Shown piece by piece: positions 1-64,000 of a stretch of DNA of 64,000 nt. Position numbers and translations under genes: made by a program. Below the pieces are notes generated by a model. It was not told the origin of the DNA. It was given only the letters and a program-made list of their open reading frames with translations, and made no database searches. Origin of the DNA: Devosia neptuniae (GTDB taxonomy: Bacteria; Pseudomonadota; Alphaproteobacteria; Rhizobiales; Devosiaceae); assembly GCF_025452235.1 (NCBI RefSeq), contig NZ_CP104965.1, positions 3,282,501 through 3,346,500 on the forward strand, given 5' to 3'. Position 1 is the stretch's first letter; each line of letters begins with the position of its first letter.

Positions 1-1112
1 GCCTCGAGGAAGTTCTTGGGGTTGATGGCGACGTCGTCCTTCCGCACCTCAAAATGCAGGTGCGGGCCGGTCGAACGGCCGGTCGAGCCGACCCTGGCAA
101 TCGGGGTGCCGGTATTCACCCGCTGCCCGACTTCGCTCAGAAAACCCGACAGATGCCCATAACGGCTGATCAGGCCATTGGCATGGGTGACTTCCACCAC
201 ATTGCCATAGCCCGATTTGACGCCGACAAAGCTGACCACGCCCGCGCCGGCGCTGAGCACACTGGTTCCGGTCGTGGCCGCAAAATCCATGCCGGAATGA
301 AAAGCCCGCCGTCCGGTGAACGGATCGGTGCGATTGCCAAAGCCCGAACTCTGCCGGAAATTGCCGGATATCGGCATGTGAATGGGAGCGGTGTCGATGC
401 TGTCGCGCGCCGCCTTGTAGCGCACCAGCGCCGCCATCACCGCATTGGCATCATCGATCATCGGCGAAGCTTCGGCCCCATCCACGGCAGCCAGCAGCGG
501 GCCGCCGACACCATCCAGATCATCTTCGGGCAGGGTGACGCGAATGCCTAGCCCCGACAGCTCCGTCACGATATTGCGGGTGCGCTCGGTGGCCGTTTCG
601 GCGATGGAAGTCATGGCAAATTGCGTCTCGCCCATCATCTGGGTAATCGCACTGGCGGTCGCGTCGATCTCGGCATTGCCGCTGCTCATTGCCAGAGGCG
701 CGATGGCCGGAGCGCCTGATGCCGAGGGTAGGGCGGCGCTATCGATGCCCAATTGTCCGGCCTTGTCGACCAACACCTTGACCAGTTGGTGCTGCTCGAT
801 CAGCACTTCCTGCTGCTGGGACAATTCCTGCAATTGCAGGTTGATGTCGCCCGCCTGCGCATAGCTGCGCGAATGCAGCCGATCCACCTCGACGCGCAAT
901 TGCGCGATGCGATCTTCATAGGCGGCGACGACCTGATCGTTCTGGCGATTCCACAGCTTGGCGATGTCGTTTGAAAACAGAAATGCGGTGGCGGTCAGGG
1001 CATTGGCGCAGAGCAGGGCGGCGAACATGCCGTAAAACAGGGCCGGGCGGATGCCCTGGCGCACAGGAACTGACGCGGGAGCTGGACCGCCAAAACTGGC
1101 TGAATAACGCAC
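1..1112 (-). CDS. M23 (LytM-type) metallopeptidase, C-terminus cut by window edge
   Basis: This is a periplasmic peptidoglycan endopeptidase or division-type LytM factor; 370 residues are visible. An N-terminal membrane segment (about residues 27-50, beginning FYGMFAALLCANAL) is followed by a coiled-coil-prone Gln/Leu-rich stretch (residues about 60-110). The C-terminal peptidase domain carries both zinc motifs: HxxxD at residues 272-276 (HSGMD) and HxH at 351-353 (GPHLHFEV). The ligands are intact, so it is probably catalytically active. The start is a GTG at 1112 with GAGG nine bases upstream; a later ATG lies inside the membrane segment. The gene follows the peroxiredoxin gene on the same strand. 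Only the extreme C-terminus is missing. Confidence 0.9.
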   Translation of the reverse strand, partial: MRYSASFGGPAPASVPVRQGIRPALFYGMFAALLCANALTATAFLFSNDIAKLWNRQNDQVVAAYEDRIAQLRVEVDRLHSRSYAQAGDINLQLQELSQQQEVLIEQHQLVKVLVDKAGQLGIDSAALPSASGAPAIAPLAMSSGNAEIDATASAITQMMGETQFAMTSIAETATERTRNIVTELSGLGIRVTLPEDDLDGVGGPLLAAVDGAEASPMIDDANAVMAALVRYKAARDSIDTAPIHMPISGNFRQSSGFGNRTDPFTGRRAFHSGMDFAATTGTSVLSAGAGVVSFVGVKSGYGNVVEVTHANGLISRYGHLSGFLSEVGQRVNTGTPIARVGSTGRSTGPHLHFEVRKDDVAINPKNFLE

Positions 1113-1187
1113 GCAACATACCTCGCGACACCAACAACATGGTGAGCAAAGTATGGCTATGCATGGTTAATAAAGGCAAAAGCCGCG

Positions 1188-1667
1188 CTATTTTGCGGCC
1201 AGATGGGCATCCAGCGCGTCGAGCATTTTCTGCGCATGGCCGGCAATGCGGGTGGCTCGAATGATCCGCGCCGCCTTGCCATCGGCGCCGATAATGAACG
1301 AGGTGCGGATCAGCCCCATGAATTCGCGGCCATAGAGTTTTTTGAGCTTCCATAGGCCAAACGGCTCGATAGCCTTGTGTTCTGGATCAGCGACCAGCGG
1401 AACTGTCAGCCCGTATTTGGCCCGGAACTTGGTGTGGCTCGCCACGTCGTCGGGCGAAATGCCGGCTAAAACCGCTCCACGCCTGGCGAATTCGGGGGAG
1501 AGCGCCGAAAATTCCTGGTTTTCGTTGACGCACCCGCCCGAGTCGTCCTCTGGATAGAAATAGAGCACAACAGGCTTGCCGCGATGGCTCGCCAGATCAA
1601 AGGTCGAGCCATCATCCAGCGGCAAAGTGAAAGTTGGTGCGAGGTCGCCCTCTTGCAGTTCGGTCAT
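1188..1667 (-). CDS. bcp: Bcp/PrxQ-type peroxiredoxin
   Basis: This 159-residue AhpC/TSA-fold protein should reduce hydroperoxides with thioredoxin as donor, in the cytoplasm. The peroxidatic cysteine is C46 in the context YPEDDSGGCVNEN. The usual resolving cysteine five residues later is absent (the position is occupied by Gln), so it would work as a 1-Cys enzyme or with an external thiol. The Thr of the usual PxxxT/SxxC motif is Ser, a common replacement. Length is normal for Bcp. It is divergent from the AsmA-like gene across about 107 bases. Confidence 0.9.
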   Translation of the reverse strand: MTELQEGDLAPTFTLPLDDGSTFDLASHRGKPVVLYFYPEDDSGGCVNENQEFSALSPEFARRGAVLAGISPDDVASHTKFRAKYGLTVPLVADPEHKAIEPFGLWKLKKLYGREFMGLIRTSFIIGADGKAARIIRATRIAGHAQKMLDALDAHLAAK

Positions 1668-1774
1668 CGCGATAGGTCCTGGCTTTTCGGGCTGGATGCT
1701 ATTGGAGGTGTCGGCGCCATATTACAGCCGGTATCATCAGGCACTAGACCGCATTCTGCGGTTGATTCTCAGGG

Positions 1775-4700
1775 GTGCCAGCAGATACCGGCCGAGTTTC
1801 GATCTGGAAGCAAGTGAGCGCGTCAACCTTACCCGCAGACACGCCAATTGTACCGTCTGCGACAAGCGGACGACATCCCGTGCGCCATGCAGCCAAAGTC
1901 TGCGTGTGGGTGGTCGGCATTCCTGCGGCTCTGTCGCTGCTGCTCTATCTCATCCTGCTGATTACCCCGATCCGCTTGCCATTCGGCGGCGACGCGGTGC
2001 GGGCCTTCGCCCAATCGACCATGCCAGCCACCTCCAATCTGCAGCTTGGACAGATGGCGCTGGCGCTCGAGAATGGCGTCTGGCCGGTGATCCAGTTCTC
2101 GCCCGTGCAACTGACCGACACCAAGAGCGGCGCCAATATCTCCATCGAGGCGCTTGAGATCGGCTTCTCGCCGGCCCGGGCCATTTTCGGCCAGCCGGGC
2201 GCGACGATAACGCTGGTGCGCCCGCATGTGCAGGTGGTGCAGGACCTGTTCGGGCCGCGCGTCACTAGTTTTGATCTGATCGATGATCCCAATGGCGGCC
2301 CGCCGACCGTGCAGGTCAGGGAAGGCGAGGATGCCTTTCCAGCCGTCGATATTTCCCAGCGCGGCATTGATCTGAGCGGAGCGGCGCAGCCGCAGCAGAT
2401 GCGCTCCGACAATGATTGGCTGATCTACAATCTGGAGACCAGCGAGCAGGGCATTGCCGACATTGTCGAGCATGCCGCGCAGGGGCGTTTCTCCAAGCTC
2501 GTGATCCGCGACGGCACGGTGGATATGAGCGACACCGTATATGGCCTGTTCCGGCAATTCGAGCACATCAATGTCGAAATCGGGCCGACACCGGACCGGC
2601 GCAATACCAATGGTAAATTCTCCGCCACGCTGGGCGGCCGCACCATGACGGGCAACCTGTCGCGCACTGTGGATGACGAGGGCGGCTCGCGGCTTGAGGC
2701 CGATGTCACCAATATCGATTTTGCCGCCTTCCTGCCCTTCATCGATGATGCAACGAGCCTTGCCGCCATCCGCGGTGCCGGGGCCTTGTCGATCGATGTG
2801 CGGTTCCAGCCGGCTGGGGGCAAGTTGATCGATGGTGCGTTCAAGATCGACCTGACTGGCCTCGACCTCCGCATTGCCGATGCCTATTTTCCCATTGCCA
2901 GCTCGATCCTCAGTATCAACTGGGCGCCGGAAAAGGGGCAATTCACGCTGGAAGACAGTGCCTTGCAGATCGGCAAGAGTTCGGCGCGCGTCTCGGGCGT
3001 GTTCGGCCTTGGCCTTGACCCCAAATTCGGCCCGACCACCGGCATAGCGCTCAAGGCGACCGACGTTCGCATTCAGCCGGACGACATGGAGGCGCCGGCG
3101 GAGCCGTTTGACAGCATGGAATTTTCCGGCTGGTCGGCGCCGCTCTATGGGGCGCTCGGTATCGATCGGCTGATCGCCCGCAAGGGCACGGCGAGCGTCG
3201 AAACGACGGGCCGTTTCGACATGCTGCAAAAGGGCCTGGGCGTCGATCTGACGCTGACCGGGCAGGGCATCAGCGCCGATGATGCCAAGCGGCTCTGGCC
3301 CTATGTGATGGGCACGGAAAGCCGCGACTGGTTTGTCGCCAATGTGACCGATGGCACGATCACCAACGCCCGGATGCGGTTCAAATTCCCGGTCGGCACC
3401 CTGGCGCTGGAGGGCGAGAACAAGGCCATCCCCAAGGACGCCATGCAGATCGACATGGTCGGGGCGGGCGTCACGGTCACCCCCACGGCCGAAATGGCGC
3501 CAGTTACCCTGCAAGGCGATACGCGCCTGCAGATCGATGACAGCAATGTCACCATCTCGGCCGGCGGCGGCCAGATCGAAACTGCGGGCGGCCCGCTCAA
3601 GGTGACCAATCCGGCGCTCGTGATGGACAATTCCGAGCCCACAGAGAGCATTATCGAGGTTTCCGGCGATCTGGAGGGTTCCATTCCCGCTCTCCTCGCC
3701 CTGACCCGCGAACAGCAGCCGCAGGCCATCGAGCATACGCCGCTCCCGCTTGATCTGGATTCACTGCAGGGCAGTGTCGATGCCGGACTGGTCGTGACCG
3801 TCAAGCTGCCCAATGAGGAGAGCGGCAAGGCGATGAATGTGGACTATGTGCTGAATGGTACGGTCTCGGACTTTGCCAGCTCGCAGCCCATCAAGGACCA
3901 CAAGATCGGTAACGGCCAGCTTGCCTTTAGCGCTTCGCAGGCCGGCTATCAGGTGGGGGGGACGGCCGAGATCGACGGCATGAAGGCCGATGTCGAGATC
4001 ATCGGGACGCTCGAAACCGAGCCGACCTTCCGCCTGTCCTCGGTCGTCAGCGCCGATGACCTCAAGGCAATGGGCTTTGATGCTTCGCCATATTTTGCCG
4101 GCACCATACGGGTGGTCGGCCAGCCCCTGGCGGATGGCTCGATCCAGGTCGCCGCCGATTTGCAGGATGCGCGGCTGACTATTAGGGATATCGGCATCTC
4201 CAAGGCGGCGGGCACGGCCGGCACGCTGCATGCCAATGTGAAGCAGGATGGCGAACTGACCGAGCTCAGTGGGGTCGATCTGGCATTCGGCTCGGTGCAC
4301 CTAAAGGGCGGGATCAAGTACCACGCCACCGAGGGGCTGGAATCGGCCACTTTCGAGCAGTTCGCGCTGAGCCCGGGCGACAATGCGCAACTGGCGCTCG
4401 CCCCGCGCGAAGGCGGCTATTCGGTGCAGATCCGGGGCGCCCAGCTCGACCTCAAACCCATGCTCAAGCAATTCTTCGGGCTGGGCGAGGGCACTGGCGG
4501 GGTGCAATCCACCTTCACCCAGACCATCGCGCTCGATGTGAAGCTGGACCGCGCGCTTGGCTATTATGCCACCACCGCCTTCAATATGAATCTCGACCTG
4601 CTGCTGCGCGGCACCGATCTGCGCCGCGCCAACCTCACGGCGCAGTTCAGCGATGGCAATGCCGTGTCGGTGACGACCAATCCGACGCCCGATGGTCGCA

Positions 4701-5296
4701 CCATGTCGGTGGCTTTCAATGATGCCGGGACCATATTGCGCCTGCTGGGCGTCTATTCGCAGTTGGCCGGCGGGGAGGGGAGCCTCGTGCTCAACACGTT
4801 CAGCGCGCAGAAAATGGATGTCGGGCAATTGCTGATGCGCCATTTCGCCATTGTCGACGAAGCCAATGTCGCCCAGGTGCTCGGCAACCATTCGGACTCC
4901 CGCGCTGCTATCTCCAGGCAGAACCGGCTCGATTTCGACAGCGCCAAGGTGGATTTTGTGCGCCGCTCGGACCGTGTCGAGGTGTCCAACGCCGTGCTGA
5001 CCGGCAGCACGGTGGGCGGCACGCTGCGCGGCTTCATCTATACCAATCAGCGCCAATACGACCTGACGGGGACCTATGTGCCCCTGTTCGGGCTCAACAG
5101 CGCGTTCCAGAAGATCCCGCTGCTCGGCCCGTTGCTGGGCGGCCGCGATGGCGAAGGGCTGCTCGGGGTCACCTTCTCGGTCACAGGGGCGCTATCCAGC
5201 CCGGTCTTCCGCATCAATCCGCTCTCCGCCCTGGCACCGGGCGCGCTGCGCGAGCTGTTCGAATTCCGCGCCAACGAGCAGCCGCGCGTGGAATGA
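1775..5296 (+). CDS. AsmA/YhdP-like envelope protein (DUF3971 and AsmA_2 type)
   Basis: This is a 1173-residue protein with one N-terminal membrane anchor (about residues 42-66) and a very long periplasmic region of short alternating beta-strand segments. The C-terminal part (from about residue 1090, VPLFGLNSAFQKIPLLGPLL then FSVTGALSSPVFRINPLSAL) is the AsmA_2 signature seen in the YhdP branch. Members of this branch are known bridge-like proteins thought to move phospholipid between inner and outer membrane; that role here is inference from family. The start is uncertain: GTG 1775 gives the longest frame, but GTG 1814 has a GGAAG just upstream. It is a single gene ending in a bidirectional terminator shared with tyrS. 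Confidence 0.85.
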   Translation: MPADTGRVSIWKQVSASTLPADTPIVPSATSGRHPVRHAAKVCVWVVGIPAALSLLLYLILLITPIRLPFGGDAVRAFAQSTMPATSNLQLGQMALALENGVWPVIQFSPVQLTDTKSGANISIEALEIGFSPARAIFGQPGATITLVRPHVQVVQDLFGPRVTSFDLIDDPNGGPPTVQVREGEDAFPAVDISQRGIDLSGAAQPQQMRSDNDWLIYNLETSEQGIADIVEHAAQGRFSKLVIRDGTVDMSDTVYGLFRQFEHINVEIGPTPDRRNTNGKFSATLGGRTMTGNLSRTVDDEGGSRLEADVTNIDFAAFLPFIDDATSLAAIRGAGALSIDVRFQPAGGKLIDGAFKIDLTGLDLRIADAYFPIASSILSINWAPEKGQFTLEDSALQIGKSSARVSGVFGLGLDPKFGPTTGIALKATDVRIQPDDMEAPAEPFDSMEFSGWSAPLYGALGIDRLIARKGTASVETTGRFDMLQKGLGVDLTLTGQGISADDAKRLWPYVMGTESRDWFVANVTDGTITNARMRFKFPVGTLALEGENKAIPKDAMQIDMVGAGVTVTPTAEMAPVTLQGDTRLQIDDSNVTISAGGGQIETAGGPLKVTNPALVMDNSEPTESIIEVSGDLEGSIPALLALTREQQPQAIEHTPLPLDLDSLQGSVDAGLVVTVKLPNEESGKAMNVDYVLNGTVSDFASSQPIKDHKIGNGQLAFSASQAGYQVGGTAEIDGMKADVEIIGTLETEPTFRLSSVVSADDLKAMGFDASPYFAGTIRVVGQPLADGSIQVAADLQDARLTIRDIGISKAAGTAGTLHANVKQDGELTELSGVDLAFGSVHLKGGIKYHATEGLESATFEQFALSPGDNAQLALAPREGGYSVQIRGAQLDLKPMLKQFFGLGEGTGGVQSTFTQTIALDVKLDRALGYYATTAFNMNLDLLLRGTDLRRANLTAQFSDGNAVSVTTNPTPDGRTMSVAFNDAGTILRLLGVYSQLAGGEGSLVLNTFSAQKMDVGQLLMRHFAIVDEANVAQVLGNHSDSRAAISRQNRLDFDSAKVDFVRRSDRVEVSNAVLTGSTVGGTLRGFIYTNQRQYDLTGTYVPLFGLNSAFQKIPLLGPLLGGRDGEGLLGVTFSVTGALSSPVFRINPLSALAPGALRELFEFRANEQPRVE

Positions 5297-5324
5297 AAAA
5301 AGGCGCCCGAGAGGGGCGCCTTCT
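5295..5324. terminator. Bidirectional intrinsic terminator between the AsmA-like gene and tyrS
   Basis: A 9-bp stem (AAGGCGCCC paired with GGGCGCCTT) around a five-base loop lies right after the AsmA-like stop codon. On the minus strand it is followed by six T, so it is a strong tyrS terminator. On the plus strand the T-tract is weaker. Confidence 0.9.
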
Positions 5325-5342
5325 ACGTTCAGTTGGACCGAT

Positions 5343-6593
5343 TTAGACCGGCTTGATCAGCGCATGGCGCTTTTTGCCGACCGAGAGCTTGATGACGCCT
5401 TCGGGCAGCAGCGCATTGTCGCCAATGCTGAGCTTGTCGTCCTCGATCACTGCGTCATTGACCCGCACGGCGCCCGACTGGATGTGGCGACGTGCTTCGC
5501 CATTTGATCCGGCCAACCCGGCGGTGACGAGCGCGGCAAGAATGCCCAGCCCGGTTGCCAGCTCGGCATGCGACACCGTCGCGGTCGGCAGCGATAGATC
5601 AATGCCGCCAGCCTCAAAGGTCGCCGATGCCGTCGAGGCCGCCTGGATGGCCGCATCACGGCCATGCACGATGGCGGTGACTTCGGTCGCCAGCACCTTC
5701 TTGGCTTCGTTGATCTCGTTGCCGCCCAGGGCAGCGAGCTTGGCGATTTCGCTCAGCGGCAGGCGGGTGAAGATCTTGAGGAACTTGCCGACATCGGCGT
5801 CTTCCGTATTGCGGAAATACTGCCAGAAATCATAGGGGCTGAAGAGATCGCCATTGAGCCAGACAGCGCCGGAGGCCGACTTGCCCATCTTCTCGCCCGA
5901 TGCCTTGGTCAGCAGCGGGGTCGTCAGCGCATAGAGCTGCTCGCCGCCCATGCGGTGGTTGAGGTCGACACCATTGATGATGTTGCCCCACTGGTCCGAC
6001 CCGCCCATCTGCAACACGGTGCCATAGCGCCGGTTGAGCTCGGTGAAGTCATAGCCCTGCATGATCATGTAGTTGAATTCGAGGAAGCTCAGCGATTGCT
6101 CGCGGTCGAGCCGCAGCTTGACCGAGTCAAAGCTGAGCATGCGATTGACCGAGAAATGGCGGCCCACATCGCGCAGGAATTCGACATAGTTGAGCTTGAG
6201 CAGCCAATCGGCATTGTTGACCATGATGGCCGGATTGGAGCCCTCATAGTTCAATATGTTGCTGTAGACCTTCTTGATGCTCTCGATATTGGTGTCGATC
6301 TGCTCGACGGTCAGCAGCTTCCGCTGATCGTCGCGGAACGAAGGATCGCCCACCATGGAGGTGCCGCCGCCCATCAGGCTGATCGCCTTGTGGCCGGTTT
6401 CCTGCAGCCAGTAGAGCATGGTGACGGTGATCAGATTGCCGATATGGATCGAGGTCGCCGTCGCGTCATAGCCGACATAGCCGGTGATCGGCCCCTTGAG
6501 GGCGAGGGCGTCGAGCCCCTCGGGATCGGAAATCTGGTGAATGAAGCCGCGCTCATCGAGGACGCGCAGGAAATCGGATTTGAACTTGGTCAT
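5343..6593 (-). CDS. tyrS: Tyrosyl-tRNA synthetase
   Basis: This class I aminoacyl-tRNA synthetase charges tRNA-Tyr. The 416-residue length is normal for the bacterial TyrS type. The ATP-binding HIGH-type motif is HIGN at residues 50-53. The second signature is KMGKS (about residue 235), and the C-terminal S4 RNA-binding domain spans about residues 350-410. The GSDQWGN motif of the tyrosine pocket is present. The ATG start at 6593 is the natural one. The gene lies downstream of a REP-like element and the hydrolase gene, and ends at the bidirectional terminator. Confidence 0.97.
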
Positions 6594-6616
6594 GTGACAG
6601 CCACTGAGGTTACTGA

Positions 6617-6693
6617 GACCTCATGGTGAGCTTGTCGAACCACGAGGTCGGTGCATACGGGACCTCGTCCTTCGACAGGCTCAGGATGAGGTC
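6617..6693. repeat. REP/BIME-like pair of 33-bp palindromic units
   Basis: Two 33-base units (6617-6649 and 6661-6693), separated by 11 bases, are inverted copies of each other at 28 of 33 positions. Each unit is itself an imperfect hairpin flanked by GACCTC/GAGGTC. Four of the five differences are compensatory: one unit has GG facing CC where the other has CC facing GG, so pairing inside each hairpin is kept. It fits the extragenic palindromes common in alphaproteobacteria. It sits between the hydrolase and tyrS genes. Confidence 0.85.
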
Positions 6694-6725
6694 CCTCCAA
6701 CGGATCGTAGTGTTCGCGCTGCTAT

Positions 6726-7388
6726 TTAGCGCCCGCCGCCGGCGGCGATCTCCTGCCGGCGACGGTCGAGATAGTCGGCGCAGCGGGTGGTCAGATCATC
6801 GATCTTGCCTTCGAAGAAATGGTTCGCACCCTCAACGATCTGCTGTTCGATGGTGATGCCCTTCTGGGTCTTGAGCTTGTCCACCAGCTTCTGCACCGAA
6901 GTGGGCGGAGCCACGCGGTCCTTGTCGCCATGGATGATCAGGCCCGAGGAGGGGCAGGGCGCCAGGAACGAGAAGTCATAGAGGTTTTCCGGCGGCGCGA
7001 CGGAAATGAAGCCCTCGACTTCCGGGCGGCGCATCAACAGCTGCATGCCGATCCAGGCGCCGAAGGAGAAACCAGCGATCCAGCAGCCGCGGCTTTCGCG
7101 GTTGATGATCTGCAGCCAATCGAGCGCAGCAGCAGCATCGGAGAGTTCACCAATGCCGTGGTCGAACATGCCCTGGCTGCGGCCGACGCCGCGCGAATTG
7201 AAGCGCAGCACGGCAAAGCCGCGTTCGGCGAACATGTAGAAGAGATTGTAGACGATCTGGTTGTTCATCGTCCCACCGAACTGCGGGTGGGGGTGCAACA
7301 CGATGGCAATGGGAGCATTGGGCTCCTTGCCCGGCTGATAGCGGCCTTCCAGACGGCCCTCGGGCCCGTTGAAAATCACTTCTGGCAT
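6726..7388 (-). CDS. Alpha/beta hydrolase (dienelactone hydrolase-like fold)
   Basis: This is a 220-residue cytoplasmic serine hydrolase. The nucleophile elbow is GFSFG (about residues 125-129), the acid is in HGDKDRV and the histidine is in GANHFFEG, so a complete Ser-Asp-His triad is visible. The N-terminal HPHPQFGG stretch supplies the oxyanion-hole loop. The substrate cannot be read from sequence. It is divergent from the suf operon, so the 7389-7676 gap holds promoters for both. Confidence 0.85.
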   Translation of the reverse strand: MPEVIFNGPEGRLEGRYQPGKEPNAPIAIVLHPHPQFGGTMNNQIVYNLFYMFAERGFAVLRFNSRGVGRSQGMFDHGIGELSDAAAALDWLQIINRESRGCWIAGFSFGAWIGMQLLMRRPEVEGFISVAPPENLYDFSFLAPCPSSGLIIHGDKDRVAPPTSVQKLVDKLKTQKGITIEQQIVEGANHFFEGKIDDLTTRCADYLDRRRQEIAAGGGR

Positions 7389-7506
7389 GGTCTTGTTCTT
7401 CCGGCCATTCGGCTCTGTTGGCGTGGTATTTCCAACCGTCGATCCGGCGGCACTGCGGCTTGACTAAGCGCGCCTTGCTGCCTAAAACATGGGTCGAAAA
7501 ATCCAG

Positions 7507-7523
7507 TTTAGAATTATTCGAAA
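7507..7523. promoter_or_regulatory. Irr box (ICE-type iron-control element) upstream of the suf operon
   Basis: The 17-base sequence TTTAGAATTATTCGAAA matches the recognised Irr/ICE consensus TTTAGAA-N3-TTCTAAA with one mismatch. Irr is the haem-responsive Fur-family regulator of Rhizobiales that represses iron-using functions when iron is scarce. The site is 153 bases upstream of the first suf start codon and 118 bases from the divergent hydrolase start. The rest of the 288-base gap shows a GGCCGC/GCGGCC hairpin (7534-7548) and no gene. Confidence 0.75.
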
Positions 7524-7676
7524 CTTGGTTTTTGGCCGCAAAGCGGCCTGTGAGAGCGCCCCTTGTAATGAAGTTGGGCGGCAAATTTCAAGAAGTGTTT
7601 GGATTCGGCGGCATATCGGTGCCCCGAGGCTAGGCATGGAAGCCATGAGCGGCGCGCATGCGCCGATGAGAATTCG

Positions 7677-8825
7677 ATGACGCGAGCGGCGATCTACCTC
7701 GATCACAATGCCTCGTCTCCGCTTCTGCCCGAAGCGCGGACGGCGCTGCTCGCTGCCCTCGATCTCACCGGCAATCCATCATCCGTGCATGGCCACGGCC
7801 GCGCGCTTCGCAACGTCCTGGATACCGCCCGCGCCCAGGTGGCGGCTTTGGCCGGGGCCGAGCACAAGCAGGTGGTCTTTACCGGCTCGGCCACGGAAGC
7901 CATCACCCAAGCCATTGTTGGCGGCGCCAGGATTTTCGGCAGCGACGCCATTATCATCAGTGCAGGCGAGCATGCGGCGGTCTCCAAGGCCGCTGAAGCC
8001 ACTGGCCTGCCGGTACTGACCATCGGGCTTTTGGCCGATGGCCGCATTGATCTTGAGCAACTGGCCGCCATGCTGGCCGATGCTGACGTCAACGGCCGCA
8101 CCTTCCTCGTCGCCTTCCATTGGGTGAACAATGAGACCGGCGTGGTCCAGCCCATCGGCCGGATCAATGCCCTGGTCGGGCCGACGCGTCACACACTGTT
8201 CATCGATGCGGTGCAGGCCTTTGGCAAACTGCCCCTCGAATTTGCCGCCTCGGCACCCGATATGATGGCTATCAGCGGCCACAAGATCGGCGCGCCGGCG
8301 GGCATTGGCGCGCTGCTGGTCAAGTCGCATGCCGATGTCGTTCGGCTCATTCCCGGTGGCGGGCAGGAGCAGGGGCGGCGCGGCGGCACCGAGCCGGCGG
8401 CCCTGATCGCCGCATTCGGCGCAGCCTCGGCGGCTTTTGCGAGCCGCTATGGCGCTGTTGATGTGGCGGGCCTGATTGGCCGGCTGGAAGCTGGTTTGAA
8501 GGCCATGGCGGACGATGCGGTGATTTTCGGCGCCGAGCGGCTTGGCAATGTGACCAATTTCGCCGTGCCGGGCATCAAGAATACCACGGCCATGATGGGC
8601 CTGGACCTGGCGGGGCTTTCTGTGTCCTCGGGTTCGGCCTGTTCGTCCGGCAAGGTCGGCCCCAGCCATGTGCTGGCCGCCATGGGCGTTAAGCCCGAGC
8701 TGGCCGAATGCGCCCTGCGGGTCAGCCTCGGCTGGTCCTCGACGGCAGAGGATGTCGATGCGTTCCTCGCCGGTTACCAATCCATCCTGTCGCGCCATCG
8801 CGCCCGACAGGGGCAAGCGGCCTGA
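7677..8825 (+). CDS. Cysteine desulfurase, group I (NifS/IscS-like), first gene of the suf operon
   Basis: This 382-residue PLP enzyme removes sulfur from cysteine for Fe-S assembly. The PLP lysine is in SGHKIGAP (about residue 203). The catalytic cysteine loop is SSGSACSSGKVGPS, the group I arrangement, unlike the group II SufS further down. The ATG at 7677 begins MTRAAIYLDHNASSPL, which fits the conserved N-terminus; an upstream in-frame ATG (7599) would add unconserved residues. Two desulfurases in one suf operon is a known layout in Rhizobiales, where the first is often called sufS2. Confidence 0.92.
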   Translation: MTRAAIYLDHNASSPLLPEARTALLAALDLTGNPSSVHGHGRALRNVLDTARAQVAALAGAEHKQVVFTGSATEAITQAIVGGARIFGSDAIIISAGEHAAVSKAAEATGLPVLTIGLLADGRIDLEQLAAMLADADVNGRTFLVAFHWVNNETGVVQPIGRINALVGPTRHTLFIDAVQAFGKLPLEFAASAPDMMAISGHKIGAPAGIGALLVKSHADVVRLIPGGGQEQGRRGGTEPAALIAAFGAASAAFASRYGAVDVAGLIGRLEAGLKAMADDAVIFGAERLGNVTNFAVPGIKNTTAMMGLDLAGLSVSSGSACSSGKVGPSHVLAAMGVKPELAECALRVSLGWSSTAEDVDAFLAGYQSILSRHRARQGQAA

Positions 8826-8894
8826 GGCCGCAATAGTTTTTGACGGCTCACGGCGACCTTGAATCGCCTGTTGGGCAAATAGGAGAAGCCAATC

Positions 8895-10397
8895 ATGGCG
8901 GATTACGACGATATCCCGACGCTCAAGGAAAACATTGATCGCGCCACCGTGGACTCGGTGCGCTCGCTCGATGTCGACAAGTACAAGTATGGTTTCGAGA
9001 CCGATATCGAATCCGACATGGCCCCCAAGGGCCTGAGCGAAGATACCGTCCGCTTCATCTCGGCCAAGAAAAACGAGCCCCAGTGGATGCTCGATTGGCG
9101 CCTAGAGGCCTATCGCCGTTGGCTGACCATGAATGAGCCGACCTGGGCCAAGGTGCACTATCCGCAGATCGATCTGCAGGACATGTATTTCTACGCCGCG
9201 CCCAAGTCGACGCCGGCGCCCAAGAGCCTCGATGAAGTCGATCCGGCGCTGATCGCCATGTATGACAAGCTCGGCGTGCCGCTGAAGGAGCGGGAAATCC
9301 TGGCTGGCGTCGAGCGCCCCAAGGTGGCGGTCGATGCGGTGATGGACTCCGTGTCCGTGGTCACCACCTTCCGCGAGGAATTGGCCAAGGTCGGCATCAT
9401 TTTCTGCTCGATCTCGGAAGCCATCCGTGAGCATTCCGAGCTGGTGCAGAAATACCTGGCCTCGGTCGTGCCGGTTTCGGACAATTATTATGCCACGCTG
9501 AATTCAGCCGTCTTCACCGATGGGTCCTTTGTCTACATCCCCAAGGGTGTGCGTTGCCCGATGGAGTTGTCGACCTATTTCCGCATCAACGAGAAGAAGA
9601 CCGGCCAGTTCGAGCGCACGCTGATCATCGCCGAAGCTGACTCGTATGTGAGCTATCTCGAAGGCTGCACGGCCCCGATGCGCGACGAAAACCAGCTGCA
9701 CGCCGCAGTGGTCGAGCTGGTCGCGCTCGAGAACGCCGAGATCAAGTATTCCACCGTCCAGAACTGGTATCCCGGCGACAAGGACGGCAAGGGCGGCATC
9801 TATAATTTCGTCACCAAGCGTGGTGATTGCCGCGGCGACAATTCCAAGATCAGCTGGACCCAGGTGGAAACCGGTTCGGCCATCACCTGGAAATATCCGA
9901 GCTGTATCCTGCGCGGCGACGGCTCGCGCGGCGAGTTCTATTCCATCGCCATTTCGAACGGCTACCAGCAGGTCGATAGCGGCACCAAGATGATCCATCT
10001 GGGCAAAAACACGTCCAGCCGCATCATCGCCAAGGGTATCGCCGCCGGCTTCTCGGACAATACCTATCGCGGCCAGGTTTCGGCCCATGCCAAGGCGAAG
10101 AATGCCCGCAACTTCACCCAGTGCGACAGCCTGTTGATCGGTGACAAATGCGGCGCCCACACGGTTCCCTATATCGAGAGCCGCAACGGCACGGCCGTGT
10201 TCGAGCACGAGGCGACCACGTCCAAGATTTCCGATGACCAGATGTTCTATTGCCAGCAGCGCGGCCTCAACGAGGAAGAAGCTGTGGCCCTGATCGTCAA
10301 CGGCTTCGTGCGCGACGTGCTGCAGCATCTGCCCATGGAATTCATGGTCGAAACGCAGAAGCTGATCTCGATCTCGCTGGAAGGCAGCGTGGGATAA
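8895..10397 (+). CDS. sufB: Fe-S scaffold component SufB
   Basis: This 500-residue SufB forms the SufBCD scaffold on which Fe-S clusters are built with ATP from SufC. The length and strong conservation (for example [20 protein letters not shown] and [20 protein letters not shown]) are typical. The start has a clear AGGAG (8881-8885). Its stop overlaps the start of the cupin gene (TAATG), so the two are translationally coupled. Confidence 0.97.
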
Positions 10398-10900
10398 TGG
10401 CCGACCAAACCAACCCGGTCATCTCGCTGGGCGGGCTCAAGCTCGACCAGTGGGAGCAGGGGACGCTTTACAAGTCCGCGGATACCTCGTTCGGCGCCCT
10501 TCTGGGGCTGCGCGGCCTTGGCATCAGCTACAATGAAGTGCCGCCCGGCAAATCGAGCTGCCCGTTCCACAATCACCATGTGGAAGACGAGCTGTTCGTG
10601 GTGCTGGAAGGCGAGGGCACCTATCGCTTTGGCGAGGCTCACCTGCCGTTCAAGGCCGGCGACGTGCTCGGCGCTCCCGCTGGTGGCAAGGATACGGCGC
10701 ACCAGATCATCAATACCGGCCCGGTTCCGCTCAAATATCTGGGCGTCGCCAACAATGCCGCGACCGAGGTCTGCGAATATCCGGACTCGGGCAAGTTCCA
10801 GGTCACCAGCCGCCCGGCCGGTGCCGCCAATCGCCTCCGTCACTGTGGCCGCGAAGGCCAGAACCATCTCGATTATTGGGACGGTGAGCCTGGCGCTTGA
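10397..10900 (+). CDS. Cupin-domain protein coupled to sufB
   Basis: This is a 167-residue single-cupin protein. The metal-binding motif 1 is HNHHVEDE (H58, H60, E65) followed six residues later by a Gly. Motif 2 contributes H102 in DTAHQIIN. The ligand set is complete, so a bound Fe, Mn or Ni ion is expected. The ATG overlaps the sufB stop by one base. The stop codon forms the loop of a GGCGCT/AGCGCC hairpin. Its function in Fe-S assembly is unknown: the gene is not part of the textbook suf set, and its position suggests a role in iron handling or repair. That is inference. Confidence 0.85.
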   Translation: MADQTNPVISLGGLKLDQWEQGTLYKSADTSFGALLGLRGLGISYNEVPPGKSSCPFHNHHVEDELFVVLEGEGTYRFGEAHLPFKAGDVLGAPAGGKDTAHQIINTGPVPLKYLGVANNAATEVCEYPDSGKFQVTSRPAGAANRLRHCGREGQNHLDYWDGEPGA

Positions 10901-10906
10901 AGCGCC
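10892..10906. other. Intra-operon hairpin, copy 1 (cupin/sufC junction)
   Basis: A 6-bp stem GGCGCT/AGCGCC has the cupin stop codon TGA as its three-base loop. The same stem recurs at the sufD/sufS junction. It could stabilise or process the mRNA; there is no T-tract, so it is not an intrinsic terminator. Confidence 0.6.
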
Positions 10907-10935
10907 GCTGCCGTCCACCCATTGGAGACTAAGTC

Positions 10936-11697
<762 letters not shown>

Positions 11698-11699
11698 TC

Positions 11700-12911
11700 A
11701 TGCGTCAAACCATGCCAGTCCGGCTCAATGCAGCCGAAGAAACCCTGATCGCCCAGCTCAAGAGCGTCGGCGCCGAGGCGGATGCGGAACGCATCAGCGT
11801 CGCCGGCCTGCCCACGCGGCGCGTCGAGAGCTATCACTATACCGACCTCAAAATGCTGCTGAAGGCCGTGCCGCCGTTGGCAGAGGCCGCTAACGAAGCC
11901 AGCGCGCCCGCGCTGCGCGTCGCCGGCGCCTATCAGCTGATGATCGCCAATGGCGTCGTGCAGAGCGGCACCACGGCTCCGGCCGGCATTATCGTTGGCT
12001 CGGCTGAGGGCTCGGCCCTCTCCACCCGCGACGACGTGCTGGTGCACCTTAACACGGCGCTGGTCCGCAACAGCCTGACCCTGACGCTGGAAAACAGCGT
12101 CGATCCGGTGATCCAGATCGACCATCGCAGCGAGGGCGAGGCCGCCCATGTCGCTGACTCGGTCAAGGTTTTCGTGGCCGACGGCGCTTCGGCGACGATT
12201 CTGGAAACCTTCTCGGGTTCGGACGCCGCCCACGTCAACAACCACGCCACCTATATGGCGCTGGGCAAGGATGCCGTGGTCACCCACATCACCGTCGACC
12301 TGTCGGGCCGCGCAAGCTCGCATTTCGCGACCAACGAATATCACCTGGCCGACGGCGCCAAGCTGCGGACGCTGGTGATCCATGCCGGTTCGGGCCTGAG
12401 CCGCACGCAGCTCTTCCCACGCTACGAGGGCGCCGGCGCCCATGGCGACATTACCGGGCTCAACCTAGTGTCGGATGGGCAACATAACGACATCACGATG
12501 GACGCGACCCACGCGGTGCCGCACACCACCTCGCAGCCGCTGTTCAAGTCGATTGCCCGCGGCCGCGGCAAGGCCGTGGTGCAGGGCCGGCTCGTCGTGG
12601 CCCGCGATGCGCAGAAGACCGATGCCAAGTTCATGCATCAGGGCCTGATGCTGTCTGACGAGGCTGAAATCCTCAGCAAGCCCGAGCTCGAAATCTATGC
12701 CGACGACGTTGTCTGCGGCCACGGTTCGACCTGCGGCAAGCTCGATGCGGATTCCCTGTTCTATCTGGTCAGCCGCGGTATTCCCAAGGCCGAAGCCGAA
12801 ACCATGCTGGTGCGCGGTTTCCTCGAGGAGCTCGTTGATCCGATCGAGGACGAGGCGCTTGGCGAGGCTCTGCGCAGTGTCATCGATGGCTGGTTGCTGG
12901 CTGCAAAGTAA
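11700..12911 (+). CDS. sufD: Fe-S scaffold component SufD
   Basis: This 403-residue partner of SufB has the right-handed beta-helix style and the C-terminal CGHGSTCGKLDADSLFYL segment typical of SufB/D proteins. It starts three bases after the sufC stop, so it is likely co-translated. Length is normal for the family. Confidence 0.95.
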   Translation: MRQTMPVRLNAAEETLIAQLKSVGAEADAERISVAGLPTRRVESYHYTDLKMLLKAVPPLAEAANEASAPALRVAGAYQLMIANGVVQSGTTAPAGIIVGSAEGSALSTRDDVLVHLNTALVRNSLTLTLENSVDPVIQIDHRSEGEAAHVADSVKVFVADGASATILETFSGSDAAHVNNHATYMALGKDAVVTHITVDLSGRASSHFATNEYHLADGAKLRTLVIHAGSGLSRTQLFPRYEGAGAHGDITGLNLVSDGQHNDITMDATHAVPHTTSQPLFKSIARGRGKAVVQGRLVVARDAQKTDAKFMHQGLMLSDEAEILSKPELEIYADDVVCGHGSTCGKLDADSLFYLVSRGIPKAEAETMLVRGFLEELVDPIEDEALGEALRSVIDGWLLAAK

Positions 12912-12942
12912 CAGCAGCCGTCCGCATCGTAGGAAAATCAAA

Positions 12943-12957
12943 GGCGCTGCTAGCGCC
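12943..12957. other. Intra-operon hairpin, copy 2 (sufD/sufS junction)
   Basis: The stem GGCGCT/AGCGCC with a GCT loop is identical in both arms to the hairpin at 10892-10906. It lies just 5' of the sufS ribosome-binding site (GAGGAACG). Confidence 0.6.
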
Positions 12958-12968
12958 GAGGAACGTGC

Positions 12969-14189
12969 ATGACCTTCGATCTCGAAAAAGTCCGCGCTGA
13001 TTTTCCGATCCTGTCGGAACAGATCCACGGCAATCGGCTGGTCTATCTCGATAGCGGCGCATCGGCCCAAAAGCCGGTGCAGGTGCTGGACCGGATGGAT
13101 TATGCCTTCCGGCACGAATACGCCAATGTCCATCGCGGCCTGCACACGCTGGCCAACCGCGCGACCGAAGCCTATGAGGGCGGCCGCCATGCGGTGCAGC
13201 ATTTCCTCAATGCGGGCCGGCCCGAAGAGATCATCTTCACCCGCTCGGCCACCGAGGCGATTAACCTCGTGGCCTCGTCCTTTGCCGGTCCGCGCATCGG
13301 GGAGGGCGATGAAATCGTCACCACGATCATGGAGCACCACTCCAATATCGTGCCCTGGCATTTCCATCGCGAGCGCAAGGGCGCGGTGATCAAATGGGTC
13401 GATGTGCGGGATGATGGCAGCTTTGACATCGACGCCTTCGAGGCGGCGCTGACCGACCGCACCCGTATTGTTGCCGTTACGCATATGAGCAACGTGCTGG
13501 GCACTGTCACCCCGATCAAGGACGTGATCACCATTGCCCATGCGCGCGGCATTCCCGTGCTTATAGACGGCAGCCAGGGCGCGGTTCACACCAAGGTGGA
13601 CGTGCGCGATCTCGATGCCGATTTCTACGTCATGACCGGCCACAAGCTCTACGGCCCGACCGGCATCGGCGTTCTCTACGGCAAATACGATCTGCTGGCC
13701 GAGATGCAGCCCTATCAGGGCGGCGGCGAAATGATCGATGTCGTGACCATGGAAACGGTAACCTATAACGAACCGCCGCATCGCTTCGAGGCCGGCACTC
13801 CGCCCATCGTCCAGGCTATCGGGCTGGGCGCGGCGATCAAATATATGGACGATCTGGGCCGCGATGCCATTGCCGCGCATGAAGCAGATGTCGCTGTCTA
13901 TGCCCATGAACGGCTGAGCCGGATCAATTCGCTGCGCCTGATCGGCACGGCGCCGGGTAAGGGCGGCATTTTCTCATTCGAGGTCAAGGGCGCCCACGCC
14001 CACGACATGGCAACGATTCTGGACCGTTACGGCATTGCCGTGCGCGCCGGCACGCATTGCGCCATGCCATTGCTCAAACGTTTCGGTGTCACCTCTACCT
14101 GCCGCGCCTCCTTCGCCCTATATAACGGCAAGGACGACGTGGACGCGCTGGTGGACGGCATCGAACGCGCCCAGAAATTTTTTGCCTGA
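12969..14189 (+). CDS. sufS: Cysteine desulfurase SufS (group II)
   Basis: This 406-residue PLP enzyme delivers sulfane sulfur to the Suf scaffold. The PLP lysine is in TGHKLYGPTGIG and the active-site cysteine is in RAGTHCAMP, the group II pattern. The start ATG has GAGG at 12958-12961. No SufE gene was seen in the window; the sulfur acceptor may be encoded elsewhere. Confidence 0.96.
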   Translation: MTFDLEKVRADFPILSEQIHGNRLVYLDSGASAQKPVQVLDRMDYAFRHEYANVHRGLHTLANRATEAYEGGRHAVQHFLNAGRPEEIIFTRSATEAINLVASSFAGPRIGEGDEIVTTIMEHHSNIVPWHFHRERKGAVIKWVDVRDDGSFDIDAFEAALTDRTRIVAVTHMSNVLGTVTPIKDVITIAHARGIPVLIDGSQGAVHTKVDVRDLDADFYVMTGHKLYGPTGIGVLYGKYDLLAEMQPYQGGGEMIDVVTMETVTYNEPPHRFEAGTPPIVQAIGLGAAIKYMDDLGRDAIAAHEADVAVYAHERLSRINSLRLIGTAPGKGGIFSFEVKGAHAHDMATILDRYGIAVRAGTHCAMPLLKRFGVTSTCRASFALYNGKDDVDALVDGIERAQKFFA

Positions 14190-14200
14190 TTGGTATCGCT

Positions 14201-14596
14201 ATGACCGACGAACCAGAAATCGCTCCGGCTCCGACCATTCCCGAGCCCCGCATTACGCCCAATGTTTCCGGCGGCCTGCCGGAAGCAGAGGTCGAACGCA
14301 TCACCACCGACCTGATCGGTGCGCTCAAGACCGTCTATGACCCGGAAATCCCGGTCGATATCTACGAGCTTGGCCTGATCTACAAGGTTGATCTGGATGA
14401 CGACCGCAAGCTGGTCATCGACATGACGCTGACGGCGCCCGGTTGCCCCGTGGCCGGCGAAATGCCCGGCTGGGTCGAAAACGCCGCTCGCGGCGTCGAA
14501 GGCATTCAGGACGTGACGGTCAACATGGTATTCGATCCGCCATGGGACGCATCCCGCATGAGCGAAGAAGCCCAAGTCGCGCTCAACTGGTGGTAA
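14201..14596 (+). CDS. sufT: SufT family (DUF59/MIP18) Fe-S maturation protein
   Basis: This 131-residue MIP18-like protein contains the DPEIPVDIYELGLIY core and TAPGCPVAGEMPGW with the conserved cysteine. SufT is known to help Fe-S cluster maturation. Some databases label this family PaaD-like, but the suf context decides. It has a 40-residue acidic/proline-rich N-terminal extension. The next gene starts one base after the stop. Confidence 0.92.
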   Translation: MTDEPEIAPAPTIPEPRITPNVSGGLPEAEVERITTDLIGALKTVYDPEIPVDIYELGLIYKVDLDDDRKLVIDMTLTAPGCPVAGEMPGWVENAARGVEGIQDVTVNMVFDPPWDASRMSEEAQVALNWW

Positions 14597-14597
14597 G

Positions 14598-15017
14598 ATG
14601 AACCGGCCGCCCTTGCATGGCTTGGTAGAAACCTGCCTCTACGTCTCCGACGTGGTGCGCAGCCGCGAGTTCTACGTCAAGGTGTTCGGCTTCGAGCCGA
14701 TGGGCGGTGACGACCGCATTCAGCCGCTCCAGGTCGGTCCGGGTCAGGTGCTGATTCTCTTTCGCCGCGGCGCCACGCTGAAGCCGATACCCGTTGGCGG
14801 CGGTTTCATCCCGCCCCATGACGGCGCCGGAGAACAGCATTTCGCCTTCGGCATAACTGAGGACGCCTTCGAGGATTGGAAAATCTACCTTGAAGGTCTA
14901 CATATAGAGTTGGAAAGCGAAGTTGCCTGGTCGCAAGGTGGCCGCAGCATCTATTTCCGTGATCCGGATCGCCTTGTGGTCGAATTGATCACCCGGGGCG
15001 TCTGGCCGAATTACTAG
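14598..15017 (+). CDS. VOC-family (glyoxalase/dioxygenase fold) protein inside the suf operon
   Basis: This is a 139-residue single-subunit VOC protein. Candidate metal ligands typical of the fold are H8 in the first strand (PLHGLVETCLYVSD), the HFAFGI histidine, and a C-terminal acidic residue in VVELITRG. The start is one base after the sufT stop, so it is firmly inside the operon. Substrate is unknown. It is the second non-suf metalloprotein-like gene of this operon, after the cupin. Confidence 0.85.
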   Translation: MNRPPLHGLVETCLYVSDVVRSREFYVKVFGFEPMGGDDRIQPLQVGPGQVLILFRRGATLKPIPVGGGFIPPHDGAGEQHFAFGITEDAFEDWKIYLEGLHIELESEVAWSQGGRSIYFRDPDRLVVELITRGVWPNY

Positions 15018-15031
15018 AAGGATATGGCTTC

Positions 15032-15412
15032 ATGGCCTTCAAGATTATGTCGCTGACCGATGCCGCTGCTGAGCGCATCACCGAAATCATCGAAGATTCG
15101 GACAAGCCGGTCATCGGCCTGCGCGTCGGCATCAAGAATTCCGGTTGCGCCGGCGTGGCCTACACCATGGATTATGTGTCCGAGCCGGTTAAGGGCGACG
15201 ACCAGGTCACCGACAAGGGCGTCAATGTCTATGTCGACCCCAAGGCGACCATGTACCTGCTCGGCACGGTGATGGATTTCGAGCAATCCAAGATGAGCTC
15301 GGGCTTCACCTTCACCAATCCGAACCAGACTGGCGCCTGTGGCTGCGGCGAGAGCGTCACGCTCAAGGCTGCCGATCTCAAGGCCATTGCTGAGGCCCGC
15401 GTTCCCGCCTGA
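15032..15412 (+). CDS. sufA: A-type Fe-S carrier SufA
   Basis: This 126-residue HesB/IscA-family protein passes Fe-S clusters to targets. The three cluster-binding cysteines are C39 (SGCAG) and C103/C105 (ACGCGES). GAAGGA lies upstream of the ATG. It is the last gene of the operon; the following 75 bases show only a weak stem with no T-tract. Confidence 0.95.
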   Translation: MAFKIMSLTDAAAERITEIIEDSDKPVIGLRVGIKNSGCAGVAYTMDYVSEPVKGDDQVTDKGVNVYVDPKATMYLLGTVMDFEQSKMSSGFTFTNPNQTGACGCGESVTLKAADLKAIAEARVPA

Positions 15413-15487
15413 TCGTCCGGTTGCACCTGCCCGGTATTTGCCCTAACAGGCGGGAGCAATTTGGCTCCAGCCCGTAGAGTATATTCC

Positions 15488-16765
15488 ATGACCGGCCTGC
15501 CTCCGGCTCTCACCATCGTTCCGCCCGATCATCCGCTGGTCGGCCGGGTATCGCCTCCAGGTTCCAAATCCATCACCAATCGCGCTCTGCTGCTGGCCGC
15601 TTTAGCCAATGGCACCAGCCGCTTGTCCGGTGCGCTCAAGAGCAAGGACACGGTGCTGATGGCGGCCGCCTTGCGGCAAATGGGCGTGACGGTGGAGGAA
15701 CCCGACGAAACCAGCTTCGTGGTGACCAGCAGCGGTCGCCTGCAACGGCCGGATGGCCCGCTCTTTCTCGGCAATGCTGGCACCGCGACCCGTTTCCTAA
15801 CGGCCGCGGTCGCCACCGTCGATGGCGAAGTGATCGTCGATGGTGACGACGAAATGCGCCTGCGTCCCATTGGCCCGCTGGTAACTGCGTTGCAGTCCCT
15901 GGGCATTGATGCGGCCAGCCCAACCGGTTGCCCACCGGTTACCGTTCGCGGCAAAGGCAGCTTCGGGAAGGGGCGCGTCGAGATCGATGCGGGTCTCTCC
16001 AGCCAATATGTTTCCGCCTTGCTGATGGCCGCGCCATTGGGCGATGGGCCGATCACCGTCGCGCTGAGCGGCAGCGATATCGGCGCCCGCGGCTATGTCG
16101 ATTTGACACTGGCTGCCATGCGCAGCTTTGGCGCCGATGTCGAGCAGATCGACGCCGGCTCCTGGCTGGTGCAGCCAACCGGTTATGTGGCCGCCAACCT
16201 GCTGGTTGAGCCCGATGCTTCCGCCGCAACCTATCTCTGGGGCGCAGCCGCGCTCACTGGCGGCAAGATCGATCTGGGCGTAGCCGCCGACGCCTTCACC
16301 CAGCCTGACGCCGCCGCACAGGCGGTCATTGCGCAATTCCCCAATATGCCCGCCGTCATCGATGGTTCGCAGATGCAGGACGCCGTGCCGACGCTCGCAG
16401 TGCTAGCCGCCTTCAACAATCATCCGGTGCGGTTCGTTGGCATTGCCAATCTGCGCGTCAAGGAAACCGACCGCATCCGCGCCGTCGCCAACGAGCTGAA
16501 CCGCATCCTGCCGGGCCTGGGGACCGAGGAGGGGGATGATCTGCTCGTGGCGTCCGATCCCAATCTGGGCAGGCAGCTGGCGGGCAAGAATGCGCTTACC
16601 CGCATCCACACCTACCACGATCATCGCATTGCCATGAGCTTTGCCCTGGCAGGCTTGCGCCTTCCCGGCATCACCATCCTTGATCCGGCCTGCACCGGTA
16701 AAACCTACCCGGAATACTGGGACATGCTGGCAGGGCTGGGCGTCAAGCTGGAACCGGCCGCCTGA
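15488..16765 (+). CDS. aroA: 3-phosphoshikimate 1-carboxyvinyltransferase (EPSP synthase)
   Basis: This is the sixth shikimate-pathway step, joining PEP to shikimate-3-phosphate. The substrate motif PGSKSITNRALLLAALA lies at the N-terminus. GNAGTATRF (about residue 95) is the class I form, not the class II GNAATGCR form of glyphosate-tolerant agrobacterial enzymes. KETDRIRA is present near the C-terminus. The start is ATG 15488; a TTG at 15461 has a better ribosome-binding site (GGGAG) and would add nine residues. The gene ends at the centre of a palindrome shared with the next, convergent gene. Confidence 0.95.
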   Translation: MTGLPPALTIVPPDHPLVGRVSPPGSKSITNRALLLAALANGTSRLSGALKSKDTVLMAAALRQMGVTVEEPDETSFVVTSSGRLQRPDGPLFLGNAGTATRFLTAAVATVDGEVIVDGDDEMRLRPIGPLVTALQSLGIDAASPTGCPPVTVRGKGSFGKGRVEIDAGLSSQYVSALLMAAPLGDGPITVALSGSDIGARGYVDLTLAAMRSFGADVEQIDAGSWLVQPTGYVAANLLVEPDASAATYLWGAAALTGGKIDLGVAADAFTQPDAAAQAVIAQFPNMPAVIDGSQMQDAVPTLAVLAAFNNHPVRFVGIANLRVKETDRIRAVANELNRILPGLGTEEGDDLLVASDPNLGRQLAGKNALTRIHTYHDHRIAMSFALAGLRLPGITILDPACTGKTYPEYWDMLAGLGVKLEPAA

Positions 16766-16776
16766 TCAGGCGGCCG
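16755..16776. terminator. 22-bp perfect palindrome spanning both stop codons of convergent aroA and GGDEF genes
   Basis: The dyad centre lies between 16765 and 16766, so the aroA TGA and the opposite-strand TGA abut exactly. Arms begin CGGCCGCCTGA. It could form a shared GC-rich stem on both transcripts, although no T-tract follows on either strand. Confidence 0.65.
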
Positions 16777-17830
16777 AAACGCCGTCCTTGGGACCATGCT
16801 GCTCGGCCAGATCGTTCTCGCTGACCACCTTGTTGCGGCCGGCATGCTTGGCGGCATAAAGGCAGCGATCGGCGCGCTCGAGCAGTGAAGAAGGCGTGTC
16901 CGAAGGGCGGAATGCCGCCACGCCGAACGAGGCCGTGATGCGGCCCAGCTTCTCATTGGTGGAGCGCTTGAGCAATTCCTTGGCCTGAATGGCCCTGCGG
17001 ACATTCTCGGCGACGATGACCGCGCCTTCGAGGTCTGTGGAGGGCAGGATGGCGACGAATTCTTCCCCGCCATAGCGGGCGGCGAGATCCTTGCCCTTGA
17101 TATTGGACTTGATGGTCATGGCGACCAGCCGCAGCACCTGATCGCCGGTCTGGTGGCCATAGGTGTCGTTGAACGTCTTGAAGTGGTCGATGTCGGCGAT
17201 CAGCAGGCAGAGCGGCTGATGGCCGCTCTGCGCCTCGGCAACGGCGGCTTCCAGGCCCTCATCGAAGCTCTTGCGATTGGCGATCTTGGTGAGCGGATCG
17301 AGGCGCGATTCCCGCCGCACGTCATCCAGGTCGCGCTGCAGCGCGGCAATATCATCGCGCGAAGCCTCGAGCTTCTGCTCCAGCGCGCGGTTGGTGTCTT
17401 GCATGACACGGGTTTCCAGCAGCAGTCGATTGGCCAGCGATTGCAGGGCCTCGGTGGAGATATCCTGTTCGAGATCGCCGCTGGCTGACTGCAGCGAGCC
17501 GGAATAGGCGCTCGCCGTTGTCATGGCCGTGTCGATGGCATCGTGCACCGCTTCGATGCGGGCATGCATGCGCTCGGAAACGTCGGTTATGCGGTCGTTG
17601 ACGTCGGACTTGAGGAATTCGTTGTAGAGCGCCTCCGCCAAATCCGCGGAAGGGGCATGCCCCTCCCGGAAAATGGCGTTGATCCGGCTGTTCAGGGACG
17701 GATTGACGCCCGTGGCATAGGTGTAAAGCAGTTCATAGAACTGCGGATAGGGCGGAATTCCGCTGCGCTTGAGCAGGTCGAAAGCGGCATTGGCATAGCC
17801 AAGCGCTCGTTTGAATTCCTGTCCGGACAC
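16766..17830 (-). CDS. Diguanylate cyclase (GGDEF domain)
   Basis: This 354-residue cytoplasmic protein makes c-di-GMP. The N-terminal region (1-120) is an unnamed helical segment, beginning FKRALGYANAAFDLLKRSGI, seen on rhizobial GGDEF proteins. A coiled coil (about 130-180) leads to the GGDEF domain. The active site is RYGGEEF (intact). The inhibitory I-site RxxD upstream is not seen: KGKD occupies the place, so product inhibition may be lost. No EAL domain or membrane segment is present. Confidence 0.93.
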   Translation of the reverse strand: MSGQEFKRALGYANAAFDLLKRSGIPPYPQFYELLYTYATGVNPSLNSRINAIFREGHAPSADLAEALYNEFLKSDVNDRITDVSERMHARIEAVHDAIDTAMTTASAYSGSLQSASGDLEQDISTEALQSLANRLLLETRVMQDTNRALEQKLEASRDDIAALQRDLDDVRRESRLDPLTKIANRKSFDEGLEAAVAEAQSGHQPLCLLIADIDHFKTFNDTYGHQTGDQVLRLVAMTIKSNIKGKDLAARYGGEEFVAILPSTDLEGAVIVAENVRRAIQAKELLKRSTNEKLGRITASFGVAAFRPSDTPSSLLERADRCLYAAKHAGRNKVVSENDLAEQHGPKDGVSAA

Positions 17831-17975
17831 CGCTTCCCTCGCGTCCCGTTGCGCTCACCCGGCATTTCTTGTCCCAGAAACCCGAATCTATACGGATAGA
17901 TACAGGTCCCGTCGCGCTAAGTACAAGTGTAAGATCGCTTTTTACTGCGAGCTACATAGTCAACCGCTGTACTGA

Positions 17976-19544
17976 TCAGGACGCGGTGCGTGTCGATCGC
18001 AGTAGAAACGCCGGCACTGGACCGTCATTGCCGAAGGGCGAGCTGGAATCGATGCCCGATTCGTCCATCTTCGGTTCTGCGGGCCGGCGATTGCGGCCGC
18101 GCGGGGACCGAGACTCTTCGTTGCGCGAAGGCTTGGCTTCCTCGCTTTGCGCCGGCTTGGCGGGCTGGCTCGGCGCGGCCGGCTGAGCTTCGGCGGGGGG
18201 CCGGCGACGCGAGCGAGACGCGGGCTTGGCTTCTGCCGGAGCGGGAGCAGGAGTTGCCTCGGCGCTTTCCGTCTTTACCGGGCTTGCTGCTGATTTTTCG
18301 GCAACAGGGCGTGGACCGCCACGGCGCGAGCGGGCAGGGCGCTTGGACTTGCTCTCTTCGCCAGCTTCCGCTGTCTCTGCCGAGGCAGGGGCGGCGGCAC
18401 CAGAGGTTTCCAGGTATTCGATGGGCTTCTGGATCAGCTTAATGATGGCATCGAGATGCTTGCCGTCAGCTGGGGCTACCAGCGTATAGGCAACGCCGGA
18501 GCGACCAGCGCGACCGGTGCGGCCGATACGGTGCACGTAGTCTTCGGCATGCACGGGCACGTCGAAATTGAACACGTGGCTCACCGCGGGAATATCGAGA
18601 CCGCGGGCGGCCACGTCGCTGGCCACCATCAGGGTCAGCCGGTTGGCGCGGAACGCATCGAGCGTTTCGGTGCGGCTCTTCTGGTCCATGTCGCCATGGA
18701 GAGCACCGACGCTATAGCCATGCCGCTCCAGCGAGCGGGCGAGGGTGGCCACATCGCGCTTGCGATTGCAGAAGATGATGGCATTGGTCAGCCCGGTGGC
18801 CGCATCGATGCGGGCGCGCAAAGCGGCGCGCTTGTCTTCGGGCTTGGATGACACTCTGACCAGCTTCTGGTCGATCGTGTCGGCCGTCGAATTCTGCCGC
18901 GCGACTTCCAGCTTGATCGGATCGCGCAGGAACTGGTTGACCAGCTTCTGCACTTCGGGCGGCATAGTGGCCGAGAACAGCAGCGTCTGCCGGCGGGCCG
19001 GGAGCAGGCTGCAGATCTTCTTGATGTCGTCGATAAAGCCCATGTCCAGCATACGGTCGGCTTCGTCGATCACCAGGATATCGACGCCGGTGAGCAGGAT
19101 GCGGCCGCGGCCGAACAGGTCGAGCATGCGGCCGGGCGTGGCGATCAATACGTCAACGCCGCGATCCAGCTTTTTGATCTGGTCGTCAAAGGACACGCCA
19201 CCGATCAACAGCGCCATGTTCAGCTTGTGGTTCTTGCCATACTTCTCGAAATTCTCGGCAACCTGCGCCGCGAGTTCGCGCGTCGGTTCGAGAATGAGCG
19301 TGCGGGGCATGCGCGCACGGGCGCGGCCGCTTTCCAGCAGCGTCAGCATCGGCAGCACGAAAGACGCGGTCTTGCCGGTCCCGGTCTGGGCGATGCCGAT
19401 AATGTCCTTCTTCTGCAGGACGTGGGGGATGGCCTGCGCCTGGATTTCAGTAGGCGTCGTGTAACCCGCAGCGATAACTGCCTCGGTTACTTTGCTCGAA
19501 AGGCCCAGCCCGGAAAATTCGTCGGTCAAATTCAGTCGTTCCAC
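17976..19544 (-). CDS. DEAD-box RNA helicase, RhlE-like
   Basis: This 522-residue ATP-dependent RNA helicase has the Q motif (PTEIQAQAIP), AQTGTGKT, PTRELA, TPGR, DEAD (VIDEADRML), SAT, ARGLD and HRIGRTGR. The C-terminal 130 residues are a low-complexity Arg/Ala/Pro/Glu-rich tail expected to bind RNA. The proposed start is a GTG at 19544 without a strong ribosome-binding site. A 378-base upstream gap with a promoter-like sequence far upstream suggests a long 5' leader, a feature of cold-regulated helicases; this is inference. Confidence 0.93.
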   Translation of the reverse strand: MERLNLTDEFSGLGLSSKVTEAVIAAGYTTPTEIQAQAIPHVLQKKDIIGIAQTGTGKTASFVLPMLTLLESGRARARMPRTLILEPTRELAAQVAENFEKYGKNHKLNMALLIGGVSFDDQIKKLDRGVDVLIATPGRMLDLFGRGRILLTGVDILVIDEADRMLDMGFIDDIKKICSLLPARRQTLLFSATMPPEVQKLVNQFLRDPIKLEVARQNSTADTIDQKLVRVSSKPEDKRAALRARIDAATGLTNAIIFCNRKRDVATLARSLERHGYSVGALHGDMDQKSRTETLDAFRANRLTLMVASDVAARGLDIPAVSHVFNFDVPVHAEDYVHRIGRTGRAGRSGVAYTLVAPADGKHLDAIIKLIQKPIEYLETSGAAAPASAETAEAGEESKSKRPARSRRGGPRPVAEKSAASPVKTESAEATPAPAPAEAKPASRSRRRPPAEAQPAAPSQPAKPAQSEEAKPSRNEESRSPRGRNRRPAEPKMDESGIDSSSPFGNDGPVPAFLLRSTRTAS

Positions 19545-19812
19545 TCAAAGCTGTTGCCCGATGCAGGATCCGCTCGAAACATTCAAGGCGGCGCACCGGG
19601 AAGAAAGCCGCAAACGGCGCAGGCATGATGCCGCGGTTTGCGTCAGCGGCGGACTGGAAAGGCAATCACACAAACAGTCCGCATACGGGAGGTGGCCACG
19701 AAAGCGAGAGCAACACGTGCTGGTCGACAGAGTGGCCCTGGGGCACCTTCAGCAAAGGCGGACTGTGTCCAATAAAACCAGCCGTCAAGCCGGAAATGCT
19801 CCAGCGGCGCGG

Positions 19813-19840
19813 ACCATAGCGCAAAGGCCTTTCAAGTCAA
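19813..19840 (-). promoter_or_regulatory. Candidate helicase promoter with long leader
   Basis: On the minus strand, TTGACT (19840-19835) and TATGGT (19818-19813) are separated by 16 bases, a sigma70-like arrangement. Transcription would start near 19806 and give a leader of about 260 bases before the helicase. The stretch 19545-19922 holds no convincing gene. Confidence 0.4.
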
Positions 19841-19886
19841 CGGCCTTGCAAGATTTAACATTAACTGCTGGCCAGATGGTCAAGAT

Positions 19887-19920
19887 AAGTCGAGATTCAC
19901 ATCAGTGTGAGGCTCGACTC
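19887..19920 (-). terminator. Stem-loop after parE
   Basis: AGTCGAG pairs with CTCGACT, with an inner CACA/TGTG stem and a four-base loop, two to three bases after the parE stop. The downstream minus-strand sequence TTATCTT gives only a weak T-tract. Confidence 0.5.
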
Positions 19921-19922
19921 GC

Positions 19923-21938
19923 CTAGATATCGAGGTCCGTAACAAAGGCCGCGTTCTCCTGGATGAAGTCGAACCGCGCCTCCGGCCGATTGCCCATCAG
20001 GCGATCGACACTGATCTTGGTGGCATCCAGCTCGTCCAGGATTTTGACTTGCAACAGCGTCCGCGACTTGGGTGACATGGTCGTTTCGCGCAGATGCGCA
20101 TAGGGCATTTCGCCCAGGCCCTTGAAGCGGGTGATGTCGACCTTGCTCTTGCCGGTGAACTCGGTGGCCATCAGTTCGTCCTTATGCGCGTCATCGCGGG
20201 CATAAAGCGTCTTGGGGCCTTGGCTGATGCGGTAAAGCGGCGGCAGCGCCAGGAACAGATGCCCCCCATCGATGAGCTTGGGCATTTCCTGGAAGAAGAA
20301 GGTCATCAGCAGCGAAGCGATGTGTGCGCCGTCTACGTCGGCATCGGTCATGATGATGATCTTGTCGTAGCGCAGGTCATCCTCGCGATAGCGATCGCGC
20401 GTGCCGCAGCCCAGGGCCTGGATCATGTCGGCGATCAACTGGCTGGCCGCCATCTTTTCGCGGCTGGCGCCGGCCACGTTGAGAATCTTGCCACGCAGCG
20501 GCAGCACGGCCTGGCTGGCGCGATTGCGCGCCTGCTTGGCTGAACCACCAGCCGAGTCACCTTCGACGATGAAGAGTTCCGCGCCCTGTGCCGCGCCCTG
20601 GGTGCAATCGGCCAGCTTGCCCGGCAACCGCAATTTGCGGGTGGCACTGGCGCGGTCGATCTCTTTTTCCTTGCGGCGGCGCAGGCGTTCTTCGGCCCGC
20701 TCGACCGCCCAGTCCATCAGCTTGCCGGCCTGATTGGGCGAGGCGGCGAGCCAATGATCGAACGCATCGCGCAAAGCCGTATCGACAATGCGGGTGGCTT
20801 CGCCGGAGGCCAGCTTGTCCTTGGTCTGACCGACGAACTCGGGCTCGCGCACGAACACCGAGAGCATGGCGCTGCAATGGGCGAACACGTCTTCGGCCGT
20901 CAGGATGGCAGCGGCCTTGTTCTTGGTCAGCTCGGCATAGTTCTTGAGCCCACGCAGCACGGCGGTGCGCAGACCGGTCTCATGGGTGCCACCATCGGGC
21001 GTCGGCACGGTATTGCAATAGGAAGACACGCCGCCGTCGCCCAGGGTCCAGGCGATTGCCCATTCCACCGCGCCATGCGAGCCGGCCTTGCCGGTGCTGC
21101 CCGAGAAAATGTCGTCGACAATGCGGGTTTCCCCCTCGATCCGCGCGGTCATGAAATCGCGCAATCCGTCGGGATAGTGGAACACCGCCTTGGCCGGTGC
21201 TTCCTCGGTGGCCAGGCTCTCATCACAGCTCCAGCGCAGTTCGACGCCGCCGAACAGATAGGCCTTGGCGCGCGTCATCTTGAACAGGCGGGCGGCCGAG
21301 AACTTGGCAGCCTCGCCAAAGATCTGAGGATCGGGGTGGAAACGCGTGGTGGTGCCGCGGCGATTGTTGACGCGGCCGAGCGCCACGATGTCGCCCTGCG
21401 GAATGCCGCGCGAGAAGGTCATGCGGTAAAGCTGCTGCTCGCGCGCGACCTCCACCACCATGTCGTCCGACAGGGCATTGACTACAGAAACGCCCACGCC
21501 ATGCAGGCCGCCCGAGGTTTCATAGGCCTTGGAATCAAACTTGCCGCCAGCATGCAGCACGGTGTGCACGATTTCCAAGGTGGAGCGGCCTGGAAATTTT
21601 GGATGCTTTTCGACCGGGATGCCGCGGCCATTGTCGGAGACGGTGATGTAGCCATCTTCGCCGAAATGCACTTCGATACGGCTGGCATGGCCGGCAATGG
21701 CCTCGTCCATCGAATTGTCGATGACTTCGGCAAACAGGTGATGCAGTGCATTGATATCGGTGCCGCCGATATACATGCCCGGCCGGCGGCGGACGGGCTC
21801 GAGCCCTTCCAGAACCTCGATATCGGCCGCCGAATAGCTTCCTGCTACCGCTGGAGCGGCGGGCTTGGGCGCCTCGGGCTTTGCCCGTGGGCGTTCGGGT
21901 TCGATGGGGCCGCCGAAAAGGTCGTCTGCCTGGGACAA
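19923..21938 (-). CDS. parE: DNA topoisomerase IV subunit B
   Basis: This 671-residue ATPase subunit decatenates chromosomes together with ParC. The GHKL ATPase domain contains EVIDNSMDEAIAGHA, the transducer follows, and the TOPRIM domain has EGDSAGGSA and DADVDGAHI. A Pro/Ala-rich N-terminal extension of about 40 residues precedes SAADIEVLEGLEPVRRRPGM. The length and motifs fit ParE rather than GyrB. The best start is a TTG at 21938; no ATG lies in the first 50 codons. Confidence 0.94.
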   Translation of the reverse strand: MSQADDLFGGPIEPERPRAKPEAPKPAAPAVAGSYSAADIEVLEGLEPVRRRPGMYIGGTDINALHHLFAEVIDNSMDEAIAGHASRIEVHFGEDGYITVSDNGRGIPVEKHPKFPGRSTLEIVHTVLHAGGKFDSKAYETSGGLHGVGVSVVNALSDDMVVEVAREQQLYRMTFSRGIPQGDIVALGRVNNRRGTTTRFHPDPQIFGEAAKFSAARLFKMTRAKAYLFGGVELRWSCDESLATEEAPAKAVFHYPDGLRDFMTARIEGETRIVDDIFSGSTGKAGSHGAVEWAIAWTLGDGGVSSYCNTVPTPDGGTHETGLRTAVLRGLKNYAELTKNKAAAILTAEDVFAHCSAMLSVFVREPEFVGQTKDKLASGEATRIVDTALRDAFDHWLAASPNQAGKLMDWAVERAEERLRRRKEKEIDRASATRKLRLPGKLADCTQGAAQGAELFIVEGDSAGGSAKQARNRASQAVLPLRGKILNVAGASREKMAASQLIADMIQALGCGTRDRYREDDLRYDKIIIMTDADVDGAHIASLLMTFFFQEMPKLIDGGHLFLALPPLYRISQGPKTLYARDDAHKDELMATEFTGKSKVDITRFKGLGEMPYAHLRETTMSPKSRTLLQVKILDELDATKISVDRLMGNRPEARFDFIQENAAFVTDLDI

Positions 21939-22136
21939 TGCACTATCCGTATTAAAGCCCGAATCGGGCGATTCCGCCTTTTAACATATCTGATCCCGAG
22001 CGCACGCTGGTGCCCGATCGGCGGCTGTGCCTTGGAATTTCCACATATCTGAACGAATTATGAGCGGGCAGTTCGGCGCTGGTTCAGCATGCGTCTGCTA
22101 TGCGGCAAGCTGATGTATCGCAGCCGGGAGATGGCC

Positions 22137-22463
22137 ATGCGCAAAATCGGTTTAGCCCTGGTTTCTGTCTTATTCATGATCGGGGGAATGAGCGGCGCCG
22201 CGACAGCGCAGCCCTCTTTTGGCTTCGGCTTCCATTTCGGTGATGAACGGGAAGATTTCTTCCATGGCCGGGTGATCTGCCAGACGGACCGGCAGATCCG
22301 CAACACGATTGCTGCCGCTGGCTATACCGATATCTCGCTGAATGTGCCCAATGACGGGCTGATCAAGGTGCGAGCTACCCAGGGCGGCTGGGTCTATCAG
22401 CTCAATTACAACTATTGCCGCGCCTATATCAAAGAACGGATGCGCCTGCGCCCGGCGGGTTGA
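22137..22463 (+). CDS. Small secreted protein of unknown function
   Basis: This 108-residue protein has a signal peptide (MRKIGLALVSVLFMIGGMSG then AATA-QP cleavage site). The mature part has one pair of cysteines (in VICQTDRQI and NYCRAYIK) and a short PepSY-like pattern (RQIRNTIAAAGYTDISL). ATG 22137 has GGGAG six bases upstream, which favours it over ATG 22089 or 22131. I do not recognise the family with certainty. It likely acts in the periplasm. The neighbour parE is divergent. Confidence 0.75.
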   Translation: MRKIGLALVSVLFMIGGMSGAATAQPSFGFGFHFGDEREDFFHGRVICQTDRQIRNTIAAAGYTDISLNVPNDGLIKVRATQGGWVYQLNYNYCRAYIKERMRLRPAG

Positions 22464-22592
22464 GCAGCATATCGGCACAAAACCGTCCCAAGATCGGGCG
22501 CCGTATTTACGTTCCGTTTGCTTCTTGAAAGCACTTTCTTAAACGCCCGCTGCTAAAACAGTGGACATACGGTTTTTGTCTGGAGTTGCCGT

Positions 22593-22760
22593 ATGCGAGC
22601 CGATTGGGATCGTCGTTCTGCGTATCAAGCGAACCCTGCTGGCTCATTTCTCGGTGTTTGGCCGCATGCCGGATCAGGTATTGCGTACCGGCTGGCCAAG
22701 CTGTCCGTCCCGCGTTTTGGGGCGCTGACTATAGTTTCTGCCTTGTTCTATCTCATCTGA
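22593..22760 (+). CDS. Candidate 55-residue small protein
   Basis: The ATG is preceded at eight bases by TGGAG. The product is basic and Trp/Pro-rich at the N-terminus (MRADWDRRSAYQANPAG) with a short hydrophobic C-terminus (GALTIVSALFYLI). The stop codon is followed directly by a perfect 10-bp hairpin. No family is recognised and no homologue could be searched, so this is a candidate only. Confidence 0.4.
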   Translation: MRADWDRRSAYQANPAGSFLGVWPHAGSGIAYRLAKLSVPRFGALTIVSALFYLI

Positions 22761-22786
22761 CCGCCGCGAATTGATTTTCGCGGCGG
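22761..22786. terminator. Perfect 10-bp hairpin after the 55-residue ORF
   Basis: CCGCCGCGAA pairs fully with TTCGCGGCGG around the loop TTGATT, starting at the base after the stop codon. There is no T-tract, so it may protect a 3' end or act as a weak terminator. Confidence 0.6.
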
Positions 22787-22836
22787 CCGGGGCTATTGCT
22801 GCGTCATTGATCAACACCAGCACGGAGGAGGGCTGC

Positions 22837-22905
22837 ATGAGATTTTCGTTCGAGCATCGTCAGCGCGGCCCCGTCGAGGCCCTGTGGCACAAGCTACAGG
22901 GCTGA
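22837..22905 (+). CDS. Candidate 22-residue leader peptide upstream of an ABC-F gene
   Basis: A very strong ribosome-binding site (GGAGGAGGG) lies six bases before the ATG of the peptide MRFSFEHRQRG-PVEALWHKLQG. The last codons overlap a hairpin, GCCCTGT/ACAGGGC (22879-22902). ABC-F ribosome-rescue genes are often controlled by translated leader peptides, so a leader role is plausible. It is inference; the gap to the ABC-F start (129 bases) shows no other ORF. Confidence 0.35.
   Translation: MRFSFEHRQRGPVEALWHKLQG
22879..22902 (+). promoter_or_regulatory. Hairpin overlapping the end of the candidate leader peptide
   Basis: Arms GCCCTGT and ACAGGGC pair perfectly (7 bp) around a ten-base loop. 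The second arm ends one base before the TGA stop codon, so a ribosome stalled on the peptide would block it. Confidence 0.4.
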
Positions 22906-23034
22906 CCAGCGACTGGTACTGACACGTCTTCCTGTCTCCCATTCTGGTTTGCCCTTCCAGGCGGCGCATTGATTGCAGCCGCGCAGTGAATGCAAAGGCG
23001 CGCGAATATACAGCGCCAGACCAGTGAGACGAAA

Positions 23035-24549
<1,515 letters not shown>

Positions 24550-24712
24550 GCGGTTTAGCGAAGGGGCGGAGGGCAAAGACGCACGCTCATTGCCTTCGCC
24601 CCCTCGTTGCGGCTCAATTGGCGGTCAGCCAAAGCCCTCTTGCACTTTCCTGCGCGCAATGGCTTGCTACCTCCCTGGTAGGGGTCGTCATCAGGCTCCC
24701 TGAGGAGACATC

Positions 24713-25330
24713 ATGATCGATCCCGCAATCATTCTGCCTTACATGCTGGCCTGTCTGCTGTTCTCCATCATTCCGGGCCCCTCCGTGTCGGTGGTCATCG
24801 CCAATTCGCTGGCCGGTGGTACGAGGGCAGGGCTGTTCACCATTCTTGGCACCGAATTGGGCATGTTCAGCATGGTCTTCATCGTGGCCATTGGCCTGGA
24901 AGCGGTGATGAGCGTCGTCTCCGGCGCCTTTGAAATCATCAAGATTGTCGGCGCCGCCTATCTGATCTGGATCGGCTGGAAGATGTTCCGCTCCTCCGGC
25001 CAGCTCAGCTTTACCGATGGCGCCCGCCTGCCGGTCGGTCGCTATATCTGGCAGGGCGTGCTGACCAATTGGTCCAATCCCAAAACCCTGCTGTTCCTCA
25101 GCGCCTTCCTGCCGCAATTCATCGATGTGAGCCGCCCCGCCTTCAGCCAGATCATGATCCTGGGCCTGATCGTCATGGCTGTCGCTACCGCCAGCGATTG
25201 CATCTATGCCGTGGCTGCAGGCCGGGCTCGCCACCTGTTGACCGCCGCCCGCGTGCGCCTGGTCAATCGCGTTTCCGGCGCAGTGCTGATGTGCGGCGGC
25301 GTCTGGCTGGCCCTGCAAAAACGCGCCTGA
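24713..25330 (+). CDS. LysE/RhtB-family exporter
   Basis: This is a 205-residue inner-membrane amino-acid or metabolite exporter. Six hydrophobic segments are visible, and the N-terminal PGPSVSVVIANSLAGGTRAG is the family signature. GAGGAG lies just upstream of the ATG. The stop overlaps the start of the acetyltransferase gene (ATGA), so the two are coupled. Substrate unknown. The 163-base gap before it contains a GC-rich imperfect stem after the ABC-F stop. Confidence 0.9.
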   Translation: MIDPAIILPYMLACLLFSIIPGPSVSVVIANSLAGGTRAGLFTILGTELGMFSMVFIVAIGLEAVMSVVSGAFEIIKIVGAAYLIWIGWKMFRSSGQLSFTDGARLPVGRYIWQGVLTNWSNPKTLLFLSAFLPQFIDVSRPAFSQIMILGLIVMAVATASDCIYAVAAGRARHLLTAARVRLVNRVSGAVLMCGGVWLALQKRA

Positions 25331-25830
25331 TGGCCGGCAACTCGGTAGCGATTCAGGACCTGAACGACGCGCCCGAATTCAAACCCATCGTCACCGACCG
25401 AATCTGGCAGGCATTCTGGCGCCCATACGGCGCCGCGCTCACCGATGTCGAAACGGCCCTGGCCGACGTTCTGGCAGGCGGACCATTTCCCTTCAGTCTC
25501 GTCGCGACCGATGGCGAGGGGTTCACCGGCACTGTAACCGCCATAGAATCTGATCTCGACGCCCGCCCGCTGCTCTCGCCCTGGATCGCCGCCCTCTGGG
25601 TCGAGCCGGAAAAGCGCGGCCAGGGGATTGCCGAGGCGCTGGTCAATGCCGCGACGACAAGGCTCTTCGCGCAGGACCACTCGCCCCTCTATCTCTGTGC
25701 CAAGCCGCCTATGCGCGGCTTTTATCAACGGCTCAAGTGGGGCCTGATCGAGCAGGATGTCGGCCCTGATGGGCTCGATGTCTTTACGCTTCACGCGGTT
25801 CCGCGCTTGCATTGGGCCACCGACCCATGA
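25330..25830 (+). CDS. GNAT-family N-acetyltransferase
   Basis: This 166-residue protein has the acetyl-CoA motif A, LWVEPEKRGQGIAEALV (about residues 94-110), and FYQRLKWGLIE near the C-terminus. Its ATG overlaps the LysE-family stop by one base, suggesting a shared substrate (export and acetylation of the same amine), which is inference. Confidence 0.85.
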   Translation: MAGNSVAIQDLNDAPEFKPIVTDRIWQAFWRPYGAALTDVETALADVLAGGPFPFSLVATDGEGFTGTVTAIESDLDARPLLSPWIAALWVEPEKRGQGIAEALVNAATTRLFAQDHSPLYLCAKPPMRGFYQRLKWGLIEQDVGPDGLDVFTLHAVPRLHWATDP

Positions 25831-25861
25831 CACAAACCGCGCCAAACAGGGGGAAGGCCCA

Positions 25862-26356
25862 ATGACCAAGCTCGTCGGATTTTATCCCGGCTCGTTCGAT
25901 CCTTTGACCAATGGGCATCTCGATGTCATCGAGCGCGCCTGCAAGCTGGTCGATACGCTCGTCGTGGCCGTCGGCATCAATGCGGGCAAGAAGACGCCAC
26001 TTTTTGCCCATTCCGATCGGCTCGAAATTCTCGAGCAGGTGCTCGCCCCGGTGGGCAAGCGCACCGATACCGAATTCAAAATCGTCGATTTCTCCGGCCT
26101 GATGGTCAATGCGGCGCGCGAGCACGGCGCCAAGCTGATCATTCGCGGTCTGCGCGACACCACCGATTACAATTATGAAATGCAGATGGTGGGCATGAAC
26201 GCCCAGATGGCGCCCGATCTGCAGACCGTGTTCCTGCCTTCCAGCCCACCCGTGCGGCATATCTCGGCCACATTGGTCCGCCAAATCGCTGAAATGGGCG
26301 GCGATATCTCCGCCTTTGTCCCGCAAATCGTACTCAAGGCCCTGAAATCCAAATGA
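25862..26356 (+). CDS. coaD: Phosphopantetheine adenylyltransferase
   Basis: This is the fourth step of CoA synthesis: 4'-phosphopantetheine plus ATP gives dephospho-CoA. The protein is 164 residues long. The substrate-binding YPGSFDPLTNGHLDVI contains the T/HxGH motif (NGHL), and SSPPVRHISATLVR near the C-terminus is diagnostic. The stop overlaps the start of the secreted cyclophilin gene (ATGA). Confidence 0.96.
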   Translation: MTKLVGFYPGSFDPLTNGHLDVIERACKLVDTLVVAVGINAGKKTPLFAHSDRLEILEQVLAPVGKRTDTEFKIVDFSGLMVNAAREHGAKLIIRGLRDTTDYNYEMQMVGMNAQMAPDLQTVFLPSSPPVRHISATLVRQIAEMGGDISAFVPQIVLKALKSK

Positions 26357-26904
26357 TCGCCTTTACCCGCCGTTTTGCCCTGGTCGCCGCCGCTGTGCTG
26401 GCCGCAACCTTCGCCGCTCCAGCCTTCGCCCAGACCGGCACGCCACACCTAATCCTGACGCTCGAAAAGGGCGATGTCGATATCGAGCTGCTGCCCGCAC
26501 TGGCCCCCAAGCATGTCGAGCGCATCGTGACGCTGACCAATGAGGGCTTCTACAATGGCGTGGTCTTCCACCGCGTCATCGACGGCTTCATGGCCCAGAC
26601 GGGCGACCCGACCGGCACCGGCATGGGCGGCTCCGAACTGCCCGATCTGGCCGCCGAATTTACCGACAAGGAAAGCTTCCAGCGCGGTGTGCTCGGCATG
26701 GCCCGTGCGCAGGATCCGAACTCGGCCAATTCGCAGTTCTTCATCACCTATGCCGATGCCAGCTTCCTCGATGGCCAATACACCATCTTTGGCAAGGTCG
26801 TTTCCGGCATGGAATATGTCGACGCGCTGCCCAAGGGCACCGATCAGTCCGGCATGGTCCAGAACCCCGGCAAGATCGTCTCGGCCAAGATCGAATATAA
26901 GTAG
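26353..26904 (+). CDS. ppiA: Periplasmic peptidyl-prolyl isomerase (cyclophilin)
   Basis: This 183-residue cyclophilin has a signal peptide (cleavage near AAPAFAQ). The catalytic core includes VVFHRVIDGFMAQTGDPTG and ANSQFFITYA, with the usual Arg and Phe residues. It overlaps coaD by four bases and is followed by a cytoplasmic paralogue; the pair likely arose by duplication and lets the cell serve two compartments. Confidence 0.93.
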   Translation: MIAFTRRFALVAAAVLAATFAAPAFAQTGTPHLILTLEKGDVDIELLPALAPKHVERIVTLTNEGFYNGVVFHRVIDGFMAQTGDPTGTGMGGSELPDLAAEFTDKESFQRGVLGMARAQDPNSANSQFFITYADASFLDGQYTIFGKVVSGMEYVDALPKGTDQSGMVQNPGKIVSAKIEYK

Positions 26905-27005
26905 GACAGCGCGGCGACCCGCTCGGGTTGCGCCAAACGCCAACATTCCTTACATGCGGGGCCAAGGCTTTCGACAAGCCTCCCCCAACACGAAAGTTGC
27001 AGAAA

Positions 27006-27485
27006 ATGGCCGAGATCACCGATCCCGAAAACACCCTCGTCATCGAAACCACCAAGGGCAAGGTGGTCATCGCCATGCGCCCTGATCTGGCGCCCAATCA
27101 CGTCGCCCACATCAAGAAGCTGGCACGCGAAGGCTTTTACGATGGCATCGTGTTCCACCGCGTGATCGATGGCTTCATGGCCCAGACCGGCTGCCCGCAG
27201 GGCCGCGGCACCGGCGGTTCGAAGTATCCGGATCTGAAGCAGGAATTCAATGCCGAGCCCCACGTGCGCGGCACCGCCTCGATGGCCCGCGCCCAGAGCC
27301 CCGATAGCGCCAATTCGCAGTTCTTCATCTGCTTCGGCGACACGCCATTCCTCAACAAGCAGTACACCGTTTGGGGCAAGGTCATCGAAGGCATGGAAAA
27401 TGTCGACCAGATCAAGCGCGGCGAGCCCGTGATCAACCCCGACAAGATGATCTCGGTCAAAGTCGCCGCTGATATCGCTGCTTAA
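27006..27485 (+). CDS. ppiB: Cytoplasmic peptidyl-prolyl isomerase (cyclophilin)
   Basis: This 159-residue cyclophilin has no signal peptide. IVFHRVIDGFMAQTGCPQG and ANSQFFICFG match the active site. The start MAEITDPENT is at 27006; upstream in-frame residues are not cyclophilin-like. The gene ends ten bases before a strong terminator. Confidence 0.95.
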   Translation: MAEITDPENTLVIETTKGKVVIAMRPDLAPNHVAHIKKLAREGFYDGIVFHRVIDGFMAQTGCPQGRGTGGSKYPDLKQEFNAEPHVRGTASMARAQSPDSANSQFFICFGDTPFLNKQYTVWGKVIEGMENVDQIKRGEPVINPDKMISVKVAADIAA

Positions 27486-27494
27486 GCGAAGCTT

Positions 27495-27528
27495 GCGGAT
27501 GAGGATATTTGGTCCTCATCCGCCTTTT
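27495..27528. terminator. Intrinsic terminator after ppiB
   Basis: An 11-bp perfect stem (GCGGATGAGGA with TCCTCATCCGC) around a seven-base loop is followed by CTTTT. It also lies 3' of the convergent metH operon. Confidence 0.92.
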
Positions 27529-27555
27529 AGGCCGTCAGCACCGAGCGGCGTCCAC

Positions 27556-27900
27556 TCACCCCACCAGATAAAACAACCGCGCCACCGTATGGTCCCGCAT
27601 GGCCTGCGCCGGCAGTTTGCCCGTTAGCGCGGCAACAACTTGCCCTGGATCGGCCACCGCACTCGCATCCACCACCACATTCTTGAACGCCGGCCGCAGT
27701 CCTTGCTTGGCCCCTTCAAGCAGGTCGAACAGCATGGTGCGCACGTCGCTGCGGCCGGCGCAGGCGATGCAATAGTCGCCATCGGCATGGCCGTGCCCGC
27801 TATTGGCGGGCAGGCGCAATAAAGCGGTGTCCGGGCCCAGCGCCAACAGGCGCGTGGGCTCGGTTACCAGGGTCACCGGGATCGGTTCGACGCGGCCCAT
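27556..27900 (-). CDS. CobW/COG0523-like protein lacking the P-loop, downstream of metH
   Basis: This is a 114-residue protein. Its start (IPVTLVT) and its middle (DYCIACAGRSDVRTMLFDLL, C44 and C47, then VVVDASAVADPGQVVAAL) resemble the CobW GTPase segments IPVTVLTG, CICC-containing loop and VIETSGLADP. The GxxGxGKT Walker A loop that should follow the first strand is absent, so it should not hydrolyse GTP. It starts four bases after the metH stop, so it shares that transcript. It may handle cobalamin or a metal for MetH; that is inference. Confidence 0.6.
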   Translation of the reverse strand: MGRVEPIPVTLVTEPTRLLALGPDTALLRLPANSGHGHADGDYCIACAGRSDVRTMLFDLLEGAKQGLRPAFKNVVVDASAVADPGQVVAALTGKLPAQAMRDHTVARLFYLVG

Positions 27901-27904
27901 GGCA

Positions 27905-30900
27905 TTATTCCGCCGCCACGATGGCGGGGCCGGGGATGTAGTTGAGGATCGGGCCGAGCCAGCGTTCGACCTCCGCCACGGCCATGCCTTTGCGCTGGGC
28001 ATAATCCAGCACCTGGTCGCGCTCCACCTTGGCCACGCCGAAATAATAGGAGTCCGGATGGCTGAAATAGAGCCCGGAGACCGACGAGCCGGGCCACATG
28101 GCGTAGCTTTCCGTCAGCGTCACCCCGGCATTCTTTTCGGCGTCGAGCAGGCGGAACAGCGTGGTCTTTTCGGTGTGGTCGGGCTGGGCCGGATAGCCTG
28201 GGGCAGGGCGGATGCCCTTATAGGGTTCGCCGGCCAGTTCCTCGGGCGAGAAGGTTTCGCTGGCGCCATAGCCCCAGAATTCGCGCCGCACCCGCTCATG
28301 CATGGCCTCGGCAAAGGCTTCGGCAAAGCGGTCAGCCAGCGCCTTGACCAGAATGGACGAATAATCGTCGTTCTGCTGTTCGAAACGCTCGGCAATGGCC
28401 ACTTCTTCCAGTCCCGCCGTGACGACGAAGGCACCCAGATAGTCGGGCGTGCCAGCCGGCGCCACGAAATCGCTCAGGGCCATGTTGGGCTTACCATCGC
28501 GTTTGGAAAGCTGCTGGCGCAGGGTGAACAGCGTAGCCAATTCCTCGGCGCGGCCCTCATCCTTATACAGCCGGATATCGTCGCCCACCGCATTGGCCGG
28601 CCAGAAGCCGACCACGGCGCGCGGATGGAACCATTGCTCGTCGATGATCTGCTTGAGCATCTTCTGCGCATCGGCAAATAGCTGCCGCGCCGCCTCGCCC
28701 TGCTTTTCATCCTGCAGAATGGCGGGGTAGCGGCCCTTGAGCTCCCAGGTCTGGAAGAAGGGCGTCCAGTCGATATATTTCGCCAGCGTTTCGAGGTCAT
28801 AGTCCTCGAACACACGCGTGCCAAGGAAGCTGGGCTTGGGCGGCGCATAGGCCGACCAGTCCGGCTTGAAGGCATTGGCGCGGGCCTTGGCCAGCGGCAG
28901 GCGCTGCTTTTCTTCCTCCGCCCGCAAGTGGGCATTGGCCGCCTTGGCGTATTCGGCGCGCACCTGCTCGATAAACGTCACCTTGGTGTCCTGCGACAAC
29001 AAATTGCCCACCACGCCCACCGCGCGGCTGGCGTCGTTGACATAGACGGCCTGGCCGGTGTTGTAGCGCGGGTGAATCTTGACGGCCGTATGGACGCGGC
29101 TGGTCGTCGCCCCGCCAATCAGCAGGGGGATGTTGAAGCCTTCCCGCTCCATTTCGGCGGCCACATGCACCATCTCGTCCAGCGAGGGCGTGATGAGGCC
29201 GGAGAGCCCGATAATGTCGACCTTCTCGTCGCGCGCCGTCTGCAAGATCTTGGCCGTGGGCACCATGACGCCCAGATCGATGATCTCGTAATTGTTGCAG
29301 CTCAGCACGACGCCCACGATATTCTTGCCGATATCGTGCACGTCGCCCTTCACCGTCGCCATCAGCACCTTGCCGGCGCTCTTGCGGCCGGTGGCGTTGC
29401 CATCGGCATTCTTCTCGGCTTCCATATAGGGCAGCAGCAAAGCCACGGCCTGCTTCATCACGCGGGCGGATTTCACCACCTGCGGCAGGAACATCTTGCC
29501 CGAGCCGAACAGGTCGCCAACGATGCTCATCCCGGCCATGAGCGGGCCTTCGATGACATGCAATGGCCGCGGCAGCTTCTGGCGGGCTTCTTCGGTATCG
29601 GCATCGATATATTCGGTAATGCCATTGACCAGCGCATGGGCGATGCGGTCCTCGACGGACTTTTCGCGCCAGCTCAAATCCTTGGCGGCAACTTCCTTGC
29701 CGGCGGCGCCGCGATAGCGTTCGGCAAGCGCCAGCAGGCGATCGGTCGCATCCTCGCGCCGGTTGAGGATCACATCCTCGCAGGCGTCGCGGAGTTCCCG
29801 GTCGATGCTCTCATAGACCGCCAGCTGCCCGGCATTGACGATGCCCATGTCCATGCCATTCTGGATGGCATAGTACAAAAATACCGCATGCATGGCTTCG
29901 CGCACCGGCTCATTGCCGCGGAACGAGAAGCTCAGGTTGGAGATGCCGCCCGAAATATGCACATGGGGCAGGGTGTCGGTGATGATCTTGGTCGCCTCAA
30001 GGAAGGCGACGCCATAGCCATTATGCTCCTCGATGCCGGTAGCAACCGCGAACACATTGGGGTCGAACACGATATCTTCGGGCGGGAATCCCACCTCCTC
30101 GGTCAGCAGCCTATAGGCGCGCGTGCAGATTTCGACCTTGCGCTCCAGCGTGTCCGCCTGGCCCTGTTCGTCAAAGGCCATCACCACCACGGCAGCGCCA
30201 TAGGCGCGCACGAGCCGCGCGTGATGCAGGAACTGCTCTTCGCCTTCCTTCATCGAGATGGAATTGACCAGCGCCTTGCCCTGCACGCATTTCAGGCCCG
30301 CCTCGATCACCTCCCATTTGGAAGAGTCGATCATCAACGGCACTTTGGCGATATCGGGTTCGGCGGCCAGCAGGTTGAGGAACTCGATCATCACCTGCTT
30401 ACTGTCGATCAGGCCCTCATCCATGTTGATATCGATGACCTGGGCCCCGTTGGCCACCTGGTCGCGCGCGACATCGAGCGCGGCGGTATAATCGCCGGCA
30501 GTGATCAGCTTGCGGAAGCGAGCCGAGCCCGTGACATTGGTGCGTTCGCCCACATTGACGAAGGGGATGTCGCTGGTCAGCGTGAAGGGCTCAAGCCCGG
30601 ACAGGCGCAGCAGCTTGTCGGCCTCGGGCACCACGCGGGGCTTGTGCTTACCCACCGCCTCGGCGATGGCGCGAATATGGTCCGGCGTCGAACCGCAGCA
30701 GCCGCCGACAATGTTGACATAGCCCGAGGCCGCGAAGCCTTCGATCTGCTCGGCCATGAATTCGGGCGTCTCGTCATACTGGCCGAAGGCATTGGGTAGG
30801 CCGGCATTGGGATAGGCGCAGATGAACGTATCGGCCACATCGGACAATTCGCCCAGATGCGCGCGCATGGCATTGGCGCCCAGGGCGCAGTTAAGCCCGA

Positions 30901-31657
30901 TGGTCAGCGGATTGGCGTGGCGCACCGAATACCAGAACGCCGTCGGCGTCTGGCCGGAGAGGGTACGGCCGGAAAGATCGGTGATGGTGCCCGAAATCAT
31001 GATCGGCACATCGATGCCGCGTTCGCGGAACAGCTTTTGTGCCGCAAAGATGCCGGCCTTGGTGTTCAGCGTGTCGGTGATGGTCTCGAACAGCAGCAGG
31101 TCGGCGCCGGCATCCACCAGCCCGGTTATGGCTTCGCCATAGGCCACGACCAGCTCATCAAAGGTGATGGCGCGGTGACCGGGGCTATTGACGTCCGTCG
31201 ACATGGACGAGGTCTTGTTGGTGGGCCCAAGCGCACCCGCCACGAACCGCCGCTTTCCGTCCTCGGCTTCAGCCCGCAAGGCGGCGCGCCGTGCGACGAG
31301 CACGCCCTGGTAGTTGATGTCATAGACCGCGCTTTCACAGGCATAGTCCGCTTGCGCCACCGAGGTGGCCGAAAACGTGTTGGTCTCGGCGATATCCGCC
31401 CCAGCCATGAAATACTGGTAATGGATATCCTCGATCATCTGCGGTTCGGTTATAACCAGCAGGTCGTTATTGCCTTGCAGCGGCAGCGTCCAATCCTTGA
31501 ACCGTTCACCGCGGAAATTTTCCTCGGTGAGTTTGAGGCGCTGAATCATGGTGCCCATGGCGCCGTCCAGAATCAGGATGCGCTCGCGCGCTGCCTCGGC
31601 CAGCGCAGTGCGGACCTCGTTCCAGTCGGGGATATGGGCGTTCTCATGCTGGCTCAT
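27905..31657 (-). CDS. metH: Cobalamin-dependent methionine synthase
   Basis: This enzyme methylates homocysteine using methyltetrahydrofolate and B12. It has about 1250 residues and all four modules: homocysteine-binding with zinc cysteines ([11 protein letters not shown], about 310), pterin-binding (about 350-640), B12-binding with GDVHDIGKN (His ligand, about 765), and AdoMet reactivation domain at the C-terminus. Three start codons lie close together (31666 GTG, 31663 ATG, 31657 ATG); 31657 has GAGG at eight bases. A 16-bp palindromic operator lies 37 bases upstream. Confidence 0.96.
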
Positions 31658-31693
31658 CGCCATCACCTCGGTTCGATCGATATTTCCGGTGAC

Positions 31694-31709
31694 ATAAAGA
31701 TATCTTTAT
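31694..31709. promoter_or_regulatory. Perfect 16-bp palindromic operator upstream of metH, SahR-like
   Basis: ATAAAGATATCTTTAT is a perfect dyad, and the flanks (GAC left, ATC right) extend symmetry almost to 22 bp. It sits 37 bases upstream of metH, where repressors act. It resembles operators reported for ArsR-type SahR, which senses S-adenosylhomocysteine in alphaproteobacteria; the assignment is from memory of the motif and is an inference. The divergent rlpA gene starts 207 bases away. Confidence 0.65.
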
Positions 31710-31916
31710 ATCCCTTGAGATGCAAGGACAGGAGCACTGCCACATTTTGCACTCAAGCACCGCCAATTTACGTCAAATGCTACGCTCAACGCTAACAGTC
31801 CGTTCCCTTTAACCTGGCTGAAACCAGAAAAGGGTTCTTTGCGCATTACGGCACGAGATCGCGTTATGATCTGTGCGTACCAGTGTGACCAGCGTAAGAG
31901 TTTGCGTACCGTGACG

Positions 31917-32942
31917 ATGACCCCCTGGCGCCAAGCCATTCGCCTCGTGGCCCTCGGCGCCCTGATCGCCCCAACACTTGCGGCCTGCTATACCGGCGGC
32001 CTTGGCGCCACCGTCAAGCGCGGCGCCTTCAGCTCGAAAGAGTATGGCGTCGGCGTTTCTCCCCGCGTTACCAACAATCCCAATCCCCCCAAGGGCGGCG
32101 GTCGCTATCAGGTTGGCCAGCCCTATACGGTGCGCGGAAAAGTCTATGTTCCTCAAGAGGATCCGAACTACCGGGCTGTCGGCAATGCGTCCTGGTATGG
32201 CTCGGATTTTCACGGTCGCCGCACAGCCAATGGCGAGATATTCTCCGCCAATGCCATCACCGGCGCCCATCCCACATTGCCGCTGCCATCCTATGTCCGG
32301 GTGACCAATCAGGAAAATGGCCGCTCCATCGTGGTCCGCGTCAACGACCGCGGCCCCTATCTCCCCGGCCGCATCATGGACCTCTCCCACCGCGCCGCCG
32401 AGATGCTCGGCTACGTCAATAACGGCTCCACACAGGTGCAGGTCGAATATGTCGGCAAAGCCCCGCTCGAGGGCGACGACACCCGCGCTCTGCTGGCCAG
32501 CTATGACGGCCCGCCCATCTCCGGCGGCACGCGTTATGCCGATGGCACCAACAGCCTGGCCGACATGGCCGGCAATTTCTTCGGCAATCTATTCTCCTAT
32601 TCCGACACCACGCCGCAGGCCCAGGACGCGAACATCGGCACGGCCTTCGCCGCCGTCAACGCCATGGCGACCAAGTCTCCCGACCTGCAGGATTGGGCCA
32701 AGTCAGTGGATGCCGACTCGCGCACGATCAAGCTGGGGCTGGGTGTCTTCTCGGACCAGGCCAATGCAATCGCGCTGTCCGAACAATTTGCTGTTATCGG
32801 TTCGGTTCTGGAAGAGCCAGTTTCCGTCAATGGCAAGCCAGCAACGCGGCTAACGCTGACTTATCTCAAGCCCGGCGTTGGTCGCGAAGACGCTATCGCG
32901 CTGGCACGAAAACTTGGCCTCGGCGACGTAAATCTCTATTAG
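31917..32942 (+). CDS. rlpA: RlpA-type septal lytic transglycosylase lipoprotein
   Basis: This is a 341-residue lipoprotein (signal peptide ending LAAC, lipid on that Cys). The double-psi beta-barrel domain has ASWYGSDFHGRRTANGE and VRVNDRGPYLPGRIMDLS. The C-terminal SPOR domain (about residues 265-341) binds denuded peptidoglycan at the septum. The family cleaves stem-less glycans. The ATG at 31917 is chosen because it starts a clean signal peptide. Confidence 0.92.
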   Translation: MTPWRQAIRLVALGALIAPTLAACYTGGLGATVKRGAFSSKEYGVGVSPRVTNNPNPPKGGGRYQVGQPYTVRGKVYVPQEDPNYRAVGNASWYGSDFHGRRTANGEIFSANAITGAHPTLPLPSYVRVTNQENGRSIVVRVNDRGPYLPGRIMDLSHRAAEMLGYVNNGSTQVQVEYVGKAPLEGDDTRALLASYDGPPISGGTRYADGTNSLADMAGNFFGNLFSYSDTTPQAQDANIGTAFAAVNAMATKSPDLQDWAKSVDADSRTIKLGLGVFSDQANAIALSEQFAVIGSVLEEPVSVNGKPATRLTLTYLKPGVGREDAIALARKLGLGDVNLY

Positions 32943-33002
32943 TCTATAAAGCCGGCGCGGCTATCCTGGGTGCCGGCCCGAAAGGGATTGGAGGCCTGGT
33001 TC

Positions 33003-34148
33003 GTGAAGCTGATAGCGCCGATTATTGTCCTCCTGCTGGCGCTGACCGCGCCGGCTTTCGCGCAAGCCTCTTTCGACACCAAAGCTCGTTTCGCCATCCT
33101 CATGGATGAAGAATCCGGCACGGTGATTTTCCAGAAAGACGCCGACCTGCCGATGGAGCCGGCCAGCATGGCCAAGCTCATGACCATCGCCGTCGTCTTC
33201 AATGAAGTCCGGGCCGGCCGCGTCAAGATGAACGACGAGTTCTTCGTCTCCGAACATGCGTGGCGCACCGGCGGCGCGGCCTCCGGCGGCTCGACCATGT
33301 TCGCGGAGCTCAACTCCAAGATCAGCGTCGAAAACCTTATCCGCTCGGTGATTATTCAATCGGGCAATGACGCGGCTATCGTGCTGGCCGAGGGCATTGC
33401 GGGCTCCGAAACCAGCTTTGCCGCGATGATGAACGAGTTGGCCGAAGATATCGGGCTGGAAGGCTCGGTCTTCACCAATGCGACCGGTTTGCCGGACCCA
33501 AACATGCATGTAACGGCCCGCGATCTTGCCGATCTGGCACGCTACCTGATCCATGATTTTCCCGAATATTACCACTATTTCTCCGAGCCGGAGATGGAGT
33601 GGAACGGGATCAAACAGGCCAACCGCAATTCCCTGGTCGAGCTGGGAATCGGCGTCGACGGTCTCAAGACCGGGCATACCGAAGCCGCAGGCTACGGTTC
33701 GGTGATCTCCACCGACGATGGCGGGCGGCGGCTGATTGCCGTGGTGCATGGCCTCAAATCCATGGCCGAACGCACCGAAGAAGGGCGCAAGCTGATCACC
33801 TGGGGCGCCCGAGCTTTCGAGCGGGTTGCGGCTTATGCGGATGGCGCCGTGGTGGCTTATGCCAATGTTTATGGTGGTACGAGTGGCAGCGTCGGCCTGG
33901 TTGGCGAGGGAGAAATTGCCCTCTATCTGCCGCGTGGATCGCGCAAATGCCTTGGCGCATCAGTGGTCTATACGGGGCCGTTAATGCCGCCGGTCAATGC
34001 GGGCGACAAGGTTGCGGAATTGCGCGTGTTCTGCGACGAACAACTGGTACAGACCGCGCCGCTCTTTGCCGCCGAGACGGTAGAGCAGGGCGATATCGTG
34101 CGCCGTGCGACCGACGCGCTGAAGCAGCTGGCCTTGGGCTGGCTCTAA
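33003..34148 (+). CDS. D-alanyl-D-alanine carboxypeptidase (penicillin-binding, S11)
   Basis: This 381-residue periplasmic enzyme trims peptidoglycan stem peptides. A signal peptide ends APAFAQA. Active-site motifs are SxxK (SMAK), SGN and KTG (DGLKTGHT). A C-terminal beta domain follows. The GTG at 33003 is preceded by GGAGG at eight bases, making it a better start than GTG 32970. It follows rlpA, and both act on peptidoglycan. Confidence 0.93.
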   Translation: MKLIAPIIVLLLALTAPAFAQASFDTKARFAILMDEESGTVIFQKDADLPMEPASMAKLMTIAVVFNEVRAGRVKMNDEFFVSEHAWRTGGAASGGSTMFAELNSKISVENLIRSVIIQSGNDAAIVLAEGIAGSETSFAAMMNELAEDIGLEGSVFTNATGLPDPNMHVTARDLADLARYLIHDFPEYYHYFSEPEMEWNGIKQANRNSLVELGIGVDGLKTGHTEAAGYGSVISTDDGGRRLIAVVHGLKSMAERTEEGRKLITWGARAFERVAAYADGAVVAYANVYGGTSGSVGLVGEGEIALYLPRGSRKCLGASVVYTGPLMPPVNAGDKVAELRVFCDEQLVQTAPLFAAETVEQGDIVRRATDALKQLALGWL

Positions 34149-34169
34149 GACTGGGATAAAGACTGGCTG

Positions 34170-34856
34170 ATGCTGGAAGCGCCAAAAACCAACCGGGCCC
34201 GTTTCATCACCTTTGAGGGTGGCGAAGGCGTCGGCAAATCGACGCAGGTCAAACGCCTGCTGGCCAATCTGCATCGCCTGTCCATCGAGGCCATGCGCAC
34301 CCGCGAGCCCGGTGGCACGCCGCGGGCCGAAGCGATCCGCTCATTCATCCTGCAGGGGCGCTCGGAGAGCTGGGGCGCCGGGGCCGAGGCCGTGCTGTTC
34401 GCCGCTGCCCGCCTCGACCACGTCACGCAACTGATCGAACCTAATTTGCAAGCCGGAACCTGGGTTATCTGCGACCGCTTCCACGATTCGACCCGGGCCT
34501 ATCAGGGCCTGACCGGCGGCGTCGATGACAAACTTATCCGCGGCCTCGAAACCCTAGCCCTCGACGGGCATACGCCCGATCTGACAATCATCCTGGATAT
34601 GGATCCCGAAGCCGCCTTCAAGCGTGTGGCCTTGCGCGCCATCGAGGACGGGCTGGTCCAGACGGGCGATCGCTTCGAAAAGGAAGACCTGAATTGGCAC
34701 AAGCGGCTGCGCGAGGGGTTTCTTGAAATTGCCCGCAACAACCCGGACCGCTGCGTCGTGATCACGGCCGAACAGAGCGCGGATGCCTTGGAGACCACGA
34801 TCTGGGACGCGGTTTGCCAGCGGTTTCCCGAATTGCTGCGTGGTTCGCAGGCATGA
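34170..34856 (+). CDS. tmk: Thymidylate kinase
   Basis: This 228-residue enzyme phosphorylates dTMP to dTDP. The P-loop is GGEGVGKST (about 17-25), REPGGTPRAEAIR and DRFHDSTRAYQG are the dTMP-binding and DRY-type motifs, and the lid is near the end. The stop overlaps the start of holB (ATGA). Confidence 0.96.
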   Translation: MLEAPKTNRARFITFEGGEGVGKSTQVKRLLANLHRLSIEAMRTREPGGTPRAEAIRSFILQGRSESWGAGAEAVLFAAARLDHVTQLIEPNLQAGTWVICDRFHDSTRAYQGLTGGVDDKLIRGLETLALDGHTPDLTIILDMDPEAAFKRVALRAIEDGLVQTGDRFEKEDLNWHKRLREGFLEIARNNPDRCVVITAEQSADALETTIWDAVCQRFPELLRGSQA

Positions 34857-35881
34857 GCGACCCGGACGCCATCGAGGATGTGCCGCTACCTGAGCGGCGC
34901 CAGCGGGCGCGTGGGCATGATGCTGCGCGCAACGCCATTTTTGCCAATATTGCCGAACGCCGCCTGCCGGGCGCCATCCTGCTGCATGGGCCGCAGGGCA
35001 TAGGGAAAGCCACGTTCGCCTTTGAAATCGCCGCCGCGATTCTGGTGGCGACGGGCGATGAGGATGCCGGCCGCGTCGAGGAACAGGTAGCGGCAATGTC
35101 CCACCCCAACCTCTTCCTGCTGCGCCGCCGCCCCAAGGACGGCAAGGGTTATTACACAGTTATCCGCGTCGAGGACGTCCGCGAGGTGCGCGATTCCCTC
35201 CATCATACGCGGGGCAGGGCAGGACACCGGATCGCCATCATCGACAGTATCGACGACTGCAATCCATCAGCCGCCAACGCCCTGCTGAAAACGCTGGAGG
35301 AACCACCCGCGGACACCACATTCCTGCTGGTGTCGCACCGCCCCGGACAGCTCCTGCCGACCATCAAATCGCGCTGCCACAATCTGGCGCTGCGGCCGAT
35401 TGCCGGTGCTGACGTCGCCGCCGTGTTGATGGAGCAGGGGGATGCCCTAAGCGAGGCCGAATTGCAGCGTGCCGTTGCGCTTGCCGGTGGGCGGCCACGC
35501 CGGGCGTTCGAGACGCTGGCGCTTGAGGAAGGCTCGGCTCTGGGCGCACTGCAGGCCTGGCTGGCCGATCCGCTGCGTCATCCGGCCGGTGTGAGCCTGC
35601 AATTGGCGGATGCCCTGGGCGCCGATGCGCAGGGCACCGAATTGTCGTTTGCCCGCGAAATGCTGGACGACTGGATGGCCGACGAAGCCCGCAATGCGGC
35701 CATGCAGACAGGCGCCCGCAAGCGCCTTGCCTCCGCCAACGAGCTATGGGACAAGGCACACGCCCTGCTCGCCGAGGCCGACAGCATCAATCTGGACATG
35801 AAACAGACGCTGGCCGCCATTTTCGATGCGATCAGAAAGCATGTTTCACTGACTGTTCCCGTTTCCGCCGAGCCACGATGA
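34853..35881 (+). CDS. holB: DNA polymerase III subunit delta'
   Basis: This 342-residue clamp-loader subunit is AAA+-like, with [15 protein letters not shown] (P-loop) and a [19 protein letters not shown] motif (sensor 1 region). The start at 34853 overlaps tmk; the gene itself overlaps metG by four bases, so tmk-holB-metG-tatD-MBL form a tight operon, a conserved order in alphaproteobacteria. Confidence 0.94.
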
Positions 35882-37429
35882 CCGCAAAGCCCTTCTACGT
35901 CACCACAGCGATCTCCTATCCCAATGGAGCGCCCCATATCGGGCACGCCTATGAGATGATCGCGACCGACGCCATCGCCCGCTGGAAGCGGCTGGAAGGC
36001 CGCGAAGTCTATTTCCTGACCGGCACTGACGAGCATGGCATCAAGATGGTGCAGACTGCCGCAGCGCAGGGAGGTCACCCCGCGCGAGTTGGCCGATCGC
36101 AATTCCGGCGAATTCCGCCGGCTGGCCGAGCTGTTGGACATCTCTAACGACGATTTTATCCGCACCACCGAGCCGCGTCACCACGAAGCCAGCCAGGCGA
36201 TCTGGTCCAAAATGGCCGCCAGCAATAATGGCGACATTTTCCAGTCGACCTATAAGGGCTGGTATTCGGTGCGCGACGAAGCCTATTTCGACGAGGACGA
36301 ACTGACGGAGAAGGATGGCAAGCGCTTTGCCCCATCCGGCGCCGAGGTGAACTGGGTCGAAGAGCCGACCTATTTCTTCCGCCTGTCGGCCTATCAGCAG
36401 AAGCTGCTCGATCTTTATGAGAGCAACCCGGATTTCATCGCGCCCAAGGAGCGGCGCAATGAAATCATTTCCTTCGTCAAAAGCGGCCTGAAGGATCTGT
36501 CGATTTCGCGCACCACATTCGATTGGGGCGTTCCCGTGCCGGGCGCGCCTGGGCATGTGATGTATGTGTGGGTCGATGCGCTGACCAATTATATCAGCGG
36601 CCTGGGCTTTCCCGATGAGCAGAGCACGCTGTTCAAGAAGTTTTGGCCGGCCGATCTGCATGTGGTCGGCAAGGACATCATTCGCTTCCACACCGTCTAT
36701 TGGCCCGCTTTCCTGATGAGCGCGGGCATCGATGTGCAGCATCGCGTGTTTGCGCATGGCTTCCTGACTGTGGACGGCCAGAAGATGAGCAAGTCGCTCG
36801 GCAATGTGGTCGATCCGTTTGAACTTGCTGAGGAATTCGGCGTCGATCAGCTGCGCTATTTCCTGCTCCGCGAAGTGTCTTTCGGGCAGGATGGCGATTA
36901 TAGCCGCGATAAATTGGTCAACCGCGTCAATGCCGATCTTGCCAACAATCTGGGCAATCTGGCGCAGCGTTCGCTCTCGATGATCAACAAGAACTGCGAT
37001 GGCCTGGTACCGGAATATGCCGGGGCAACGCCGGACGACGAGGCTATCGTGGCTGAGGTCGAGACGGCATTGGCCGAGGCGCAGCGGGCCATGGATGGTC
37101 AGCTGGTGCATGAGGCGGCGGGTGCGATCATTGCGGCGCTGAGTGCGGCGAATAACTACTTTGCGGCTCAGGAGCCGTGGGCGCTCAAGAAAACCGATCC
37201 GGTGCGGATGGGCTCAGTGCTCTATTTGACGGCAGATGTGGTTCGCCGGCTGACCATTCCGCTGCTTGCTTTCGCGCCGAGATCGGCCAATGCGATCCTC
37301 GATCAACTGGCTGTTCCGGCTGAGGAACGCATTCTGGCGGCCGCGCAGCTTGCCAATGGGCTGCAGACCGGCGCCGCTTTGCCGGTGCCCCAGGGCGTTT
37401 TCGCACGGCTCGAGCGCAAGGCTTCCTGA
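35878..37429 (+). pseudogene. metG: Methionyl-tRNA synthetase, frame disrupted by a one-base insertion
   Basis: The N-terminal 64 residues ([10 protein letters not shown] motif, residues 14-23) read in one frame from ATG 35878. Homology then continues in the +1 frame from [15 protein letters not shown]. One extra base lies in the GGGAGG run (36069-36074). Without it the product would be about 516 residues, normal for the family, with KMSKS ([11 protein letters not shown]) and no further breaks. The gene is essential, so a sequencing or assembly error is the likeliest explanation. As read, the protein is broken. The C-terminal tRNA-binding domain seen in some MetG is absent, which is normal for this class. 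Confidence 0.9.
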
Positions 37430-37431
37430 CC

Positions 37432-38214
37432 ATGCTGATCGATAGTCATTGCCATCTCGACTTCGAGGCCCTGGCCGGTGATATCGAGGGCGTGATGGCG
37501 CGTGCGGCGGCGGCGGGCGTCGATGGCATGGTGACGATATCCACGCGTGTGGATAACTTTTCCACATACGCAGCCATCGCGGAACGTTTCCAGAACGTCT
37601 GGTGCTCGGTCGGCACGCATCCGCATAATGCGGACCAGGAATTGCATATCCAGACCGAGGATTTGATCCGGCTTTCCGCCCATCCGCGCTGCGTTGCGAT
37701 CGGTGAAGCCGGGCTCGACTATTTCTATGACAATGCGCCGCGCGAGGCGCAGGCCACCGGTTTGCGCCGGCACATTGCGGCGGCGCGATCCACAGGTCTT
37801 CCACTGGTTATCCACAGCCGCGCGGCCGATGATGACATGGCGGCTATCCTCGAAGAGGAGAGCGGGCAGGGGGCCTTCCCCTTCGTGCTGCATTGCTTCA
37901 CGGCGGGCACGGATTTGGCGAACAGGGCGCTCGCTTTGGGCGGCTATATCTCGTTTTCCGGCATTATCACCTTCCGAAATGCCGAGGAAATCCGCGACGT
38001 GGCCAAGATCGTCCCGGCGGATCGCTATCTGGTGGAGACTGACGCACCATATCTGGCGCCGATTCCGCATCGCGGCCAATCCAATGAGCCATCATTCGTG
38101 CGGCATACGGCGGCAAAACTGGCCGAAGTTCGAGGCATCGATCTGGCGACGCTGGGTCAACAGACCACGGCCAATTTTGCGCGGCTCTTCGCCAAAACCG
38201 GTTTGAGCGCCTAG
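37432..38214 (+). CDS. tatD: TatD-family metal-dependent hydrolase
   Basis: This is a 260-residue TIM-barrel deoxyribonuclease-type enzyme. Metal-binding HxH is in DSHCHLDFEA, with a glutamate in IGEAGLDYFY and later His/Asp residues (VIHSRAAD, LVETDAPYLAP). It starts two bases after metG and is followed directly by the MBL gene; this operon order is common. Confidence 0.94.
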   Translation: MLIDSHCHLDFEALAGDIEGVMARAAAAGVDGMVTISTRVDNFSTYAAIAERFQNVWCSVGTHPHNADQELHIQTEDLIRLSAHPRCVAIGEAGLDYFYDNAPREAQATGLRRHIAAARSTGLPLVIHSRAADDDMAAILEEESGQGAFPFVLHCFTAGTDLANRALALGGYISFSGIITFRNAEEIRDVAKIVPADRYLVETDAPYLAPIPHRGQSNEPSFVRHTAAKLAEVRGIDLATLGQQTTANFARLFAKTGLSA

Positions 38215-39051
38215 ATGGCGGCTGCGCAACGGATCATCGCAACGATCCTGGGGTGCGGCTCATCGGGCGGCGTGCCGCGCATCGGCAATGTCTGGGGCGA
38301 TTGCGACCCGGCCGAGCCGCGCAATCGGCGCCGCCGCTGTTCCTTGCTCATCGAGGGCTGGAGCGACGGCAGCAGCGAGCCGACACGGGTCCTGATCGAC
38401 ACCGGCTGCGATCTGCGCGAGCAGTTGCTGGATGCTCAAGTCGATCGCGTCGACGCCGTGTTCTATACCCATGAGCATGCCGACCACACCCATGGCATCG
38501 ATGATCTGCGCGTATTGGCGTTGCACAATCGCCGCCTGGTCGACGTGTACTTCACCCAGGTCACTGGCGAACGCCTCCGCGAAGCCTTCGGCTATTGCTT
38601 CACCGCGCCGTCCGGCAGTTCGTATCCGCCCATCTTGAGCGCTCACACGATCGCGCCGGACGCGAAATGCATCGTGGACGGGCCGGGCGGCTCCGTCGCA
38701 GTCCAGGCCTTCGAGCAGACCCATGGCGATATTTCCTCGCTGGGCTTCCGCATCGGCGACTTTGCCTATTGCTGCGATCTGTCGGGCTTTCCGCCGCAGT
38801 CGCATGAGGCGATATCGGGTCTCTCGATCTGGGTCATCGATGCGCTACGGCCGACGCCGCATCCCAGCCACCTAAGCTTGCCTGAGACCTTGGACCTGAT
38901 CGCCCAATTCGCACCCAGCCAAGCCGTGCTCACCAACATGCATATCGATCTCGACTACCGTGCAACCGAAACCGCAACGCCGGCAAACGTCACGCCGGCA
39001 TTCGATGGCATGCAGATCGACGTGCTGTCCGGATGCATCCTCAATCGCTAG
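38215..39051 (+). CDS. MBL-fold metallo-hydrolase (PhnP/cyclic phosphodiesterase-like)
   Basis: This is a 278-residue metallo-beta-lactamase-fold protein. The metal motif is THEHADHTHG (HxHxDH). The N-terminal ILGCGSSGGVPRIGN, followed by DCDP, is the PhnP-like signature. The ATG directly follows the TatD stop. Substrate unknown; a phosphodiester is likely from family. Confidence 0.9.
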   Translation: MAAAQRIIATILGCGSSGGVPRIGNVWGDCDPAEPRNRRRRCSLLIEGWSDGSSEPTRVLIDTGCDLREQLLDAQVDRVDAVFYTHEHADHTHGIDDLRVLALHNRRLVDVYFTQVTGERLREAFGYCFTAPSGSSYPPILSAHTIAPDAKCIVDGPGGSVAVQAFEQTHGDISSLGFRIGDFAYCCDLSGFPPQSHEAISGLSIWVIDALRPTPHPSHLSLPETLDLIAQFAPSQAVLTNMHIDLDYRATETATPANVTPAFDGMQIDVLSGCILNR

Positions 39052-39112
39052 GTTTGTGGTGCAGTTGGCTTAAAGGCCCGCAATGCCTAGGCATTTTGAT
39101 CCATTTTAGTTC

Positions 39113-39128
39113 CATAATATATATTATG
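39113..39128. promoter_or_regulatory. Perfect AT-rich 16-bp palindrome in a convergent intergenic gap
   Basis: CATAATATATATTATG is a perfect dyad inside an AT-rich stretch (39100-39145) of an otherwise GC-rich region. It looks like an operator, but both neighbours end toward it. It could be the remnant of a promoter region or an insertion boundary. No terminator was seen here. Confidence 0.4.
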
Positions 39129-39202
39129 CGAATGATGGATATACGACAGAGGCCACTGGCCAGACCCGCCCACTATGTCGTTCCGATAATCGCCGGCCCC
39201 GC

Positions 39203-39994
39203 CTAGCGACTGCCTGGTAGCGGCATGCGTTCAATTTCGGCGAGGACTTCGAGCATGCCGGCGACATTGTGCTCGGCGATCTCGCGGCCCTTTTCTGCTG
39301 TTGCGATAGACGCATCGCCAACTGCGCCGCCCGGATTGATGTCGGAGGCGATCCACGCATAGGTGTGGCCGAAAGCGCCGGTGGGCCGCAGATATTTGTA
39401 TTCGGCCTCGTCGCGCGCTGCGATGGACACGAAGTTCTCGGCGCGGCTCATATCGACTAGATCGGGCCGGAAATGCAGGACGAGCGAGGTTTCGGCATCC
39501 CCGCCATGGATGCCGTGGCGGCGTTCGAGCTCGCTCAATAGCCCGGATGGCGTGAAGCGCCAGCCGCTTTTGACGGCCAACATGCCGGCTTGCACCCGCA
39601 GTTCGCGGGCGACGATGCCCATGATCTCTTCATTGCCGCCATGCGAATTGACGAAAATGATCTTGCGGACCCCTGCCCGCGCCACTTCCAGTCCGATCTG
39701 CGTCCAGGCGTCGATCAGATTGGCTGCCTTGTGGCTGATCGTGCCCTTGGCCCAGATATGTTCGTTGGATTTGCCAATGGCCTGAACTGGCAGGATGCGA
39801 ATATCGAGCTCGGCCGGCGCGCGGGCCGCGAGCAGCTCCATCATCGACTGGTTGATGATCGTGTCCGTGCCCACCGGTAGATGGGGGCCGTGCTGCTCGA
39901 CGGCCGCGATGGGCAGGATGGCAATGGTCTTTGCCGGGTCGATATTGTTGAAATCGGACGCGGAAAAGTCGGTCCACCAGATTTTGCGGGTCAT
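39203..39994 (-). CDS. Creatininase-family amidohydrolase
   Basis: This 263-residue metal-dependent amidohydrolase shows the family ligands: Glu and His in AAVEQHGPHLPVGTD, then FVNSHGGNEE and the GGDAETS acidic site. The family opens cyclic amides such as creatinine and also includes FAPy deamidases and MftE-type peptidases. The ATG at 39994 has GAGGA at seven bases. It is the second gene of a two-gene unit with ridA, divergent from the transporter operon. Substrate unknown. Confidence 0.88.
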   Translation of the reverse strand: MTRKIWWTDFSASDFNNIDPAKTIAILPIAAVEQHGPHLPVGTDTIINQSMMELLAARAPAELDIRILPVQAIGKSNEHIWAKGTISHKAANLIDAWTQIGLEVARAGVRKIIFVNSHGGNEEIMGIVARELRVQAGMLAVKSGWRFTPSGLLSELERRHGIHGGDAETSLVLHFRPDLVDMSRAENFVSIAARDEAEYKYLRPTGAFGHTYAWIASDINPGGAVGDASIATAEKGREIAEHNVAGMLEVLAEIERMPLPGSR

Positions 39995-40004
39995 AGAAAG
40001 GTCC

Positions 40005-40394
40005 TCAGGCCGGTCCGGCGGCAATGGCTTCGATTTCGACCACGAATTCGGGCCGGGCAAAGCCGGAAACAATCATCAGGGTCGAGGCGGGATAGGGCTC
40101 GGCGAACAGTACGTTGCGTACGCCCATATAGTCCGGCAGGTGCTCCCTGCCCGTCACATAGGCGTTGATGCGGATGATATTGGCGAGCGTCATGCCGGCC
40201 TCGCCCAAAATCGCCGCGATATTGTCAAAACAGATGCGCGTTTGGCCTGCGCAGTCGGGCGGCACAATCTTGTCTGCCCCAATGCCCAATTGGCCGGAAC
40301 AGAACACCAGACGCTGCCCCGGCGGCACGACAATGCCGTGGCTGTAAGGCGCGAAAGGCGGATGAATCTGGTGGGGAGAGAGGGGCGTCGCCAT
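40005..40394 (-). CDS. RidA-family enamine/imine deaminase
   Basis: This 129-residue Rid protein hydrolyses reactive enamines or imines from amine-oxidising steps. The key Arg and C-terminal motif are in GFARPEFVVEIEAIA, as in RidA. GGAAG is upstream of the ATG. It starts the creatininase-family unit, next to the divergent promoter. Confidence 0.9.
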   Translation of the reverse strand: MATPLSPHQIHPPFAPYSHGIVVPPGQRLVFCSGQLGIGADKIVPPDCAGQTRICFDNIAAILGEAGMTLANIIRINAYVTGREHLPDYMGVRNVLFAEPYPASTLMIVSGFARPEFVVEIEAIAAGPA

Positions 40395-40455
40395 AGTCAA
40401 AAACTTCCTTGAGGTGGCGATGCTAGCGTCCGGTAAACCGCTTGCCTAGCCCAAA

Positions 40456-40492
40456 CTGCACAATTTGCATGCATGGCAGGCATTTTGTGCAG
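40456..40492. promoter_or_regulatory. Inverted repeat in the divergent promoter of the catabolic island
   Basis: CTGCACAA and TTGTGCAG frame a 21-base spacer that contains the palindrome TGCATGCA (40466-40473). The site is 62 bases from the ridA start and 113 from the substrate-binding gene, so one regulator could control both units. No regulator gene lies in the island. Confidence 0.5.
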
Positions 40493-40604
40493 CTGCTCAT
40501 TTTTTGACTTCACAACAGACCAAGACCGGGCCAACAATTGCGCAAGCGACGCGGTCGCACAGAAATTGGTCGTGGCTGCCCATAGCCATGCCGGGGAGCG
40601 CAAC

Positions 40605-41615
40605 ATGCACGATATTACCAAACTCGTCTCATCGTCGGTCCTGATCTTCGGTGCCCTGTCGGGTGCCGCCACGGCCCAGGACAAGGTCACATTCGGCACC
40701 AACTGGCTCGCCCAGGCCGAGCATGGCGGCTATTACCAGGCCGTCGCCGATGGCACTTACGCCAAGTATGGCCTGGACGTGACCATCCGCCAGGGCGGCC
40801 CGCAGGCGCCAAATGGTCAGCTCTTGGTTGCCGGTCAGCTGGACTTCTACATGGGCGGCATGGGCACCATCGACTCGGTATCGCGCGGCATCCCCGTCGT
40901 CACCGTCGCAGCGATTTTCCAGAAGGACCCGCAGGTCCTGCTGGCGCATCCCGATGCACCCTTTACTGATCTGGCGAGCCTGACCGGCGCCAGCAAGATG
41001 ATCCTGGGCAAGGACAGCCTGTTCAGCGGCTTCTGGCCGTGGATGAAGTCGTCGATGGAAGGTTTCTCCGACGACAAATACGAGCCTTACACCTTCAATC
41101 CCGCGCCCTTCATCGCCGATCCGCTGGCCGTGCAGCAGGGTTATCTGACCTCCGAACCTTATGAAATTGAGCGCCAGACCGGCTGGGCGCCCAAGATTTA
41201 CCTGCTCGCCGACTATGGCTACGACCCCTACTCCACCGCCATCGAAACCCGGCAAGAGATCGTCGACACCAAGCCCGACCTGGTGCAGCGCTTCGTCGAT
41301 GCCTCGATCATCGGCTGGTACAATTACCTTTATGGTGACAACACAGCCGCTAACGACCTGATCAAGAAGGACAATCCCGAGATGACCGATGGTCAGATCG
41401 CCTTCTCGATCGCCAAGCTCAAGGAATATGGCGTGGTTGTATCAGGCGAAGCCGAGACCCAGGGCATTGGCTGCATGACGGCCGAACGCTGGCAGGCTTT
41501 CTATGACATGATGGTCAAGGCCGGCGTTTATGAAGCCGGTATTGATATCTCCAAGTCGTTCTCGACCGCATTTGTCTGCAAGGGCGTGGGTCTGGAACTG
41601 GCCAAGGCCGAATAG
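40605..41615 (+). CDS. ABC transporter substrate-binding protein (NMT1/ThiY-like)
   Basis: This 336-residue periplasmic binding protein has a signal peptide (cleavage near SGAATAQ). TNWLAQAEHGGYYQAVADGTY is the NMT1/THI5-like pattern for pyrimidine-type ligands, and CMTAERWQAFYDMM is at the C-terminus. The ATG at 40605 has GGGGAG at seven bases; an upstream frame start adds a non-signal stretch. Ligand inferred to be an N-heterocycle. Confidence 0.9.
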   Translation: MHDITKLVSSSVLIFGALSGAATAQDKVTFGTNWLAQAEHGGYYQAVADGTYAKYGLDVTIRQGGPQAPNGQLLVAGQLDFYMGGMGTIDSVSRGIPVVTVAAIFQKDPQVLLAHPDAPFTDLASLTGASKMILGKDSLFSGFWPWMKSSMEGFSDDKYEPYTFNPAPFIADPLAVQQGYLTSEPYEIERQTGWAPKIYLLADYGYDPYSTAIETRQEIVDTKPDLVQRFVDASIIGWYNYLYGDNTAANDLIKKDNPEMTDGQIAFSIAKLKEYGVVVSGEAETQGIGCMTAERWQAFYDMMVKAGVYEAGIDISKSFSTAFVCKGVGLELAKAE

Positions 41616-41630
41616 CACCGCGATCAATCG

Positions 41631-41652
41631 GCGCGGGCAATCCCGTCCGCGC
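41631..41652 (+). other. Stem-loop after the substrate-binding gene
   Basis: GCGCGG pairs with CCGCGC across ten bases and is followed by TGTTTT. Such stems commonly stabilise the binding-protein mRNA relative to the downstream transporter genes. Confidence 0.5.
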
Positions 41653-41680
41653 TGTTTTGACCCTAATCCGGGTTCCGATA

Positions 41681-42514
41681 TTGACCGATACATCAGCTGC
41701 CGTCGCCGCTCGTCCCATCGAGGTCGAAGCTCCTCGCGCCATCGTCTCGATGCGCAACGTCACCAAAGTGTTCTCCAACGGCACGCTGGCCCTCAAGGAC
41801 ATGTCGCTGGATGTGAAAGCCGGCGAGTTCATCTCGCTACTCGGCCCCTCCGGTTGCGGCAAGTCGACGGCCCTGCGCATCATTGCGGGGCTGGGTGCGC
41901 CAAGCTCGGGCAGCATCGATTGGCCATCGTCCAAGATCAACACCAAGGGCCTGCCCGAGGGCGATGTGGGGTTTGTGTTCCAAGACCCGACCCTGATGCC
42001 CTGGGCCAGCGTGTTCGACAACGTGCACCTGCCGCTCAAGCTCAGGGGCGTTTCCAAGGCGGATGCGCGCGAGCGGATCATGGAAGGGCTGGCCAGTGTC
42101 GGTCTGGCGGATTTCGCGAAATCCTATCCCCGCGAGCTGTCCGGCGGCATGCGCATGCGCGTCTCGATTGCGCGCGCCATCGTCACGCGGCCCAAGCTGC
42201 TGCTGATGGATGAGCCCTTTGCCGCGCTCGATGAAATCACCCGCCAGAAGCTCAATGACGACGTGCTGCGGCTGTGGCAGCAGTTCGGCATGACGGTGAT
42301 TTTCGTCACCCACTCAGTCTACGAGTCCGCTTATCTGTCGAGCCGCATCGTGGTGATGCGGGCGCGGCCGGGCCAGGTGTTCACCGATATGCAGATCACC
42401 CAGCCCCCCGTTCGCGACCACGATTATCGCAATTCCGAGGGCTATCGGCAGACCTGCCAGACCGTTTCGGATGCGCTGCAACGCGCCATCCATGCTGCGG
42501 AGATCACGTCATGA
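41681..42514 (+). CDS. ABC transporter ATP-binding protein (NitT/TauT type)
   Basis: This 277-residue ATPase has GPSGCGKST, a FVFQDPTLMPW Q-loop typical of this subfamily, LSGGMRMRV and LLLMDEPFAALD. It energises the uptake of the ligand bound by the preceding protein. The start is unclear: TTG 41681 is chosen because TTG 41657 overlaps a stem-loop tail. The stop overlaps the permease start (ATGA). Confidence 0.9.
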   Translation: MTDTSAAVAARPIEVEAPRAIVSMRNVTKVFSNGTLALKDMSLDVKAGEFISLLGPSGCGKSTALRIIAGLGAPSSGSIDWPSSKINTKGLPEGDVGFVFQDPTLMPWASVFDNVHLPLKLRGVSKADARERIMEGLASVGLADFAKSYPRELSGGMRMRVSIARAIVTRPKLLLMDEPFAALDEITRQKLNDDVLRLWQQFGMTVIFVTHSVYESAYLSSRIVVMRARPGQVFTDMQITQPPVRDHDYRNSEGYRQTCQTVSDALQRAIHAAEITS

Positions 42515-43374
42515 ACCAGATCAAGACCATCGCCCCAGCCGAAGCCGGCACTGATGCCGCCGTGGCTGCACTGATCCCGCGCGCCACCACCAATGAAAAG
42601 GTATTGCGCATCGCAGTCCCCCTTATCGCACTGGTACTGGCGATCACGGCCTGGCATTTGCTGGTCACGATCAACGGCATTCCCAAATACATCCTGCCTG
42701 GGCCGGTCGATGTCGTCATCGCGCTGTTCACCGATTCCGCCACGCTATGGCCCGCCCTGCTCGTCACCCTCAAGATCACTTTCATGGCCCTGGCTTTGGC
42801 GCTGATTGGCGGCGTCGGGTTGGCGATCCTGTTGGTGCAGTCGCGCATTCTCGAACTGGCGCTATTTCCCTTTGCAGTGATCCTGCAGGTGACGCCGATG
42901 ATCGCCATTGCGCCGCTGCTGCTGATCTATGCGCCCGATACGCAGACTGCTTTGCTCATCTGCGCCTTTCTCGTGGCCTTCTTCCCCATCCTCTCCAATA
43001 TGGCGCAGGGCCTCAAGAGCGTCGACCATAACCTCTTGAACCTGTTCGAGCTTTACGGCGCCTCGCCGTGGCAGACGCTGCTCTACCTCAAGATTCCGAC
43101 CTCCATGCCCTATTTCATGGCCGGGCTGCGGATCGGTGGCGGCCTGTCGCTGATCGCGGCGGTCGTCGCAGAATTCGCTGCTGGCTCCGCTGGCCAGGGC
43201 GCAGGTCTCGCGTTCCGGCTGCTGGAAAGCCAGTACCGGCTCAATCTGCCCCGCCTCTTCGTTGCCTTGCTGATGCTGTGCGGCACCGGCATTGCCATCT
43301 TCGGGCTAACTTCGTTTATCTCCTGGCTGACGCTCCATCGCTGGCATGAGAGCGCCATCAAGCGGGAGAATTAA
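42511..43374 (+). CDS. ABC transporter permease (NitT/TauT type)
   Basis: This 287-residue permease has about six membrane segments after a 30-residue cytoplasmic N-terminus. The EAA-type loop is LFELYGASPWQTLLYLKIPTSMP. It overlaps the ATPase gene by four bases. It completes a three-gene importer. Confidence 0.92.
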   Translation: MNQIKTIAPAEAGTDAAVAALIPRATTNEKVLRIAVPLIALVLAITAWHLLVTINGIPKYILPGPVDVVIALFTDSATLWPALLVTLKITFMALALALIGGVGLAILLVQSRILELALFPFAVILQVTPMIAIAPLLLIYAPDTQTALLICAFLVAFFPILSNMAQGLKSVDHNLLNLFELYGASPWQTLLYLKIPTSMPYFMAGLRIGGGLSLIAAVVAEFAAGSAGQGAGLAFRLLESQYRLNLPRLFVALLMLCGTGIAIFGLTSFISWLTLHRWHESAIKREN

Positions 43375-43378
43375 GGTT

Positions 43379-44698
43379 TTGACGATCACTATTCCTTCGA
43401 CCGGCCGCTATGTGCTGGCCAATGCAAACGTGCCGGCAGCAGTGATGGGCGAGCCCGCCTCGGGTGCGCTTGTTCTGGTCGATATCGAGATTGCCGATGG
43501 CAAGGTCACCAGCATTGGCGCCGCTGGCAGCGGCCTGCTCGGGCCGGATCGTATCGATCTCGACCATGGCATTGTGCTGCCAGCCTTTGTCGACCTGCAT
43601 ACCCATCTCGACAAGGGCCATATCTGGCCGCGCAAGGAAAACCCCGATGGCACCTGGCTTGGTGCCCTGATGGCCGTCGGCGAGGACCGCAGTGCCAATT
43701 GGGCGGCGGCCGATGTCGAGCGGCGCATGGATTTCGCCCTACGCTGCGCCTGGGCGCATGGCACGGCCGCCGTGCGGACGCATCTTGATACGGCGCCGCC
43801 GCAGCATGAGATTTCCTGGGACGTGTTCGAGGCCGTACGCGAGCGTTGGGTGGGTCGGATCGAGCTTCAGGCGGCAGGTCTTATGGGGCCCGACACCATT
43901 CTTGACCCGGCGGCGCTTCGCGCCGTCGCCACACGCACCAAGGCGGCCAAGGGGCTGCTGGGCGGCTCCACGGGTGTTCACCCGGACAATCCCGCCATTA
44001 TGCGCGCGCTGCTCCAAGTCGCTGGCGATTTCGGCCTCGATGTGGACCTACATATTGACGAAACCGGAGACCCGGCGGCTGACGCTTTGCAGAGCCTGGC
44101 CGATGCGGTGATCGAGACCGGTTTTACCGGCAAGGTGACGGCCGGGCATTGCTGCGCCATCGCCATTCAGCCCGAAGCGACGGCCATGGCAACCATCGAG
44201 CGCGTCGCGCAAGCCGGCATTGCTGTGGTCTCGCTGCCGATCTGCAACATGTATCTGCAGGATCGCCGCAATGTGGGCGGGGTGCGAACGCCGCGGTGGC
44301 GGGGTGTTACCCTGCTCAACGAACTCAAGGCGGCCGGGGTGCCGGTTGCCATCGCGTCGGACAATACCCGCGACCCGTTCTATGCCTATGGCGATCTCGA
44401 CGGCTTTGAAGTCCTGCGCGAAGGCGCGCGGATTTTGCACTTCGACCATCCGCAGGCCGATGCCTTTACCTGGGCGCGCTCGGTCAGCGCCGAGCCGGCG
44501 GCCATTGGCGGCTTCAACTATTCCGGCACGATTAGCGCCAGGCTTCCTGCCGAGCTGGTGCTGTTCCGCGCCCGCACCTGGACCGAGCTGATGTCCCGGC
44601 CACAAACCGACCGCGTCGTGTTGCGCAATGGCGCTGTTATCGACACCACCCTGCCCGACTACCGTGAACTCGACGACCTGATGGGACGACACGCATGA
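43379..44698 (+). CDS. Cytosine-deaminase-like amidohydrolase
   Basis: This 439-residue TIM-barrel enzyme has the metal motif HTHLDKGH (His-x-His), then LHIDETG, GHCCAI and SDNTRDPFYAYGD, the pattern of the bacterial cytosine deaminase group. It should deaminate a ring-amino compound such as cytosine, isocytosine or creatinine. The start is uncertain; TTG 43379 follows AAGG closely. The stop overlaps the next start. Confidence 0.85.
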   Translation: MTITIPSTGRYVLANANVPAAVMGEPASGALVLVDIEIADGKVTSIGAAGSGLLGPDRIDLDHGIVLPAFVDLHTHLDKGHIWPRKENPDGTWLGALMAVGEDRSANWAAADVERRMDFALRCAWAHGTAAVRTHLDTAPPQHEISWDVFEAVRERWVGRIELQAAGLMGPDTILDPAALRAVATRTKAAKGLLGGSTGVHPDNPAIMRALLQVAGDFGLDVDLHIDETGDPAADALQSLADAVIETGFTGKVTAGHCCAIAIQPEATAMATIERVAQAGIAVVSLPICNMYLQDRRNVGGVRTPRWRGVTLLNELKAAGVPVAIASDNTRDPFYAYGDLDGFEVLREGARILHFDHPQADAFTWARSVSAEPAAIGGFNYSGTISARLPAELVLFRARTWTELMSRPQTDRVVLRNGAVIDTTLPDYRELDDLMGRHA

Positions 44699-46095
44699 GC
44701 ATTTCAGATTTCCGCGCTGACCTTGGCGACATTCCAGTCGAGGATCATCCCCGCATCGTCCAGCAACGCAGCCGCGATCACTATTGGTATTCCCCGATAC
44801 TGAAAGCCAAGCTCGATCATGTGACCGCGGAAATCGTGGTGTCGCCGCGCTCCAATGCGGAGGTGAAAACCGTCCTCGCCGCCGCGTTCCGCCATGGCGT
44901 CGCCATCACCCCGCGCGGGGCCGGTACCGGCAATTACGGCCAGGCCATGCCGCTTTCGGGCGGCGCCATGCTCAATCTGATGAATATGGACAAGGTCCTG
45001 GAGATCAAGCCCGACCGTGTGCGTGCCCAGGCCGGTGCGGTGCTCGAACAGATGGACCACCAGACGCGGGAATCCGTAAACGGCGAGTTACGCTTTCATC
45101 CCTCGACCTATCGCATGGCCAGCATTGGCGGCTTTATCGCCGGCGGTTCGGGCGGCGTCGGCTCGATCCGCTGGGGTGGTCTGCGCAATATCGGCAGCAT
45201 TCTGGGGGTGAAGGTCATCACCTGCGAAGAGAACCCGCGCGAGCTGGATCTGGTGGGCGAGGACATCCTCAAAGTCGCCCATGCCTATGGCACCAATGGC
45301 ATTATCGTTGAGGCGGAAATGCCCCTGACGCAGGCGCATGACTGGGTCGATATGATCGTCGGATTCGACGACTTCATTGAGGCCTGCCGCTTTGGCGGCG
45401 CGGTCGCGCTGCAGGATGGCTTGCTGGTCAAGGAGGTGGCGCCCTGCGCGGCCCCGATCCCGCAGGACTACTTCAACCGCCACAAGCCCTATATCCGCGA
45501 TGGCCAATCCGTCGTGCTGCTGATGGTGGCGCCGGTGGCGGTGGACGCGATGACGCTGTTCGTGGCCCACCATAAGGGCGAAATGCTCTACCGCTCCGAC
45601 GAGGCCAGCGCCGAAGAGCTCAAGCGCCTTCCGCCCGTGTACGAACTGGCGTGGAACCACACCACGCTGCGGGCGCTCAAGGTCGATCCGACGATCACCT
45701 ATTTGCAGACGCGCTACCCAACCGTCGCTCATGTCGAAAAGATCATCTCGATCCTGGGCGATGAACTGCCCATGCATATCGAGGTGGGCCGGCAGGACGG
45801 CGTGGTCATGTATGGCGGCCTGCCGCTGGTGCGCTACACCACCGAAGAACGGCTCAACGAGATCATCCGCATCCACGAGGAAAACGGCTGCGCCGTATTC
45901 AATCCGCATCGCTACACACTTGAGGAAGGCGGCATGAAGCGGACCGATCAGAAACAGCTCGATTTCAAGCGCGAGGCCGACCCCAAGGGCATGCTCAATC
46001 CGGGCAAGATGATCGCCTGGGATGATCCGAATTTCGATTTCAATGCCGGCCGCGTCTGGCTGTTCGACGGCCTCAATCCAGTGAACGCCGCCTGA
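44695..46095 (+). CDS. FAD-binding oxidoreductase (PCMH/GlcD-like)
   Basis: This is a 466-residue flavoprotein. The PCMH FAD domain contains RGAGTGNYGQAMPLSGG (about 77-93), and the C-terminal KGMLNPGKM motif is typical of GlcD-like dehydrogenases. It overlaps both neighbours (ATGA and TGATG forms), so it is tightly coupled. It probably oxidises a hydroxy acid or alcohol generated from the ring; inference. Confidence 0.88.
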   Translation: MSISDFRADLGDIPVEDHPRIVQQRSRDHYWYSPILKAKLDHVTAEIVVSPRSNAEVKTVLAAAFRHGVAITPRGAGTGNYGQAMPLSGGAMLNLMNMDKVLEIKPDRVRAQAGAVLEQMDHQTRESVNGELRFHPSTYRMASIGGFIAGGSGGVGSIRWGGLRNIGSILGVKVITCEENPRELDLVGEDILKVAHAYGTNGIIVEAEMPLTQAHDWVDMIVGFDDFIEACRFGGAVALQDGLLVKEVAPCAAPIPQDYFNRHKPYIRDGQSVVLLMVAPVAVDAMTLFVAHHKGEMLYRSDEASAEELKRLPPVYELAWNHTTLRALKVDPTITYLQTRYPTVAHVEKIISILGDELPMHIEVGRQDGVVMYGGLPLVRYTTEERLNEIIRIHEENGCAVFNPHRYTLEEGGMKRTDQKQLDFKREADPKGMLNPGKMIAWDDPNFDFNAGRVWLFDGLNPVNAA

Positions 46096-46691
46096 TGCGC
46101 GTTCATGTGGTTCACGCTCACCCGGTGGAAACGAGCTATAATCGGGCTTTGTTCGATGCCGTGGTGGGCGAACTGACCGACAATGGACATGAGGTAGACG
46201 CTCTCAATCTTTATGACGAGCAGTTCGACGCGGTGCTGAGCCGCGAAGAGCGCCTGAACTATCACGAGGTGCCCGGCAATCTGACGCCGGCGATCAAGCC
46301 CTATGTCGATCGGCTGCGGGCGGCGGACGCCATCGTCTTTGTGCATCCGGTGTGGAATTACGGCTATCCCGCTATTCTAAAAGGATATTTCGACCGCATA
46401 TTCCTGCCGGGCGTGTCCTTTGTGATGGAGGGCGGCGGGGATCGGGGCCGGCTGGTTCCGAACCTGACAAACATCAGGAAGGCGGTCTTTATCACCACCT
46501 ACGGCGGCAATCGTTGGCGCACTATGCTCATGGGCGATCCGCCGCGCCGAATCGCGCGCCGCTGGGGTTGGGCCACCTTCCGGGGGCGAATGCCGCCGAA
46601 ATATCTGGCGCTTTACGACATGAATAATTGTACGCCCGAGCAACTCACCGGGTTCATTCAGACGGTTCGCAGCGAGATCGGCAAGTTCTAG
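46095..46691 (+). CDS. NAD(P)H oxidoreductase, flavodoxin-like fold (NQO/KefF-like)
   Basis: This is a 198-residue FMN protein. VVHAHPVETSYNRALF is the flavodoxin-fold phosphate loop, and VHPVWNYGYPAILKGYFDRI is the family core. It overlaps the preceding FAD gene by one base and ends the catabolic operon. It may recycle a flavin or reduce the ring. Confidence 0.88.
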   Translation: MRVHVVHAHPVETSYNRALFDAVVGELTDNGHEVDALNLYDEQFDAVLSREERLNYHEVPGNLTPAIKPYVDRLRAADAIVFVHPVWNYGYPAILKGYFDRIFLPGVSFVMEGGGDRGRLVPNLTNIRKAVFITTYGGNRWRTMLMGDPPRRIARRWGWATFRGRMPPKYLALYDMNNCTPEQLTGFIQTVRSEIGKF

Positions 46692-46724
46692 ACTGCAACT
46701 CCGATTCCTAGCCACGAGCCCGCC

Positions 46725-47534
46725 ATGCAGCCCTCCCGCGATATCTCCCGTCTGATCGAGATCATGGCGGCGCTGCGCAATCCAATGGGCGGTTGCCCCT
46801 GGGATCTGGAGCAGGATTTCTCGTCCATTCGTCACTACACGATCGAAGAGGCCTATGAGGTCGCGGACGCGATCGAGCGGCAGGATTTCTCCGATTTGCG
46901 GGAAGAGCTGGGCGATCTGCTGTTGCAGCCGATCTATCACGCGCAGATGGCCAGCGAGGCCGGTCATTTCGATATTGGCGATGTGATCTACGGCATTACC
47001 GAAAAGCTCATTCGCCGGCACCCGCATGTGTTCGGCGATCTCGACGCCAGTGATTCCGATGCTGCCAAGGGCCGCTGGGAGGCGATAAAGGCCGAGGAGC
47101 GCGCCGCCAAGGCAGCCCGCAAGGGCGAAACCACGCCTTCAGTGCTCGATGATGTCGCCGCGCCCCTACCCGCTCTGGCGCGCGCCGAAAAGCTCACCAG
47201 GCGCGCTGCCAAGGTCGGCTTTGATTGGCCGGACTATGCCTCCGTGCGGGCCAAGGCGGTCGAGGAACTGGATGAAGTCGATGAGGCTGTAGCTGCGGGA
47301 AACCCGGCGGCAGCCCATGAAGAGATCGGCGACCTGCTGTTTGCCGTCGTTAATCTCGCGCGCCACGCTGGAGTAGATGCCGAAGCGGCTTTGCGCGATG
47401 CCAATCTCAAATTCACCCGGCGCTTCCACTATGTGGAGGCCAGGTGCCGCGAGGACGATATCGAACCCGGCAATGCCGGGCTCGAACGTCTGGATGGCTA
47501 TTGGAACGAGATCCGTAAGGCCGACAAGGCCTAG
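46725..47534 (+). CDS. mazG: Nucleoside triphosphate pyrophosphohydrolase
   Basis: This 269-residue house-cleaning NTPase has two MazG folds. The first has GGCPWDLEQ and the ExxE metal sites (EEAYEVADAIE, EELGDLL). The second has EELDEVDEA and HEEIGDLLFAVVNLAR. The stop codon TAG lies in CCTAGG, a palindrome that also gives TAG on the other strand, where hflX should end. Confidence 0.94.
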   Translation: MQPSRDISRLIEIMAALRNPMGGCPWDLEQDFSSIRHYTIEEAYEVADAIERQDFSDLREELGDLLLQPIYHAQMASEAGHFDIGDVIYGITEKLIRRHPHVFGDLDASDSDAAKGRWEAIKAEERAAKAARKGETTPSVLDDVAAPLPALARAEKLTRRAAKVGFDWPDYASVRAKAVEELDEVDEAVAAGNPAAAHEEIGDLLFAVVNLARHAGVDAEAALRDANLKFTRRFHYVEARCREDDIEPGNAGLERLDGYWNEIRKADKA

Positions 47535-48914
47535 GCGTCGAGACCCTTCGATCCGGCCGTTGAAGCGTTCGAGGAACGCCGCTTTGTGGCGGGGTTCCAC
47601 GCGCACGACGAAGCCGGAGCCTTTTTCGGTCGCCTCATCGCGCGAGATAATCTCGGCATGCGAGTGCAGCCAGCCGATGTCGCTGCCCGCGCTGTGTGGC
47701 ACATGCACGTGATAGGTTCGGCTCTTTTCGGCAAGCGCGGCCTCGATGGCCAGCTTGAGCGCCTCCAGCCCCTGCCCCGTCTTGGCCGAAACCGGCACCA
47801 CGGCCGCAACGCGACCGGCTGGGCTGATGGCAGCCAGGGCTTCCTCAGTCGAACCGTCCACGGTTCCGAGCAGATCGACCTTGTTCCAGACCTCAATGAC
47901 CGGCGTGGTTTCCGCCGACACACCCAGGTCGCCCAGCACCTTGAGCACATCGAGCGCCTGCGCCAGATGGTCGGGGTTGGCCACGTCGCGGGCATGCAGG
48001 ATCACGTCGGCATCGACGACTTCTTCGAGCGTGGCGCGGAAGGCAGCGACGAGGTCGGTCGGCAGGTCGGCGACAAAGCCCACCGTGTCGCTGAGCATCA
48101 CTGCCCTGCCATGCGGCAATTCGAGCTTGCGCACAGTGGTGTCGAGAGTGGCGAAGAGCAGGTCTTCGGCAAACACCCCTGCCCCGGTCAGCGTGTTGAA
48201 CAGGCTCGACTTTCCGGCATTGGTGTAGCCGACCAGTGCAACGATCGGGAATGGCGTGTCGTCGCGCTGACGCCGCTGCTGGGCGCGGGTCTTCTTGACC
48301 TTTTCCAGCCGATCCTCGAGCAGCACGATACGGTCGGTGAGCTGGCGCCGATCGCTTTCAATCTGCGTTTCGCCAGGGCCGCCCATAAAGCCCATGCCGC
48401 CACTGCCGCGCTGGCGCTCAAGGTGGGTCCAGGAGCGCACAAGGCGGCTCTTCTGGTAATTGAGGTGGGCAAGCTCGACCTGCAACACGCCTTCGCGTGT
48501 CGCAGCGCGCTCGCCGAAAATTTCGAGGATCAGCCCGGTGCGGTCCAGCACCTTGGTGCCGGTTTCCTTTTCCAGATTACGCTGCTGGATCGGGGTCAGC
48601 GCGGCATCGACCAAGAGCAGGTCGATCTCGTCCTCTTTGACGCGGGCCGCCAGGGTTTCGACATGACCGCCGCCGATAAACGTCGCCGGCTTGACCTCGC
48701 GCACCTTGACGATCTCGGAAAAGGCAATGTCCAGCCGGATTGCGCCAGCCAGGCCTTCAAACTCCGCCTTGCGGGCCTCGATGCTGTGCTGGGAGACAGC
48801 CCCGCGGACATCGGGGCAAATCAATCCGGCCCGTGTCGGTTGGGCGCGTTGGTCGATGAACGCCTGCGGGCCGCCCTTTTGGACGGCCTCGTCGTCGTCG
48901 TGAAAATCGCTCAT
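47166..48914 (-). CDS. hflX: GTPase HflX, with an abnormal C-terminal read-through into mazG antisense
   Basis: This is a ribosome-associated GTPase. The first 460 residues are typical: HflX N-domain with glycine-rich GGPGETQIE (about 178-186), then G-domain VGYTNAGKSS, DTVGF, NKVD. The reading then continues 122 codons antisense to mazG, ending at 47166. In the adjacent frame a TAG in GACGCCTAG (about 47530) would end the protein near residue 460, as in relatives. An indel near 47540-47560 is therefore suspected, or the gene truly overlaps. It lies ten bases after hfq. Confidence 0.85.
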   Translation of the reverse strand: MSDFHDDDEAVQKGGPQAFIDQRAQPTRAGLICPDVRGAVSQHSIEARKAEFEGLAGAIRLDIAFSEIVKVREVKPATFIGGGHVETLAARVKEDEIDLLLVDAALTPIQQRNLEKETGTKVLDRTGLILEIFGERAATREGVLQVELAHLNYQKSRLVRSWTHLERQRGSGGMGFMGGPGETQIESDRRQLTDRIVLLEDRLEKVKKTRAQQRRQRDDTPFPIVALVGYTNAGKSSLFNTLTGAGVFAEDLLFATLDTTVRKLELPHGRAVMLSDTVGFVADLPTDLVAAFRATLEEVVDADVILHARDVANPDHLAQALDVLKVLGDLGVSAETTPVIEVWNKVDLLGTVDGSTEEALAAISPAGRVAAVVPVSAKTGQGLEALKLAIEAALAEKSRTYHVHVPHSAGSDIGWLHSHAEIISRDEATEKGSGFVVRVEPRHKAAFLERFNGRIEGSRRLGLVGLTDLVPIAIQTFEPGIAGFDIVLAAPGLHIVEAPGEFEIGIAQSRFGIYSSVAREINDGKQQVADLFMGCRRVSRSYSLIDFIQFLDRLGPHGGIVRPIKADLGSAPGELFGARQSG

Positions 48915-48923
48915 ATAAGCTCG

Positions 48924-49172
48924 TTAGTCGTCGTGGTTCTGTTCTGGATCGAACAGCTGGATCGGCGCGCCCGGCATGATCGTCGAGATGGCGTGCTTAT
49001 AGACCAGTTGGGATTGGGCGTCACGGCGCAGCAACAGGCAGAAATTGTCGAACCAGGTGATGACACCCTGCAGCTTGACGCCGTTCACGAGGAAAATCGT
49101 GACGGGCACCTTCTGCTTGCGGACGTGGTTGAGGAAAGAGTCCTGGAGATTTTGTTGTTTTTCGCTAGCCAT
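48924..49172 (-). CDS. hfq: RNA chaperone Hfq
   Basis: This 82-residue Sm-like protein helps small RNAs pair with mRNAs. Sm1 ([20 protein letters not shown]) and Sm2 ([12 protein letters not shown]) motifs are intact, including the KH of the uridine pocket. The short tail is typical of alphaproteobacteria. A minus-strand GTGTA/TACAC stem with TTTT (around 49267-49288) between ntrX and hfq could weaken read-through from ntr. Confidence 0.97.
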
Positions 49173-49351
49173 TTAGGTCTCTTTTCGCGGCATTTGTTGT
49201 CGCTGTTATAATTGCGCTGGCTGGTCCAGGCTGGGCGCGAAAGCCGATGCTCCGCCCCCATCGCAAAAGTGTATTCACTACACGTTAAACACTATGGCAC
49301 AGAAGCCCAGGGCTGCCTACCCGCGCCTCATGCATAGCCTCCGCCCAATTT

Positions 49352-50734
49352 TCAAAGCCCCAGCGACTTGATTTTGCGGTGCAAGGCGCTGCGTTCCATG
49401 CCGACAAATTCGGCCGTTTTGGAGATATTGCCGCCGAAACGCTCGATCTGCGCCAGCAGATATTGCCGCTCGAACACCTCACGCGCGTCGCGCAGCGGCA
49501 GGCTCATCAGATGCGCCGAAGCGTCGGTATCGCCTACTGTGGGCAGCACTTCGCCAATGTCGGATGGCAGCATGGCGGCGGTGATCACCCCATCCTCGGG
49601 CTGCTGGTCCTTCATCAGAATCAGCAGGCGTTCGATGGAATTGCGCAATTGCCGCGCATTGCCCGGCCATTCCTGTGCCTGCAACACCGCAATCGCGTCA
49701 TCGCCCACCGTCAGCCGCTGCAGATTATGCATGCGGCAGACCTGCTCGATAAAGACGCTGACCAGCGGCGGCACGTCCTCGCGGCGTTCCTTGAGCGGCG
49801 TCAGGGGGAGCGGGACGATGGAGAGGCGGTGGAACAGGTCCGAGCGGAACTCCCCGGCCTCGATCTGGGCCGCCACGTTCTGCGAGCTGGACGAAATGAT
49901 GCGCACGTCGATCGGCACAGCCTGCGTACCGCCGACGCGATTGAAGCGGTTTTCGACCAGGGTGCGCAGCAGCGCTGCCTGAGTCTGGGCCGGCAAAGTG
50001 GTCACTTCCGACAGATACAGCGTGCCGCCATGGGCGCGTTCCAGCGCACCGACCTCAACCTTGAGGATGCCGGTCTTTTCGCGAGCTTCGCGGCCGAACA
50101 GCACGACCGGCACTTCCTCGGGCGCATAGAGCGAGGCGTTGATTTCGACGAACGGCGCGTCGGCGCGCGGGCTGCGCTGATGGATCAGACGAGCCACCAG
50201 GCCCTTGCCGGCGCCGGATGGGCCCGAGACAAAGATGCGCGAATTGGTCGGCGCCGACTTCTCGATAATGCCGCGCACCTGCTGCAAGGCCGGCGAGGTG
50301 CCCACCATGTCGATGCTCTTGCTCGCCGAGCGTTCCTTGAGCTCCGCAACCTCGTTGCGCAGGCGGGTGGCTTCCATGGCGCGCTGCGTGATGTGCAGCA
50401 GGCGATCAATTTTGAACGGCTTTTCGATATAGTCATAGGCGCCGCGGCGGATCGCCGAGACGGCGGTCTCGACATTGCCATGCCCCGAAATCATCACCAC
50501 CGGCATGTCCGGGTGCTGGCTCTGGAAAACGTCGAGCAATTGCAGGCCATCGAGCCGCGAGCCCTGCATCCAGATATCGAGGAAGACCAGGCTGGGGCGG
50601 CGGCGGGCGATTTCATTGAGCCCGCTATCGGCATCATGGGCCTGACGGGTTTCAAATCCCTCGTCCTCCAGAATGCCGGCGATCAGGTCGCGGATGTCGT
50701 CTTCGTCGTCGATAATGAGAATGTCGAGTGCCAT
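49352..50734 (-). CDS. ntrX: Response regulator NtrX, with degenerate AAA+ core
   Basis: This 460-residue partner of NtrY controls nitrogen and envelope responses. The receiver has D53 (LVFLDIW). The AAA+ domain keeps Walker A GPSGAGKG (171-178). However, GAFTGA is missing (213-230 reads FGREAREKTGILKVEVGA), and the Walker B Asp is Ser (TLYLSEV, S242). A Fis-type HTH ends the protein. It therefore cannot open sigma54 promoters and is likely a DNA-binding regulator. The start overlaps the ntrY stop (TAATG). Confidence 0.95.
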   Translation of the reverse strand: MALDILIIDDEDDIRDLIAGILEDEGFETRQAHDADSGLNEIARRRPSLVFLDIWMQGSRLDGLQLLDVFQSQHPDMPVVMISGHGNVETAVSAIRRGAYDYIEKPFKIDRLLHITQRAMEATRLRNEVAELKERSASKSIDMVGTSPALQQVRGIIEKSAPTNSRIFVSGPSGAGKGLVARLIHQRSPRADAPFVEINASLYAPEEVPVVLFGREAREKTGILKVEVGALERAHGGTLYLSEVTTLPAQTQAALLRTLVENRFNRVGGTQAVPIDVRIISSSSQNVAAQIEAGEFRSDLFHRLSIVPLPLTPLKERREDVPPLVSVFIEQVCRMHNLQRLTVGDDAIAVLQAQEWPGNARQLRNSIERLLILMKDQQPEDGVITAAMLPSDIGEVLPTVGDTDASAHLMSLPLRDAREVFERQYLLAQIERFGGNISKTAEFVGMERSALHRKIKSLGL

Positions 50735-53070
50735 TACTTATGAACCGCCGCTGAAATAAGCGGCTCCTCCTGTTGCGAGGGGGCGGTCGATGCCGCATCG
50801 GCACCGCTCTCCTCGGACGTCTTGATTGGCGATTGCAGGGGCAATGTGAAGGTGACGCAGGCCCCGACCCGGCCGGTCGCATCAGGCTCGGCGTCGACCA
50901 GTTCCACTATGCCGCCATGTTGTTCGATGATTTTCGCTACAATAGCGAGACCCAGGCCCGTGCCCTTCTCGCGCGTCGTCATATAGGGCTCCAGCAGCCG
51001 CTGCCGGTTTTCGCTAGGCCAGCCCTTGCCATTGTCGGACACGTTGATCCGGGCATGATTGCCCTCCAACTGTCCTTGCACAGTGATGGTAGGTACCCAA
51101 TCGGGTGAAGAACCTACGGATTCAAAGGCTTCTACCGCGTTCTTGATCAGGTTGGTCAGACTTTGCGAAATCAGGCGACTATCGAACCAGGCGCGGATCG
51201 GCGTCTCCGGCAGCTCGGTGTGGATAACCATTTCCGGCAGGCGGACGCTTTCGAGGAATACCGCCTGCCGAATGGTATCAGACAGGTCCGCCATTTCAGG
51301 CGCGGCCTCGGGCATGCGGGCAAAGGCTGAGAATTCATCGACCATGCGGCCGATATCGCCCACCTGACGCACGATGGTGTTGATGCATTTGTCGAAGACT
51401 TCGCGATCGTCCTCAAGTTTAGAGCCATAGCGACGGCTTAGCCGCTCGGCCGAAAGCTGAATGGGGGTCAGCGGGTTCTTGATCTCATGAGCGATGCGCC
51501 GGGCCACGTCGGCCCAGGCGCTGGTACGCTGGGCAGATTCGAGATCGGTAATGTCATCGAAGGTCAGCACATAACCCTTGGATTCGGCGATCGACCCCTC
51601 GCGGGTCAGCTGCACCTGATAGGTCCGCCGATCGGTCTCGTTGCCGAGCTGGATCTGATCGCGCACCTGGCCGCGGCGGGCCGAGCGGGCGCGCTCGAGG
51701 ATGGGCGCCAATTGCGGCATGGCCACTTCGATCCGCTCGCCCATCAGGCCGATTTCATCGCGTTCCAGCATCTCGCAAGCGCGCGCATTGACCAGCGTGA
51801 CGGCGCCGAACGGATCTAGCCCGATAATTCCAGCCGACACGCCTTCCACCACGGCTTCGGTGAATTGCCGGCGCTTTTCGTTCATCTCGCTGGCCGTCAC
51901 CAAATCCTCGCGCTGCGATTTGAGCTGCAGCGTCATCTGGTTGAACCCATTGGACAAATCGCGCAGGTCCCCCCTGCCCTCCTGCACCGGAACCTGCACA
52001 TCGAGATCACCGCGACTGACGCGGCTGGAGGCGATCATGAGGTTTCGGATCGGGTCGACGAAGCGGTTGGCAAGCGCAATGCCAATCCAGAGCGCGGCGA
52101 GCAGCAGCACCACAGCCAGACCGACATACATGATGGTGAAGGTGATCTGGAACACCAGCCGATTGGACGCATATTGCCGGTATTCGGTGATGTTCTCGTC
52201 GGTCAGCCGCATATATTCGAGCACTTCGGCATCGACCGGGCGGGCAACGAACAGATAGGTGTCGTCGTAGCCGCGCAGCTTGACGATGGAGCCGACCAAA
52301 TTGGTGCTGCCCGGCGCAATCTGGCTCGGCACGCCTTCGACCACCCCTTGGGTAATGCCCTCCGGCAGCTTGGGATACGCCCCCTGCACATTGATCTGCG
52401 CCCGCATCAGCGTGTCGCCATCACCGTGAATGAGCGACGTGAAGGGCAGTGAACGGGTGACGGCCAGCGCGGTCAGGATACGCTCGAAACGGTCGCGATC
52501 TTCCTCGAACGTGCCGCGCGCCTGTTCGAGCTCGGTGGCCACCCAGATGATGTCGTCTCGCAAAACCTGCGCGTGCTCAAGCATATAGGAGCGAGCGACG
52601 AGGCGCGAGCTTTCCACCATGGCCCTGGTGCGCTCGGAGAACCATTGATCCAGCCCCTGGTTGAGCGAGAAGGTCGCGACCACTGCTACGATGACCGCGG
52701 GAATGGCGGCGACGATAGCGAACATCGTGACCATGCGGAGCTGCATGCTCGAGCCGGGCTGGCGCTGCGAGCGGGCCTGGATGAGCAGCACGGCCTCGGT
52801 AACAACCAGGGCGATCATCAGCAGGACCAGGATGCCGGTGACGATCCAGATGACGGTCCAGACGGTTGCCGAAGGCTCGATATTGGTCGCGCCCGACAGG
52901 ATCAGGAACGAGATCGAGGACATCAGGACCGAGGCGAACACCACCACAAAACCCAATACCCGCAAGGGTCTGTTGGTATGTGCAGCAAAAAACGGCACGC
53001 GAGAGGAATGCGCCGCCTCGCTCCGCCGTGCTGGCGCAGCCTGGTTATCGATGATCGCCGTTTCCGTCAT
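50734..53070 (-). CDS. ntrY: Sensor histidine kinase NtrY
   Basis: This 778-residue inner-membrane kinase has three N-terminal membrane segments (about 30-125), a periplasmic region to about 310, a fourth membrane segment, HAMP (about 340-395), PAS (about 405-510), HisKA with the phospho-His in [13 protein letters not shown], and HATPase with DNGKGW and GTGLGLAIV. Coupled to ntrX by an overlapping TAATG. Confidence 0.96.
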   Translation of the reverse strand: MTETAIIDNQAAPARRSEAAHSSRVPFFAAHTNRPLRVLGFVVVFASVLMSSISFLILSGATNIEPSATVWTVIWIVTGILVLLMIALVVTEAVLLIQARSQRQPGSSMQLRMVTMFAIVAAIPAVIVAVVATFSLNQGLDQWFSERTRAMVESSRLVARSYMLEHAQVLRDDIIWVATELEQARGTFEEDRDRFERILTALAVTRSLPFTSLIHGDGDTLMRAQINVQGAYPKLPEGITQGVVEGVPSQIAPGSTNLVGSIVKLRGYDDTYLFVARPVDAEVLEYMRLTDENITEYRQYASNRLVFQITFTIMYVGLAVVLLLAALWIGIALANRFVDPIRNLMIASSRVSRGDLDVQVPVQEGRGDLRDLSNGFNQMTLQLKSQREDLVTASEMNEKRRQFTEAVVEGVSAGIIGLDPFGAVTLVNARACEMLERDEIGLMGERIEVAMPQLAPILERARSARRGQVRDQIQLGNETDRRTYQVQLTREGSIAESKGYVLTFDDITDLESAQRTSAWADVARRIAHEIKNPLTPIQLSAERLSRRYGSKLEDDREVFDKCINTIVRQVGDIGRMVDEFSAFARMPEAAPEMADLSDTIRQAVFLESVRLPEMVIHTELPETPIRAWFDSRLISQSLTNLIKNAVEAFESVGSSPDWVPTITVQGQLEGNHARINVSDNGKGWPSENRQRLLEPYMTTREKGTGLGLAIVAKIIEQHGGIVELVDAEPDATGRVGACVTFTLPLQSPIKTSEESGADAASTAPSQQEEPLISAAVHK

Positions 53071-53221
53071 ACAATGCCGCTTGGCACTCCATCTCCGCCA
53101 CAGGAAGGCAGAGCCTGACCCAATTCGGGCAACCCTTCAAGACAATTGTTGCCAAAATGTGACAGTGTGATCAAACCGCCGCATTTTCGCCAGTGCGGCG
53201 AACGGTTTGTGAACAGCCGCA

Positions 53222-54667
53222 TCAATTGCGGCGGCTGTGCTTGACGATCTCGATGCTGTGGGTGCGGATTTTCTTGCGCAGCGTATTGCGATTGAGGCCG
53301 AGCAGATCGGCCGCCTTGATCTGGTTCCCGCCGCAGGCATTGAGCGCCATGGCGATCAGCGGCGCTTCCACCCGATCGATCACCCGCTGATAAAGCCCCG
53401 CCGGCGGCAGGTTCGGCTCATATTCGCGCAGCAACTGGCCCACATGGGTTTCCACCGCCATGGACACGTCGACCGGGCCGGCCATGCCGTTGGTCTGCGG
53501 GCGCTCGGCGATATTGAGTTCGTTCTGCACGATCTCAGCCGAAATGCTTTCGTCCGCATAGAGGGCCGAGAGGCGACGGACGAGGTTTTCCAGTTCGCGG
53601 ACATTGCCCGGCCAGGAATAGTTCTGCATCAGCCGGATCGCTTCGGGAGCGATGGATTTGACCGCCTCCCCTTCGCGCTGGGCGGCGTTGAGGAAATGCG
53701 TCGTTAGATCGCCGATATCGTCGATGCGCTCGCGCAGCGGCGGCAGGCGGATCGGCACGACGTTGAGGCGGTAATAGAGATCTTCGCGGAACAGGCCCTG
53801 CCGGATCATCTGGCTGAGATCGCGATGCGTAGCCGCAACGATGCGGACATTGGTCTTGATCGAGGATCGGCCGCCGACCATGGTGTATTCGCCTTCCTGC
53901 AGCACGCGCAGCAGGCGGGTCTGGGCATCCATCGGCATGTCGCCGATTTCGTCGAGGAACAGCGTGCCGCCCTCGGCCTGCTCGAAGCGACCTGAGGAGC
54001 GCGTATTGGCGCCGGTAAAGGCCCCCTTCTCGTGGCCAAACAGTTCGGCTTCGATCAGGTCGCGCGGAATGGCGGCCATGTTGATGGCAACGAACGGCCC
54101 GTTACGGCGCTTGCCGAAGTCGTGCAGTGCCCGCGCCACCAATTCCTTGCCGGTGCCGCTCTCGCCGGTGATCATCACCGTCAGGTCGGTCTGCATCAGG
54201 CGGGCCAGGGCACGGTAGATGTCCTGCATGGCGGTCGAGCGACCGACCAGCGGCATGGTCTCGCCGGGCTCCTCGGCCTTGCGCTCGGCTGTGGTCGGCT
54301 TTTTGGCATCGGCCAGGGCGCGCGCCACCACCGAAAGCACTTCGGTAATGTCGAACGGCTTAGGCAGATATTCGTAAGCGCCAACTTCAGAGGCGCGAAT
54401 GGCCGTCATGAAGGTGTTCTGCGCCGACATCACGATCATCGGCAGATCGGGGCGCAGCTTCTTGATCTTGGGCATGACCTCGAAGGCATTGCCATCTGGC
54501 ATGGCCACGTCGGTGATCAGGATATCGCCTTCGCCGCGGCTCACCCAATTCCACATGGTGGAGATATTACCGGTGGGGCGCACTTCGTAGCCGGCGCGGG
54601 TCAGCGCCTGGTTGAGCACCATGCGGATGGCCGCGTCATCATCGGCTAGCAGGACAACGTGGCTCAT
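53222..54667 (-). CDS. ntrC: Nitrogen regulator NtrC (sigma54 activator)
   Basis: This 481-residue response regulator has D53 (ITDVAMPDG), Walker A GESGTGKE (168-175), GAFTGA (215-220) and [13 protein letters not shown], all intact, so it can act on sigma54 polymerase. The C-terminal Fis HTH is [10 protein letters not shown]. It overlaps ntrB by four bases. A 151-base gap separates it from ntrY and may hold a separate ntrYX promoter. Confidence 0.97.
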
Positions 54668-55800
54668 TTTGCCGATACCTCTTCAGAAGACGCGTTGAAG
54701 GCCCCGCTGGCGACGGGCAGGAGAATGCGGAAGCGAGTGCGGCCGGGGCGGCTATCGCAATCGATGACCCCGCCATGGTCGCCCACGATCTTGGCTACCA
54801 GGGCCAGGCCCAGGCCCGAGCCATTGAGTTTGGTCGTGACGAAGGGGTCGAACAGGAACGGCAGAATATCGGGCGGCACGCCGGGGCCATTGTCCTCGAT
54901 GACAATTTCGAGCGGCAGCGAGATGCGCTCGGACACGCCCGTCACGCTGATGCGAATGCCAGGACGGAAGGCCGTGGTGATACGGATTTCCGGTTTCTGT
55001 GTGCGTTCAAGGGCTTCCGAAGCATTCTTGACCAGATTGAGGAAGACCTGAATGAGTTGGTCGCGATTGCCATAAACCGGCGGCAGCGAGGGATCGTATT
55101 CTTCCGAGAAGGCAATACCCCGGGCGACGCCATTGCGCGCCAGCAGTTTTACGCGGTCGAGAATGACGTGGATATTAATCGGCTCGCGCTCCATCGGGCG
55201 CTCGTCGCCAAACACTTCCACACGGTCGATCAAGCCGACAATGCGGTCGGTCTCTTCGCGGATCAGACGGGCCAGCGGAATTTCGTCGCTTGCCACGCTC
55301 TGCTCAAGCAATTGGGCGGCGCCGCGAATGCCCGAGAGCGGGTTCTTGATCTCGTGGGCCAGCATGGAGGCAAGGCCCGTCACCGAGCGCGCCGCGCCAC
55401 GCGACACCATCTGGCGATCGATCTTGTCAGCCATGGTCCGTTCCTGGATCAGCAGGGCCACGCGGCCATCGCTATCCGAAAGCGGGCTAGCGAACACGTC
55501 GGCAATACGCTCATCGCCAAAGCGGGACGAGCCGACGCGGACGCGATATTCAGTCATCGGCCCACGGCGCAGGATGACGGTTTCAACGAGGCTAATAATG
55601 GGCGAGCCGAAGGCAATGAGATCGTCCAGCCGCTGGCGCGTCAAAACGCTCAGCGAAGCGCCAAAAAACGCCTCGGCGGCATAATTGACGAAGATGATCT
55701 GGCGGTCTTCGTCGCAAACGATGATGGGCTGCGGCAAAGCCTGCAGCACCGCAGTCGAAGGCACGCTGGCCAATTTGCTCGCATTCGTAGACGCGCTCAT
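54664..55800 (-). CDS. ntrB: Nitrogen sensor kinase NtrB
   Basis: This 378-residue cytoplasmic kinase phosphorylates NtrC and is controlled by PII. It has a PAS domain (about 15-115), HisKA with the phospho-His in [14 protein letters not shown], and HATPase with DNGPGVP and [11 protein letters not shown] 55800 overlaps the dusB stop (ATGA) and has GGAAGG at seven bases. Confidence 0.96.
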
Positions 55801-56798
55801 GCCGCCGCCTTCCATTCGCCCGAGAAAATCGCGCCGATCATCTCGAGCACATGAGACGGCGTTTCATTGTTGAGAAAGGCAGTGCGAGTCGGCTTGTCGA
55901 GCGCGATGCCGGCGGCCTCCAGATACCAATCCAGATGCTTGCGCGCGGCCCTCAGGCCCACCACCGTGCCATATTCGACCAGGATGCCCTCGTAATGCTC
56001 GGCAACCAGTTCGGCAAGCGCTTCACCCTGCGGTGCAGGCTGCGCCTCCCTCCCGGCCAGCGCAGCGCCAATCTGGCCAACTGCCCATGGGCGCCCTTGA
56101 GCACCGCGGCCGAGCATGACCGCAGCCGCACCGGATTGCTGCAGGGCCTCGCGCGCACTGGCAAAGTCCACAATGTCACCATTGACCACCACGGGCACGT
56201 CCACCGCCTCGACAACCGCCCGCACCAGTTCCCAGCGGGCATTGCCCTTGTAAAATTGCTGGCGGGTGCGGCCATGCACGGTGATCATCCGTGCCCCAGC
56301 ATCGACGGCGCGGCGGGCGATTTCGGGGGCATTGAGGCTGTCATCGTCCCAGCCCAGGCGCATCTTGACGGTGACCGGTAGCGGCGTGGCGGCAACGACG
56401 GCATCGATCAGCGTCATGGCGTGGTCGGGCACGCGCATCAGCGCCGAGCCGGCATAGCCGTTAGTGACGCGCTTGGCCGGGCAGCCGAAATTGATGTCGA
56501 TGATATCGGCGCCGGCATCGTGGGCGATCTTGGCACCACGCGCCATCCATTCGGCCTCGCAGCCAGCCAATTGCACCATGTGGGGCAGCGTGCCGGGGCG
56601 ACCGAGCTTACGCACCATCTCTTCATTGCCCACGCCCAGGGCATTGCTGGCGATCATCTCGGAGACGACCATGCCAGCGCCGAACCGCTCTGCGAGGACA
56701 CGAAACGGGCGATCGGTGATTCCCGCCATGGGAGCAAGCAAAGCATGACTGCGAACCCGATGGCTCCCAATGCTCAACTCGCAGGCAATTTCAGACAA
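55797..56798 (-). CDS. dusB: tRNA-dihydrouridine synthase (NifR3)
   Basis: This 333-residue flavoenzyme reduces uridines in tRNA. The FMN barrel has LAPMAGITDRPFR, and the catalytic Cys is in INFGCPAKRV. Its position before ntrBC is the classical nifR3-ntrBC layout of Rhizobiales. The best start is a TTG at 56798. Confidence 0.95.
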   Translation of the reverse strand: MSEIACELSIGSHRVRSHALLAPMAGITDRPFRVLAERFGAGMVVSEMIASNALGVGNEEMVRKLGRPGTLPHMVQLAGCEAEWMARGAKIAHDAGADIIDINFGCPAKRVTNGYAGSALMRVPDHAMTLIDAVVAATPLPVTVKMRLGWDDDSLNAPEIARRAVDAGARMITVHGRTRQQFYKGNARWELVRAVVEAVDVPVVVNGDIVDFASAREALQQSGAAAVMLGRGAQGRPWAVGQIGAALAGREAQPAPQGEALAELVAEHYEGILVEYGTVVGLRAARKHLDWYLEAAGIALDKPTRTAFLNNETPSHVLEMIGAIFSGEWKAAA

Positions 56799-56976
56799 GG
56801 ACTGCCCCAGAAATGGTCATTTTTGAATTTCTGCCCGCACAATAATCAAAAGCGCCGCTAGCGCAACACCTTATGTACCGTTGCCGGGTGTGCGGCAGCC
56901 CTGCACTTGCCGCATGACACCGGCACGGCTAGACCAGATTCCTATGACGGTTTCCGGGTTGAGTGTCTGTTTCGAT

Positions 56977-58167
56977 ATGCGTCAAAAATCCATCGCCGTC
57001 ATCATTGTCGCTGCTGGCCAGGGTGAGCGCGCGAGCGCCGGTGGAGCCCCCGATCCCAAGCAATACCGCAATGTTGCGGGCGTTCCGGTGCTGCAGCGGA
57101 CCATCCAGGCATTTCTCGACCATCCGGCCATCGGCCAGATTCTCCCCGTTGTCCACGCAGGCCATGCAGAGCGCTACGCCGCCCTTGGCCTCAGCGACAA
57201 CCGCCTCTTGGCGCCGGTACTCGGGGGCGGTACGCGGCAAGCCTCGGTGCTGGAAGGCATCAAGGCCCTGGCGCCGCTGCGGCCAGATCTGGTGCTGATT
57301 CAGGATGCAGCGCGACCCTTTGCGACCACCGACCTGATTGGCGACGTCATTGCGGTACTGGACCAATATGATGGCGCCCTGCCCGCTCTTGGTGTCACCG
57401 ACACCATAAAGCGCTCGCTGGACGGCCGCCTGGTCGTTGCCACCGAGGACCGCAACCAGCTTCATGCCGCCCAAACGCCGCAGGGTTTCCGCTTCGGGCA
57501 GATTTTTTCCGCGCATATGCGCGCTTCCACCATTCGCCGCCAATTCACCGACGACGCAGAAATCGCCGAATGGGCGGGGCTCAAGGTCGCCATGGTGATG
57601 GGCGATCCCAACAACATCAAGATTACGCATCCCCAAGATTTCGAGCGGGCCGAGCGGATCGTTTCAGGAGATTTCGCTATGGAAACCCGTGTCGGCACCG
57701 GCTTTGACGTTCATCCATTCGAGGCCGGCGATGCCGTATGGCTGGGCGGCGTGCGCATTCCCTATAGGGCCAAGCTCAAGGGCCATTCAGATGCGGATGT
57801 GGCGCTGCATGCGCTGACCGACGCTATTCTGGGCGCAATCGGCGAAGGCGATATCGGCGTGCACTTCCCGCCGGCCGATATGCAGTGGAAAGGCGCGGCC
57901 TCCACTATCTTCCTCAAGCACGCTGGCGATCTCGTGACCGGGTTGGGTGGGCGCATCGTCAATCTTGACGTGACAATTGTCTGCGAAGGACCCAGGATCG
58001 CGCAACATGTGCCGGCAATGCAGGCGGTGATTGCCGAAACACTGGGAATTGCGACCAACAGGATCGCGATCAAGGCGACAACGAGTGAAAAGCTCGGCTT
58101 TACCGGGCGGGAGGAAGGTATCGTGGCCATGGCGAGTGCGAGTGTAGAAGTGCCGAGGGGGGATTGA
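56977..58167 (+). CDS. ispDF: Bifunctional IspD/IspF isoprenoid enzyme
   Basis: This fused protein of 396 residues carries out two steps of the MEP pathway: IspD (CTP to CDP-methylerythritol) and IspF (cyclisation). IspD has IIVAAGQGERA at the N-terminus; IspF starts near residue 235 with TRVGTGFDVHPFE and HSDADVALHA. The fusion is typical of alphaproteobacteria. IspE is elsewhere. ATG 56977 is chosen; ATG 56944 would add 11 residues. The stop overlaps the next gene. Confidence 0.94.
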   Translation: MRQKSIAVIIVAAGQGERASAGGAPDPKQYRNVAGVPVLQRTIQAFLDHPAIGQILPVVHAGHAERYAALGLSDNRLLAPVLGGGTRQASVLEGIKALAPLRPDLVLIQDAARPFATTDLIGDVIAVLDQYDGALPALGVTDTIKRSLDGRLVVATEDRNQLHAAQTPQGFRFGQIFSAHMRASTIRRQFTDDAEIAEWAGLKVAMVMGDPNNIKITHPQDFERAERIVSGDFAMETRVGTGFDVHPFEAGDAVWLGGVRIPYRAKLKGHSDADVALHALTDAILGAIGEGDIGVHFPPADMQWKGAASTIFLKHAGDLVTGLGGRIVNLDVTIVCEGPRIAQHVPAMQAVIAETLGIATNRIAIKATTSEKLGFTGREEGIVAMASASVEVPRGD

Positions 58168-58667
58168 TGGCAGCCACGGCAGCGCGCGATCCCGGCAAGG
58201 AAGTCATCGATTTCCTCACCCAGGCCGGCAAGACTATCGTTACCGCAGAGAGTTGCACCGGCGGCATGATTGCCGCGGCGTTGACCGACGTTCCGGGCTC
58301 ATCGGCCGCCTTTTATGGCGGTTACATCACCTACGCCAATTCCGCCAAGTCGCGCATGATCCAGGTCCCTGCCCGGCTCATCCATGATTACGGCGCAGTG
58401 TCCAACCAGGTGGCCCGAGCCATGGCGGACGGCGCGCGCAATACGGCGCGGGTCGATTTTGCGGTATCCGTGACCGGCATTGCCGGGCCCGATGGCGGCA
58501 CCGAGAAGAAGCCGGTGGGCCTGGTTTATGTGGCGGTGTCGTCGGAGCTGGCCACGGTGGTGATCGAACACCGCTTCGGCGATATCGGTCGTGATGCCGT
58601 GCGCCGGGCCACTGTGGAAGCGGCGTTCGAGCTGATCCTGCAGGTGCTCAATAGCGACGACGACTAA
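58167..58667 (+). CDS. CinA/PncC-type nicotinamide-nucleotide amidohydrolase
   Basis: This 166-residue protein has the CinA C-terminal domain alone. Catalytic motifs are AESCTGGMIAAALTDVPGSS, the YGGYITYAN segment and VTGIAGPDGGT. It deamidates NMN in NAD recycling. GAGGGGGG precedes the ATG, which overlaps the ispDF stop. The stop TAA is arranged symmetrically with the stop of the next, convergent gene. Confidence 0.92.
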   Translation: MAATAARDPGKEVIDFLTQAGKTIVTAESCTGGMIAAALTDVPGSSAAFYGGYITYANSAKSRMIQVPARLIHDYGAVSNQVARAMADGARNTARVDFAVSVTGIAGPDGGTEKKPVGLVYVAVSSELATVVIEHRFGDIGRDAVRRATVEAAFELILQVLNSDDD

Positions 58668-58677
58668 AACTTAGTCG
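58661..58677. terminator. Hairpin joining the stop codons of two convergent genes
   Basis: CGACTAA pairs with TTAGTCG around a three-base loop. The TAA of the CinA-type gene and the TAG of the opposite-strand VOC gene lie in the stem. Confidence 0.5.
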
Positions 58678-59036
58678 CCGATCAGCACAAAGGCATTTCC
58701 GTCCGGCGCCTGCATGACGGCCACATGACCTTGCTCGATGGGAAAGGGCTCTGCCAGCCACCGAACGCCTGGGCTCTGGCGCAATTGCTCATAAGCGCGG
58801 CGAACGTCGGCAACCCGTATTTCGACCTCAATCATCCGCCGATCAGGATGCGTGCTGAGTACAAGTTGCGAACTGGTCTTGTCGGGGAAATCCAGCCCGA
58901 CCAAAGTCCAGGGCCTGCCGTCGTCAAGCAAGCGGTCGAGCCGCCAAGCCTCGGTCATGCCCATATCGCCAAGGAACGTCAGGGATGCCTCGATGTCGTC
59001 CGTATGCAAACAAACGCAATCGAGCCGTTCGAACAT
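58671..59036 (-). CDS. VOC-family protein
   Basis: This 121-residue VOC-fold protein starts FERLDCVCLHTDDIEASLTF and ends QGHVAVMQAPDGNAFVLIGD. It lies two bases downstream of the COQ10-like gene. Metal-binding residues are partial, so a substrate or function cannot be assigned. Confidence 0.85.
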   Translation of the reverse strand: MFERLDCVCLHTDDIEASLTFLGDMGMTEAWRLDRLLDDGRPWTLVGLDFPDKTSSQLVLSTHPDRRMIEVEIRVADVRRAYEQLRQSPGVRWLAEPFPIEQGHVAVMQAPDGNAFVLIGD

Positions 59037-59038
59037 CG

Positions 59039-59482
59039 CTAATCCCCGTAGCGGCTGTCCGCCTCATCGGCGAAGGCGCGCATGATTTCGTCCTGCTTGG
59101 CGGCGAAAGCCGGCTCGGCCACAGCGGCGATCAGCGGGTTGGAAATCTTGAAGTCGATTTCGAAGCGTACGCGCGTGCCCATGCCCTCCGGCTCGAAGCT
59201 CCACACGCTATCGAGATAGGCAAAGGGGCCGTCCACCGCCTTGGCACGGATGGTCAGCGCTTCAGGATCGACAGTCACCCGGCTGGTATAGGCCTGGGTG
59301 ATCGGGCCGAAGAACAGAGTCATCTTGGCCAGCCTTATATCGGCCGCGCCGGCGGCGGGGTCCTTGCGGACCTCCATCGCCTTGCAATTGGGGATGAAGC
59401 GCGGATAGTCCGACAGGTCGGCGACGATGTCGAACATGCGCTTGGGCAGATGCGGCACATGCCGTTCGAAAAAGCGTTTCAT
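59039..59482 (-). CDS. COQ10/RatA-like START-domain protein
   Basis: This 147-residue START/SRPBCC protein shows the helix-grip pattern. PKRMFDIVADLSDYPRFIPN near the N-terminus is the COQ10 signature. In mitochondria and alphaproteobacteria the family binds ubiquinone; some members are labelled RatA toxins, which I do not favour here. It overlaps lipA by three bases. Confidence 0.9.
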   Translation of the reverse strand: MKRFFERHVPHLPKRMFDIVADLSDYPRFIPNCKAMEVRKDPAAGAADIRLAKMTLFFGPITQAYTSRVTVDPEALTIRAKAVDGPFAYLDSVWSFEPEGMGTRVRFEIDFKISNPLIAAVAEPAFAAKQDEIMRAFADEADSRYGD

Positions 59483-60435
59483 CAGTGGCCGAGCTTTGCC
59501 ATCCGGGCTGCCTTGAGCTTGGCGAAGTCTTCGCCAGCGTGGTGGGACGAGCGGGTCAAGGGGCTGGACGAGACCAGGGAGAAGCCCTTGGCGGTCGCAA
59601 CGGTGGCGTAGGACTTGAATTCGTCGGGCGTGACGAAGCGCTGCAGCGGATAGTGCTTCTTGGTCGGCTGCAGATATTGCCCGATGGTCAGGAAATCCAC
59701 ATCGGCCGAACGCAGATCGTCCATCAGCTGGAGCACTTCATTCCGCTCTTCGCCGAGGCCGACCATGATGCCAGACTTGGTGAACATGGTGGGGTCGAGT
59801 TCCTTGACCTTTTGCAGCAGGCGGATCGAGTGGAAGTAACGCGCGCCGGGCCGCACCTTGAGATATTTGGACGGCACGGTTTCAAGGTTGTGGTTGAACA
59901 CGTCCGGCTTGGCCGCCACGACGATTTCGAGGGCCCCTTCCTTGCGCAGGAAGTCAGGCGTCAGGATTTCGATCGTGGTGCGTGGATTATGCGCGCGAAT
60001 GGCCAGGATCACGTCGGCAAAATGCTGCGCGCCGCCATCGGCCAGGTCGTCGCGATCCACCGAGGTGATGACGACATGCTCAAGGCCCAGCTTCTGCACG
60101 GCGAGGGCGACCTTTTCCGGCTCACTCGCGTCGAGCGGGCCGGGCATGCCGGTGCGCACATTGCAGAACGCGCAGGCGCGGGTGCAGATTTCGCCCATGA
60201 TCATCATGGTCGCGTGCTTTTTGGACCAGCATTCCCCGATATTGGGGCAGCCGGCTTCTTCGCACACCGTCACCAGCCCATGCTCGCGCACGATCTGCTG
60301 GGTTTCCTTGTAGACCGGAGAACCGGGCGCTTTCACGCGGATCCAGTCCGGCTTGCGCAGCACGACGCTGTCGGGCCGGTTGGCCTTTTCCGGGTGGCGC
60401 GGTTTGAGCGCCGAATTATCAATGAGCGTAACCAA
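59482..60435 (-). CDS. lipA: Lipoyl synthase
   Basis: This 317-residue radical SAM enzyme inserts sulfur into octanoyl chains to make lipoate. The auxiliary cluster ligands are [12 protein letters not shown], and the radical SAM ligands are CTRACAFC. The C-terminal RSSYHAGED-type segment (SSHHAGEDF here) is present. The start is a TTG at 60435 with AGGA upstream. It links the upstream suf operon (cluster supply) to the lipoamide enzyme lpdA nearby. Confidence 0.96.
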
Positions 60436-60519
60436 TTTTGGTCCTGACTGGGCAGAGCGTGCCCGTTATATCGCTCCCAAAGGCTGCCGGTTCAACCCGG
60501 TCTTTATGATGGGCTGCCC

Positions 60520-60777
60520 CTACTTGGCGACAACCCGCGCCACGATGATGACGACGATGGCGCCAATCGTTGCGGTAATGATCTGGCTCACCAGCACATT
60601 GCCGATGGGCAGTGAAATATTGGCCACCGACAGCAGCCAGCCCCCGACAAAGGCGCCAATGACGCCCACGATCAGGTTGCGCAACAGCCCACCGCCGCCG
60701 AGCAGCAGTCCGGCCAGCCAGCCGGCGACCAGGCCGATGGCCAGAAATATCAGTAGTTCCTGCATTCCGACGCTCAT
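60520..60777 (-). CDS. GlsB/YeaQ/YmgE-family small membrane protein
   Basis: This 85-residue protein has three hydrophobic segments with the glycine-rich LVAGWLAGLLLGGGGLLRNL loop of the Tag (transglycosylase-associated) family. The ATG overlaps the Gfo/Idh stop (ATGA). The family is induced by stress; the biochemical role is unknown. Confidence 0.9.
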   Translation of the reverse strand: MSVGMQELLIFLAIGLVAGWLAGLLLGGGGLLRNLIVGVIGAFVGGWLLSVANISLPIGNVLVSQIITATIGAIVVIIVARVVAK

Positions 60778-61814
60778 TGCATGATCTCCGCTATGTCGAC
60801 CCATTCGCCGCCCCGGGCGGCTGAAGTGATAGTGGCCTGCACCAAGGCAAGCGAATGCAGATTGTCCTCGCCCGAGCTGAACCGGGCAGGAACCGAGCCG
60901 GACTCGATCACCTTGGCAATTGCCGCCAAAGTGCCGGTACGGTCGGTGAATTCGACGGGCGCCAGCGGAACGGCAACGGCTTCCTTGTCGCGCTCGCGCA
61001 GGCTCAGCCGGTCCGGGCCGGCCTTGCCCATGAAGTGATCGCGCGAGGACCAGATGATCTCGCCTTCCGAGCAATCCATGGTCCATTCGCCCGCCCATGG
61101 CGTCACCGGGCCGCTGCTCATCCAGCTGCCCCGATAGGAAACGATAGTACCCTTCTCGAATTCCAGCGTCGCCACGCCGATCGGGTGGTGACCGAAGGGG
61201 CTGGCCGCCGGGTTCCAGGTGCGGCAGGAGACGCGCTTGGGCTCGTCCGATAGCACCATGCGCATCAGGTCGAAATGGTGGATCGACATATCGGCCAGCA
61301 GCGGATCGGGCATATCCCAATAGCGGTAGCCCTGGCTTGGCGCGTGGCGGCGGAAATCGATGGAGACCAGGTTCACCGGCCCGAATTTCTGCGCGCCGAT
61401 CAGCTCGGCTGCGGCAATCGGCGCCGGCTGGAAGCGATAATTCTGGCTGACCATCAGCACCCGGCCATTGGCCTTGGCGAGATCCACCAGTTCCTTGGCT
61501 TGCGCAATGGTCGAGGCGAAGGGCTTTTCGACCAGCACATTGAAGCCCAGCTCCAGGCACCGCTTGACCACCGGATAATGTGCCTCGGTGCGCAGCGTGC
61601 AGATGGCAAGGTCGGCTTCGACACCCTTGGCCGCCTCATCAAGGCTCAGGAAACAGCGCTTCTCCTCGATGCCGAGCTCACTCTGCACGCGCTTGACCGC
61701 GTCCGGATTGGAATCGACATAGCCCACCATGTGAATGCTGGGAACTTTGGGGATAACTTCCTTGGTCCAGCTGAATCCCCAGTGTCCGAGGCCGACTTGG
61801 ATGGCTTTGACCAT
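60774..61814 (-). CDS. Gfo/Idh/MocA-family oxidoreductase
   Basis: This 346-residue NAD(P)-dependent enzyme has an N-terminal Rossmann fold (VGLGHWGFSW) and the family motif VEKPFASTIAQAKEL (about 93-107). The substrate, probably a sugar or cyclitol, is unknown. ATG 61814 has AAGGAG at eight bases. It lies between lpdA and the small membrane protein gene. Confidence 0.92.
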   Translation of the reverse strand: MVKAIQVGLGHWGFSWTKEVIPKVPSIHMVGYVDSNPDAVKRVQSELGIEEKRCFLSLDEAAKGVEADLAICTLRTEAHYPVVKRCLELGFNVLVEKPFASTIAQAKELVDLAKANGRVLMVSQNYRFQPAPIAAAELIGAQKFGPVNLVSIDFRRHAPSQGYRYWDMPDPLLADMSIHHFDLMRMVLSDEPKRVSCRTWNPAASPFGHHPIGVATLEFEKGTIVSYRGSWMSSGPVTPWAGEWTMDCSEGEIIWSSRDHFMGKAGPDRLSLRERDKEAVAVPLAPVEFTDRTGTLAAIAKVIESGSVPARFSSGEDNLHSLALVQATITSAARGGEWVDIAEIMQ

Positions 61815-61905
61815 GTGGATAACTCCTTCAATTCCGTTGCTGTTGCGTCCCACCCTGCACGCGTAGCAGGGCGAGGTCGTGGCAACGGCGGTGAGCAGTT
61901 GCGCG

Positions 61906-63345
<1,440 letters not shown>

Positions 63346-63365
63346 TTTGGCCTCCAGAGTTTGGC

Positions 63366-64000
63366 CTAGAGGCCGAGCATGGATTTGACGACAGGCACGA
63401 GCCCGACGCCGATGGCGCGGGTATTGGCCGCATCGAGATGAACGCCGTCAGCCGGGTCGGCCTTGGCCACCGTGGACGCGTCGAAGAAGCCGGTATTCCA
63501 CTCCTGCGCACGGCGCGCATAGTGCGCGGCAAACTGGCTCGATTGCTCGAGCCCGTGTTGCAGCCCGCCGAAATGGCCGAGCATGTCGGCATTGTCGCTG
63601 TCGCAGATCAGCGGCGGCGCAACGAGGATAATCTGGGGCGCAGTTTCGCCCTTGCCGGCCGCCTGTCCCCGAATGATCTGCACCAGCCGGCGCAGGCCAA
63701 ACGACGCCTCAAGCGCCGAACCGCACACGGCGGGCTTCAGATCATTAGTGCCCAGCATGATGATGACCAGATCAAGCGGCGAATGGCTGTCGAGCAGGGT
63801 CGGCAGGATGCGCGCCCCATTGCGATCGGCAGCGGCATACCAGTCATCCGATGCCGTCGTGCGACCGCCAAGCCCCTCAGCAATCACCCGCGCCTTGCCG
63901 CCCAGGCCCTGTTCGAGCACACTCGGCCAGCGATCTACATAGGCATGCCGCGGCCCATTGGGCTGTGGATTGGCGCCGTAGGTGAGGCTGTCGCCATAGG
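63366..64000 (-). CDS. GDSL/SGNH hydrolase, N-terminus cut by window edge
   Basis: The catalytic Ser block (GDSLTYGANP) is present at the right edge, with the oxyanion Gly and Asn blocks (IIMLGTNDLKP) and the DGVHLDAANT Asp/His block. About 211 residues are visible; only the first few are missing. Such arylesterases often lie next to lpdA in this group. It likely shares a transcript with lpdA. Confidence 0.9.
   Translation of the reverse strand, partial: YGDSLTYGANPQPNGPRHAYVDRWPSVLEQGLGGKARVIAEGLGGRTTASDDWYAAADRNGARILPTLLDSHSPLDLVIIMLGTNDLKPAVCGSALEASFGLRRLVQIIRGQAAGKGETAPQIILVAPPLICDSDNADMLGHFGGLQHGLEQSSQFAAHYARRAQEWNTGFFDASTVAKADPADGVHLDAANTRAIGVGLVPVVKSMLGL

Follow-up and report, generated by a model that had tools for sequence, protein, structure and literature searches.

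A divergent eight-gene island of Devosia neptuniae is probably a pterin uptake and breakdown cluster

The window analysed here is a stretch of 64,000 nucleotides from the genome of Devosia neptuniae (contig NZ_CP104965.1, assembly GCF_025452235.1). Eight adjoining genes at positions 39203-46691 of the window form two divergent units, with rid and crn on the minus strand and sbp, atp, perm, dea, fad and nqo on the plus strand (Table 1). Profile searches confirmed the strands and families that had been assigned in a sequence-only reading of the same DNA. The genes had also been described as mostly overlapping by one to four bases, which holds for only three of the five plus-strand junctions (atp/perm 4 bp, dea/fad 4 bp and fad/nqo 1 bp), whereas gaps of 41 bp and 4 bp separate sbp from atp and perm from dea. 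The spacing between rid and crn is 10 bp. The start of crn was corrected from the sequence to 39994, and the most likely start of rid is the ATG at 40394; a TTG is present at 40400.

Table 1. Genes and features of the island, in coordinates of the window.
Feature	Position	Strand	Description	Family or homologue
crn	39203..39994	-	Creatininase-family metal-dependent amide hydrolase, 263 aa	PF02633
rid	40005..40394	-	RidA-family (YjgF/L-PSP) enamine/imine hydrolase, 129 aa	PF01042
Divergent intergenic region	40395..40604	.	One weak sigma-70-like match at 40509	
sbp	40605..41615	+	NMT1/THI5-type periplasmic binding protein, 336 aa	PF09084
atp	41657..42514	+	ABC transporter ATPase, 285 aa from TTG; 254 aa from ATG 41750	PF00005
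perm	42511..43374	+	ABC transporter permease	PF00528
dea	43379..44698	+	Amidohydrolase-superfamily aromatic deaminase, probably pterin-type; 439 aa, TTG start assumed	NF005759
fad	44695..46095	+	PCMH/GlcD-fold FAD enzyme, 466 aa	6v42 homologue
nqo	46095..46691	+	Flavodoxin-fold NAD(P)H:quinone/flavin reductase-like protein, 198 aa	PF02525

The G+C content of the island (0.60-0.63) is unremarkable, and on both sides it is flanked by genes which we take to be housekeeping-like (metG, tatD, mazG, hflX and hfq, named by eye from their sequences). An Rfam scan of positions 39000-46800 gave no match up to E 1, including no TPP riboswitch. Promoter scanning returned 3 matches against 2.9 in shuffled sequences, so the sigma-70-like match in the intergenic region is within chance, and terminator scanning returned 2 matches against 5.9.

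A scan of the genome collection with dea identified 79 loci, 64 of them with 8 kb or more of sequence to either side of the dea midpoint. The order sbp-atp-perm-dea-fad-nqo, collinear and on one strand, was found in 57 of these 64 loci, and all eight families, in any order, in 56. Both held without exception for the window's 36 closest loci with sufficient flanks (among L004-L045, L049 and L079; mostly Devosia). In a second set, hand-picked for diversity and thus non-random, 24 of 38 well-flanked loci had the strict order and 17 all eight families. These counts omit 15 of the 79 scanned and 2 of the 40 picked loci, which had short flanks, as well as tblastn matches covering less than 45% of the query, and genes outside the window were called with a simple purpose-made gene caller. 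Among 397 sampled genomes of the host order, dea (E <= 1e-60) was present in 142 and fad (E <= 1e-100) in 139; 134 genomes had both and 250 neither, whereas just 13 had one of the two (8 with dea alone and 5 with fad alone; Fisher p 1.6e-88, a value that ignores kinship). In a phylum-wide sample, dea was found in 28 of 398 genomes. Given the synteny and co-occurrence counts, the gene grouping is far beyond chance, and the possibility raised beforehand, that the set occurs together only here, did not hold.

Within Devosia the island is common yet patchy, fad being present at E < 1e-200 in 19 of the 37 genomes. Around the left neighbour gene of the island, 30 Devosia loci were compared, and crn adjoins this gene in the four closest (L196-L199, the window's own locus being L196). 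In three others (L220, L221 and L223) the island is absent from this site and 243-295 bases separate the two flanking genes, and the genomes concerned (G008, G002 and G010) carry fad elsewhere. The remaining 23 loci had neither crn nor mazG within the approximately 1.5 kb examined. Since the flanks are joined without the island in three loci, the island came or went at the window site.

The dea product matched the NCBIfam equivalog model NF005759, named cytosine deaminase, with 585 bits against a cut-off of 403. By the residue numbering and roles of E. coli CodA, the metal ligands H61, H63, H214 and D313 and the catalytic E217, H246 and Q156 are kept in dea and in all 102 homologue rows (gene calls within a length range and with 45% identity or more; 100 of the rows are distinct, two genomes occurring twice, as L046/L083 and L051/L095). 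The pocket differed from that of CodA in the same 102 rows by D314N, F316R and W319F, and in the alignment the substrate-face residues D314 and W319 are thus replaced in dea by N and F. In a midpoint-rooted tree of 45 chosen rows, with a long-branch warning for L078, L116 and L146_13415, CodA, 5-methylcytosine deaminase and the PRK07572-type enzymes were split (100/100) from a group that contains the window type along with the pterin-deaminase type of Variovorax and a third type. A canonical cytosine deaminase was rejected on the altered pocket and the clade separate from CodA, and dea is probably a pterin-type deaminase, judged from pocket and tree. Ordinary cytosine salvage, with dea as the cytosine deaminase and the other genes loosely linked, would agree with the model score, but we regard it as extremely improbable: the CodA residues are exchanged throughout the close homologues, the canonical enzymes form their own clade, one of them even adjoins the island in five Devosia, and fad accompanies dea in 134 of 142 genomes.

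The three importer genes gave clear family matches, sbp to NMT1 (72.5 bits, cut-off 20.5), atp to ABC_tran (119.8 bits, cut-off 25) and perm to BPD_transp_1 (77.7 bits, cut-off 26.4). The motif TNWlaqaEHGG of sbp is largely kept in 95 rows. An alkanesulfonate ligand is disfavoured, as sbp reached 30.3 of the 163.5 bits of the SsuA model TIGR01728. The nearest PDB entry to sbp is 4nmy (E 1.2e-5), followed by THI5 (4h65, E 2e-4), and three of the four PDB matches are THI5/THI13 chains. This fold family, together with the cytosine deaminase label of dea, could point to catabolism of the thiamine pyrimidine HMP or of another simple aminopyrimidine. Such a function is very unlikely: the NMT1 family is broad, with 14 matches in the Devosia genome, the pocket and clade of dea are unlike those of cytosine deaminases, the Rfam scan was empty, and a family search found no thiaminase-like gene among the eight.

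The fad product is 57% identical to the protein of PDB entry 6v42, which it matches over its full length in sequence and fold, and which is titled by its depositor 'flavin oxygenase ... involved in folate catabolism'. An alignment-based structural model was used for fad, a single-sequence model (pLDDT 32.9) having been discarded. With a FAD_binding_4 match of 86.8 bits (cut-off 26.4), the similarity supports fad as a putative flavin oxygenase of the folate-catabolic type. The nqo product matched Flavodoxin_2 with 103.6 bits (cut-off 27) and has 4r81, 3lcm and NQO1 as its nearest PDB entries; with NF007280 it scored 86.6 of 162 bits, below the cut-off.

The rid product matched PF01042 with 76 bits (cut-off 27.3), and fell short of the narrower models TIGR00004 (54.1 of 106.25 bits) and RutC (31.8 of 169.1 bits). 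'Endoribonuclease' is an older name of the RidA family. The crn product scored 219.5 bits with the Creatininase model (cut-off 31.3), and its motifs EQHGPHLP, GKSNEH and HGG are near invariant across 80 aligned rows. The creatininase-family label given to it earlier is therefore right for the fold family but does not extend to creatininase itself (EC 3.5.2.10), whose equivalog TIGR04448 was missed with 82 of 235 bits, as were the other three listed equivalogs, MftE (93.6 of 172), IolN (55 of 245) and ArfB (28.6 of 180). That crn is a true creatininase is unlikely from these scores, and a creatinine pathway was set aside on the missed creatininase cut-off. L146, another creatininase locus in this genome, has a different gene set and was also set aside. 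According to the accessible text of PMC9478397, BrbF, first annotated as a creatinine amidohydrolase, frees formate from a formamidopyrimidine, and by analogy a role of crn as an amide or formamide hydrolase is plausible.

A pterin deaminase (EC 3.5.4.11) of 399 aa, acting on folic and pteroic acid, was cloned from Variovorax sp. F1 by You et al. 2022 (PMC9513972); the available part of that article gives its identity to Arad3529 as 37% and shows that the second cloning primer lies inside a downstream 'endoribonuclease' gene. A deaminase of this type was found at 60% identity or more in 31 of 41 Variovorax genomes, and the loci of 22 of the 31 were examined. The second primer is printed 5'->3' and fits only if read 3'->5'; read so, it matched the start of the RidA gene without mismatch in 6 loci and with at most two mismatches in 19 of 22, while no RidA was seen at this position in the other three (L170, L192 and L194). 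The 5' primer fitted best at the start of the deaminase gene in 16 of 22 loci. Among these, L191 had 1 mismatch, three loci had 2, and the others had 3-6. In the remaining 6 loci the best fit, with 5 mismatches, was at another place. The deaminase paralogs are 396 aa in G780 and 399 aa in G779. Owing to the uneven fit of the 5' primer, the probable identity of the L169/L170 type with the published gene depends less on the first primer than on the second primer, the gene length and the gene order with its RidA neighbour.

In 15 of the 22 Variovorax loci a crn-atp-perm-fad-sbp operon was found beside the deaminase on the opposite strand; RidA was present in 13 of the 15, and all 15 had a further reductase gene, of ferredoxin type by eye. 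Six loci were without the operon, and in L169 it was cut by the end of the locus. The window proteins are 42% (crn, L170), 42% (fad, L169) and 48% (sbp, L169) identical to those of the Variovorax operon, and rid is 28% identical over 94 residues to the RidA of the Variovorax pair. The accessible text of PMC9513972 contains no description of the operon. Between dea and the L169 deaminase the identity is 33%, the two are in separate supported groups of the tree, and window-type group members also occur in three Variovorax genomes (G778-G780); the substrate of dea may for these reasons be a pteridine other than that of the Variovorax enzyme.

Some relatives of the island have purine-like neighbours. 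An '8-oxoguanine deaminase' homologue was found near rid or crn in 21 loci (19 distinct proteins; none of the loci named Devosia), and the three that were scanned (L046, L054 and L064) score above the cut-off of NF006055. The Ramlibacter locus L080 has two Rieske oxygenases, and the one compared is nearest to the methylxanthine demethylase NdmA. Five Devosia have beside the island a nucleoside-hydrolase-like protein (RihC, 204 bits, under the cut-off of 382), an importer of nucleoside type by eye and a canonical cytosine deaminase of the PRK07572 subfamily. The 8-oxoguanine deaminase homologues and the nucleoside-type neighbours would suit a purine equally well. The island might on this evidence degrade an oxidised or modified purine, such as 8-oxoguanine or isoguanine, by deamination, flavin-dependent oxygenation and opening of the imidazole or pyrimidine ring. 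We find this distinctly unlikely, as the D. neptuniae genome has no 8-oxoguanine deaminase above cut-off, and the five Devosia, whose flanks are the same, are probably one lineage with neighbours that the window lacks. Pterin and isoxanthopterin deaminases are also relatives of these amidohydrolases, and it is pterins that the 6v42 title and the pterin-deaminase neighbourhood name.

The reading we prefer, with a probability of roughly 0.78, is that the island is a cluster for uptake and breakdown of pterins, the folate-derived pteridines. It is based on the homology of fad to the folate-catabolic 6v42 and on the Variovorax pterin-deaminase primers, which fit a relative of dea and a RidA gene beside a similar operon. 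The earlier proposal of an N-heterocycle catabolic set, made up of importer, ring deaminase, flavoenzyme, amide hydrolase and RidA, is borne out by the families and the wide synteny. The pyrimidine, creatinine-like or thiamine-derived ring suggested along with it is probably wrong, in view of the 6v42 title and the grouping of dea with the Variovorax type.

The pathway may be depicted as follows. The NMT1-type binding protein with its ABC transporter would import a pterin or a similar product of folate scission, and dea, by its homology to the verified pterin deaminase, would remove the 2-amino group to give the corresponding lumazine and ammonia. The pteridine would then be oxygenated by fad, as its enzyme class suggests, with nqo as the likely reductase or electron partner. 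The families of crn and rid suggest that crn would next act on the oxidised ring by hydrolysing a cyclic amide or formamide, and that the enamine or imine released would be hydrolysed by RidA. A bolder version, which we think unlikely to be right as it stands, is that the island supplies the genes so far missing for destroying the deaminated pteridine ring aerobically: fad and its reductase would make an oxo-lumazine, crn would open or contract the ring, and folate rings would enter purine catabolism. Such a ring contraction, of tetrahydroxypteridine to xanthine-8-carboxylate (EC 5.5.1.3), has been known biochemically since the 1960s, and to our knowledge no gene is assigned to it. If true, this would explain the purine-like neighbours in some relatives.

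By both markers, this unnamed set is present in about one third of the genomes sampled from the order (134 of 397), where family models give it the labels 'cytosine deaminase' and 'creatininase'. Breakdown of pterins would give these labels a better meaning and provide candidate enzymes for the fate of folate rings in soil. In the accessible text of You et al. 2022 (PMC9513972), a cell-free extract of the strain left deaminopteroic acid undegraded, and the strain consumed more folic acid than the identified products account for. The island offers five candidate enzymes for such unexplained steps of folate breakdown.

Neither a description of the whole island nor the publication behind 6v42 was found among openly licensed papers (CC0, CC BY, CC BY-SA), and the former may be in print elsewhere. 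The island is best seen as belonging to a kind of system from which two or more enzymes have already been studied. The first is the flavin oxygenase of 6v42/6v43, to which fad is not among the closest relatives, the best among the matches listed being a Hoeflea protein with 89%. With the ArfB/BrbF formamidases of riboflavin synthesis, the creatininase family label is common to BrbF and crn; the ArfB cut-off is not reached by crn. The Rut pathway for uracil opens an N-heterocycle by means of a flavin oxygenase, a flavin reductase and a RidA-type protein, and the island would work alike. RutA is, however, a luciferase-like flavoprotein, whereas the FAD enzyme of the island is of GlcD type, and rid stays below the RutC cut-off. 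The system of Variovorax sp. F1 differs from the island in having the operon on the opposite strand, an extra reductase, another gene order and a deaminase (L169 type) in another tree group, but this deaminase is in the same half of the tree as dea and has crn-atp-perm-fad-sbp alongside it in most of the loci examined.

The deaminase gene of the island (dea) is covered by the NCBIfam equivalog NF005759, 'cytosine deaminase'. Judged from sequence, this family appears to take in enzymes that are probably of the pterin-deaminase type, for which the label is possibly an annotation error. For the Variovorax pterin deaminase (PDA; You et al. 2022), section 19 of PMC9513972 gives the second cloning primer as 5′→3′, whereas its sequence fitted the gene in Variovorax solely in the 3′→5′ reading.

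An '8-oxoguanine deaminase' homologue was found close to rid (RidA) or crn (the creatininase-family hydrolase) in 21 loci. The three scanned, in L054, L046 and L064, scored 646–663 bits against NF006055, and the top PDB relatives of the L054 protein were 3hpa, 7ww2 and 2paj. This homologue may be a second pteridine deaminase.

Island features and related loci
Feature	Location	Family
dea	window 43379-44698	NF005759
'8-oxoguanine deaminase' homologue	L054:4710-6146	NF006055
'8-oxoguanine deaminase' homologue	L046:4879-6222	NF006055
'8-oxoguanine deaminase' homologue	L064:4883-6226	NF006055
Ramlibacter island	L080:17782-19885 (end of the island)	
Prochlorococcus dea and fad	L082:9872-12538	
Second fad paralog	L053:4347-5723	
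Second fad paralog	L047:2584-3942	
Second creatininase locus	L146, C2:2762500-2780500	

In five Devosia (L006, L010, L013, L017, L020), the island was bordered by genes for a nucleoside-hydrolase-like protein, a phosphoribosyltransferase, an M20-type amidohydrolase, an ABC importer assigned to the nucleoside type by eye, and a cytosine deaminase of the canonical subfamily. Among these five, the flanks in L013 and L017 were scanned for protein families. The binding protein of this importer gave no match in an NCBIfam search at 1e-40.

At its end, the Ramlibacter island carried two Rieske oxygenases together with a second binding protein, and the closest PDB match of the one oxygenase compared was the methylxanthine demethylase NdmA. 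A Prochlorococcus contig carried adjoining distant relatives of dea (25% identity) and the FAD enzyme gene fad (37%). A second fad paralog, of 43–45% identity, adjoined crn in some relatives.

The D. neptuniae genome itself harbours a second creatininase paralog, near which lie genes for an ABC importer, a BtpA-like protein, an FGGY kinase, a gamma-glutamyltranspeptidase, a Questin oxidase-like protein and two distant cytosine-deaminase-like amidohydrolases. Read from its genes, this is a putative further catabolic set.
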